NCBI RefSeq assembly: GCF_030145185.1
Contig: NZ_JAQYWB010000060.1
Location: 1-35,737, forward strand
Source: Desulfoluna sp.
Lineage (GTDB): Bacteria; Desulfobacterota; Desulfobacteria; Desulfobacterales; Desulfolunaceae
Direction of reading: 5' to 3'
Length of the DNA stretch: 35,737 bases
The notes under the pieces: model-generated
Told to the model about the DNA's origin: nothing
Databases searched by the model: none
Seen by the model: the letters and a program-made list of their open reading frames with translations, nothing else
Part shown: positions 1 through 35,737 of the stretch, one piece after another
Position numbering within the stretch: the stretch's first letter is position 1
How the letters are laid out: every line of letters starts with the position of its first letter
Position numbers and translations under genes: made by a program

Positions 1-231
1 GAGTTGGGTGCGCTCATATGCAAGGCATCAGAGCTGAAGATGTAGTGGTTTACCTCAAAGCTCTGATAACGCGGCAGATGAGTGCACCCGGCTCGCCCGA
101 AGGGTGAGAAAATCAAACAGAATACCGTGGATTACATTTTGCATGTTTGAAACGACTGGAAATATTACTGCAAAGAACCGTAATTACGAATTATTCCTTA
201 ATCCTGATTGTTTTCTCATGAAATATCCGGG
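1..231 (+). repeat. MITE-like element, copy 1 (left end cut by window)
   Basis: This is a 245-bp non-coding repeat whose first 14 bases or so lie outside the window. It ends in TCATGAAATATCCGGG, the inverted form of the CCCGGATATTTCAYGA that starts the other copies. Positions 6-34 and 59-89 form a long imperfect hairpin (GGGTGC...GCACCC outer arms, CAGAGCT...AGCTCTG inner arms). A second small hairpin, CTCGCCC-GAA-GGGTGAG, follows near 92-110. The element contains no credible ORF. The right flank is T-TA-G, and that TA is part of the stop codon of the FlhB-tail gene. The first 124 bases differ from the copy at 35614-35737 by a single base, which suggests recent spread. Confidence 0.85.
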
Positions 232-507
232 TTAGGGGAGTTTGTTGTTGGTGCGATAGACAAAAGCAAGGAGTTCCGCCACCACAGCGTAAATTTCTTC
301 AGGGATTTCTGTGTCGAGATCCAGGGCGGCCAGGACCTCCACCAAATCGGGGTCGCACTGCACCGGCACCCCGTGTTCCCTGGCCAGCGCAATGATCTTA
401 TCCGCCACAGGGCCTCGGCCCGTGGCCGTGACTCTGGGCGCGTTGCCTTCAGACCGGTTGTACCCCAGCGCCACGGCTGTCTGCCGCCCTTTTTTAGATC
501 GCAACAT
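232..507 (-). CDS. FlhB-tail-like protein (EscU/YscU/HrcU-type export switch homologue)
   Basis: This is a 91-aa stand-alone homologue of the cytoplasmic C-terminal domain of FlhB, the flagellar type III export-gate switch. The sequence matches the FlhB tail just after the autocleavage site: AVALGYN, then APRVTATG, ADKIIALAREHGVPV, and a C-terminal IPEEIYAVVAELLAFVY. The cleavable NPTH motif and the membrane domain are absent, as in other 'FhlB' proteins. The ATG at 507 is chosen because it starts the conserved core and overlaps the end of the upstream FliK-like gene by 14 bp, suggesting translational coupling. Longer starts at 516 and 537 are possible. The stop codon TAA coincides with the TA flank of MITE copy 1. 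Its role is probably in flagellar export or hook-length switching. The family call is firm; the function is inferred. Confidence 0.85.
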   Translation of the reverse strand: MLRSKKGRQTAVALGYNRSEGNAPRVTATGRGPVADKIIALAREHGVPVQCDPDLVEVLAALDLDTEIPEEIYAVVAELLAFVYRTNNKLP

Positions 508-1522
508 GAAGTCCATCCATGCCACAGACGAGATCATCGACCAGAGAGGTGCCCGCCATCACAGCCCGTTCCACCCGCTGCACGCCCAGCCCCCTGACGG
601 AGAAACCTTTCTCGGCAAGGCTCTCGGTTAAGGTATCCAAATCATGGAGGAGGAGGGCTTCCGCTTCCGGATTGGTCACTGACAGAGTCCCCCTTACCGC
701 CCCTTTATAAATAGAGAGATCGACTCGAAGGTCCCCGATTTTGCTGAGATTGACGTGCATGGACAAGCGCGTCACCCGGTCGCCCTCCCCACGCCCTGGG
801 CGTCCCTCTTCGCCGCGATCGATCAACAGCTGACCGAAGCTGAGCTTTCCATCCATAAACAGGGGCAGGGGGAGCAGAAAACGCCCTGAAATCTCTCCAG
901 TGGCCCGGTTCACCACCTGAAGCTTTTCAATCCCGTCAATAAGCGCCTTCACCGCCTTCGAAAGAGAGCCCTCTTTTCTGGCGGCATGGGCAAGCGCCAT
1001 GGAAAGCCCTTTGATGTCCTCCTCTTTCCCGTCCGCCCCTTGAAGAAGATTGTGCTCATGCATCAACCCGGACTGACGCACCATGCGCCGGACATCCTCG
1101 GCACCACTCTTTCCAGGCTTGACGGCGAGCTGCGCCACAAAATCCTGAAGTTTCTCTTTTAATTGGGAGACGGCGGCACTGCCCTTGGGAAGGGATGAGC
1201 CAAAAAGGGTGAACAGATGCTGGAAAGGGCCCTGACGCCCCAAATTTCGAAGCGCCACAAGGTAACGCCCCACCGGATGATCCGCAAAAGTAATCTGACG
1301 CAAGGCGATGCGGCTTGTATCCACGTCGGTCACACGCAGGCGCATGGAGGTTCCGTTTTTCATGGGATGGGCCAAGGTGGCGGCGATCTCGCGCTTGCCA
1401 ATCCGAAGGGTGGCGGAGCCGTCAGGGTCGGAATGCACCACACGGGCTGTCACCCGTCGTCCCGGCGAGATGGGCCGATGCCCTAAGGCTTTCCCGCGTC
1501 CGAATCCAAAAAATGAAACCAT
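494..1522 (-). CDS. FliK-like flagellar hook-length control protein
   Basis: This 342-aa protein has a C-terminal half resembling the FliK C-terminal domain: LSMHVNLSKIGDLRVDLSIYKG, then GTLSVTNPEAEALLLHDLDTL and a final LAEKGFSVRGLGV-type strand (about residues 245-315). In flagellar FliK this domain contacts FlhB to switch export specificity. The N-terminal region (about 1-80) looks beta-rich and the middle is helical and poorly conserved, as usual for FliK. The gene directly after it encodes an FlhB tail, overlapping by 14 bp, which supports the assignment because FliK and FlhB are physical partners. The ATG at 1522 follows GAGGGGA at good spacing. No other flagellar gene is present, so this may be an orphan pair. 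Moderately sure of the family. Confidence 0.7.
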   Translation of the reverse strand: MVSFFGFGRGKALGHRPISPGRRVTARVVHSDPDGSATLRIGKREIAATLAHPMKNGTSMRLRVTDVDTSRIALRQITFADHPVGRYLVALRNLGRQGPFQHLFTLFGSSLPKGSAAVSQLKEKLQDFVAQLAVKPGKSGAEDVRRMVRQSGLMHEHNLLQGADGKEEDIKGLSMALAHAARKEGSLSKAVKALIDGIEKLQVVNRATGEISGRFLLPLPLFMDGKLSFGQLLIDRGEEGRPGRGEGDRVTRLSMHVNLSKIGDLRVDLSIYKGAVRGTLSVTNPEAEALLLHDLDTLTESLAEKGFSVRGLGVQRVERAVMAGTSLVDDLVCGMDGLHVAI

Positions 1523-1814
1523 CCGTCCCCTCGCCTCTGCGTTGCAACGTGATATTGTTCTTTCTCTGCCTGACTCCTGTTCTCTTACTTTTCGACCATC
1601 CCCGTCAAAACCTTAACCCGGATTTTTCTTAAAAAATCGATCTTTACCTGTCGGACATGCGCAGGCCCCAGCCTCCCCCTCTCCTTCGGATTTTTAAATA
1701 AGAGGAAAAATGAACCTGTGATTCAGGCAGCGATCCAGGGGATAAAAGGGGTGTTCGAAGGAGAGGGGTAAAGCGCATCCGCAATCTGCGTTCTATCTAT
1801 TTTTGCATCGATCC

Positions 1815-2447
1815 TCACCTGTCCCAGGCAAGGAGAACGCCAAACATCACCATCAAGGCACCGGTCACGCCATTCATGGTGCGTCTTACCTTTTTTTTCA
1901 TGAGGATCACCCGGGCGCGATCCACCATGGAGGCGACGAAGGTCTGCCAGGCCATGGCGATTACAAAATGAATGCCCGCAAAGACGAGGGCCTGGGGGAG
2001 GGCCGGGCGTGCAGGGTCGATGAACTGGGGCAGAAAGGCCATATAGAAGACAATAATCTTGGGATTGAGAACGTTGGAGAGAAAGCCTTCACGAAGGGAG
2101 CGGATGATGCGGCAATCCCCGACGGCTGACGGCGTCTCCTCCTGAACGGTGTCGTCGCTTTTTTTCGCCACGGACCAAAGGCTGAAGCCCCCAAGCCAGA
2201 TCAGGTACGCCGCGCCGACAAGTTTAAGCATGCCAAAAGCAAAGGCGGAGTGCAAAAGAATCACGGAAATCCCGACGGCTGAAAAGGTCGCATGGACAAA
2301 ATACCCCGTGCAGGTCCCCAGGCTGCTGAAAAAGCCATCCTTGACCCCGCCCCGAGTTGTGTTGTGGATCACCAGAATCGTATCCAGACCCGGCGTGATG
2401 GTCAGAAGACTGATGGCGATCAGATAGGCGAACAGGCTATTTTCCAT
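1815..2447 (-). CDS. LysE/RhtB family amino acid exporter (paralogue 1)
   Basis: A 210-aa inner-membrane protein with about six hydrophobic segments and the family hallmark LLTITPGLDTILVI near residues 15-28, followed by the loop RGGVKDGFFSSLG. The later motifs LNPKIIVFYMAFLPQFI (about 127-143) and the C-terminal GVTGALMVMFGVLLA are also typical of LysE/RhtB. The family exports amino acids or related small solutes by proton exchange; the substrate cannot be told from sequence. The start is supported by AAAGGAG seven bases upstream. It is roughly three quarters identical by eye to the next gene (2738-3370), pointing to a tandem duplication. It has its own strong promoter and an inverted repeat over the promoter and ribosome-binding site. 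Confidence 0.88.
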   Translation of the reverse strand: MENSLFAYLIAISLLTITPGLDTILVIHNTTRGGVKDGFFSSLGTCTGYFVHATFSAVGISVILLHSAFAFGMLKLVGAAYLIWLGGFSLWSVAKKSDDTVQEETPSAVGDCRIIRSLREGFLSNVLNPKIIVFYMAFLPQFIDPARPALPQALVFAGIHFVIAMAWQTFVASMVDRARVILMKKKVRRTMNGVTGALMVMFGVLLAWDR

Positions 2448-2448
2448 A

Positions 2449-2514
2449 AGGGACTCCTTTGTAGGTAAATGACGTAAAGGAGGCCCTTATAGGCCAGACA
2501 TTGGGGGCTGTCAA
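2449..2514 (-). promoter_or_regulatory. Promoter and inverted-repeat candidate operator of LysE paralogue 1
   Basis: On the minus strand TTGACA (2509-2514), a 17-bp spacer and TATAAG (2486-2491) form a near-consensus sigma-70 promoter. A 13-bp inverted repeat with one mismatch, AAGGGCCTCCTTT and AAAGGAGTCCCTT, separated by 15 bp, runs from about 2490 to 2449. It spans the end of the -10, the predicted start of transcription and the Shine-Dalgarno. It could bind a dimeric repressor. Because most of the upstream arm lies before the likely transcription start, an RNA hairpin is less likely than a DNA operator. Confidence 0.6.
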
Positions 2515-2737
2515 TGGATGGAAAATGACGCTGGAAGTCCCGCCCTGCGTGACAAGAGAGACTCATCATTGCGTCCTCGGCGCGACGGTCCGCAAAATGA
2601 TAATCATCGCTGTTGCTTAACGCACCGATGCAAAGGCCACCCACCGCCGAATGGCCGGTGGTGCCTCACCGGTGATGATGAGAATAATCTCAAAAGAGGC
2701 ATCCCCGGCAGGCTTTCCAAGCGGCTTTCCGGTGCCC

Positions 2738-3370
2738 CTACCTGTCCCAGGCAAGGAGAGCCCCCAGCATCATCATGAGAACACCGGTGACACCATCCAT
2801 GACGCGTTGGACCTTGGCTTTCATCAGGATCACCTTGGCGCGGTCCACCATGACCGCAAGAAAGGTCTGCCAGATCATGGCGATGAGAAAATGAAGGCCC
2901 GCGAGGCTTAAGGCCTGGGTGAGAGCGGAGCGGGTGGGGTCGATAAACTGAGGCAAAAAAGCCATATAGAAGACAATGGTCTTGGGATTCAGGACATTGG
3001 AAAGAAACCCTTCCCGCAGGGACCGGGACAGTCGAAAATCCCCGAAGCCCGCGGGGAGCTCCGATTGAAGGGCTGGATCCCTTCGTTTCATGGCCGACCG
3101 AAGGCTGACCGCTCCCAGCCAGATCAGGTATCCGGCCCCGATAAGTTTGAGCATCCCAAAGGCGACGGCCGAATGCAGGAGAATCACCGAGATCCCCACC
3201 GCCGAAAAGGTCGCATGGACAAACAGCCCGGAGCAGATCCCCAGACTGCTGAAGAAACCGTCTTTCACTCCGCCCCGGGTGGTGTTACGAATCACCAGGA
3301 TCGTGTCAATGCCCGGCGTGATGGTGAGAAGCGTCATGGCGACAAGATACGCAAACAGACTGTTTTCCAT
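2738..3370 (-). CDS. LysE/RhtB family amino acid exporter (paralogue 2)
   Basis: A 210-aa integral membrane exporter of the LysE/RhtB family with the same length, start (MENSLFAYL) and end (LLAWDR) as the neighbouring paralogue. The LLTITPGIDTILVI and LNPKTIVFYMAFLPQFI motifs are conserved. The reading frame stays open upstream to 3577, but the start at 3370 is chosen because it matches the paralogue and has GGAG nine bases upstream. Differences from paralogue 1 concentrate in the cytoplasmic loop around residues 90-115, which suggests the two copies may have diverged in regulation or substrate. It has its own promoter, so the pair need not be co-transcribed. Confidence 0.88.
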   Translation of the reverse strand: MENSLFAYLVAMTLLTITPGIDTILVIRNTTRGGVKDGFFSSLGICSGLFVHATFSAVGISVILLHSAVAFGMLKLIGAGYLIWLGAVSLRSAMKRRDPALQSELPAGFGDFRLSRSLREGFLSNVLNPKTIVFYMAFLPQFIDPTRSALTQALSLAGLHFLIAMIWQTFLAVMVDRAKVILMKAKVQRVMDGVTGVLMMMLGALLAWDR

Positions 3371-3406
3371 TGAAATCTCCATTAAAAGTATCGGATAAGC
3401 GTGGCT

Positions 3407-3435
3407 ATCATGGGGGAACCCGTGATCACTGTCAA
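3407..3435 (-). promoter_or_regulatory. Predicted sigma-70 promoter of LysE paralogue 2
   Basis: Minus-strand TTGACA (3430-3435), a 17-bp spacer and CATGAT (3407-3412) lie 37 bp before the start codon. The -35 is perfect and the -10 matches four of six consensus bases. The inverted repeat found at paralogue 1 is not present here. Confidence 0.5.
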
Positions 3436-3453
3436 TGCTTTCTGCGCCCCCAC

Positions 3454-3485
3454 AAAAAAAACGGGCGCATGGTATTTGCGCCCGT
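3454..3485 (-). terminator. Intrinsic terminator after the exported-protein gene
   Basis: CGGGCGCA (3462-3469) and TGCGCCCG (3477-3484) form an 8-bp GC-rich stem with a 7-nt loop, followed on the minus strand by eight T residues (complement of 3454-3461). It closes the gene ending at 3581 and separates it from the LysE genes. Confidence 0.88.
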
Positions 3486-3580
3486 TCCCAGGAGATCTCT
3501 GGCCGTCCCCTCCGCGTGGAGGCATGAATCGCTTTCGTCACCCATACCTCACAGAAGAGATCGGCCCCGTGACTCATGGA

Positions 3581-4057
3581 TCATCGGTCGGTCTGGTGAT
3601 TTCTGCTCAGTTCGTTCTCCACCATAACGCCGAATTTATAAGCTTTCACCCCCGCGTTATGGGGAAGTACCGCGTATCCACCCACCCAGGGCTGCTGTCC
3701 GGCAAGGGACTCCAGGCTGTTCCAGGTACGCTCTGCTTCAAGGGTCTGGTCATGGGTTTCGGCGACATAATTTTCAGGGATGTGAACCCGCCGTACGGAG
3801 ACACGCAGGTCCCCATTGATCATCTCTTTGGCCCGGACCTCGACCACACGGCCTTCACCGTTGGTAAAATAACTGATCCCCCCAAGGCCTCTCTCTATAG
3901 CCTGGGACCCCAGCGCATGGAGCTCAGAACCCGGATCAGCCACGCGCCCCTGGGTAAAGTCGAAGAATCCGGCGACAGCCGGGGTAGCTGTCATGCTAAA
4001 AGCCACCATAACGACGGCGAGCAGTCCATGGATATAAAATTTTTTAAGGGTCTTCAT
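3581..4057 (-). CDS. Exported protein of unknown function
   Basis: A 158-aa protein with a clear Sec signal peptide: MKTLKKFYIHG, a hydrophobic stretch LLAVVMVAFSMTA, and a likely cleavage at AVA-G near residue 30. The mature part is about 125 residues with no cysteines and no motif I recognise. It contains a region EGRVVEVRAKEMINGDLRV and a C-terminal part rich in aromatic residues. The ATG at 4057 is preferred because GGAGG lies eight bases upstream; an in-frame ATG at 4072 would overlap that Shine-Dalgarno. It is monocistronic, with its own terminator. A small hairpin, GCCGAT-CATC-ATCGGC, at 4087-4102 sits just upstream of the ribosome-binding site and is followed by TTTT on the minus strand. 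Confidence 0.7.
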   Translation of the reverse strand: MKTLKKFYIHGLLAVVMVAFSMTATPAVAGFFDFTQGRVADPGSELHALGSQAIERGLGGISYFTNGEGRVVEVRAKEMINGDLRVSVRRVHIPENYVAETHDQTLEAERTWNSLESLAGQQPWVGGYAVLPHNAGVKAYKFGVMVENELSRNHQTDR

Positions 4058-4492
4058 TGAGATTGCCTCCATTTTCTTTATAAAAGCCGATCATCATCGG
4101 CGAAATCATCATGGGTTGAAACGGTCATTTAAGCAGATAACATTTCACAAAGCGTGCCAGGAAACAAAAAAGAGCGACAAGCGCCCAGGCAATGCGATGA
4201 GTTCCAAGGGGCGAGGCGCCCCCCAAAATACTACCGTCTATTTAAAGACTATTCTTCAAGGTCATGGGGACTATTCTTCAATCATTCATGTCAGGGGCAT
4301 CGACGCAACCAACACGTGGGAAGGCAAAGGGCATCACGGCCATCGACAAACATGCAGGACACCACAGGCGTTCTCTTTCCAGGTAAAACGGTTTCGCTAC
4401 GCCCCCAAACATTATACATTGCATCGGTAATCTCATCACACGTTTCAAAAGAAATATGAACAGCGCAGCGCCGGCCATCAGAGGAGGGTTAC
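4058..4492. other. Intergenic region with a spaced 13-bp direct repeat
   Basis: This divergent region holds no convincing gene. It contains the leader hairpin at 4087-4102, a short GC hairpin GGGGCG-AGG-CGCCCC near 4209-4223, and two exact copies of GACTATTCTTCAA (4247-4259 and 4269-4281) spaced 22 bp apart, about two helical turns. The short ORFs here have no good start signals or recognisable products. Confidence 0.55.
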
Positions 4493-5515
4493 ATGAAAAA
4501 AAAAGTGATTATTGACACGGACATGGGGTGGGACGATATTCTTTCCATCCTTTATTTAATCAAACACCCCGGAATCGATATTCTGGGTATCACCGTTACG
4601 GGCTGCGGAGAAACCGACCTGCGCTGGGGCCTGGTGATCGCCCAAACCCTGATGGAGCTGGGACATCAGACGCAGGCGCGAATCTGTGCTGGAGCCCCCT
4701 CGCCCCTGAAATTTACGCACCGGTTCCCCCAGCCCTTTAAGAATGAGATGAACGACATCATGGGACTCCTCGGGACGTTGAACCCGCCCCTCTCCCTACC
4801 CGTGGACGAACGCTCCGCCTGGGAATTCATGGCGCAGACCCTCGACGAAACGCATGATAAAATCACCTTCCTCTCCCTCGGCGGGTTCACCAATATCGCC
4901 AGACTGCTTGAGATCTCGCCATCACCCCGCATCGAAAACATCTCAGAAATTGTGGCCATGGCGGGAGCTGTCTATGTGGACGGCAACGTGGCGCTCCTGA
5001 ACAACGCCCGGACAGAATGGGACCAGGGGCCGATCTACAGCACCAATACTGCCGCGGAATGGAACGTCTTTGTGGATCCCCTGGCCGCCAAATGCATCTG
5101 CGACTCTGAGATCCCTCTGACCCTGGTGCCCCTCGATGCCTGCAACCATGTCATGCTGAGTCCCGACTACGCCACGGCACTCACCGCCACAGACCCTTTG
5201 GCTACCCTGGCAAAAAATATCTTCCAAAAAAAATCCGGAAGCCACAACGAAGGCATCCCCGTACCCATTTTCGATCCCCTGGCCACCCTGATCATGGCCG
5301 GGGAGATGCCGGGATACCACGCGATCCAGACGTACCTGGATGTGGACCTCAGGGAATCGAGCACAGACAACCCCTGCGGAAAAACCCGGGTTGCAGACTC
5401 TGGGTCCCGAGAAATCACCGTTGTACACGGGGTCTCCCAGCGCCAATTCGCAGACGGTTTCACCCAAATCATGAACCGCTGCATACCAAAAGAGAGGCCT
5501 CCGGAGGCAAGGTGA
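4493..5515 (+). CDS. Inosine/uridine-preferring nucleoside hydrolase family protein
   Basis: A 340-aa protein of the nucleoside N-ribohydrolase (IunH) family, which splits nucleosides into base and ribose using a Ca2+ ion held by N-terminal aspartates. The signature is present: VIIDTDMGWDDILSI, with Asp8, Asp10, Asp14 and Asp15. A later PIFDPLATLIMAG segment carries the aspartate expected near the C-terminal active-site region. Length matches the family (310-340 aa). The start has GGAGGG at good spacing. The last residues (RPPEAR) are encoded inside a REP-like palindrome at about 5496-5525, so the natural C-terminus may have been replaced. Likely cytosolic and used for nucleoside salvage; base preference cannot be read from sequence. 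Confidence 0.9.
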   Translation: MKKKVIIDTDMGWDDILSILYLIKHPGIDILGITVTGCGETDLRWGLVIAQTLMELGHQTQARICAGAPSPLKFTHRFPQPFKNEMNDIMGLLGTLNPPLSLPVDERSAWEFMAQTLDETHDKITFLSLGGFTNIARLLEISPSPRIENISEIVAMAGAVYVDGNVALLNNARTEWDQGPIYSTNTAAEWNVFVDPLAAKCICDSEIPLTLVPLDACNHVMLSPDYATALTATDPLATLAKNIFQKKSGSHNEGIPVPIFDPLATLIMAGEMPGYHAIQTYLDVDLRESSTDNPCGKTRVADSGSREITVVHGVSQRQFADGFTQIMNRCIPKERPPEAR

Positions 5516-5525
5516 GCCTCCCGGG
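5496..5525. repeat. REP-like GC-rich palindrome at the nucleoside hydrolase stop codon
   Basis: GGCCTCCGGAGGCAAGGTGA matches, base for base apart from one change, the start of the element at 10731-10767 and the inverted motif inside the 180-bp tandem repeat. It contains the palindrome GCCTCCGGAGGC and covers the final codons and stop codon (TGA, 5513-5515) of the nucleoside hydrolase. Confidence 0.6.
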
Positions 5526-5602
5526 AACGCACATCAGAAACCGTCATTCCAGCCTGACCTTCGTCCCAGCATCAGGACACAGGAAGACACACCACTTTCC
5601 AA

Positions 5603-5631
5603 TTGACAGCGCTCCTCAATCCACGTAAAAA
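5603..5631 (+). promoter_or_regulatory. Sigma-70 promoter of the alanine leader and aminotransferase
   Basis: TTGACA (5603-5608), a 17-bp spacer and TAAAAA (5626-5631) form a good promoter. The predicted transcription start is near 5638, about 25 bases before the leader-peptide start codon. Confidence 0.7.
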
Positions 5632-5661
5632 GTGTAAAAAATGATCTTAACAGGATACCAA

Positions 5662-5736
5662 ATGAATCACGCATGCCACATATTGGCGGCGGCAGCGGCC
5701 ATGGGGTCAACCCATTGTCGTTTCCCTGCCCTCTGA
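5662..5736 (+). CDS. Alanine-rich attenuator leader peptide
   Basis: A 24-codon ORF preceded by AGGA six bases before the ATG. Codons 9-13 are five consecutive alanine codons (GCG GCG GCA GCG GCC, 5686-5700), and alanines also occur at positions 4 and 23, so 7 of 24 residues are Ala. It begins MNHACHIL, then the Ala run, then MGSTHCRFPAL and TGA. It sits between a good promoter and a strong intrinsic terminator located before an aminotransferase gene. That is the arrangement of classical leader peptides (his, thr, leu), where ribosome stalling at codons of the end-product amino acid controls termination. Here it would sense charged tRNA-Ala. The layout is seen directly; the regulation is inference. 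Confidence 0.8.
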   Translation: MNHACHILAAAAAMGSTHCRFPAL

Positions 5737-5796
5737 ATAGACAGACTGCAGTAAGAACGCCATGGGTTGACGACGACATCCCATGGCTTTTTTTTT
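5701..5796 (+). terminator. Attenuator: intrinsic terminator with competing antiterminator
   Basis: The terminator stem is GCCATGGG (5759-5766) with CCCATGGC (5780-5787), followed by nine T residues (5788-5796). The upstream arm overlaps ATGGGTTGAC (5762-5771), which is perfectly complementary over 10 bases to GTCAACCCAT (5706-5715) near the end of the leader ORF, giving a mutually exclusive antiterminator. A third hairpin, ATGGG (5701-5705) with CCCAT (5711-5715), could sequester the antiterminator arm once the ribosome has passed. With the Ala-codon run just upstream at 5686-5700, these elements fit transcription attenuation. The exact ribosome footprint logic is not proven by sequence. Confidence 0.82.
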
Positions 5797-5874
5797 GCCT
5801 CGGGTTGTCCCCGGGTCCCCGCCCCGAAACGTCTCCCGGAAGCCTTCTTACCCAAAAAAAACTGGAGGCACCAC

Positions 5875-7068
5875 ATGACAGAAGAACCCATTATCCGATA
5901 CTCTGAGCGAATGAACCACCTGCCCTCGTATCTCTTTGGCCTGATCAACAAAAGAAAAATGGAGATGCGCCGAAAAGGCCTGGATGTCATTGACCTCGGC
6001 ATGGGCAACCCTGTGGACCCGGCACCGGACAAAGTGACGGAGATGCTCTGCAAAGTGGCCCAGGACCCTAAGAGCCATCGATACCCCGTGGCCGGTGGCA
6101 TGAAGCACCTCAAGCAGGAGCTGGCCCTGATGTACGACCGGGATTATGGCGTTAACCTGGACCCCGATTCTGAAGTCATCACCACCATCGGTTCCAAGGA
6201 GGGGGTCTCCCACCTCTGCCTGGCCCTCATGGGCCCGGGAGACACGGTCATGGTCCCCACCCCGGCCTTTCCAGTCCATATCTACGCAGCCATCATCGCC
6301 GGGGCCAACGTTTTGCAGTTTCCCATGGCAGACGATGAGACCATGCTCAAGCAGATTGTCGGGCTCTGTGAATCCATGTACCCCACGCCCAAAATGCTGC
6401 TCCTCAACTATCCCCACAACCCCACGGGCCAGGTGACCAATGTCGATTTTTTCAAAGAGGTGGTGAAACTCGCGAAAAAATACCGCTTCATGGTGGTCCA
6501 GGATTTCGCCTATTCCCGCATCACCTACGACGGCTACAAAGCTCCCAGCTTCTTCGAAGTCCCCGGTGCCAAAGACGTGGGCGTGGAATTCGGGTCGTTC
6601 TCCAAGACTTACAACATGGCTGGCTGGCGCATGGGGTACTGCGTGGGCAACGCCGAGATGATCAAGGGCCTTGAAAAAATCAAAGGCTACTACGACTACG
6701 GCATCTTCACCGCCATTCAGGCGGCAGGGATCGTGGCCCTTCGCGACTGCGAATCCAACATCACCGAACAGGTTCAAATCTACGAAAAACGGCGAAACAC
6801 CATGTGTGACATCCTCCGGCGCATGGACTGGGAGGTGGACGCCCCCAAGGCGGGCATGTTTGTCTGGATCAAGATCCCCGACCGCTACAAAAACAGCCAC
6901 GACTCCATGGCCTTTGCCCTGGAGCTTATGGAAAAAGCCAACGTGGCCGTCGCCCCCGGCGCCGGGTTCAGCAAAGAAGGCGAAGGCTACCTGCGCCTCG
7001 CCCTTGTGGAAAACGAAGAGCGCATTCGCCAGGCCCTGAGGCAAATTCGCCAGGCGGAGATTGATTAA
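5875..7068 (+). CDS. alaC: Alanine-type class I aminotransferase (AlaC-like)
   Basis: A 397-aa fold-type I PLP aminotransferase related to AlaC (glutamate-pyruvate aminotransferase) and LL-diaminopimelate/aspartate aminotransferases. Visible landmarks are DLGMGNPVDPAPDKV (about 37-51), NPTGQV with Asn182, and the PLP lysine in FGSFSKTYNMAGWRMGY (Lys244). The frame is open further upstream to 5767, but the ATG at 5875 has GGAGG eight bases before it, starts the conserved sequence, and keeps the attenuator outside the coding region. It would make alanine from pyruvate and glutamate in the cytosol. The alanine-codon leader upstream independently supports alanine as the product. Transcription is probably controlled by attenuation and ends at the hairpin at 7075-7104. 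LL-DAP aminotransferase activity remains possible. Confidence 0.85.
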   Translation: MTEEPIIRYSERMNHLPSYLFGLINKRKMEMRRKGLDVIDLGMGNPVDPAPDKVTEMLCKVAQDPKSHRYPVAGGMKHLKQELALMYDRDYGVNLDPDSEVITTIGSKEGVSHLCLALMGPGDTVMVPTPAFPVHIYAAIIAGANVLQFPMADDETMLKQIVGLCESMYPTPKMLLLNYPHNPTGQVTNVDFFKEVVKLAKKYRFMVVQDFAYSRITYDGYKAPSFFEVPGAKDVGVEFGSFSKTYNMAGWRMGYCVGNAEMIKGLEKIKGYYDYGIFTAIQAAGIVALRDCESNITEQVQIYEKRRNTMCDILRRMDWEVDAPKAGMFVWIKIPDRYKNSHDSMAFALELMEKANVAVAPGAGFSKEGEGYLRLALVENEERIRQALRQIRQAEID

Positions 7069-7104
7069 AAAAATGGCCTCCGGCAGAGCTGCCGGAGGCC
7101 ACTT
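7067..7104. terminator. Bidirectional intrinsic terminator
   Basis: A perfect 11-bp stem GGCCTCCGGCA/TGCCGGAGGCC (7075-7085 and 7090-7100) with a GAGC loop is followed by acTTTT and preceded by a run of A residues, so it can act on both strands. It lies between the convergent aminotransferase and ABC permease genes. The CCTCCGGC core resembles the local REP-like family. Confidence 0.85.
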
Positions 7105-7108
7105 TTAA

Positions 7109-7143
7109 CTGTTTGATTTTCTCATCCTTCGAGCGAGCCGGGT
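7109..7143 (-). repeat. MITE-derived fragment
   Basis: On the minus strand this reads ACCCGG-CTCGCTCGAAGGATGAG followed by AAAATCAAACAG, which is the internal CTCGCCC-GAA-GGGTGAG hairpin region of the MITE joined directly to a terminal ACCCGG and the flanking TA (7144-7145). The long hairpin half and the distal terminal repeat are missing. The junction is the same as in the shortened copy at 32316. Confidence 0.65.
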
Positions 7144-7152
7144 TAGAACACG

Positions 7153-8037
7153 TCAAAATTTTACAGTCCGCCGGTCAATCACAGCCACGGCCCGCGAAAG
7201 ACTGAAAGTAAGGATAAAATAGAGAAGGGTGACGGTAATCCAGACCTCAAAGGTAAGAAAGGTGGCGGCCATGATCTCCATGCCCTGAAAGGTGAGCTCC
7301 TGAATGGAGATGACGCTCATGATGGCCGAGTCCTTGATGGTGGAGATAAACTGACCGGCCAGGGGGGAGAGGATTTTTCGCAGGGCCTGGGGCAGGATGA
7401 CATGCCGAAAGGCCTGAAACTCTGTCAGACCTGAGGCTCGTGCCGCTTCCCACTGACCGTGGGAGACTGACACCAGCCCGCCCCGGACAATCTCGGTGAC
7501 ATAGGCCCCTTCGTAAATAGCCAGGGTCATCACCGCAGAGAAAAAAGCGTTGATCTGTGCCTCTCCGGCAAAGAAAAAGGCGACCATCACCCGGGTGGTG
7601 TCCGAACGCGTCCGGAGCCAGAGATCCATGCCCAAAAAATCGAGAAACTGGCTGCTGATAAAAAAATAGAAGAGAAAAACCAGCACCAGGGCAGGGATGT
7701 TCCGAAGGGTCTCGACGTAAAGCCAGCCGAGAAACTTTTGACCCGGTGTTCCGAAGGCCCGCATGGCACCGGTAAGCACCCCGATGAGTGAGGCCAGAAG
7801 GGTCGCCCAGAAGCTGAGCTTCACCGTGGTAAAAAACCCCGTCAGAAGAAGGTTCGGAACCCAGCCTCCCCCGTCGTTTCGTCGCAGAATATAAGAGGGA
7901 ATCGTCCCCCACTCCCATCGATAATCCAGCACCGCCCCCATCCGACAAAAAAACCACGCCAGAAAAAGGCCCACCACAAAAAGCGCCACGCCATCCACCA
8001 CGCCAACCCGATCTCTCTTGCTTCCAGGAATACTCAT
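7153..8037 (-). CDS. Polar amino acid ABC transporter permease (HisM/GltK-type)
   Basis: A 294-aa inner-membrane permease of the polar amino acid uptake (PAAT) type. Features include an N-terminal membrane segment (VVDGVALFVVGLFLAWFF), a periplasmic stretch, then the transport domain with TTVKLSFWATLLASLIGVL, VETLRNIPALVLVFLFYF, and the EAA coupling motif EAARASGLTEFQAFRHVILPQALR near residues 205-230. Family members import glutamate, arginine, cystine and similar solutes. The start at 8037 has AAAGG upstream; a GTG at 8058 is an alternative. It is the last gene of a cluster with a binding protein (8559-9356) and a second permease (9840-10646), but a 180-bp tandem repeat lies before it and no ATPase gene accompanies it. 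Confidence 0.9.
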   Translation of the reverse strand: MSIPGSKRDRVGVVDGVALFVVGLFLAWFFCRMGAVLDYRWEWGTIPSYILRRNDGGGWVPNLLLTGFFTTVKLSFWATLLASLIGVLTGAMRAFGTPGQKFLGWLYVETLRNIPALVLVFLFYFFISSQFLDFLGMDLWLRTRSDTTRVMVAFFFAGEAQINAFFSAVMTLAIYEGAYVTEIVRGGLVSVSHGQWEAARASGLTEFQAFRHVILPQALRKILSPLAGQFISTIKDSAIMSVISIQELTFQGMEIMAATFLTFEVWITVTLLYFILTFSLSRAVAVIDRRTVKF

Positions 8038-8127
8038 AACACCTTTGAAGATGACCACTGAGTGGAACGATTCGGCTGCTGAGCCTCCAGAGTGTTACCG
8101 GCTCCGGACAAGCATACGCGTTTAGAT

Positions 8128-8552
8128 GATGACACCCGAAGCGCATTCGCAAACCCGCTTTCAAGGTGGCGCCACCTTGCCGCCGGAATTATTCCGGTTA
8201 ACGTCGACGGCTGATTTGGATCCGGCTTGCCTATAGCTCATGGACGTGCACCGCACTGTGCGCCTCCGTACCCTTCAGGCGAATGCGGACGCATTTCAGA
8301 CTGGAGGGATGACACCCGCCGCGCATTCGCAAACCCGCGTTCAAGGTGGATCACCTTGCCGCCGGAATTATTCCGGTTAACGTCGACGGCTGATTTGGAT
8401 CCGGCTTGCCTATAGCTCATGGACGTGCACCGCACTGTGCGCCTCCTTACCCTTCAGGCGAATGCGGACGCATTGCAGACTGGAGGGATGACACCCGACG
8501 CGCATTCGCAAACCCGCTTTCAAGGTGGCGCCACCTTGCCGCCGGAGGCTGC
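8128..8552. repeat. 180-bp tandem repeat, about 2.4 units
   Basis: Units are 8128-8307 (180 bp), 8308-8486 (179 bp) and a partial third at 8487-8552, with few differences. Each unit contains a CAAGGTG...CACCTTG palindrome (perfect 18-bp CAAGGTGGCGCCACCTTG at 8162-8179; CAAGGTG-GAT-CACCTTG in unit 2) and, in the two full units, CCGGAAT-T-ATTCCGG followed by GTTAACGTCGACGG. The palindrome is also found inverted at 10731-10767. Repeated short ORFs inside (such as those starting at 8227 and 8406) are a by-product of the repetition and have no ribosome-binding sites. The array fills almost all of the 521 bp between the binding-protein and permease genes. Confidence 0.9.
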
Positions 8553-8558
8553 ATTGGA

Positions 8559-9356
8559 TCATTTCACCTGCCCTGCCCAGCCCCGGGTTTCGAACCAGTA
8601 ACGTTTTGTTTTGGCGAGAAAACCGTCGGCCTGTTTGACGCGAATCCAGTTGTTGAAATAATTGAGCGCATCGTGATCGCCTTTTCGCACCGCAAGCCCG
8701 ATGGGCTCTCGGGTAAAGGACTCGCCTAAAGGAGCCACGAGCTTATTGGGATACTTCAGGGCCTGAAAACGGGGCAGAGGGGCCGAGGCCACCACGGCAT
8801 GAACGCGACCGAGATACAGCTCCTGAAGGGCCTGGCTTTCGTTTTCAAAAAGTTTAAAGGTGGCGTTGGGCATGTGTCTCTTGGCGGCCATCTCAGCGGT
8901 GGTGCCGAGACGCACGGCGATGGTCACGCTCTTGGTATTAAAATCGTCAACGGTGGCGAGCCCGTCGGCCTTTTTACGGTGGGCCACGATCGACATGCCC
9001 GTAAAGTCATAGGGTTCCGAAAAATTCACCTTGAGATTTCGGGTTGGGGTGATGCCCATGCCACCGATAATGACGTCAAATTTGCCGGTCAGCAGGGCCG
9101 GGATGATACCGGACCAGTTGGTGGGAACAAACTCTGCCTTGACGCCCATGTCTTTGGCCAGCTCGCGTGCCACATCGATTTCAAACCCGATGAGTTCGCC
9201 GGTCTTGTCCCGCATGGCCCAGGGGACGAAGGTGGACATCCCCACACGAATCACCCCCTTTTTCTGAATCGACTCAATCACACTCTCCTGCGCCCAGAGT
9301 TGCCCGCTGCACGCAAGCACCAGAACCATCACCCAACACGTCAGCCATCGCTTCAT
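8559..9356 (-). CDS. Polar amino acid ABC transporter substrate-binding protein
   Basis: A 265-aa periplasmic binding protein of the SBP_bac_3 family. It starts with a signal peptide (MKRWLTCWVMVLVLACSGQLWA, cleavage after about residue 22). Family landmarks follow: KGVIRVGMSTFVPWAMRDKTGELIGFEIDVARELA, ALLTGKFDVIIGGMGITPTR, and ADGFLAKTKRYWF near the C-terminus. An Arg in the TPTRNLKVNFSEPY region and the acidic GFEIDVA motif suit an amino acid ligand; the specific ligand is not evident. The start at 9356 is chosen because GGAG sits seven bases upstream and the signal peptide begins there, although the frame extends to 9440. It lies between two permeases; upstream is a MITE copy, downstream the tandem repeat. 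Confidence 0.92.
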   Translation of the reverse strand: MKRWLTCWVMVLVLACSGQLWAQESVIESIQKKGVIRVGMSTFVPWAMRDKTGELIGFEIDVARELAKDMGVKAEFVPTNWSGIIPALLTGKFDVIIGGMGITPTRNLKVNFSEPYDFTGMSIVAHRKKADGLATVDDFNTKSVTIAVRLGTTAEMAAKRHMPNATFKLFENESQALQELYLGRVHAVVASAPLPRFQALKYPNKLVAPLGESFTREPIGLAVRKGDHDALNYFNNWIRVKQADGFLAKTKRYWFETRGWAGQVK

Positions 9357-9407
9357 ATTCGTCTCCATTAATTGAAGGTTCATTGATAAAAGGGAAGTAT
9401 TCAGCTT

Positions 9408-9434
9408 ACGCCTCTGGCGGCCCTGCCGGGCCAA
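9408..9434. repeat. REP-like palindrome, short variant
   Basis: GCCTCTGGCGGCCCTGCCGGG closely matches the sequence at 18978-18998 (GCCTCCGGCGGCCCTGCCGG). It can form a CTGGC/GCCGG-type hairpin and lies upstream of the binding-protein gene in non-coding DNA. Confidence 0.5.
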
Positions 9435-9580
9435 GCCCATGAAAAAGTAGACAAACAGGTTTTTATGAGTAAACCCGATAAATTCATGTTTGCCATAGGC
9501 GAAAAACAGGCATTGATTATCGTTTCGGCCATTCAGAAGCCAAAAACCAGAGCGAGACGACTCCTCAGCAAATTGCCTAT

Positions 9581-9825
9581 CCCGGATATTTCATGAAAAA
9601 ACAATCAGGACTAAGGAATAATCCGTAATTACAGTTCTTTGCGGTAATATTTTCAGTCGTTTCAAAAATGCAAAATGTAATCCACGGTATTCTGTTTGAT
9701 TTTCTCACCCTTCGGGCGAGCCAGGTGCACTCATCTGCCGCGTTATTAGAGCTTTGAGGTAAACCACTACATCTTCAGCTCTGATGCCTTGCATATGAGC
9801 GCACCCAACTCGTGAAATATCCGGG
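9581..9825 (-). repeat. MITE-like element, complete copy (inverted orientation)
   Basis: A complete 245-bp element bounded by CCCGGATATTTCATGA at the left and TCGTGAAATATCCGGG at the right, a 16-bp terminal inverted repeat with one mismatch. The flanks are CTAT on both sides, consistent with a TA (or CTAT) target duplication. It is about 95% identical by eye to copy 1 in inverse orientation. It encodes no protein. It separates the second permease gene from the binding-protein gene and lies 12-15 bp after the permease stop codon. Confidence 0.9.
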
Positions 9826-9839
9826 CTATGGCCGTTGGC

Positions 9840-10646
9840 CTACCCCCGCAAGGCAACTCGCCGCTCCCATCGCGCGATACAGGCAGAAAGGGTCGCTGTC
9901 AAAATCAGGTAACAAAAAGCCACGGTAAACCAGATTTCAAAGGTCAAAAAGGTCTCTGCCACAATACTCTGGGCCTGCATGGTGAGATCAAAAATTGAGA
10001 TGGTACTCACCAGGGCCGAGTCCTTGATGAGAGACACGCCCTGCCCGGCCAGCATGGGAAGCATCTGTCTCAGGGCCTGGGGAAAAATCACCTCACGAAA
10101 GGTGCCCCAGGATTTCATGCCAAGACTGAAGGAGGCTTCCCATTGGCCTTTGTCCACCGCCAAAATTCCGGAGCGAATAATCTCCGAGGCGTAGGCCCCC
10201 TCAAAAAGGGAAAGGGCGATAACCGCCGAGGAAAAAGCAGAGAGGCCCATCACCGGCGAGACAACAAAATAGATAACAAAAAGCTGGATCAGCAAAGGGG
10301 TGTTGCGGATCGCCTCCACATACCCCACCACCAGGGCATGTAAAACAGGCGATGAAGAGAAGCGCATCATCGCCGTTGAAAATCCGATCGCGATCGTCAA
10401 CACAAGGCTGAGCCCGGATATTTTCAAGGTCACCAGCATCCCCTTCAAGAGCAGGCCTGCCTGAAGGCCCTGATCCGTTACGGTCACAAGGTAGGGCCAG
10501 ACCCGGTACCACTGCCAGTTGTAGGTCACATTGCGATATCCGAAGACAAAAAGGGCAAAAAGACACAGGATGAAGAGCGCCGTCCTGCCATAAATTTTTG
10601 TCCAGCGTTTCCATATTTTCACGGTATGTCCGTCTCTTAAACGCAT
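9840..10646 (-). CDS. Polar amino acid ABC transporter permease (second subunit)
   Basis: A 268-aa inner-membrane permease of the same PAAT family as the 7153-8037 protein. It shows LKGMLVTLKISGLSLVLTIAIGF, VEAIRNTPLLIQLFVIYFV, and the EAA-type coupling loop EASFSLGMKSWGTFREVIFPQALRQ. The two permeases probably form a heterodimer around the shared binding protein. The start is uncertain: ATG at 10646 is used, but no good ribosome-binding site is visible, and a GTG 24 bases further in or an ATG at 10691 are alternatives. It is the first gene of the cluster on this strand. A MITE sits just after its stop codon. Confidence 0.87.
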   Translation of the reverse strand: MRLRDGHTVKIWKRWTKIYGRTALFILCLFALFVFGYRNVTYNWQWYRVWPYLVTVTDQGLQAGLLLKGMLVTLKISGLSLVLTIAIGFSTAMMRFSSSPVLHALVVGYVEAIRNTPLLIQLFVIYFVVSPVMGLSAFSSAVIALSLFEGAYASEIIRSGILAVDKGQWEASFSLGMKSWGTFREVIFPQALRQMLPMLAGQGVSLIKDSALVSTISIFDLTMQAQSIVAETFLTFEIWFTVAFCYLILTATLSACIARWERRVALRG

Positions 10647-11129
10647 TTCGTTCAGGTAAGGGGGGCCTCTGTGATGACCATTCAGGCCCAAAAAAATGCT
10701 TTCACAGGGTAAAGACTAAGGAGGAATAAAGGCCTCCGGCGGCAAGGTGAGCCACCTTGAAAGCAGGTTACCGCTGGGCTTTGCCCCTCGTTCCTCGGGT
10801 CAAATCCCAACGGAATTCTGGTGAGTCAATGTATGATTATTTATTTCCAGTCGCCTTATTCCAGGCTGAAAGGCATCTGCATTTGCGTGAAGGGTGGGGG
10901 CCTGCCGAAGGGCACAAACCCACGAGCTAAATCATGTTCTCTTCTTTTAACACGTTGAGGCATTGTATAGAAAATACCCGTTAAAAACAACACCCTTCAA
11001 TTGACATCTGCGGCGGAGGAGGTTAGCTTCATTTTCCCGATACCGCCCGCCAGAGGATCTCTTTGCTCACAGCAACGTGCCCCCTTCCGGCACACGGTTC
11101 GCCACGATCACTTGTCACCGAGAGCTATC
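10647..11129. other. Divergent intergenic region with one REP-like element
   Basis: The region between the divergent permease and PAS-LuxR genes has no credible gene. It holds the REP-like element at 10731-10767. A sequence GGGTCAAATCCC near 10799 superficially resembles a tRNA T-arm but lacks the rest. I see no strong promoter match for either gene, though both must start transcription here. Confidence 0.5.
10731..10767. repeat. REP-like palindrome
   Basis: GGCCTCCGGCGGCAAGGTGA followed by GCCACCTTGAAAGCAGGTT is the inverse complement of the palindromic part of the 180-bp repeat unit (AACCCGCTTTCAAGGTGG... GCCGCCGGAGG). It forms the hairpin CAAGGTG-AGC-CACCTTG. It shows that the palindrome is dispersed independently of the tandem array. 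Confidence 0.65.
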
Positions 11130-12404
11130 ATGCCAGACAACGAAACGAAAATTCAGGAACTCACCCGACGCATCCACGAACTGGTGCTCAATGATCGATT
11201 TATGGGCCTGCTCGAAAAAGCATTGGACGCGGTCTACGTCATCGATTTTCTGGGCAACTTCATCGACGCCAACGACACCGCCCTGGTGATGCTGGGATAC
11301 GATCGTGAGGAGCTGCCCACCCTCAACTTCTTCGACCTGATCCGGGAAGACCAGAAAACCCATGCCATCGGCATCCTCGCGAACCCGAAAAAACGCACCG
11401 GTTTTACCGAGGCTCTGGAATTTCACGTTCGGCGCAAGGACGGTTCCCATATCTGGATCTCCACCCGTGCCCGGCTGATCAAGGAAGATGACGTCCCCGT
11501 CAGGCTCCATGGCATTGCTGTGGACATCACCGATCAAAAAAACCGGGAAGAGGAGCTGAAAAACCGGGAAGAGACCCTGATCATGGCCCTGGAAGGCGCC
11601 GAGCTCGGAGTGTGGTACTGGCGAGTTGACGAAAAAGTGGTCACCCTGGAGCGTAGCTGGGGCAAACGATTCGGTGTCGAAAGCGGGGAGTCCATGCCCC
11701 AGAGTGAATTCCTGGCACGGCTTCACCCGTCGGAGCGGCCCCTTGTCTCCGGAGCGTTTACCCTTCACCTGAAAGGGGAGACCGACGCCGTCCACGTCCG
11801 CCACCGCCTGAAAGGACGGGACGGCACCTGGCTCTGGATGAGCACCCGCGGTAAGGCCGTAGAAAAAAACACCGACGGCCATGTGCTCACCATCGCCGGG
11901 ACCTTCCTGGACGTCACCCGCCAGGTGCGCATGGAAAAAGCCCTGGAGCGCCGAAAAGCCGAAGTGGAAGAGAAGGTGAGCCGCCTTGAGGAGAGCCAGG
12001 CCGCCCTGCGTGCCCTCCTCACCCAGCGGGAGAAGGACCGGGAAGAGTTGGGAGAAAACATGACCGCCACCTTAAGGCACCTCGTGCTGCCTTCCCTTGA
12101 AAAAATATCGGAGCAGACCCTGAGCCCGATTCAGGAAAAGCATCTCGAGACGGCTGTGCAGAGCCTGTCAGAGATCATCTCCCCTTTTTCACGCCGCCTC
12201 GCCTCCCCCTTTATTAACCTCACCCCCATGGAACTGAAAGTGGCTGAATTCATCCGCCAGGGGCTCACCTCCAAAGAGATGGCCGCCATGCTCCACCTCT
12301 CCAAAGGGACCATCGACTTCCACCGCAACAACATCCGAAAAAAACTGGGCCTCAACAACAGCGGCGCCAACCTGCGTACCCAGCTCCTCTCCCTGACCCG
12401 GTGA
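11130..12404 (+). CDS. PAS-PAS-LuxR type transcriptional regulator
   Basis: A 424-aa cytosolic regulator. The first PAS domain spans about residues 20-150 (ALDAVYVIDFLGNFIDANDTALVMLGYDREEL, ending VAVDITDQKNREEEL-like). The second PAS/PAC spans about 155-275 and ends AGTFLDVTRQVRMEKAL. A coiled coil (about 275-315) rich in Glu/Lys/Arg follows, and then a C-terminal LuxR-type helix-turn-helix (about 355-415: LTPMELKVAEFIRQGLTSKEMAAMLHLSKGTIDFHRNNIRKKLGL). There is no kinase or receiver domain, so signal sensing is probably direct through the PAS domains. The frame is open back to a TTG at 11001; the ATG at 11130 is preferred as the domain start. It is the only regulator immediately upstream of the FadL-type porin gene, so fatty-acid or hydrophobic-substrate control is a guess. 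Confidence 0.85.
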   Translation: MPDNETKIQELTRRIHELVLNDRFMGLLEKALDAVYVIDFLGNFIDANDTALVMLGYDREELPTLNFFDLIREDQKTHAIGILANPKKRTGFTEALEFHVRRKDGSHIWISTRARLIKEDDVPVRLHGIAVDITDQKNREEELKNREETLIMALEGAELGVWYWRVDEKVVTLERSWGKRFGVESGESMPQSEFLARLHPSERPLVSGAFTLHLKGETDAVHVRHRLKGRDGTWLWMSTRGKAVEKNTDGHVLTIAGTFLDVTRQVRMEKALERRKAEVEEKVSRLEESQAALRALLTQREKDREELGENMTATLRHLVLPSLEKISEQTLSPIQEKHLETAVQSLSEIISPFSRRLASPFINLTPMELKVAEFIRQGLTSKEMAAMLHLSKGTIDFHRNNIRKKLGLNNSGANLRTQLLSLTR

Positions 12405-12528
12405 TGAAAAAACGGGGTAACTCATCAGCTCATGCCACCAAATCGTCACACACCGATACGGCAGGGTCGATGAAGAAGGAAACCGTATAAAGGGTCTGTC
12501 CTTTGGCAACCGTGTCGATGCGAAATGC

Positions 12529-12646
12529 AGGGTGCGCCGTGCGGACCGCTTAACGTCCGACAAACCTGCAACGCCACATTTTGTGATAAATGTTGAGACG
12601 GGGCCGGCGGTTTGCGTGACGTTGAACGGTGCGGGAGCCGCACCCT
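12529..12646. repeat. Inverted repeat pair, REP/BIME-like
   Basis: The arm AGGGTGCGCCGTGCGGACCG (from 12529, continuing to CTTAACGTC) is matched by the inverse complement of the arm ending GGAGCCGCACCCT at 12646. The two are about three quarters identical over 29 bases and separated by some 60 bases. The AGGGTGCG...GCACCG layout is typical of dispersed bacterial REP pairs. Confidence 0.55.
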
Positions 12647-12730
12647 ACGGGCTGAAACGCTTTTGCGAAACTTTTTTCAAAAAGAGACCCGCCAGAGACA
12701 GGATGAAGCTGAATGGTTACATTCTGTTTT

Positions 12731-12793
12731 CTATCCCCTATCCCCTACTCCCTATCCCCTACTCCCTACTCCCTATTCACTATTCACTATTCA
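12731..12793 (+). repeat. Heptamer minisatellite, nine units
   Basis: Nine head-to-tail 7-bp units run without a gap: CTATCCC twice, then CTACTCC, CTATCCC, CTACTCC twice, and CTATTCA three times. It lies about 270 bp upstream of the FadL-type porin start codon. Copy number could vary by slippage. Confidence 0.9.
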
Positions 12794-13063
12794 AAAACCC
12801 CGTTCACACATCAAAAACAGTGCATCACAACAATGATGAGTCAACAGATCTAAATCAACGGGTAAACCATGAAATGCCCATTCTAAAATATAAGTTTTAC
12901 CCCTATATTCACCCCGTATTCTTTCCATATTGCCTTTCGATGAGACTCTGACATGATTTGTGAGCTATTCAGGTGCCCCGTCAAAACGTCGGCATCCACA
13001 AAAAGGAGAAAAACACGCCGGAAAAACCGGCTCAGGCAATCATCATCAGCACGTCGAGGCCCC

Positions 13064-14314
13064 ATGAAACGAACCCTGTCCCTTCTTACCGCACTGCTTA
13101 CCCTCTCTTCCGTGACACTGGCCCAGGCCGGCATGGTCGACACTTACGGCATCGGCTCCCGGGCCACGGCCATGGGCAGCGCTGTCAGCGCATCCCCCTC
13201 GCCGGTCTTTGCTCCCTATCACAACCCGGCCGGTCTTTCCCGGGCTGAGGCCCCTGCCCTGGCCGCGGGGGTGCTCACCACCACACCCGACATTGAGGTC
13301 ACGGACTACACCGTCCCCCAGATCTGCGATGGCGCAAATTTCAGCGACACCACCGGTACCCTCATCATCCCCCACCTCGGTTTTGCCATGCCCGTCAGCG
13401 AAAAATTCTCCGCCGGCATCGCCCTCTATGCCCCCTGGGGGATGCATGTCAATTGGGATAAGAACCCGGCTGTAAACCCCGGCGCTTTCAACAACTACGA
13501 AGCTTATTACCAGAGGGTGGCCATCACCCCCGCCCTGGCTTACAAAATAAATAATAAACTTTCCGTGGGGGCCGGGGTCTCATTCGGACGGTCCGAGACC
13601 GGCGCGGAATTCATTCATGCCAGTCATAAAGTCCCCTTTGAGGCCAAGCTCGTCGACGACTTCAATATCTCGTACAACCTCGGCACCCTCTACCAGGCCA
13701 CGGACCGCCTCTCCTTCGGTCTGACCTATCGCAGCCGAACCCAGGTCGATTTGGAAGGCGACCTCAAGGTAAACGGCTCAAAAAAAGCCAACGTCAGTCT
13801 GGACTACGATCACCCCGAACAGGTCCAGGGAGGTATCGCCTATCGGTTGGGAGACCAAAAAAATCTTCTGGTGGAGGCCGACGCCATCTGGACACGATGG
13901 GGCATCAACAAAGAGCAGGTCGAAATCCTGACGCCCGACACCTTTGGTACCAGCCCCCTCATCGTCCCCCGCCACTGGGAAAACACCACCAAGTACAGCC
14001 TCGGCATGGAGTGGACCATCAACCCCACCGTCACCCTGCGCGGCGGGTACCTCTGGGACCCCACCCCCGTCCCCGATGAAAGCCTCGACTTTATCTGGCC
14101 CGACGGTGACAAGCACACCCTCTCCCTGGGCGCCGGGTTCACGGTCGGATCCTTCACCCTGGACATCGCAGCCAGCTACGCCAACATTCCTGGCAAGCGC
14201 CACATCGACGGGGAGAGCGAAGCCCTGAACAAAAGCTACGGAGAAAGGCCGGTCAGCCTTATGGCCGATGGCACCATCCTCAACATAGGCACCACCCTCA
14301 CCTACGCATTCTAA
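13064..14314 (+). CDS. FadL/OmpP1/TodX family outer membrane transport protein
   Basis: A 416-aa outer-membrane beta-barrel of the FadL family, which passes long-chain fatty acids and other hydrophobic compounds. A signal peptide (MKRTLSLLTALLTLSSVTLAQA) is followed by the family N-terminus GMVDTYGIGSRATAMGSAVSA and PVFAPYHNPAGLS, equivalent to the FadL hatch with its NPAGL motif. Alternating beta-strand patterns continue to the C-terminal aromatic residue (LTYAF). The start at 13064 is chosen for the signal peptide and GAGG upstream, although the frame opens at 12953. The stop codon TAA coincides with the TA flank of a MITE copy. It is probably functionally linked to the acyl-CoA synthetase at 17116, but is not in its operon. 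Confidence 0.9.
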   Translation: MKRTLSLLTALLTLSSVTLAQAGMVDTYGIGSRATAMGSAVSASPSPVFAPYHNPAGLSRAEAPALAAGVLTTTPDIEVTDYTVPQICDGANFSDTTGTLIIPHLGFAMPVSEKFSAGIALYAPWGMHVNWDKNPAVNPGAFNNYEAYYQRVAITPALAYKINNKLSVGAGVSFGRSETGAEFIHASHKVPFEAKLVDDFNISYNLGTLYQATDRLSFGLTYRSRTQVDLEGDLKVNGSKKANVSLDYDHPEQVQGGIAYRLGDQKNLLVEADAIWTRWGINKEQVEILTPDTFGTSPLIVPRHWENTTKYSLGMEWTINPTVTLRGGYLWDPTPVPDESLDFIWPDGDKHTLSLGAGFTVGSFTLDIAASYANIPGKRHIDGESEALNKSYGERPVSLMADGTILNIGTTLTYAF

Positions 14315-14559
14315 CCCGGATATTTCATGAGAAACCGCAACACATAAGGGAATGAGGCTTTATTACAGACTGTTGTGGCGATAAAATAAGGTGTTCGAAA
14401 AATACAAAATATCATTTTCGATGGTCTCTTCGATTTTCTCACCCTTCGGGCGAGCCGAGTGCACCCATCTTCTGCGTTATCAGTGCATTGAGATAAACCA
14501 CTACATCGACAACTCTGATGCCTTGAATATGGAAGCACTCGACTCGTGAAATATCCGGG
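14315..14559 (-). repeat. MITE-like element, complete diverged copy (inverted orientation)
   Basis: A 245-bp element with CCCGGATATTTCATGA at the left and TCGTGAAATATCCGGG at the right, the same length as the 9581 copy. The termini and the CTCACCCTTCGGGCGAG block are conserved, but the interior is much more diverged (roughly 70% by eye), so it represents an older subfamily. The left TA (14312-14313) belongs to the stop codon of the porin gene. The right flank is A-TA-G. Confidence 0.88.
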
Positions 14560-14753
14560 ATAGCCACACACCGAGGCAAGGTGTGGCCCATAAAAAACAG
14601 ATGACGGCCACGCCTTGCACCCTCTGACACGCACCAAGAAACCAGACGCATCATCCTCCCTGATTTCCAGTGTGGCAGAAGAATCAAACAAAGAACGGGG
14701 ACCCCATCCCCCCGAAGCTTCTTTAATCTTCTGCAATCCCTCTGACATTTCCC

Positions 14754-14781
14754 TTGACAGGTACAGAGTTTGCGGGATACT
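14754..14781 (+). promoter_or_regulatory. Possible sigma-70 promoter of the MarR gene
   Basis: TTGACA (14754-14759) with a 16-bp spacer to GATACT (14776-14781). The -35 is perfect; the -10 is moderate. It lies about 160 bp before the MarR start codon, leaving a long leader with no recognised structure. Confidence 0.4.
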
Positions 14782-14939
14782 TTGCGCACAAATTAATCTT
14801 GGGACTCTTCCGAAAGCCAAAAGATAACCTTTCCATACCTCCGACACAAAACTGCTTCGCTGCATGAACCAGAATATCCGTCGCCTTGGGTGTGCACCGG
14901 CTTTGGCGAGTTCATCACACCTGACCAACGGAAACCCAC

Positions 14940-15350
14940 ATGACATACAACGAATGCATCGTCTTTCTTCTGGCAAAAGCCAACCAAAAGGCGCAGAAAA
15001 ACCTGAAAAAACGCATGAAAGCGTTTGGCCTTACCACGGTTCAGGGACTGGTCCTCGGAGCCATTTATGAAAACAACGGCCTGACCGCCAGCGAAATAGG
15101 CCAACGATTGGTTCTGGATAACGCCACCGTCTCAGGCGTTCTCGATCGTTTGATCGACGGGGGCTGGATCACCAAGAAAAGCGACGAAAATGACCGCCGT
15201 GTCCAGCGTATCCTCCTGACGGATCAGGCAAATGCCAGCATCGTCAACAACCTCATTTCGGTCCGGGCTGACGCCAATGAAGAGACCATGAATAATTTGA
15301 GCCTTGAAGAACGAGTGCTGCTGAAGCGACTCCTCAGAGATCTTTCGTGA
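14940..15350 (+). CDS. MarR family transcriptional regulator
   Basis: A 136-aa winged-helix regulator. The DNA-binding domain is seen at about residues 45-100: LTASEIGQRLVLDNATVSGVLDRLIDGGWI, then the wing DENDRRVQRILLT with the usual D-x-R-R. Flanking helices (LLAKANQKAQKNLKKRM and the C-terminal LSLEERVLLKRLLRDL) form the expected dimer interface. MarR proteins usually repress nearby genes and respond to small aromatic ligands or oxidants. No convincing palindromic operator was found next to it. It is monocistronic, followed by a bidirectional terminator. Its target is unknown; the DsrE-family gene is convergent, not co-transcribed. Confidence 0.9.
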   Translation: MTYNECIVFLLAKANQKAQKNLKKRMKAFGLTTVQGLVLGAIYENNGLTASEIGQRLVLDNATVSGVLDRLIDGGWITKKSDENDRRVQRILLTDQANASIVNNLISVRADANEETMNNLSLEERVLLKRLLRDLS

Positions 15351-15406
15351 TTACTTTGTGTGCATACGATCTTTAAGCACAATGATCCCTATTGAGGCCC
15401 TATGAC

Positions 15407-15442
15407 AAAAGCCCTGCGCCGTTTCCGGCCCAGGGCTTTTTA
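15407..15442. terminator. Bidirectional intrinsic terminator
   Basis: AAAAGCCCTG (15407-15416) pairs with CAGGGCTTTT (15431-15440), with an extra inner stem GCCG/CGGC in the loop. T residues follow on both strands. It serves both the MarR gene and the convergent DsrE-family gene. Confidence 0.88.
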
Positions 15443-15472
15443 TTCGTGCGCATATTTTTAAACAAAGGGGTG

Positions 15473-15817
15473 TCAGGGCTTCACATAGGCGTACCCGTCC
15501 CTCTGCAACTCCACCAGCTTGAGGACCCCTGCGCGGGTCACTTTAAAGGCCGGATGCAAGACATCTTTCACAAGCCCGAACTGCGTCAGAGAATTGTTAC
15601 AGACAAAAAAATCGACCCCCTCGGCGGCCAGCGCATGAATCAGCTCTGAAAGCCCCATGTCCATACTCGCCGTCACCTGCTGAGCCCCAGGCCCGTTCAC
15701 CACAATAGCTGCCTGAATGGAACGCCCCTCCAAGGCACCCAGAAGGTTTTTCATGTTGTTCAGGGTCAGGCGAAGTCGCCTCTCCTTGTCAGAATCAAGA
15801 TGCAGTACAACTTTCAT
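15473..15817 (-). CDS. DsrE/DsrF-like family protein
   Basis: A 114-aa cytosolic protein with the DsrE-like fold pattern: a first strand KVVLHLDSD, the helix LRLTLNNMKNLLGALEG, a strand AAIVVNGPGAQ, then VDFFVCNNSLTQFG with one cysteine (about residue 73), and a C-terminal AGVLKLVELQRDGYAYVKP. The DsrEFH family handles sulfur transfer or sulfide-related reactions, but many small members lack a known role. The single Cys sits where sulfur-accepting cysteines occur in related proteins. GGGGAT precedes the ATG. No sulfur-relay partners are adjacent, so only the family is claimed. Confidence 0.8.
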   Translation of the reverse strand: MKVVLHLDSDKERRLRLTLNNMKNLLGALEGRSIQAAIVVNGPGAQQVTASMDMGLSELIHALAAEGVDFFVCNNSLTQFGLVKDVLHPAFKVTRAGVLKLVELQRDGYAYVKP

Positions 15818-16212
15818 AAGATCCCCTTTTGATCAAGGTCCCAGGTTACGTAATGACTCCCCGGCTTGTCGTGGAATGGCAGGTTATCAAGAATGATCCG
15901 TTCGTAAAAAGTCATCGCCCGAAACGTTAGGCGGAAAAGCCTTTAAAATCAGCCGAGGCTTACTCCATCATCTGTTGTCATTTCAGAGAGCTGCATGACT
16001 TCTCAGAGGATCCGAATACCTGAAACAGTGTAACATAAAGAAGCGTTGTGATCTCGCATTTTTAACGCGGATAACCCAACGAGGCCTCCCTTTTCACTCC
16101 TGACGCAGGCCCATCATTTTGACAAAATCCTGGGAATGCATCACAACTCCACCTCAAATCGGCCTGGCCTTTCCCCTGGAGACTCCGGCGTCCGCTGCAG
16201 GGAAGTGCTTCC
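15818..16212. other. Gene-free stretch
   Basis: No coding region, RNA gene or strong regulatory signal is visible. The sequence is more AT-rich than the neighbours and looks like decayed DNA next to the methyltransferase remnant. Confidence 0.5.
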
Positions 16213-16578
16213 TCAGGATGCCGTCAGGATAAAATACCGCGGTGCCTTGTTCTTCGGTGGAATGGTGACCTCTGCATCCAATTTATGCCCCGGTTTAAAA
16301 AGCTCTCGGTGTATATTTTTCAATAATCTGTTCTTAAAATAGCGTTGATACTTCTGACCGTATAACGTCTCATCGACTTTGAAACCGGCCTCGTGTAAAC
16401 AGGAAGACAACTCTGGGATCGTAAACTCCTGGGTATGAAATACATTCTTTGGCTTGTGCTGAAGGGTCTTGCATCTGGGGCTGGTGATCAACCGATTGGG
16501 AGACGAAATAATCAAGACACCTCCTTCCCGGAGAAGCTGTTTCAAATTTTTCAGTGCTTCTACAGTGCCAAAGAACAA
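16213..16578 (-). pseudogene. Truncated SAM-dependent methyltransferase (C-terminal half)
   Basis: This 121-codon frame matches the second half of a class I methyltransferase: LKNLKQLLREGGVLIISSPNRLITSP is the motif after the catalytic loop, followed by the FHTQEFTIPELSSCLHEAGFKVDE helix-strand segment. The N-terminal half, with the SAM-binding glycine loop, is missing. Upstream in the same frame a TGA occurs at about 16585-16587, and only a weak TTG could serve as a start. I see no N-terminal remnant in the other frames. It is most likely a decayed gene, possibly from an acquired surface-polysaccharide or lipid-modifying locus, but its origin is unknown. Confidence 0.65.
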
Positions 16579-17115
16579 CTGCGATCAATCCATGATTAAT
16601 CACTCATAAGAGATAAAAAGCTCAGCTCTGAATAAACACGAGGAAGCCCTCCTCATTGTGTCTCCTCCCTCCGAAAAAAGGTCATACCAAACGAAACGCA
16701 GCGGTTCTCGAAAGATAAGGATTCAACCCAATGAGGCCTATGGCAACCCGCGTTCACCGTGTTTTCCCCAAGAGGTTTCGTCAGCATTGCCATCAGAGCC
16801 CCCTGTTCATAACAGCTAAATAGTGATGAAAAATTCACGGTATTTTTGCAGTCGCTCAGCGCTCTCCCGCCCGAACGCTACCAGCCCGAAGTCCAGAGAG
16901 AAAAAGTCATCCCGGTTTCCCACCGGCACAGACTGCCCAATGGAGCCCCATTGATTTATTCCTTAGCGGCCTACCAACACAGCCCCCTTCCTTTCCCCCT
17001 TTTTCCTATTTCCTTAAGACCTCACCCCGTTCTGCCCTTGCCCTCCGCCCCAATTTGGAGTACCTTTGTTCTAAAAATAGAACGATGATTACAAACATTA
17101 CCAGCGAGGTAACAT
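16579..17115. other. Gene-poor intergenic region
   Basis: There is no supported gene. On the minus strand GGAGGGAGGAGACACA precedes an ATG near 16653 that opens a short 18-codon frame ending in TGA, possibly the relic start of the broken methyltransferase locus. Pyrimidine-rich DNA (about 16985-17055) leads to the palindrome upstream of the acyl-CoA synthetase. Confidence 0.45.
17068..17083. promoter_or_regulatory. Perfect palindrome, candidate operator of the acyl-CoA synthetase gene
   Basis: GTTCTA-AAAA-TAGAAC is a perfect 6-bp inverted repeat with a 4-bp spacer, ending 32 bp before the start codon. Its position overlaps the expected promoter or transcription start, suiting a repressor of fatty-acid degradation genes. 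The regulator is not identifiable here. Confidence 0.45.
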
Positions 17116-18960
17116 ATGCCAGTCAATCATGATTCTAAGTTCGAGGCCTACCTTCACAGCGAGCAACACATCGCCCGCATGATCCGACGCCGCATTCCCA
17201 CCTTCGGCACCAAGGTTGCGTTAAGAGACCGAGCCGACGGAACCTGGATTTCTTATACATGGAATGAGATGGGGGAGACGGCGGATCACATCGCGCGGGC
17301 TCTGATTTCCTGTGGCGTGGGGGTGGGGGACCGTGTAGGCATTTTTTCTCAAAACCGCGCGGCCTGGACCCTGGCGGATCTGGGAATTCTTTCGGTACGT
17401 GGGGTGACGGTGCCGGTGTACGCCACCAACTCAGCAGAAGAGACGGCCTACATTATTGACGACGCCGGCATCGGGGTGCTTTTTGTCAATGACCAGACCC
17501 AATACGACAAAGCGCTGACGATTCTGGAGGGAGAGACGACGCTTCACACCCTGGTTGTGTTCTCTCCTGCGGTGACCCTGAAGGCAGGGACAAGCAGTGT
17601 CTATTTGACTGATTTTCTGGCCAAAGACAAGGAAGGAAGGTTTCAAAATGAATTGGATAAGCGCCTTATAGAAGCCGGCCCAACAGATCTCTACACCCTG
17701 ATCTATACATCCGGCACCACCGGGGCTCCCAAAGGGGCCATGCTCACCCATAAAAACCTGCTGGCGTCCCTCTACGGAACCGGCTACCCCATGCCCGTAG
17801 GAGAAGAAGACGTCTCCTTTGCCTTTCTGCCCTTAACCCATGTCTTTGAGCGAAGCTGGTCCTGGTTCATGCTATCGCGGGGGGCAGAAAACCACTATTG
17901 CCACGACACCAAACAGGTCAAAGAGTTCTTTGCCGAGGTGAGGCCCCATTACATGGTGAGTGTCCCCAGGGTGTGGGAGAAGATTTACGGAACGATTCAA
18001 GACGGGCTACAAAAGGCGTCACCCCTTAAGCAGAAACTTTTCAGATGGGCTTTGCAGACAGGGGCAACCTACAACGAAAAGCTCAAGATGCATCAAAATC
18101 CCGGTGGGTTTCTCAGCCTGAAGCATGCCGTCGCCGATAAGCTGGTCCTGTCTAAAATCAGGGAGGTGGTGGGAGGTCGTGCAAAATTCTTTCACTCCGG
18201 TGGTGCGCCTCTGAACCCGGAGATCAACGCCTTCTTTGTCAACGCGGGCATTCGTCTGGGGGTGGGGTATGGCCTGACAGAGCTCTTTCCCATCTGCGTC
18301 TGCACGCCGGAAGATATCGGCTTTGGCACCAGCGGCAAGCCCATTCCCCTGGTGGAGGTCCGTATCGCCGAAGACGGCGAAATTCAGGCCCAAAGCCCAG
18401 CCCTCATGACCGGGTACTGGAACCGACCCGAGGCCTCTGCTGAAACCCTCACCGAAGACGGCTGGTTCAAGACCGGAGATATTGGTAAGATCAGCGAAGA
18501 AGGGTACGTCTGCGTCACCGATCGCATCAAGGAGATCCTCATCACAGCGGGGGGGAAAAACATCTCCCCCCAGACCATCGAGACCGCCATCAAAGAGGAT
18601 ATTTACGTGGAACAGGCCGTGGCCGTTGGAGACGAGAAGCCCTACATCTCAGCTCTCGTGGTCCCCTCCTTCCCCATGCTCGATACCCTGGCCGAGACCC
18701 TGGGCCTTGGACAAAGCACCCACGAAGCGCTCGTGTGCCACCCGAAGGTCATCGCCTTCTACCGGGATCGCATCACCCAGCATACCCAGCACCTGGGCCG
18801 TGTCGAACAGATCAAGAGGTTCACCCTCCTTCCCGCCCAACTCACCCAGAAAGCCGGTGAGCTGACCCCCACCTCCAAACTCAAGCGCCGCAATATCCTG
18901 ATACGCCATGCGGAGACCATCGAGGCCATGTACGCAGAGCCGAGAAAGAAGGCATCGTAG
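17116..18960 (+). CDS. Long-chain acyl-CoA synthetase (AMP-dependent ligase)
   Basis: A 614-aa adenylate-forming enzyme of the FadD/long-chain fatty acid-CoA ligase type. It activates a fatty acid to acyl-AMP and then acyl-CoA. The P-loop-like AMP motif YTSGTTGAPKG lies near residues 197-207. Further motifs are LPLTHVFERSWSWFML, FHSGGAPLNPEINAFF, and GYGLTELFPICV. The hinge region holds GWFKTGDIGKISEEGYV and ITDRIKEILITAGGKNISPQ, including the acidic residue that binds ribose. GAGGT precedes the ATG. Cytosolic or membrane-associated; it could act on fatty acids brought in by the FadL-type porin 3 kb upstream. A gene symbol is withheld because several paralogues are usual in such organisms. 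Confidence 0.93.
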   Translation: MPVNHDSKFEAYLHSEQHIARMIRRRIPTFGTKVALRDRADGTWISYTWNEMGETADHIARALISCGVGVGDRVGIFSQNRAAWTLADLGILSVRGVTVPVYATNSAEETAYIIDDAGIGVLFVNDQTQYDKALTILEGETTLHTLVVFSPAVTLKAGTSSVYLTDFLAKDKEGRFQNELDKRLIEAGPTDLYTLIYTSGTTGAPKGAMLTHKNLLASLYGTGYPMPVGEEDVSFAFLPLTHVFERSWSWFMLSRGAENHYCHDTKQVKEFFAEVRPHYMVSVPRVWEKIYGTIQDGLQKASPLKQKLFRWALQTGATYNEKLKMHQNPGGFLSLKHAVADKLVLSKIREVVGGRAKFFHSGGAPLNPEINAFFVNAGIRLGVGYGLTELFPICVCTPEDIGFGTSGKPIPLVEVRIAEDGEIQAQSPALMTGYWNRPEASAETLTEDGWFKTGDIGKISEEGYVCVTDRIKEILITAGGKNISPQTIETAIKEDIYVEQAVAVGDEKPYISALVVPSFPMLDTLAETLGLGQSTHEALVCHPKVIAFYRDRITQHTQHLGRVEQIKRFTLLPAQLTQKAGELTPTSKLKRRNILIRHAETIEAMYAEPRKKAS

Positions 18961-19409
18961 GGAATGATTCCGTTTATGCCTCCGGCGGCCCTGCCGGGGG
19001 CTAAACTTTCGCCTGATCTTATAAAAACGGGGTTAACAAACAGGTCTTAAATACATATTTCAGATTTACGTTGACCCAAATAGAGGGGTTACCTGAAATA
19101 AAATCATGGATCATACGTCAAAATAAGACTAAAATAGTGAATCTTCCTACCCTTTAAGCATCCCTGTCCGCTATTTTTCTACACCCATTCAGCGACGGCG
19201 CCATTCCTTTGCGCTTCTGTATTTATCTGCGCGCAATTCGTTTTCATGGGGATTTCCTGTCCGTGAACAGGCCTGTTTCGCGTCTTGATTATGCTTTATC
19301 GCGCCCCGACGCCGGTTGGCGAATCCTTCGAAAGGACGCGCCCTTTTCTCCTTGCCAAGCCCTGTCCCTAATAGATGAGATCCTCAACCCTTCGAAGCCG
19401 AGGTCTGAA
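18961..19409. other. Intergenic region with a REP-like element
   Basis: A REP-like GCCTCCGGCGGCCCTGCCGG element (about 18978-18998) lies just after the acyl-CoA synthetase stop codon and may act as its 3' hairpin. The rest up to 19200 is AT-rich with no recognised feature. From 19209 the frame of the next gene is open, so its true start may lie within this interval. Confidence 0.45.
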
Positions 19410-20048
19410 ATGACAGCCCAGGAAAAATTTCTCAAAGGCGTGTATGCGTCTGTGGATGAAGCCGCTGCATGCGAACTGGATCGGTTGCGCCGCGACGAAG
19501 GCATCATCCCGACATGCAAAGCAGGGTGCTGTTACTGTTGCCGATACCATGTCCTTATAACCCCCATAGAGGCCCACGGCCTGGCGCATTATATCAGACA
19601 GGAATTTTCAGCCGACCAGACAAACGACCTTCGGATGCGAACGCAGGAATGGCACAGATGGGACAGCGCGAGGCCAGGCAGGCCGTCCTCGTCCCCCTCG
19701 GTTAAACCGGCAGCAGGACCCATAAATGATCCCTGCTGCCCTCTGCTGGTCAAGGGCCTGTGCAGCGCCTACCCCATGAGACCGGACGTCTGTCGGACGC
19801 ATTACGTCCACTCCCATCCCCTGTACTGCTGTGAAGCGAGCAATCCGGATTCCACCGAAGCGCCACCGGTGCCGCTCACCACCGTGGTCACAGCGGCACG
19901 GCCCTATTCATCTGCCATACCGGATCAAATCGAAGGGGCGGGATTGGACCTCTCCCGATCCATCATGCTTCTGCCCCATTGGCTGGGGATCGTCATGGGG
20001 TGGGAGTTCGGATGTACGGACTCCCCCTCACGAGGTTTTAAACGCTAA
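19410..20048 (+). CDS. YkgJ family cysteine cluster protein
   Basis: A 212-aa cytosolic protein with the YkgJ-type metal-binding cysteine cluster. An N-terminal CKAGCCYCC motif (about residues 34-42) is followed by CCPLL, GLCSAYPMRPDVCR (Cys and the YPxRPxxCR signature) and CC near residue 142. These cysteines are thought to bind zinc or an Fe-S cluster; no enzyme activity is established. The ATG at 19410 has GAGG seven bases upstream. The frame is open back to 19209 and the extra residues look protein-like, so a longer form is possible. It overlaps the convergent aminotransferase gene by 4 bp. Confidence 0.82.
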   Translation: MTAQEKFLKGVYASVDEAAACELDRLRRDEGIIPTCKAGCCYCCRYHVLITPIEAHGLAHYIRQEFSADQTNDLRMRTQEWHRWDSARPGRPSSSPSVKPAAGPINDPCCPLLVKGLCSAYPMRPDVCRTHYVHSHPLYCCEASNPDSTEAPPVPLTTVVTAARPYSSAIPDQIEGAGLDLSRSIMLLPHWLGIVMGWEFGCTDSPSRGFKR

Positions 20049-21187
20049 GCACGCGCTTTGAAATATGCTTCGAGCCTGTCCATGGCCCGCTCAATATTCT
20101 CAATGGAGTTGGCGTAGGAGAAACGAAGGTAGCCTTCGCCATTGTCGCCGAAATCAATACCGGGAGTCACCCCGACGTGGGCTTTTTCCAGAATATCGAA
20201 GGCAAGTTTGTACGAATCCATGGAGAGGTGCTTGACGTTGGCAAAGACATAAAAAGCCCCGGTAGGTTCCACGGTGATGCCCAGGCCCATGGCCTTCAAG
20301 CGTCCGATCATGTACTTCCGGCGCGTGTTGTAAATGTCCTTCATGCGAAGGGTGTCTGCCTTCCCCTCTTTTAGAGCGGCAATCCCTGCCATCTGGGCCG
20401 AGGCATTGACCGAGATAAAAAAGTTCTGCTGAATTTTCTGCAAGGGGCGCATGTACGCTTCCGGTGCGATGACGTAGCCCAGGCGCAGGCCGGTCATGGC
20501 GTACAGCTTGGAGAACCCGTTAAGCACAAAGGCGTCGTCGGTAAACTCCAGCATGGTGTGCTCTTCTCCTTCATAGACCAGGCCGTGATAAATCTCGTCG
20601 GAGACAATGGCGGGTCCCAGCTTTGCGATGCGCTCCATACGATCCGTGGAGAGCAGGTTGCCCGTGGGGTTGGACGGGGAGTTTAGAAAAATGGCCTGGG
20701 TGCGGTCCGTCATCCGCTTTTTAATCTCAGAGACCCGATACTGAAACCCATCCTCCTCCGTCACAGGCACTCTCACCGGCACCCCCCCCACAAACTTGAT
20801 GAAGTTGGGATAACAGGCATAGCCGGGGTCGGAGATAATCACCTCGTCTCCGGCCTCCAGCATCGTTGAAAACACAGAAAAAATGGCCGGAGAGGTCCCT
20901 TGCGTCACCATCACCCGATGGGGAGAGACGGTGACCCCGTAGGTCTCGTCATAGTACTCGCAAATCGCCTCTCGAAGTTCCATCATCCCCAGGCTGTGGG
21001 TATAATGGGTGTATCCGTCGTTGATGGCCTTGCATGCTGCCACCTTCACACAGTCCGGGATGTCAAAATCGGGTTCACCCACTTCCAGGTGGATGATGTC
21101 CACGCCGTCGCGCTCCATCTCGTTGGCCCGGTCCAATACATCCATCACAATAAACGAGGTCATCTCCTCGGCTCTTCTGGCGATCAT
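20045..21187 (-). CDS. Pyridoxal phosphate-dependent aminotransferase, aspartate-like
   Basis: A 380-aa fold-type I aminotransferase. Landmarks are IIHLEVGEPDFDIPDCV (about 34-50), the NPTGNLLS motif (SPSNPTGN), DEIYHGLVYEG, and the PLP lysine in GFSKLYAMTGLRLGYVIAP (Lys227). This group includes aspartate/prephenate and other amino acid aminotransferases; the substrate is not clear. ATG at 21187 is preferred because AGGAGG lies four bases upstream; a GTG immediately before it is less well spaced. It is divergent from the phosphagen kinase gene, with a 299-bp gap. No attenuator-like leader was found here, unlike the aminotransferase at 5875. Confidence 0.9.
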   Translation of the reverse strand: MIARRAEEMTSFIVMDVLDRANEMERDGVDIIHLEVGEPDFDIPDCVKVAACKAINDGYTHYTHSLGMMELREAICEYYDETYGVTVSPHRVMVTQGTSPAIFSVFSTMLEAGDEVIISDPGYACYPNFIKFVGGVPVRVPVTEEDGFQYRVSEIKKRMTDRTQAIFLNSPSNPTGNLLSTDRMERIAKLGPAIVSDEIYHGLVYEGEEHTMLEFTDDAFVLNGFSKLYAMTGLRLGYVIAPEAYMRPLQKIQQNFFISVNASAQMAGIAALKEGKADTLRMKDIYNTRRKYMIGRLKAMGLGITVEPTGAFYVFANVKHLSMDSYKLAFDILEKAHVGVTPGIDFGDNGEGYLRFSYANSIENIERAMDRLEAYFKARA

Positions 21188-21486
21188 CACTCCTCCTGCT
21201 CCACTGGCGTCATATCATCAGGGGCCTCGCCCCTTTTCCTCACATTTGAGCCCCTTGTTACCACATTTCTTTTCTGGCTTCTATGATTATGACCCCCGCA
21301 AAAATTCTGAAGGCCCAAAGTAAAAACCAGGCAGCGCATGGGGTACCGATTCAGCGTATACCTCTGAACAGTGACCCTGGCTTTATGTCTCCAGCATGCT
21401 TTTTCCCCTCGTCTATGGTATACAAGATGACTTTTGCGGGGACCACTTCGATGGATGGCTACAGAGTCAATAAAGGTGAAGATTTC

Positions 21487-22527
21487 ATGGATCATTCAGG
21501 GTTTCCTACATTTCCCGACGGATGTACGTCACTTCTCAAAAAACACCTGACCGACACGGTATGGGCGGCGTTAAAGGATCTGAAGACGGCCTCGGGATAC
21601 ACCCTTGCCGACCTCATCCGGTCCGGGCTGGAGCATCCCGAGAGCTCTGTTGGCGTCTATGCGGGAGACGCGGAGAGCTACACTCTTTTTGCCCCGCTTC
21701 TGACCCCCATCATAGACGACTATCACGGTTCGTCCGTCTCCCACCCTGCCTCCGATTTCTCGCTAAGCACCCTGCCCCAACTCAGCCGGGATGCCTCGGA
21801 CCGCATTGTCTCCACCCGGGTGCGGGTGGGACGCAACCTGGCAGGATTTCCTCTGGGGCCGGCCATCTCTGCCTCTGAACGCCTGGACGTGGCACGCCGC
21901 ATCCAGGCGGCGCTGACCCACCTGCCCGAGGCCCTGCAAGGGACCTATCTGCCCCTGTCCGTCATGGATGACGCCCTCCGTGACGATCTGGTTGCGCGTC
22001 ACCTGCTTTTCAAATCCGAAGATCGTTTTCTCACCTCGGCAGGGATCATGCGCGACTGGCCCGAGGCCCGAGGCCTCTTCCTCTCCCGGGACGAAACCTT
22101 CAGCGTCTGGGTGAACGAAGAAGACCAGCTGCGCATCATCGCCCTGAAAAAAGGGGGCGACATGACGGCGGTGTTCCGACGTCTTGCAAAGGGAGTCAGC
22201 GCCCTCTCCCGTCACCTTGTGTTCCTCACCCACCCACAGCTGGGGTCTCTCACCAGCTGCCCCACCAACCTGGGGACCGCCATGCGGGCCAGCGTGCACA
22301 TGACCCTGACGGGCCTCGCCAGGGACGAAGCGGCGCTTAAAAAGAGCGCCGAGGCCTTAGGGCTTCAGGTCCGCGGCATGCATGGTGAACATTCCCAGAG
22401 CCAGGGTGGGGTGTATGACATCAGCAACCGCATGCGCTTGGGCGTCACCGAAACCGAAGCCTTTTCCCATCTCATCCACGGTATCAATCGTCTGGCCCAA
22501 AGGGATCAAGGGATGTCCCGCCCATGA
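21487..22527 (+). CDS. Bacterial phosphagen kinase (arginine kinase-like)
   Basis: A 346-aa ATP:guanidino phosphotransferase resembling animal arginine kinase. It would reversibly move phosphate between ATP and a guanidino compound such as arginine, acting as an energy buffer. Both domains are present. The N-terminal domain has SLLKKHLTDTVWAALKDLKT and VGVYAGDAESYTLFAPLLTPIIDDYH (McsB lacks this domain). The catalytic domain has STRVRVGRNL (Arg111, Arg113), NEEDQLRI (Glu211/Glu212), and SCPTNLGT with the reactive Cys258. Length fits the family. The start is set at 21487 because of AAAGG upstream and similarity to the family N-terminus, although the frame opens at 21283. It overlaps the MFS gene by ATGA, so the two are probably co-translated. 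Substrate is inferred. Confidence 0.9.
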   Translation: MDHSGFPTFPDGCTSLLKKHLTDTVWAALKDLKTASGYTLADLIRSGLEHPESSVGVYAGDAESYTLFAPLLTPIIDDYHGSSVSHPASDFSLSTLPQLSRDASDRIVSTRVRVGRNLAGFPLGPAISASERLDVARRIQAALTHLPEALQGTYLPLSVMDDALRDDLVARHLLFKSEDRFLTSAGIMRDWPEARGLFLSRDETFSVWVNEEDQLRIIALKKGGDMTAVFRRLAKGVSALSRHLVFLTHPQLGSLTSCPTNLGTAMRASVHMTLTGLARDEAALKKSAEALGLQVRGMHGEHSQSQGGVYDISNRMRLGVTETEAFSHLIHGINRLAQRDQGMSRP

Positions 22528-23717
22528 ACCCCCAAGAGCGAAAAATTTTTATCACCCTTTTCATGTCCATTTTTTCAGCGGTGACAGGGGTGGGGATCGT
22601 TATCCCCCTGCTGCCCGTCTACGCCCGGGACTTAGGGGCCAGCGGCCTTTACATCAGCATGATCTTCGGGGCCTTCTCCATCTCACGGACACTCTTTCTT
22701 CCCTGGTGCGGCAAGACCTCGGACCGTATCGGACGCAAACCCTTTATTATTCCCGGCCTCTTCTTTTACGCTCTCATCTCCCTGGGGTTTATGCTCTCCA
22801 ACTCGGTGGGGACCCTGATCGGCCTCCGGTTTCTTCAGGGCATCGCCTCCGGCATGATCATGCCCGTGGCCCAGGCCTATGTCGGAGAGATCACCCCCAA
22901 AGGGAAAGAGGGCTTTTACATGGGCCTCTTCAGCATGGCCATGTTCTTAAGCCTCAGTATGGGCCCCTTCATGGGAGGGTTCATCAATCGCCTCTACGGC
23001 CTCGACGCCGCCTTCCTCGGCATGGGAGCCCTCGCCATGATTGCTTTTTCCATGGCCCTGGTCTTTCTTCCACCGGTGGCGGAAGAGAAAAAAGCCACCT
23101 CCCAGAGCGAAAGCATTGCCGTCATGGGCCTTCTCAAAGACCGCTCCCTTGTCGCCCTGGTCTCCTTCAGGCTGGTGTACACCACCTGCGTGGGGATGCT
23201 CTGGTGCTTTCTGCCACTTTATGTCGACGCCTCCTTCGGCCTGGGCAGCGCTGAGACCGGCACCCTTGTCATGATGATGGTCCTGGCCGGTGGCGTTCTC
23301 CACGTCCCCATGGGGATCCTGGCCGACCGATGGAACCGGGAATGTCTGGTGGTGCTGGGGGGCCTTTTTATCGTCTTCTCCATGCTCCTCTGCTATCAAG
23401 CCACCGGCTTTTACAGCCTGCTTGCCGCCGTGGTGGTCTTCGGTCTCGGGGGCGGCACCTCCCTTCCGGCCCTCTCGGCCCTGGCCGTGGAGCGAGGCCG
23501 GGACACCGGGAGCCTCGGCTCCGTCATGAGCCTGCTCACCATGGCCCACAGCCTCGGCATGCTCCTGGGCTCTCTCATCGCCGGGGTCACCATGGATCTC
23601 CTGGAACTCCGCTACGCCTTCCCCATGGGCGGACTCATCATGGCCGCAGGCCTGGCCCACTTCGTCTGGTTAAGCCTGAGGCCAGGCCAGAACAAACGGT
23701 CTCCGGCGGTGGAGTGA
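22524..23717 (+). CDS. MFS transporter
   Basis: A 397-aa inner-membrane protein with about 12 hydrophobic segments. It has the MFS loop 2-3 signature GKTSDRIGRKPFIIPGL (about 65-80), a repeat of it in the second half (GILADRWNRECLVVLGGL), and motif C-like glycines in GLRFLQGIASGMIMPVAQAYVGE. It resembles drug/metabolite:H+ antiporters; the substrate is not known. The start codon overlaps the stop of the phosphagen kinase (ATGA), indicating one operon. A link to arginine or guanidino compound transport is possible but only inferred. Confidence 0.9.
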   Translation: MNPQERKIFITLFMSIFSAVTGVGIVIPLLPVYARDLGASGLYISMIFGAFSISRTLFLPWCGKTSDRIGRKPFIIPGLFFYALISLGFMLSNSVGTLIGLRFLQGIASGMIMPVAQAYVGEITPKGKEGFYMGLFSMAMFLSLSMGPFMGGFINRLYGLDAAFLGMGALAMIAFSMALVFLPPVAEEKKATSQSESIAVMGLLKDRSLVALVSFRLVYTTCVGMLWCFLPLYVDASFGLGSAETGTLVMMMVLAGGVLHVPMGILADRWNRECLVVLGGLFIVFSMLLCYQATGFYSLLAAVVVFGLGGGTSLPALSALAVERGRDTGSLGSVMSLLTMAHSLGMLLGSLIAGVTMDLLELRYAFPMGGLIMAAGLAHFVWLSLRPGQNKRSPAVE

Positions 23718-23850
23718 ACCCCCGCGAAAGCGGCTTGCAGATCCGCGCCACCTCAGGTAGTATGTAGTGACATATCAAATCCTTTCCCCTACCCCGAGAA
23801 ATATCATCGCCCCTCTTCCAACCGCGACGCCTTACCCATGAGGTCATGCC

Positions 23851-24564
23851 ATGCCAACATTTTCATCAGGCCGTCCCCCACACACCCGTCATTTTTCCTA
23901 TGCGGTCGCCCTGTGTCTCGTTGTTTCCCTTCTCTTCATCGTCGGATGCGCCCCCGAACCCAAAGGCCCGGCCCTCACCCTGGCCCCCCTGCCCTGGGCC
24001 AGAGACGCCCTGGAGCCCATCATCTCTGCCCGAACCCTTTCCCTGCATTACGGAAAACACCACGCCGGGTATGTGATCAAGGCAAATGCGCTCATCGAAA
24101 AAAGCCGGTTTAAAAGAAAAAGTGTGGAAAAGATTCTCTCGGCAACGCGAGGAAAGAACAAATACGAAGCGCTCTACAACAACACCGCCCAGGCCTGGAA
24201 TCACGCCTTTTTCTGGGGTAGCCTTACCCCAAAGGGCGGGGCACGGCCCGCGGGTCCACTGGCCGAGGCCATCAACCGCGAGTTCAACGGATGGAAAGGG
24301 TTCCGCTCTGCCTTTATTGAGACGGCGCTCTCTCATTTCGGCAGTGGCTGGGTCTGGCTGGTCAAAGACAAAAAGACACTTCGCATCATCACCACCTCCG
24401 ATGCCGACACACCCATCGCCCAGGGGCTGACCCCGCTGTTTACCATCGACCTCTGGGAACACGCCTATTATCTGGATTATCACAACAAACGAAAAGTCTA
24501 TGTGGAGGGTGTCTTTGACGGATTGGCCCATTGGAAGAAGGCCGAACAGCGATACCGGCCCTGA
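23851..24564 (+). CDS. Lipoprotein Fe/Mn-type superoxide dismutase
   Basis: A 237-aa Fe/Mn superoxide dismutase with an added export signal. Residues 1-33 form a lipoprotein signal ending in the lipobox IVG-Cys33, so the enzyme should be anchored outside the cytoplasm. The SOD domain follows: LHYGKHHAGYV (first His ligand), NNTAQAWNHAFFWGSL (second His), FGSGWVWLV, and DLWEHAYYLDY (Asp and His ligands); all four metal ligands are present. GAGG precedes the ATG by seven bases. The family normally lacks a lipobox, which is unusual. Two bacteriohemerythrins follow, so the cluster suggests oxygen defence in an anaerobe. Metal preference (Fe, Mn or either) cannot be fixed from sequence. Confidence 0.9.
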   Translation: MPTFSSGRPPHTRHFSYAVALCLVVSLLFIVGCAPEPKGPALTLAPLPWARDALEPIISARTLSLHYGKHHAGYVIKANALIEKSRFKRKSVEKILSATRGKNKYEALYNNTAQAWNHAFFWGSLTPKGGARPAGPLAEAINREFNGWKGFRSAFIETALSHFGSGWVWLVKDKKTLRIITTSDADTPIAQGLTPLFTIDLWEHAYYLDYHNKRKVYVEGVFDGLAHWKKAEQRYRP

Positions 24565-24680
24565 AAAATCATCGGACCGTGTTTAGATGTTAAACCTTCA
24601 GACGAAGCCCCGGTGAACAGCAGGCTCGGCCCCACGGCTCCCACCCTGCTTGTAACCCGGTCAATGCCATGAGGTGCCCC

Positions 24681-25091
24681 ATGACCACCCCTCTGGTCTG
24701 GACCGAAAAAATTTCGGTCAACATCCCCGAGATCGATCAGCAACACCAGACCCTGTTTGCCATCATCAACGATCTCATCACAGAGCATAATCAACAGGCC
24801 GAACCGGAAAAAATTCTGAGTCTGATCGGACGCCTTGTGGACTACTCCGGGACCCACTTCACCACCGAGGAGAATCTCCTGGTCGACCTGAATTTTCCCC
24901 ATTTCATCCAGCATAACCAGGCCCACCTCGCCTACATGAAAAAGGTGGACCTGTTTATCCAGGACTGCAAATCAAACAAAAGGGGGCTGTCGTTGGAGAT
25001 GCTTGAATTTCTCAACCACTGGTGGCTGAACCATGTCTCCATCTCCGACATGGAATATGCCCGGCATTTTAAGGCGAATCCGGCAGACTGA
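24681..25091 (+). CDS. Bacteriohemerythrin 1
   Basis: A 136-aa oxygen-binding di-iron protein of the hemerythrin family, a four-helix bundle. The iron-ligand pattern is visible: IPEIDQQHQTLFAII (His), YSGTHFTTEENLLVDL (His and Glu), HFIQHNQAHLAYM (His pair region), and FLNHWWLNHVSISD (His, His, Asp). Cytosolic, probably storing, carrying or sensing O2. ATG at 24681 is chosen because GAGG lies seven bases upstream; an ATG at 24669 is in frame. It is followed 37 bp later by a second, similar gene, forming a tandem pair after the superoxide dismutase. Confidence 0.92.
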   Translation: MTTPLVWTEKISVNIPEIDQQHQTLFAIINDLITEHNQQAEPEKILSLIGRLVDYSGTHFTTEENLLVDLNFPHFIQHNQAHLAYMKKVDLFIQDCKSNKRGLSLEMLEFLNHWWLNHVSISDMEYARHFKANPAD

Positions 25092-25128
25092 AGACAGACC
25101 CCAAGCGCAAATCAACCCAGGAGTTCCT

Positions 25129-25542
25129 ATGGAAACGCCCATAGAATGGAGCGATGACCTGCTGTTTCATATCGACGAGATCGATGATCAGCACCGCAAT
25201 CTCTTTCTGCTCATCAACCGTCTCATCGGCCATAAACGCAACCACGGACCGCGGGAAGAGCTTATCGACCTCCTCCGGGTACTTGTGGCCTTTGCCCAGA
25301 CCCATTTTCGCACCGAAGAGAATCACATGACGGAGAGCCACTACCCCCATGCCCTTGAACACTATGAGGAACATGAGGAATTCACGAAATGCATCCACAA
25401 TTTTATGGGGGATTACGAAAGAGGCAAGGAAGATCTCTCAGATAAAATGCTCACCTTTCTGAGGCACTGGTGGAACACCCATGTGGCGAAATCCGACCAA
25501 ACCCTCGCCAGATATCTCAAGGAGAAGGGACACCCGTCCTGA
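25129..25542 (+). CDS. Bacteriohemerythrin 2
   Basis: A 137-aa hemerythrin-family protein, a paralogue of the preceding gene with the same ligand layout: IDEIDDQHRNLFLLI, FAQTHFRTEENHMTESHY, HALEHYEEHEEF, and FLRHWWNTHVAKSD. AGGAG lies about seven bases before the ATG; the frame is open further back within the preceding gene but the conserved sequence begins here. It ends 2 bp before the convergent thiQ stop codon. It is more charged than paralogue 1, so the two may differ in redox or O2 affinity, which is inference. Confidence 0.92.
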   Translation: METPIEWSDDLLFHIDEIDDQHRNLFLLINRLIGHKRNHGPREELIDLLRVLVAFAQTHFRTEENHMTESHYPHALEHYEEHEEFTKCIHNFMGDYERGKEDLSDKMLTFLRHWWNTHVAKSDQTLARYLKEKGHPS

Positions 25543-25544
25543 AC

Positions 25545-26570
25545 TCACGTTAACCCCGGGAAAAAAAGCCCCTCGCCCGGAAGGACCTCCAACCGCCCCG
25601 ATCGCCCTTCTTCCCACAGGGTATCCCGCGCTTCAAACACAATCACCCGATGGGCACCGGAGACCACATGAACAAGGGTCCAGGCCCCGCAATACTCCAC
25701 CCGCTTCACCACAAAGGAGAGCCCGATACCAGACGGACTCTCATGCAGCACCACATGATGGGGCCTGAAAAAAAGAGTCCCCGGCCCATCAGGCCCGCCC
25801 CACCGCACCACCTGCGTTCCACTGTCCGTCACAAACCAGCCCTGCTCCACACGCCCGGCAAGGGTGTTGGAGAGCCCCAGAAACATGCCGGTAAAAAGGT
25901 GACCGGGGCGTTCATACAACCCCTTCGGGGTCCCGGTTTGAAGAATCTCCCCACCTTTCATCACGGCAATGCGATCGGAAAGGGTCAAGGCCTCTTCCTG
26001 GTCATGGGTGACGTAAAGGGTGGTGAGCGAGAGGCGATCATGCACCTCCCTGATCTCTCGCCGCAGATCGATGCGAAGTCTCGCGTCGAGGGCTGACAGG
26101 GGCTCATCGAGAAGCAGCACAGAAGGGTTCGGGGCGATGGCCCGGGCCAGGGCCACCCGCTGCTGCTCCCCACCGGAGAGGGTGGCGGGAAACTCGTCGG
26201 CCTTGTCCGTCAGCCGGACCAGCGCCAGGAGCTCTCGTACCCGGCTCTCCCGGTCTTTCTTCCCCACCTTTCTCAACTTCAACCCATACGCCACGTTTTC
26301 AGCAACCGACATATGGGGAAAAAGGGCGTAATCCTGAAACACCATCCCGATGCCGCGTTTCTCCGGAGGTTCATGGGAAATCTCCCGCCCATTCAAATCG
26401 ATGCTCCCGGCATCGGCTGATTCCAACCCCGCCACCATACGAAGCAGGGTCGACTTCCCGCAGCCCGACGGGCCAATGACCGAGAGAAACTCCCCTTTGC
26501 TCACGGTGAGATTCACCCGCAGCTGAAAATCACCATAGCGACGAAACAGATCATTCACGTTCAGGGTCAA
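25545..26570 (-). CDS. thiQ: Thiamine ABC transporter ATP-binding protein
   Basis: A 341-aa ABC ATPase. Walker A is GPSGCGKST (about 36-44), the Q-loop region is [12 protein letters not shown], the signature is [15 protein letters not shown], Walker B is [15 protein letters not shown], and the H-loop is [13 protein letters not shown]. It is about 100 residues longer than E. coli ThiQ, with a TOBE-like C-terminal domain as in CysA/PotA-type ATPases. Start TTG at 26570 follows GGAGGAGAG and overlaps the thiP end by 20 bp, suggesting translational coupling. Assignment to thiamine rests on the TPP riboswitch and on the thiB and thiP genes upstream, because the ATPase alone would look like a generic ferric or polyamine ATPase. 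Confidence 0.85.
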
Positions 26571-28227
26571 GACTCTCTCCTCCCATCCATTCAAGTAAAA
26601 GAAAACAGACCACACAAAGCCCCATGAGAAGCGTCCCCAGGGCGCAGGCAGCAAAAAAACGATAGGCCCCGATGAGCCGATACAGGGCCAGGGGAATGGT
26701 GATGGTGTCTGCGCGAGCTAAAATCAACGTCGCGTTGATCTCCCCCATGGAGAGGGCAAAAGCAAAACAGGCGCCCCCCACCAGGCCGGAACGAATCAAA
26801 GGCAGCTCCACGGTGAGAAAGGTTTGAAAGGGACCGGCCCCTAAAGTACGGGCCACCTGCGGCAACGAGGGGCTGATCCGTTTCAGGGAGGCAGACACGG
26901 ACCGAAGCACAAAGGGGTAAGCCACCACCACATGAGCCGCCACCACCGCGGCGCGACTTCCGCTGTAGTCGGGGAAAAAAAGGGCCAGACACTTAAAATA
27001 GCCCAGGCCCAGCACCACGGAGGAGACCCCCATGGGAAGCATCATGGCGGTCTCGGTGAACCGAGCCCACACCCCTTGACTCCGGGTGGTCACCCAGGCG
27101 GCCGCCATGCCCAGGGGAAGCGCTGCACAAACCGTCAAGCTGGCAAACACAAGGCTGTTTTTCACCGCCATCAGAGAGAGGGCAGAGCCACTCTCTGTAA
27201 AAAGGACATCGTACCACTTCAGGGTCCAGACCAATGGCCCGGACCGACTGACTTGCGCCAGAAAGGAACGCACCACGAGCGCCACAAGGGGAGAGGCCAC
27301 CACCAAGACCACCAGCAGAATGTAAAAGCCCCAAAAAATACGGGCCTTCCCTGACAGGCGCAGGGTGCCCCGCCGTGAAGCCTGACCCCGCACGGCGTGG
27401 CTCGCTCGATGCTGCATCTTCACAGTGATCCAGAGCATGGACAGGGTGAGCCCCGCCCCGACCACGGCAAGGGCCGCCGCCATATCCAGGTCGAGGCTGA
27501 TGCGGGCAGCACGGTAAATCTCCACCTCGATGGTGGTGTAACGGGGCCCGCCCCCCAAAACCAGCACCACGGCAAAGCTCATAAAACAAAAAAGATAGAT
27601 GAGCCCCGCCGCTGAAAAAATGGCGGGCAGAAGTCCGGGCAGGGTGACGGTCAAAAAACACCGGACAGGCCCTGCCCCCAACGTCCGGGCGGCCAGAGCC
27701 GGCCCGTCGTTATGGCGCTCCCAGAACCCCCCGATGAGCCGGGCGGCCAGGGGAAAATTGTAGAAGGCGTGGGCCAGGACAATGGCAGAAAAAGAGTAGA
27801 GAATGGGAAAAGGAGGCCGTTTCAGATCAAACACCCCCATGGCAAACCGATTCAACACCCCGCTGTTGCCATAAAAAATCACGAAGGCGAGAACCACAAG
27901 AATGGAAGGCAGCACAAAGGGAATGGCGGTAAGGGCTTTTAAAAGCCGTTTGCCGGGAAAGGTCGCCCGCCCCAGCAGCCAGGCCCCCGGCAAGCCCAGC
28001 ATCAGGGAGACCCCCGTGCTGACGAGGGCCTGCCAGAGGGTAAACCCAATCACCCGAAAGGTGTAGGGGTTTGAAAAAAGCCGCACAAAGGGAGAGGGAC
28101 CCTCTCCCCCTTTCAGGGCCTCTGCAAGGATCACTGAAAGGGGAAGATAAAATAAAATTAAGGTCGGGACCACGGGCACAAGCCAGAGCAGCCGCATCCC
28201 CCACCCTTTGTGCGAAGAAGGGGTCAT
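26551..28227 (-). CDS. thiP: Thiamine ABC transporter permease
   Basis: A 558-aa fused permease with two transport domains, as expected for ThiP. About 12 hydrophobic segments are visible. Each half carries an EAA-like coupling loop: AARTLGAGPVRCFLTVTLPGLLP in the first and VARTLGAGPFQTFLTVELPLIRSG in the second. The ATG at 28227 overlaps the thiB stop (ATGA), indicating co-translation. It would form the membrane channel for thiamine or TPP with ThiB outside and ThiQ inside. Length agrees with the family (about 530-560). Expression is under the TPP riboswitch upstream of thiB. Confidence 0.9.
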   Translation of the reverse strand: MTPSSHKGWGMRLLWLVPVVPTLILFYLPLSVILAEALKGGEGPSPFVRLFSNPYTFRVIGFTLWQALVSTGVSLMLGLPGAWLLGRATFPGKRLLKALTAIPFVLPSILVVLAFVIFYGNSGVLNRFAMGVFDLKRPPFPILYSFSAIVLAHAFYNFPLAARLIGGFWERHNDGPALAARTLGAGPVRCFLTVTLPGLLPAIFSAAGLIYLFCFMSFAVVLVLGGGPRYTTIEVEIYRAARISLDLDMAAALAVVGAGLTLSMLWITVKMQHRASHAVRGQASRRGTLRLSGKARIFWGFYILLVVLVVASPLVALVVRSFLAQVSRSGPLVWTLKWYDVLFTESGSALSLMAVKNSLVFASLTVCAALPLGMAAAWVTTRSQGVWARFTETAMMLPMGVSSVVLGLGYFKCLALFFPDYSGSRAAVVAAHVVVAYPFVLRSVSASLKRISPSLPQVARTLGAGPFQTFLTVELPLIRSGLVGGACFAFALSMGEINATLILARADTITIPLALYRLIGAYRFFAACALGTLLMGLCVVCFLLLEWMGGESLDPERE

Positions 28228-29240
28228 TTGGAAACAGCGCCCACCCAGGTAGAGAGCCACCCTTCGCTTTTCGTCATGATCACCTCAGGCGAGAGCTGGA
28301 GGCTCTTTTCAGGCTTCACCGCATGGGAGAAGCTCTCAGGCAGAGGGGTCGCGCTGCTTGCTGGAAACATGATGTTGGTCAGGGGGATCTCCCGCTGAAA
28401 GGTCTCGGAGAGCATAAAATCGATAAAGGCTTCGGCCGCCTTGCGATGAGGGGCCCCTTTCAGGATACCTGCCCCTTCGATCTGCATGTAGTGTCCCTCT
28501 TTAAACGCCGCCGCCTTGTAACGCGAGCTCTTCTCAAAGGCCACATGATACACGGGGCTGCTGCTGTAACTTAACACCAGGGGGGCCTCGCCGTTGGTAA
28601 AGAGACCGTACCCGGAGCTCCAGCTGTCGGTGATGGTTAAAATGGAAGGGGCCAGGCGCGTCCAGTAATCGGCGAAATCCTCGCCGTACACCGAGACGGT
28701 CCAGAGGAAAAAACCCAGACCGGGACCTGAGGTACGGGGGTCCATCAGAATGACGGATTTCTTATAGGCGTCAGAGGTCAAATCTTCGAGACTCTGGGGG
28801 GGATTCTTGATGACCTCGCTGTCATAAATCATCGCGAAATAACCGTAATCAAAAGGCGTCACCTGACATTCAGGGTCAAAGCGAAGGGCCTCGGGCACCC
28901 GATCGAGTCCTGCGGAACGATAGGGGGAAAGGACCCCTGATTTCCTGGCTTTGGCCAGAAGATTGTTATCGATACCGATCACCACATCGGCTTTGGGGTG
29001 ATCTTTTTCCAGCATGGCGCGCTGGAGCACCTGGCCGGAACTTCCAACAGAGATCAGCTCCACCTTCAGCCCGCTCACCTTTTCAAAGGCGGGAATCACC
29101 TTGGGCGCGAGTCCCCATTCCGAAGCAAAGGAGTCGTAGGTATAAATCACCAGTTTTCCGTCCGTCTCCCGGTTCCCCGCATACGCAGGCAGCGTGGCCA
29201 GGCACAGGCACAGCACGGCCAGCATCACTCGTTTCATCAT
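28224..29240 (-). CDS. thiB: Thiamine/TPP ABC transporter substrate-binding protein
   Basis: A 338-aa periplasmic protein. It starts with a signal peptide (MMKRVMLAVLCLCLATLPAYA). Matches to ThiB include KLVIYTYDSFASEWGLAPKV, KADVVIGIDNNLL, VTPFDYGYFAMIYDSE, DPRTSGPGLGFFLW and YSSSPVYH. ThiB binds thiamine, TMP or TPP in the periplasm. The start at 29240 is chosen because GAGG lies six bases upstream and the signal peptide begins there; the frame extends to 29303. A TPP riboswitch about 110-205 bp upstream on the same strand confirms the ligand class. Operon order: thiB-thiP-thiQ. Confidence 0.93.
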   Translation of the reverse strand: MMKRVMLAVLCLCLATLPAYAGNRETDGKLVIYTYDSFASEWGLAPKVIPAFEKVSGLKVELISVGSSGQVLQRAMLEKDHPKADVVIGIDNNLLAKARKSGVLSPYRSAGLDRVPEALRFDPECQVTPFDYGYFAMIYDSEVIKNPPQSLEDLTSDAYKKSVILMDPRTSGPGLGFFLWTVSVYGEDFADYWTRLAPSILTITDSWSSGYGLFTNGEAPLVLSYSSSPVYHVAFEKSSRYKAAAFKEGHYMQIEGAGILKGAPHRKAAEAFIDFMLSETFQREIPLTNIMFPASSATPLPESFSHAVKPEKSLQLSPEVIMTKSEGWLSTWVGAVSK

Positions 29241-29280
29241 GGTCAACCTCATTTTTTTCTGTGAATGTAGACAGACTCGC

Positions 29281-29313
29281 AAAAGAACACCCAAAAGCCT
29301 CACCGCAGGGTGT
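29281..29313 (-). terminator. Possible terminator of the TPP riboswitch expression platform
   Basis: On the minus strand ACACCC and GGGTGT form a 6-bp stem with a loop of about 15 nt, followed by TCTTTTG. It lies between the riboswitch and thiB, where an expression platform is expected. A stretch complementary to the GGGGTGG start of the aptamer (29331-29338) is also present and may be part of the switching. It is weaker than the other terminators in the window. Confidence 0.4.
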
Positions 29314-29351
29314 GTTGCAGAGCCATCAATAAAAGGGGTGGGATGGCGGAA

Positions 29352-29447
29352 TCCAGTTCCCTACGCCGGAATTAACCGGATCAGGTTCAACGGGTATCAT
29401 CTCAGGCTGCCGTCAACGCATCAAGCGCCCGGGCAGCCACCCCACGG
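29352..29447 (-). promoter_or_regulatory. TPP riboswitch (THI element)
   Basis: Reading the minus strand, the conserved blocks occur in order: GGGGTGGCTGCC, then CTGAGATGATACCC, GTTGAACCTGATCCGG and CGTAGGGAACTGG. These match the TPP aptamer (CUGAGA, ACCCUUGAACCUGAUCUGG, GCGUAGGGAA). TPP binding normally blocks expression of thiamine uptake or synthesis genes. Here it precedes thiBPQ, so intake should fall when TPP is plentiful. Confidence 0.95.
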
Positions 29448-29518
29448 TTCCAGTTCTGAAAAAGCCGGGGAGCGGATATCCTGTCCGAATCGCCGGGTGT
29501 TTTTCAGTCACTGGCTCT

Positions 29519-29548
29519 TAAGTAGTCGGTGATCGGCGCCCCTGTCAA
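29519..29548 (-). promoter_or_regulatory. Possible promoter of the thi operon
   Basis: Minus-strand TTGACA (29543-29548) with an 18-bp spacer to TACTTA (29519-29524), about 70 bp upstream of the aptamer. The -35 is perfect, the -10 weak. Confidence 0.4.
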
Positions 29549-29757
29549 CGGCTTTCTCATGAAATACCTCCCCGCCCCCTCAAGGCCCCCGTGTCCGCAT
29601 GCCACCATGGTTCCGTCGTCACGCGAATCATGGTATATAATAAGGAAAATAATCGTCTTCGCCGGCACTCCCCATCCGCTCTCTTTCCCACACCGCCTCC
29701 TCAAGCGCCTCCCCTTCAGACAAACGGCAAACGCCTAACCCTGAGGTACGTAACGCC

Positions 29758-32193
29758 ATGCTCCCCTCAACCCACAGCCCCTCGATGAGGTCCCCCATCC
29801 TCACCCCCCGGTTCCGTGTCATGTCATGGAGCCTCGTGTGGGTCATCCTCCTGCTGTGTTCTCTGCCTTCCCGGCTCTACGCCGAGGAGGGGACAGCCGA
29901 CCCCCGCCCCCTACGGGTGATGCTCCTCTTCTCCTACCACCAAAGCCTGATCTGGGAGGACGAGATTTATCACGCCATCCAAAAAGGATTTCAGGAACTC
30001 CCCAACCCCGTGGATCTCCACGTCGAACACATGGACACCAAACGGACCCCGTTCAACGCAGCCTATAAAACACAGCTCCTGACCCTTTTCCGGCGCAAAT
30101 TCGCCCACCGCCCCATGGACCTCGTCATCGCCTGCGACAACAACGCCTATGACTTCATGCGAGCCCACCAGGCCGACCTGTTCCCCAAGACGCCGGTGGT
30201 CTTTTGTGGGGTCAACTTCTTTCAGCCGGCGCAGATTGAAGCCCTGCCTCTCTTCACCGGCGTGGCCGAAACCTTCGATGCCGCCCGAACCCTTGACATC
30301 GCCCTATCCATCCACCCTCGAACCACCGACCTCTATATCCTTAACGACCACCTCCCCACGGGAATCGCCTGGGCCCAAACCATCCGTGAACAGATGCGGC
30401 CCTTTAAAGACCGGCTGAACATCCGCTACCTCCCCGACCTCCCCATGAAAACACTGGAGGCACGGCTTTCCCGTCTCCCTAAAACCGCCCTGGTCCTTAT
30501 GGGGGTCTATTTCAAGGATGCAGACAACCGATTTTTCCCCGAACAGGAGAGCATGCAGCGCATCTCCCGCGCTTCACCCGTTCCTGTCTATGGCCTCCTC
30601 GATCTTTACCTCGGCCAGGGCATGGTGGGGGGCAACCTCATTAACGGGACCAGCCAGGGAGAACAGGCGGTGGGCCTGGCAAAAAAAATTCTGGCCGGTA
30701 CCCCGCCCCATGACATCCCCGTGGTGAGACAAGGGACCAATCGAAACCTCTTCGACTACGAACAACTCCAGCGTTTCGGCATCCCGGAGCGCCTCCTTCC
30801 CGAAGGCAACACCGTCATCAATCGTCCCTTCTCTTTTTACACCACCTACAAAACCCTGGTGTGGCTGGTCAGTGCCTACATCCTCCTCATCTCCACGGGA
30901 GTCTGCCTGCTCCTGATTCACCTGACCAACCGCCGGAAAGTCGAGCATGCCCTGAGCCAATCACGGGTTCTTCTGGAACAGAAAGTCCGTGAACGGACCG
31001 CCCAGCTCTCCAGGGCCAAAGAGGAAGCCGAAGCCGCCAATCGCGCAAAAAGCACCTTCCTTGCCCACATGAGCCATGAACTGCGAACCCCGTTAAACGG
31101 CATCATCGGTTTTTCAGGGCTGATAAAACAAGACGGCGATCTCCCGGCCCATCACATGGAGAGCCTGGAGATCATCCTCAAAAGCGGGGAACACCTCCTG
31201 GGGCTGATCAACGATGTTCTGGAATTTTCCAAAATCGAAGCCGGCAGCATCACCATAGAAGAGGCCCCCTTTCACCTGCAAAACGCACTGGATGCTTTAA
31301 TCCAGGTCATGAGGCACCAGGCGGAAGAGAAAGGAATCGGGTTTCAATGCACCTGGCAGGAAGGGCTCCCCGTGTTCATCCTCAGCGATCGGCTTCGCAT
31401 CCGCCAGGTGATGATGAACCTGCTCAGTAACGCCTTGAAATTTACGGCCGAAGGAGACATTCACCTCGACATCAGCCAGCGCACACGCCGGGAGGGGAAA
31501 GAATACCTGGAGCTCTCTTTTCAGGTCACAGACACCGGGCTTGGCATCCCCGCCGACGAGCTGAGCGACATCTTCGACCCCTTTGCCCAGGGGAGACACA
31601 TTCGCCACACCGGAACGGGAACCGGCCTCGGTCTCACCATCTGCCGTGAGCTGGCACGGCTCATGGGAGGCGACATCACCGTCACAAGCACCCTGGGAAA
31701 GGGCTCTATTTTCCGATTTACCCTTCATACCCGGCGCATGGCGGCATCTCCCCGGGCTTCGGAAGAGCCATGGCCTGAAAGCAGCTCTCCCCCAGAAGAG
31801 ACCCGACGCATCCTTGTGGTGGATGACAACGCCACCAACCGCCTTTTCCTGAAACGTCTTCTCAGCGCCTCGGGGTATCAGGTGACCTGTGCCGCCAACG
31901 GCAAAGAAGCCATTGCACAATTTCAAAGCACCCAGCCCCATCTCATCTGCATGGATTTGAAAATGCCGATCATGGACGGAATTGACGCCACGAGACATAT
32001 CAAATCCACCCGGGAAGGGTCCCAAACCCCCATCATCGCCCTGACCGCCTGTACCTTTGGAGCCGACAGACAAAAAGCCATGGAGGCCGGATGCGACGAT
32101 TTTTTAGGCAAACCCTTCGACAAGGCCACTCTTTTTTCGATCATGGAGAAACACCTCGCCCCCCAACGCATCAACCCGCCGAAAAAGCCATAA
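29758..32193 (+). CDS. Hybrid sensor histidine kinase with periplasmic ABC-binding-like domain
   Basis: An 811-aa membrane sensor kinase. A signal or membrane segment (about 24-42) leads to a periplasmic domain (about 45-360) resembling the ABC_sub_bind family ([34 protein letters not shown]). A membrane helix at about 366-388 follows, then a coiled coil and the HisKA domain with phospho-accepting His440 in [13 protein letters not shown]. The HATPase has [17 protein letters not shown] and [14 protein letters not shown]-terminal receiver (about 683-805) has acidic Asp689/690, phospho-acceptor Asp733 in [10 protein letters not shown], and a conserved Lys in LGKPFD. No output domain follows, so phosphotransfer to another protein is expected. 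The ligand is unknown. The start 29758 has a distant GAGG. Confidence 0.9.
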
Positions 32194-32227
32194 GGTTCAG
32201 GCAAGCGGATTCATCCACACCACAGAA

Positions 32228-32290
32228 AAAGCGCCCCTTTTTAATCACGATGAAAAGGGACGCTTTGGGGGCACCCGGTGCCCGTTTATT
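32228..32290 (+). terminator. Two consecutive hairpins after the sensor kinase
   Basis: A 14-bp stem with one mismatch (32228-32241 with 32253-32266) is followed at once by GGGCACC-C-GGTGCCC (32269-32283) and GTTTATTCT. Either may terminate transcription; the second has the better T-rich tail. Confidence 0.65.
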
Positions 32291-32316
32291 CTAAAAAATG
32301 ATGCGCGCAGGCCTAA

Positions 32317-32461
32317 CCCGGCTCGCCCGAAGGGTGAGAAAATCAGACAGAATACCGTGAATTACATTTTGTGTTTTTGAAACGACTGAAAATATTACTA
32401 CAAAGAACTGTAATTACTGATTATTCCTTATTCCTGATTGTTTTCTCATGAAATATCCGGG
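32317..32461 (+). repeat. Shortened MITE derivative
   Basis: The element starts directly with ACCCGG-CTCGCCCGAAGGGTGAG and runs to the normal right terminus TCATGAAATATCCGGG. The whole long-hairpin half is missing. The junction equals a deletion between the ACCCGG of the left terminal repeat and an internal ACCCGG. TA flanks are present on both sides (32314-32315 and 32463-32464). The right TA is part of the TAG stop codon of the SCP2-like gene. Confidence 0.8.
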
Positions 32462-32896
32462 CTAAAGGGCAAAGGTCAACTGAAGGTGTTTGGCCATGTA
32501 GGCAAACTTAGCCAGGTAGTTGAGGTTGCCCGTATAAGAGACCTCATTGTCCAGAATGGCGGCGATAATATCCGGGTTTTCACTGAAGAGACATCGCCTC
32601 AGGGCCTTGCCATCTTTAAACTCGATGGTGATATCCGGGTGATCCACGAGACGATTTTTCACCTTCATCCGGTTGCCGTCGAAAAGCGCCGAAGCGGCGA
32701 TACCGCCGTCACGACTCGCAAAGGCATAACGTCCCTGAAACCCTTCGATGTTTTTCCGATACCCTCTGTCCAGAATCAAAGCCAACCGCATAATCCTCAA
32801 CAAGGTTTCAAGAAAGAGGTCCATGGCCCGAGAGTTCATCTCGGAAACAGCCCCTTTCACCCGGTGCTCAATCAGCCGGCGTTTAAAAAAATTCAT
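32462..32896 (-). CDS. SCP2-like domain protein
   Basis: A 144-aa cytosolic protein. After a helical N-terminus (about 1-45), residues 50-144 resemble the SCP2 sterol-transfer fold: RYAFASRDGGIAASALFDGNRM, ITIEFKDGKALRRCLFSENPDIIAAILDNEV, and GNLNYLAKFAYMAKHLQL. SCP2 domains form hydrophobic ligand tunnels; no catalytic residues are evident. Its start overlaps the end of the glycyl radical enzyme gene by 14 bp, so the two are probably co-translated and may work together. The stop codon coincides with a MITE flank. The family call is by pattern only. Confidence 0.6.
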   Translation of the reverse strand: MNFFKRRLIEHRVKGAVSEMNSRAMDLFLETLLRIMRLALILDRGYRKNIEGFQGRYAFASRDGGIAASALFDGNRMKVKNRLVDHPDITIEFKDGKALRRCLFSENPDIIAAILDNEVSYTGNLNYLAKFAYMAKHLQLTFAL

Positions 32897-35363
32897 GGGT
32901 TCTCTCCCGTGAGGACAAAGGCAGGGGCACGGCCCGGCCGCTGGTAAGATCGTACTGAGTGCGGGTAATGAGTTCCTCTTTCATGGCCTCCGAAAGATCC
33001 CGAAAATAAGCAGAGTATCCAGACACACGCACAAGCATCTCTGGATCCAGCGAGGGGTTGTCCTTCACCGCCCGAAGCCGCTCGTAGGTCTGCACATTAA
33101 ACTGCACCTGAAGCCCCCCTTCGCGAAAATAGGCATCCACCATGCTTCCGAACCGATCCGTATAAACGCCGACATCCTCCCCGGCCAGAAGAGGCGAGTA
33201 TTTCATGTTCAGTGCTTCTCCTCCCGGAATGCACTCGCCAGAGAGACAGGCCACGTTACGAAAGGCTTCGGTAAGGCTTGGAGCGGCCTGGGAAGCCGGG
33301 GTAATCCCACTGGAAAAAGGCTCGTGGGCCTTGCGCCCGTTGGGCAACGCCCCGGCCAGCTGCCCCTGGCCGGCGTGGGTGGTCATCGTCCAGTAGGCGG
33401 GCCGATAGCGCCCTCCCCTGTAGTTGATGTGTTCTTGGTAAACATCGTAAATAAACCGCACAAGATTTTGTGCATTTTTCACAGCCACCGGGGCATCCGT
33501 GCCGAATCGAGGAATCCGATTGGCCAGCCAGAGGCGAAGGACCTCCTGACCCGGGAGCTCAAAATTATGCGTCATGGCGTCCACCATCTCAGCCATGGTC
33601 AATCGTTTCTCGTTGAAGACCCCATACTCGATGGCATTCAAGCTGTCGCATACATCTGGAAAGGCCACATGGCTTCCCCCAGAGGAGTTGTATCGCGCCC
33701 CCCCGAACACCAAATCCATCCCCTTCTCCATGGGTCCCTTAAAAAGCCCGGAGAGGAGTGGGCTGGGCAAAATTTCCTGATGGACATGCCCAAAGTGCTC
33801 GTTAAGCTCGATGGCTTGTTCGAGGAGCCACTTCAACTGGGTTTTAAACGCCTCCCAAAAGGCCTCAAAAGAAGTAAAGCTACAGGGATCTCCCGTCCGC
33901 GGTCCTATCTGCGCGTCAGCGGTCACCCCGCGTTTGCCGTCCTTTAATGTCATCTCCATGGCCGCCGCCAGATTAAACATAATGGAGGAGGAGGAGACGA
34001 AATCCCGCCCGGCACTGGCCAGCTCCACGCACCCCACAATGGCATAATCCCGGGCATCTGCCTCGATCACTCCCTGATTCATCAGGGTCTCGATGGCGGC
34101 CACGTCATTATGGAAAGCGGGAATCGCCTTGGTGTGGATGACCACTTCCGAGACCCGGTCCCGATACGCCCGGCTGTTTTTTTCCACATGGTACCGGGCA
34201 TTGACGCTGGGATCCCTCAGCCGCATCAGCTCGGTCACCTTTAAAAAAATGTAGGAAAGATCGTTCACGGCGTCTTCGCCATCACGTCCGACCCCCCCTA
34301 AGGTCACCGCCGGCGTCGACCCGGCTCCTCCCCAAAGCTTTTCGGCCGTCTCCGGCACCAGGTTGGTGTTGTCTGACAGTTTCAACCAGAGACAACAGCC
34401 GAGTTCCAGAGCCTCCTCCGGCGTGAGCCGCCCCTCTGCCACGTCGCGTCGGTACCAGGGATAAAGGATCTGGTCCAGCCGTCCGGGACTCATGGCCATG
34501 TTAATATTTTCGGCATGAATCCCCACCTGACAGAGCCAGAGACTGTTCACGGCCTCCCGAAAGGTCCGTGCCGGCTTGGAAGGAACCCGGGAGCAGATCT
34601 CGGCCATCTCCTGGTAATTTTTTTTGCGCAGGGGATCCGCCTCGGTCTCGGCCCGTTTTCCGGCGGCTTCGGAGAGGCGTGCGGCATAGGCGATGATCCC
34701 TGCCATGGCAATCTGAACCGCTCGATAGAAATCTTTTCCCATCGCATCAGCGGCACTCTTTTCCCGGTGGTTGGCTTCGGCAATAATATGGGACACCCCC
34801 TTTTCAAGGGCGGTCTCAAAATGGGGCACACAATGAGAAATGCACCCCGCCTTTCCATTCATATAAAAAACAATTTTTTCCATCAGCTGAAGGGAGAGGG
34901 GATTCTCAAATTTTTTCCGGGTCACTTCCAGGACGGTGCGATCCATCCAAAAGGGAAAAATTTCGAGATTGCAGCAGGCGGCATCCTCCCTGGAGAGCTT
35001 CTGAGGATTGATCTTCCGTTCACTGATTGTCTCCAGTTCCGGCCAGACCATCAGCCCCAGAAGTTCGGGGTAAAGGGGCGCCCCCAGCGCTTTGGAAGTG
35101 GTGGATCCGGCCAGAAGGTTGTCGTCAGGGAAATGGGGATCCCGGTGGCCGAGATAATGGTTCACCGCCCGCGCCCTGGAGACAATCATCGGCTCCCCAT
35201 TGGGCCTCAGATTCTTCATATAATCGGTGATCCAGCGGGCACGCTCGATACAGACCTCGGTCTCGCTTCTGAAATGAGCCTCTCGAAGGGAAAAAATTCG
35301 TGGCAGGGTCTCAAGGGTCACATGGGAAAAACCAGGATCCTTCAGGGGTAGTGTCTCAGACAT
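32883..35363 (-). CDS. Glycyl radical enzyme, substrate unknown
   Basis: An 826-aa member of the pyruvate formate-lyase superfamily. The glycyl radical site is RVSGYSAYF with Gly782, followed by the usual C-terminal tail to Leu-Thr-Arg. The thiyl site is VGCVELASAGRDF with Cys445 and Glu447; the Cys-x-Glu pair is typical of eliminase/decarboxylase members (glycerol dehydratase, choline lyase, HPAD) rather than PFL (Cys-Cys). Downstream sequence RGGRYRPAYWTMTTHAGQGQLAGALPNGRKA is also family-like, but the usual GTDxxGPTA motif is replaced by SQAAPSLTEAF. AGGAGG precedes the ATG. No activase (radical SAM) gene is in the window. Substrate cannot be assigned. Confidence 0.93.
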   Translation of the reverse strand: MSETLPLKDPGFSHVTLETLPRIFSLREAHFRSETEVCIERARWITDYMKNLRPNGEPMIVSRARAVNHYLGHRDPHFPDDNLLAGSTTSKALGAPLYPELLGLMVWPELETISERKINPQKLSREDAACCNLEIFPFWMDRTVLEVTRKKFENPLSLQLMEKIVFYMNGKAGCISHCVPHFETALEKGVSHIIAEANHREKSAADAMGKDFYRAVQIAMAGIIAYAARLSEAAGKRAETEADPLRKKNYQEMAEICSRVPSKPARTFREAVNSLWLCQVGIHAENINMAMSPGRLDQILYPWYRRDVAEGRLTPEEALELGCCLWLKLSDNTNLVPETAEKLWGGAGSTPAVTLGGVGRDGEDAVNDLSYIFLKVTELMRLRDPSVNARYHVEKNSRAYRDRVSEVVIHTKAIPAFHNDVAAIETLMNQGVIEADARDYAIVGCVELASAGRDFVSSSSIMFNLAAAMEMTLKDGKRGVTADAQIGPRTGDPCSFTSFEAFWEAFKTQLKWLLEQAIELNEHFGHVHQEILPSPLLSGLFKGPMEKGMDLVFGGARYNSSGGSHVAFPDVCDSLNAIEYGVFNEKRLTMAEMVDAMTHNFELPGQEVLRLWLANRIPRFGTDAPVAVKNAQNLVRFIYDVYQEHINYRGGRYRPAYWTMTTHAGQGQLAGALPNGRKAHEPFSSGITPASQAAPSLTEAFRNVACLSGECIPGGEALNMKYSPLLAGEDVGVYTDRFGSMVDAYFREGGLQVQFNVQTYERLRAVKDNPSLDPEMLVRVSGYSAYFRDLSEAMKEELITRTQYDLTSGRAVPLPLSSRERTHEFF

Positions 35364-35561
35364 AACACCTCCTGTTCAACGACATGGCGGCAGCAGTATT
35401 TCTCGCCCATCACAGCAAAAGATAACACACCTTATTTATACCATATCGCGCCGATTATCAACTGCGAATCAAGCCAGTCATCAAGCGCGAAAAGGATCAA
35501 CCACGTTGTCGTAAAAGAGAGGGGCTGGAAAAAAATCGTAAGGTGGGCGATTTCTTCAAAC

Positions 35562-35596
35562 AAAAAAGGCGCGTCTTCCTGCATGGAAGACGCGCC
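35562..35596 (-). terminator. Strong intrinsic terminator for a gene to the right of the window
   Basis: A perfect 12-bp stem GGCGCGTCTTCC/GGAAGACGCGCC (35568-35579 and 35585-35596) is followed on the minus strand by six T residues. It lies directly against MITE copy 6, so a minus-strand transcript from beyond the window would cross the MITE before terminating. Confidence 0.88.
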
Positions 35597-35599
35597 TAA

Positions 35600-35737
35600 C
35601 CCGGATATTTCACGAGTTGGGTGCGCTCATATGCAAGGCATCAGAGCTGAAGATGTAGTGGTTTACCTCAAAGCTCTGATAACGCGGCAGATGAGTGCAC
35701 CCGGCTCGCCCGAAGGGTGAGAAAATCAGACAGAATA
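35600..35737 (+). repeat. MITE-like element, copy cut by the right window end
   Basis: It starts with TA-A-CCCGGATATTTCACGA and continues through the long hairpin to the window end. From 35614 it matches copy 1 (positions 1-124) with one difference. It has the same orientation as copy 1, so the window is bracketed by near-identical direct repeats. Confidence 0.88.

Follow-up and report, generated by a model that had tools for sequence, protein, structure and literature searches.

In trp-type leader-peptide attenuators, such as E. coli trpL and its relatives, a translating ribosome monitors consecutive codons for the amino acid that the pathway makes, and a 2:3 pairing competes with a 3:4 pairing in the leader RNA. 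The enterobacterial his leader has segments A–F, which pair as B:C and D:E in the on state and as C:D and E:F in the off state, with the T tract on E:F only. The alanine T-box riboswitches of Firmicutes would sense uncharged tRNA-Ala and have no leader peptide. To our knowledge, alanine is usually missing from lists of the amino acids sensed by leader-peptide attenuation. We report here a Desulfoluna locus that, judged by comparative sequence analysis, is very probably a transcription attenuator worked by the ribosome, which would sense charged tRNA-Ala and so control the gene of an AlaC-like (glutamate-pyruvate type) aminotransferase.

The window is a 35,737-nucleotide segment of a Desulfoluna genome, and the element under study is at 5603–5875 on its forward strand, on which all features given below are located. 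A promoter-like site (5603–5631) consists of TTGACA (5603–5608), a 17-nt spacer, and TAAAAA (5626–5631). It is followed by AGGA (5652–5655), the ribosome-binding site of a leader ORF, MNHACHILAAAAAMGSTHCRFPAL, of 24 codons and a stop (5662–5736), which has counterparts in relatives. Codons 9–13 of this ORF are five Ala codons (GCG GCG GCA GCG GCC, 5686–5700); this is strand 1, the proposed sensor. The core of the 5' strand of the antiterminator, strand 2 (GTCAACCCAT, 5706–5715), is the perfect complement of strand 3 (ATGGGTTGAC, 5762–5771), and its assignment also draws on covariation and on the comparison of cognate with swapped duplexes. Strand 3 is common to the antiterminator (2:3) and to the T1 hairpin (3:4, 5758–5787), whose 3' arm is strand 4 (5775–5787). 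A T9 tract (5788–5796) comes next and is the expected 3' end of a terminated leader RNA. The promoter, the leader with its five Ala codons, the T9 terminator, and the 10-bp antiterminator had all been named in the original prediction, and direct reading confirmed their coordinates, as it did the AlaC-like class I aminotransferase CDS placed 3' of the leader (5875–7068), the putative controlled gene. The anatomy was nevertheless incomplete, since a second hairpin, T2 (strands 5 and 6, 5798–5815), and a 4:5 pairing also belong to it. Strand 5, the 5' arm of T2 (5797–5809), complements strand 4, with interruptions in the window genome. T2 has no T-rich tail in the window or in the other five Desulfoluna loci (6/6). 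A terminator-like site 3' of the aminotransferase gene (7074–7101) was found by a consensus scan only. A simple promoter scan of the window did not list the promoter given above, because TAAAAA breaks the scan rule at position 6. At Rfam gathering scores, the only match in the window is a TPP riboswitch; there is no T-box match, and a T-box reading was rejected. At the same scores, nothing was found at the leaders of eight loci, where the sole match was a tRNA elsewhere in L223.

How would this element respond to alanine? We infer stalling, termination, readthrough, and the alanine signal as follows. From the promoter position, RNA polymerase would start at about 5635–5640, and the leader ORF would present its Ala run about 8 codons after the start. 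When Ala-tRNA is ample, the ribosome would pass the Ala codons and strand 2 as strands 3 and 4 emerge, so that T1 (3:4) and then T2 (5:6) would form, and transcription would stop at whichever hairpin has the T tract, which is T1 in Desulfoluna and T2 or both in most others. When Ala-tRNA is scarce, the ribosome would pause on the Ala codons, and the exposed strand 2 would pair with strand 3. This would liberate strand 4 to form 4:5, neither terminator would be made, and the gene would be transcribed. With a T2 that has no T tract, as in the window, 4:5 would still keep strand 4 off strand 3. The proposed device is a six-strand switch, with T1 and T2 in the off state and 2:3 and 4:5 in the on state.

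Orthologues of the aminotransferase gene were collected from 117 genomes of the class (116 plus G005), and 111 upstream regions were examined. Omitted at first were those of G119, G189, G227, and G359, which begin less than 70 bases from a contig end, of G269, with at most 35 bases upstream, and of G362, which was fetched late. The leader with T1 and T2 is present in 40 of the 111 upstream regions. The large family f12 has it in 0/63, or 0/64 with G362, where there is no Ala run, and the other families pooled have it in 40/48. Two extra leaders, located farther upstream, occur in G342 and G212. All eight orthologues found outside the class have the leader and hairpins, and conservation of the run, the spacing, and the stems extends from Desulfoluna to orthologues of about 62–69% protein identity in other families and in another class. 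A covariance model, searched against 369 genomes, gave 42 full-length matches (E up to 1.2e-10); four of these were absent from the training set, and all four have in-frame Ala runs.

For the comparison of leaders we aligned 48 loci, with the presence of T1 and T2 as the entry condition. Three of them (L099, L182, and L183) were put into the set by eye, because T1 and T2 are present but there are fewer than four consecutive Ala codons. Hairpin borders were set by hand ahead of the permutation tests, and the 48 loci represent 19 related lineages, so the permutation and shuffle counts that follow are not strict probabilities. The cognate duplex mean beats each of 1000 between-lineage swaps for 2:3, 3:4, and 4:5. 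The cells paired for 2:3, 3:4, 4:5, and 5:6 amount to 75, 80, 84, and 83%, compared with at most 43, 43, 55, and 58% in slid alignments. Other measures do not rise above shuffles: the count of pairs showing a double change, for each of these four helices (as high in 172, 287, 57, and 83 of the 500 shuffles), and that of further pair types, for 2:3 (as high in 275/500) and 3:4 (498/500). Counted as cells, double changes in 4:5 number 51, against 22 in shuffles, with 0/500 as high. Thus, the mutually exclusive 2:3 antiterminator and 3:4 terminator predicted from the letters is found with support from covariation, but not on every measure. Conservation of the Ala run and covariation of the stems in relatives had been suggested as a check on the original prediction; the run, the spacing, and the stems are kept, with covariation, so the proposal survived and its attenuator interpretation is supported. 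The ORF, the Ala run, the strands, their conservation and covariation, and the association with the gene are direct observations. What is new here is that T2 follows T1 and that the T1 3' arm is complementary to the T2 5' arm, with compensatory changes between the two.

A T-rich tail (at least 6 T of 10) follows T1 or T2 at 48/48 loci: T1 only at 8, T2 only at 17, and both at 23. Unbroken runs of at least 4 T follow T1 at 29 of the 48 and T2 at 31.

Folding calculations were made for the window and for the lineages. The window leader folds better than 200/200 dinucleotide shuffles (z −4.1), and the minimum-energy structure of the window RNA from 5702 onward is 2:3 plus 4:5. At the stage when strand 4 has yet to be transcribed, the expected 2:3 pairing, normalised, is 0.98 if a ribosome sits on the first Ala codon, versus 0.63 for ribosome-free RNA (lineage means, the latter with very uneven lineages). 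By a second measure, the occupancy of strand 3 at this stage is 0.84 in the stalled state, 0.74 in the ribosome-free state, and 0.44 with the ribosome at the stop codon; the little difference between the first two counts against the model. Shuffling strand 2 raises P(T1) under a stalled ribosome from 0.58 to 0.93 (one leader taken from each lineage), and in 14/19 lineages the real leader has the lower value. At equilibrium, the lineage-mean P(T1) is 0.67 for the stalled ribosome, 0.63 for no ribosome, and 0.99 for the stop codon, and the corresponding P(T2) values are 0.84, 0.93, and 0.95. An RNA ending at T1 therefore often re-forms T1 despite the stalled ribosome, and the switch has to depend on the earlier formation of 2:3. 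For the window, readthrough is predicted in ribosome-free RNA, with P(T1) of 0.00, unlike the trp paradigm. Equilibrium folding gives the attenuator model no more than partial support, and we count it as evidence against.

These data bear on the part played by the second hairpin. An alternative that we think rather doubtful is that the leader works as proposed with a single terminator that matters, and that 4:5 is a relic, left from an origin of T2 by duplication of T1. The 5' arms of T2 do look like those of T1, the T-rich tail of T2 is lacking throughout Desulfoluna, T2 still forms at equilibrium with a stalled ribosome in most lineages, and double changes do not affect clearly more 4:5 pairs than in shuffles. 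A relic does not fit well with the excess of double-change cells in 4:5, nor with the uninterrupted 9-pair stretch that opens 4:5 in L200, L204, and L205. Furthermore, 4:5 is kept through a compensatory change within Desulfoluna (L012 vs L011), and nearly half of the loci, 23/48, have T-rich tails on both hairpins.

The attenuator reading with Ala-tRNA as the signal also depends on the leader ORF. Of the 48 aligned leaders, 45 have at least four consecutive in-frame Ala codons, the run length being 4–6, and all four Ala codons are used; the other three loci, with shorter runs, are evidence against it. In the runs of at least four, all 226 of 226 codons begin with G and C, and the third position is free (C 105, G 81, A 27, T 13). 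There are 6–9 codons ahead of the run in 44/48, and 2:3 begins 1–14 nt past it (mean of lineage means, 7). All 48 of the 48 leaders have an in-frame start, and 34/48 have an SD-like word of 4 or more bases. Upstream, a promoter-like site scoring at least 9/12 was found for 45/48 leaders (8.9 expected from shuffles) and TTGAC for 46/48 (6.8 expected). The leader stop lies at least 30 nt beyond the Ala run at 36/48 loci, and 33 nt beyond it in the window; because of this distance, a ribosome resting on the stop would expose the strand 2 core, which is evidence against the model.

A small ORF with at least four consecutive Ala occurs upstream of 37/111 orthologues, compared with 7 for the next residue (F). 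Chance Ala runs were rejected, since shuffled sequences gave 0/111. The reverse strand has Ala runs in 24/111 too, and it is no independent control because GCCGCGGCC-type runs give Ala on both strands.

Could the Ala-rich ORF act through its nascent peptide, in a TnaC- or SecM-like arrest, or through another translational signal, rather than through the supply of Ala-tRNA? Within a lineage, the peptide outside the run is similar, as such an arrest would have it; RSTARAEGGE, for instance, is seen at several g41 loci. Between lineages, however, these peptides diverge widely, and the downstream letters that they do have in common coincide with RNA strand 2. The narrow range of run length and the use of all four codons also argue against it, and the leaders of Trp and aromatic genes that have the same hairpins carry Trp or Tyr/Phe-rich stretches, which fits tRNA sensing. 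We therefore regard peptide-mediated action as very unlikely. Tandem terminators are common, but least credible of all is a reading of T1 and T2 as an ordinary pair of this kind serving the upstream gene, with the Ala ORF a by-product of GC-rich DNA whose repeats yield Ala runs on both strands, since promoter, frame, 6–9 codon spacing, and gene association are all conserved, strand 2 covaries with strand 3, and enzymes of the same family in other phyla have Ala runs in 2/67 upstreams (Pro runs 11, Arg 3) and no covariance-model match below E 0.08 at 72 loci. With these searches near-empty, the attenuator looks confined to Desulfobacterota within what was searched.

What does the controlled enzyme make? 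Its best NCBIfam model is alanine transaminase, with a score of 476 that is below the cut-off of 647. The window genome has a separate LL-diaminopimelate aminotransferase, above its cut-off. The low transaminase score counts against the attenuator reading, as does an alanine dehydrogenase above cut-off in this genome. The assignment of the product relies on homology below the family cut-off; the leader, too, supports alanine as the probable product. Five downstream genes that were examined (nuclease-like, HD, solute-binding, and two family-less) gave no sign of a shared operon, and the attenuator appears to serve the aminotransferase gene alone.

The coupled hairpin pair was also found after Trp and aromatic leader peptides in Desulfobacterota. 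Its presence in Ala, Trp, and aromatic leaders suggests that the coupled double terminator may be a modular regulator. We would give an even chance to a general design in Desulfobacterota in which a leader peptide precedes two chained terminators, the codon runs (Ala, Trp, Tyr/Phe) are swappable, either T tract is kept, and the Ala version stands directly before an alanine biosynthetic enzyme and marks further alanine genes. In such a design, the complementarity of the T1 3' arm to the T2 5' arm would let one ribosome event open or close both hairpins, and the different runs would fit one shared relay to different pathways. The Ala version would mark more alanine genes, including a candidate alanine transporter; as an annotation aid, the leader points to an EamA-type transporter as a candidate alanine gene. 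In many sulfate-reducing bacteria and related organisms, an enzyme that makes alanine appears to be turned on through alanine shortage sensed at Ala codons. The coupled double terminator offers a testable model for the control of two successive terminators by one ribosome event.

With at least four Ala codons in 45/48 leaders, across class borders, alanine biosynthesis joins the list of sensed pathways on comparative evidence. Like the trp-type attenuators, the element has a leader ORF with a product-codon run and a 2:3 antiterminator opposed to a 3:4 terminator. It differs in that Ala would be sensed, a single aminotransferase gene would be controlled, a second hairpin is coupled to the first, and the leader stop is farther from strand 2 in most members. 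The alternating six-segment chain of the his leader recurs here as 2:3 and 4:5 versus 3:4 and 5:6, with another target gene and with the T tract on T1, T2, or both. Sensing of tRNA-Ala would be shared with the alanine T-box, from which the element is set apart by its leader peptide and by the lack of a T-box match in the window at Rfam gathering scores. In the open-licence papers searched, we found no description of a leader peptide with two terminators chained by complementarity.

The original prediction knew of no described alanine leader peptide. That needs correcting, as alanine has been tied to leader ORFs before, in two reports; what stands is that no earlier Ala run before an alanine biosynthetic gene was found in the open-licence literature searched. 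In mycobacteria, ribosome stalling at the whiB7 uORF induces transcription, and the regulon includes the alanine gene aspC (PMC13236596). That system controls a transcription factor and not an enzyme directly, unlike the aminotransferase gene here, and the available part of the report, compared by description and not by sequence, describes neither an Ala-codon run nor a second coupled hairpin (PMC13236596). AlaL is a proposed alanine leader peptide before alaS in Streptomyces lividans (PMC8079986). It has six alanines, three of them scattered, and controls alanyl-tRNA synthetase; competing stems and a comparative test are not given in the part of the report available, and this comparison too is by description, not by sequence (PMC8079986). 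The uORFC-8-2 motif before cysS is a leader ORF whose control codons are conserved and which has features like those of attenuators (PMC8632094). It resembles the present leader in its discovery by comparison and in its conserved control codons, and it differs in having Cys codons, in occurring in Rhodobacterales, and in its aminoacyl-tRNA synthetase target (PMC8632094).

All parts of the alanine-codon attenuator proposed in the original prediction were found by direct reading where it had placed them, on the forward strand: a promoter (5603–5631), a leader ORF (5662–5736) with Ala as codons 9–13 (5686–5700), and a hairpin, T1 (5758–5787), with nine T ending at 5796. The 10-bp antiterminator was also seen, as 5706–5715 perfectly matches 5762–5771, and this pairing would exclude T1. 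The fold stability of the leader RNA is above that of 200/200 shuffles. The window makes up an entire contig, from a genome closest to Desulfoluna. The AlaC-like aminotransferase gene follows at 5875–7068 on the same strand, and then a terminator-like site. The gene upstream (4493–5515), which from its motif we take to resemble a nucleoside hydrolase, has no obvious tie to alanine. A TPP riboswitch on the minus strand (29341–29452) exceeds the Rfam gathering score.

Homologous Ala-run leaders, expected ahead of orthologues of this gene, were found in the class Desulfobacteria and beyond it. An orthologue match at E up to 1e-140 was obtained in 116 of 389 class genomes, and upstream DNA was inspected in 111 of the 117 class genomes with an orthologue. 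A set of 395 genomes drawn from across the phylum Desulfobacterota gave 10 orthologues, eight of them outside the class. A small upstream ORF with at least four consecutive Ala codons precedes 37/111 class orthologues (the next residue is Phe, with 7), and shuffled upstream regions gave 0/111. The reverse strand has Ala-run ORFs in 24/111, because stretches of Ala codons read as Ala on both strands. The 67 regions upstream of same-family enzymes in other phyla contain runs of Ala (2), Pro (11), and Arg (3). The full element, consisting of the leader, T1, and a second hairpin, T2, is present in 40/111 class upstreams, of which three were picked by eye despite a shorter Ala run, and in 8/8 orthologues outside the class. 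Its presence tracks taxonomy: families other than f12 together have it in 40/48, while family f12 keeps the aminotransferase with the full element in 0/63 upstreams (0/64 with genome G362). In two of the eight misses outside f12, the leader is present but further upstream. It lies 439 nt ahead of the aminotransferase ORF in G342, and in G212 (locus L276) it is separated by a gene encoding resolvase and MerR domains, presumably IS607-like, which probably uncouples the attenuator from the aminotransferase. The remaining six misses are L100, L103, L163, L175, L190, and L198.

In Ala runs of four or more, codon positions 1 and 2 are invariant in 226/226 codons, and position 3 is C in 105, G in 81, A in 27, and T in 13. 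Among 48 aligned leaders with T1 and T2, from 19 related lineages, the run starts 6–9 codons past the start codon, picked for each leader by SD match, in 44. A promoter-like site is located ahead of the leader in 45/48 (expected, 8.9), and the peptide before and after the run varies between lineages.

T2 is located 6–13 nt 3′ of T1 in these 48 loci, which entered the set only if T2 was present. Strand 4, the 3′ arm of T1, is the complement of strand 5, the 5′ arm of T2; examples are GACAATCC/GGATTGTC in locus L012 vs GACAACCC/GGGTTGTC in L011, and TCTGGCTCA/TGAGTCAGA in L205. If the antiterminator is denoted 2:3, T1 3:4, and T2 5:6, the mean cognate and swapped duplexes, for swaps between the 19 lineages, are −19.4 vs −16.0 kcal/mol for 2:3, −21.6 vs −18.5 kcal/mol for 3:4, and −17.2 vs −14.0 kcal/mol for 4:5, and none of 1000 permutations equalled any of these cognate means. 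In the MAFFT alignment, where the six g53 loci are misaligned in T1, paired cells amount to 75, 80, 84, and 83% for 2:3, 3:4, 4:5, and 5:6, and to at most 43, 43, 55, and 58% after sliding one strand. The anticipated covariation of the stems is seen by one measure but not clearly by another. Double-change cells are above shuffles in 500/500 for 2:3, 4:5, and 5:6 and in 493/500 for 3:4, whereas pairs with any double change do not clearly exceed shuffles in any helix (172, 287, 57, and 83 of 500 as high, in the same order). Additional pair types are no more frequent than in shuffles for 2:3 (275/500 as high) and less frequent for 3:4 (498/500 as high).

Of the 48 loci, 8 have a T-rich tail (at least 6 T of 10) after T1 alone, 17 after T2 alone, and 23 after each hairpin, and none lacks one altogether; an unbroken run of at least four T follows T1 in 29 and T2 in 31. 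The six Desulfoluna loci have the T-rich tail after T1 only. Their T2 (5797–5815 in the window, and five other loci) is kept as a hairpin though its T-rich tail is absent in 6/6, and in most of these loci it retains the pairing with strand 4, which is weak in L013.

In the proposed mechanism, a ribosome stalled on the Ala codons would give 2:3 and 4:5, and run-through would give T1 and T2. Until strand 4 is transcribed, normalised 2:3 pairing is 0.98 with the ribosome on the first Ala codon and 0.63 ribosome-free (lineage means; single values can exceed 1, and lineages differ greatly). A cruder measure, strand 3 occupancy before strand 4, is 0.84 stalled, 0.74 ribosome-free, and 0.44 at the stop codon. 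The minimum-energy structure of the window RNA from 5702 on is 2:3 with 4:5. The equilibrium probability of T1, as a lineage mean, falls from 0.99 at the stop codon to 0.67 in the stalled state and 0.63 in ribosome-free RNA; the values for the window are 1.00, 0.07, and 0.00. Given these equilibrium values, the model requires the antiterminator to prevail by being made before T1, the usual view of other attenuators. Shuffling strand 2 raised the stalled value from 0.58 to 0.93 (one leader per lineage), and the real value is below the shuffled one in 14/19 lineages. The model has two weak points: read-through is predicted for the ribosome-free window RNA, and 36/48 leaders have their stop codon at least 30 nt past the Ala run (33 nt in the window). 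From the size of the ribosome footprint, a ribosome at the leader stop would be too distant to cover all of strand 2.

A covariance model built from the Ala region, T1, and T2 finds one strong site in the genome of the window, with the next at E 0.056. Across 369 class genomes, 42 full-length sites reached E 1.2e-10 or lower, 38 of them training loci. The other four, in G079, G342, G212, and G287, have in-frame runs of 5, 6, 6, and 3 Ala, which is not a fully independent check since the model takes in the Ala codons. All 10 full-length sites below E 1e-9 in the phylum scan are orthologue leaders. The G079 site precedes an orthologue with a reading frame ending after 144 codons in the assembly. 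In G287, the aminotransferase frame contains a stop, and the Ala leader, AMAAA (L273; on the reverse strand of contig C115, where leader, T1, and T2 occupy about 140–320 in that orientation), precedes not an aminotransferase but an EamA-family transporter, a candidate alanine transporter.

Tandem hairpins were also found in 14 of 16 weaker phylum matches inspected, many with a visible leader peptide; several of these ORFs were identified by eye where the script chose others. The other two, L224 and L229, could not be clearly assigned to this type and were excluded. Trp-run leaders precede the double hairpin at L223, L227, L230, L231, L234, and L274. The genes after L223 and L230, the two tested, are TrpB-like; the WWW leader in G223 is ahead of a gene resembling anthranilate synthase, the type of gene presumably present at L274. 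Leaders rich in Tyr, Phe, and Trp, some of them recognised by eye alone, occur with a double hairpin at L226, L232, L233, L235, L239, L277, and L278; among the genes tested, an ADH synthase follows L232 and DAHP synthase follows L233 and L239. No family match at E 1e-40 was obtained for the genes after L222, L226, and L235. In these 14 model-selected tandem pairs, the predicted duplex between the T1 3′ arm and the T2 5′ arm ranges from −13.0 to −24.1 kcal/mol.

The best NCBIfam model for the aminotransferase is alanine transaminase (476 bits vs a cut-off of 647), followed by LL-diaminopimelate aminotransferases, and none of the 25 models listed attains its own cut-off. Among solved structures, 2x5d (a probable aminotransferase) matches best. 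A distinct LL-diaminopimelate aminotransferase (596 vs a cut-off of 365) and an alanine dehydrogenase above its cut-off are also encoded in the genome. All told, the enzyme most likely forms alanine, a role that the Ala leader supports.

Classical attenuators respond to other amino acids. The original prediction knew of no described alanine leader. A full-text search of openly licensed papers found no Ala leader in Desulfobacterota or ahead of an aminotransferase, nor a paper joining tandem terminators, an attenuator, and a leader peptide; a passage search of Naville and Gautheret (2010) yielded no mention of alanine. There are two earlier alanine-linked cases, in AlaL ahead of alaS in Streptomyces lividans, presented there as new (PMC8079986), and in the mycobacterial whiB7 uORF, with a regulon that includes the alanine gene aspC (PMC13236596). 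The element is best classed as a leader-peptide attenuator whose predicted specificity is new among those ahead of biosynthetic genes, plus an additional coupled terminator.
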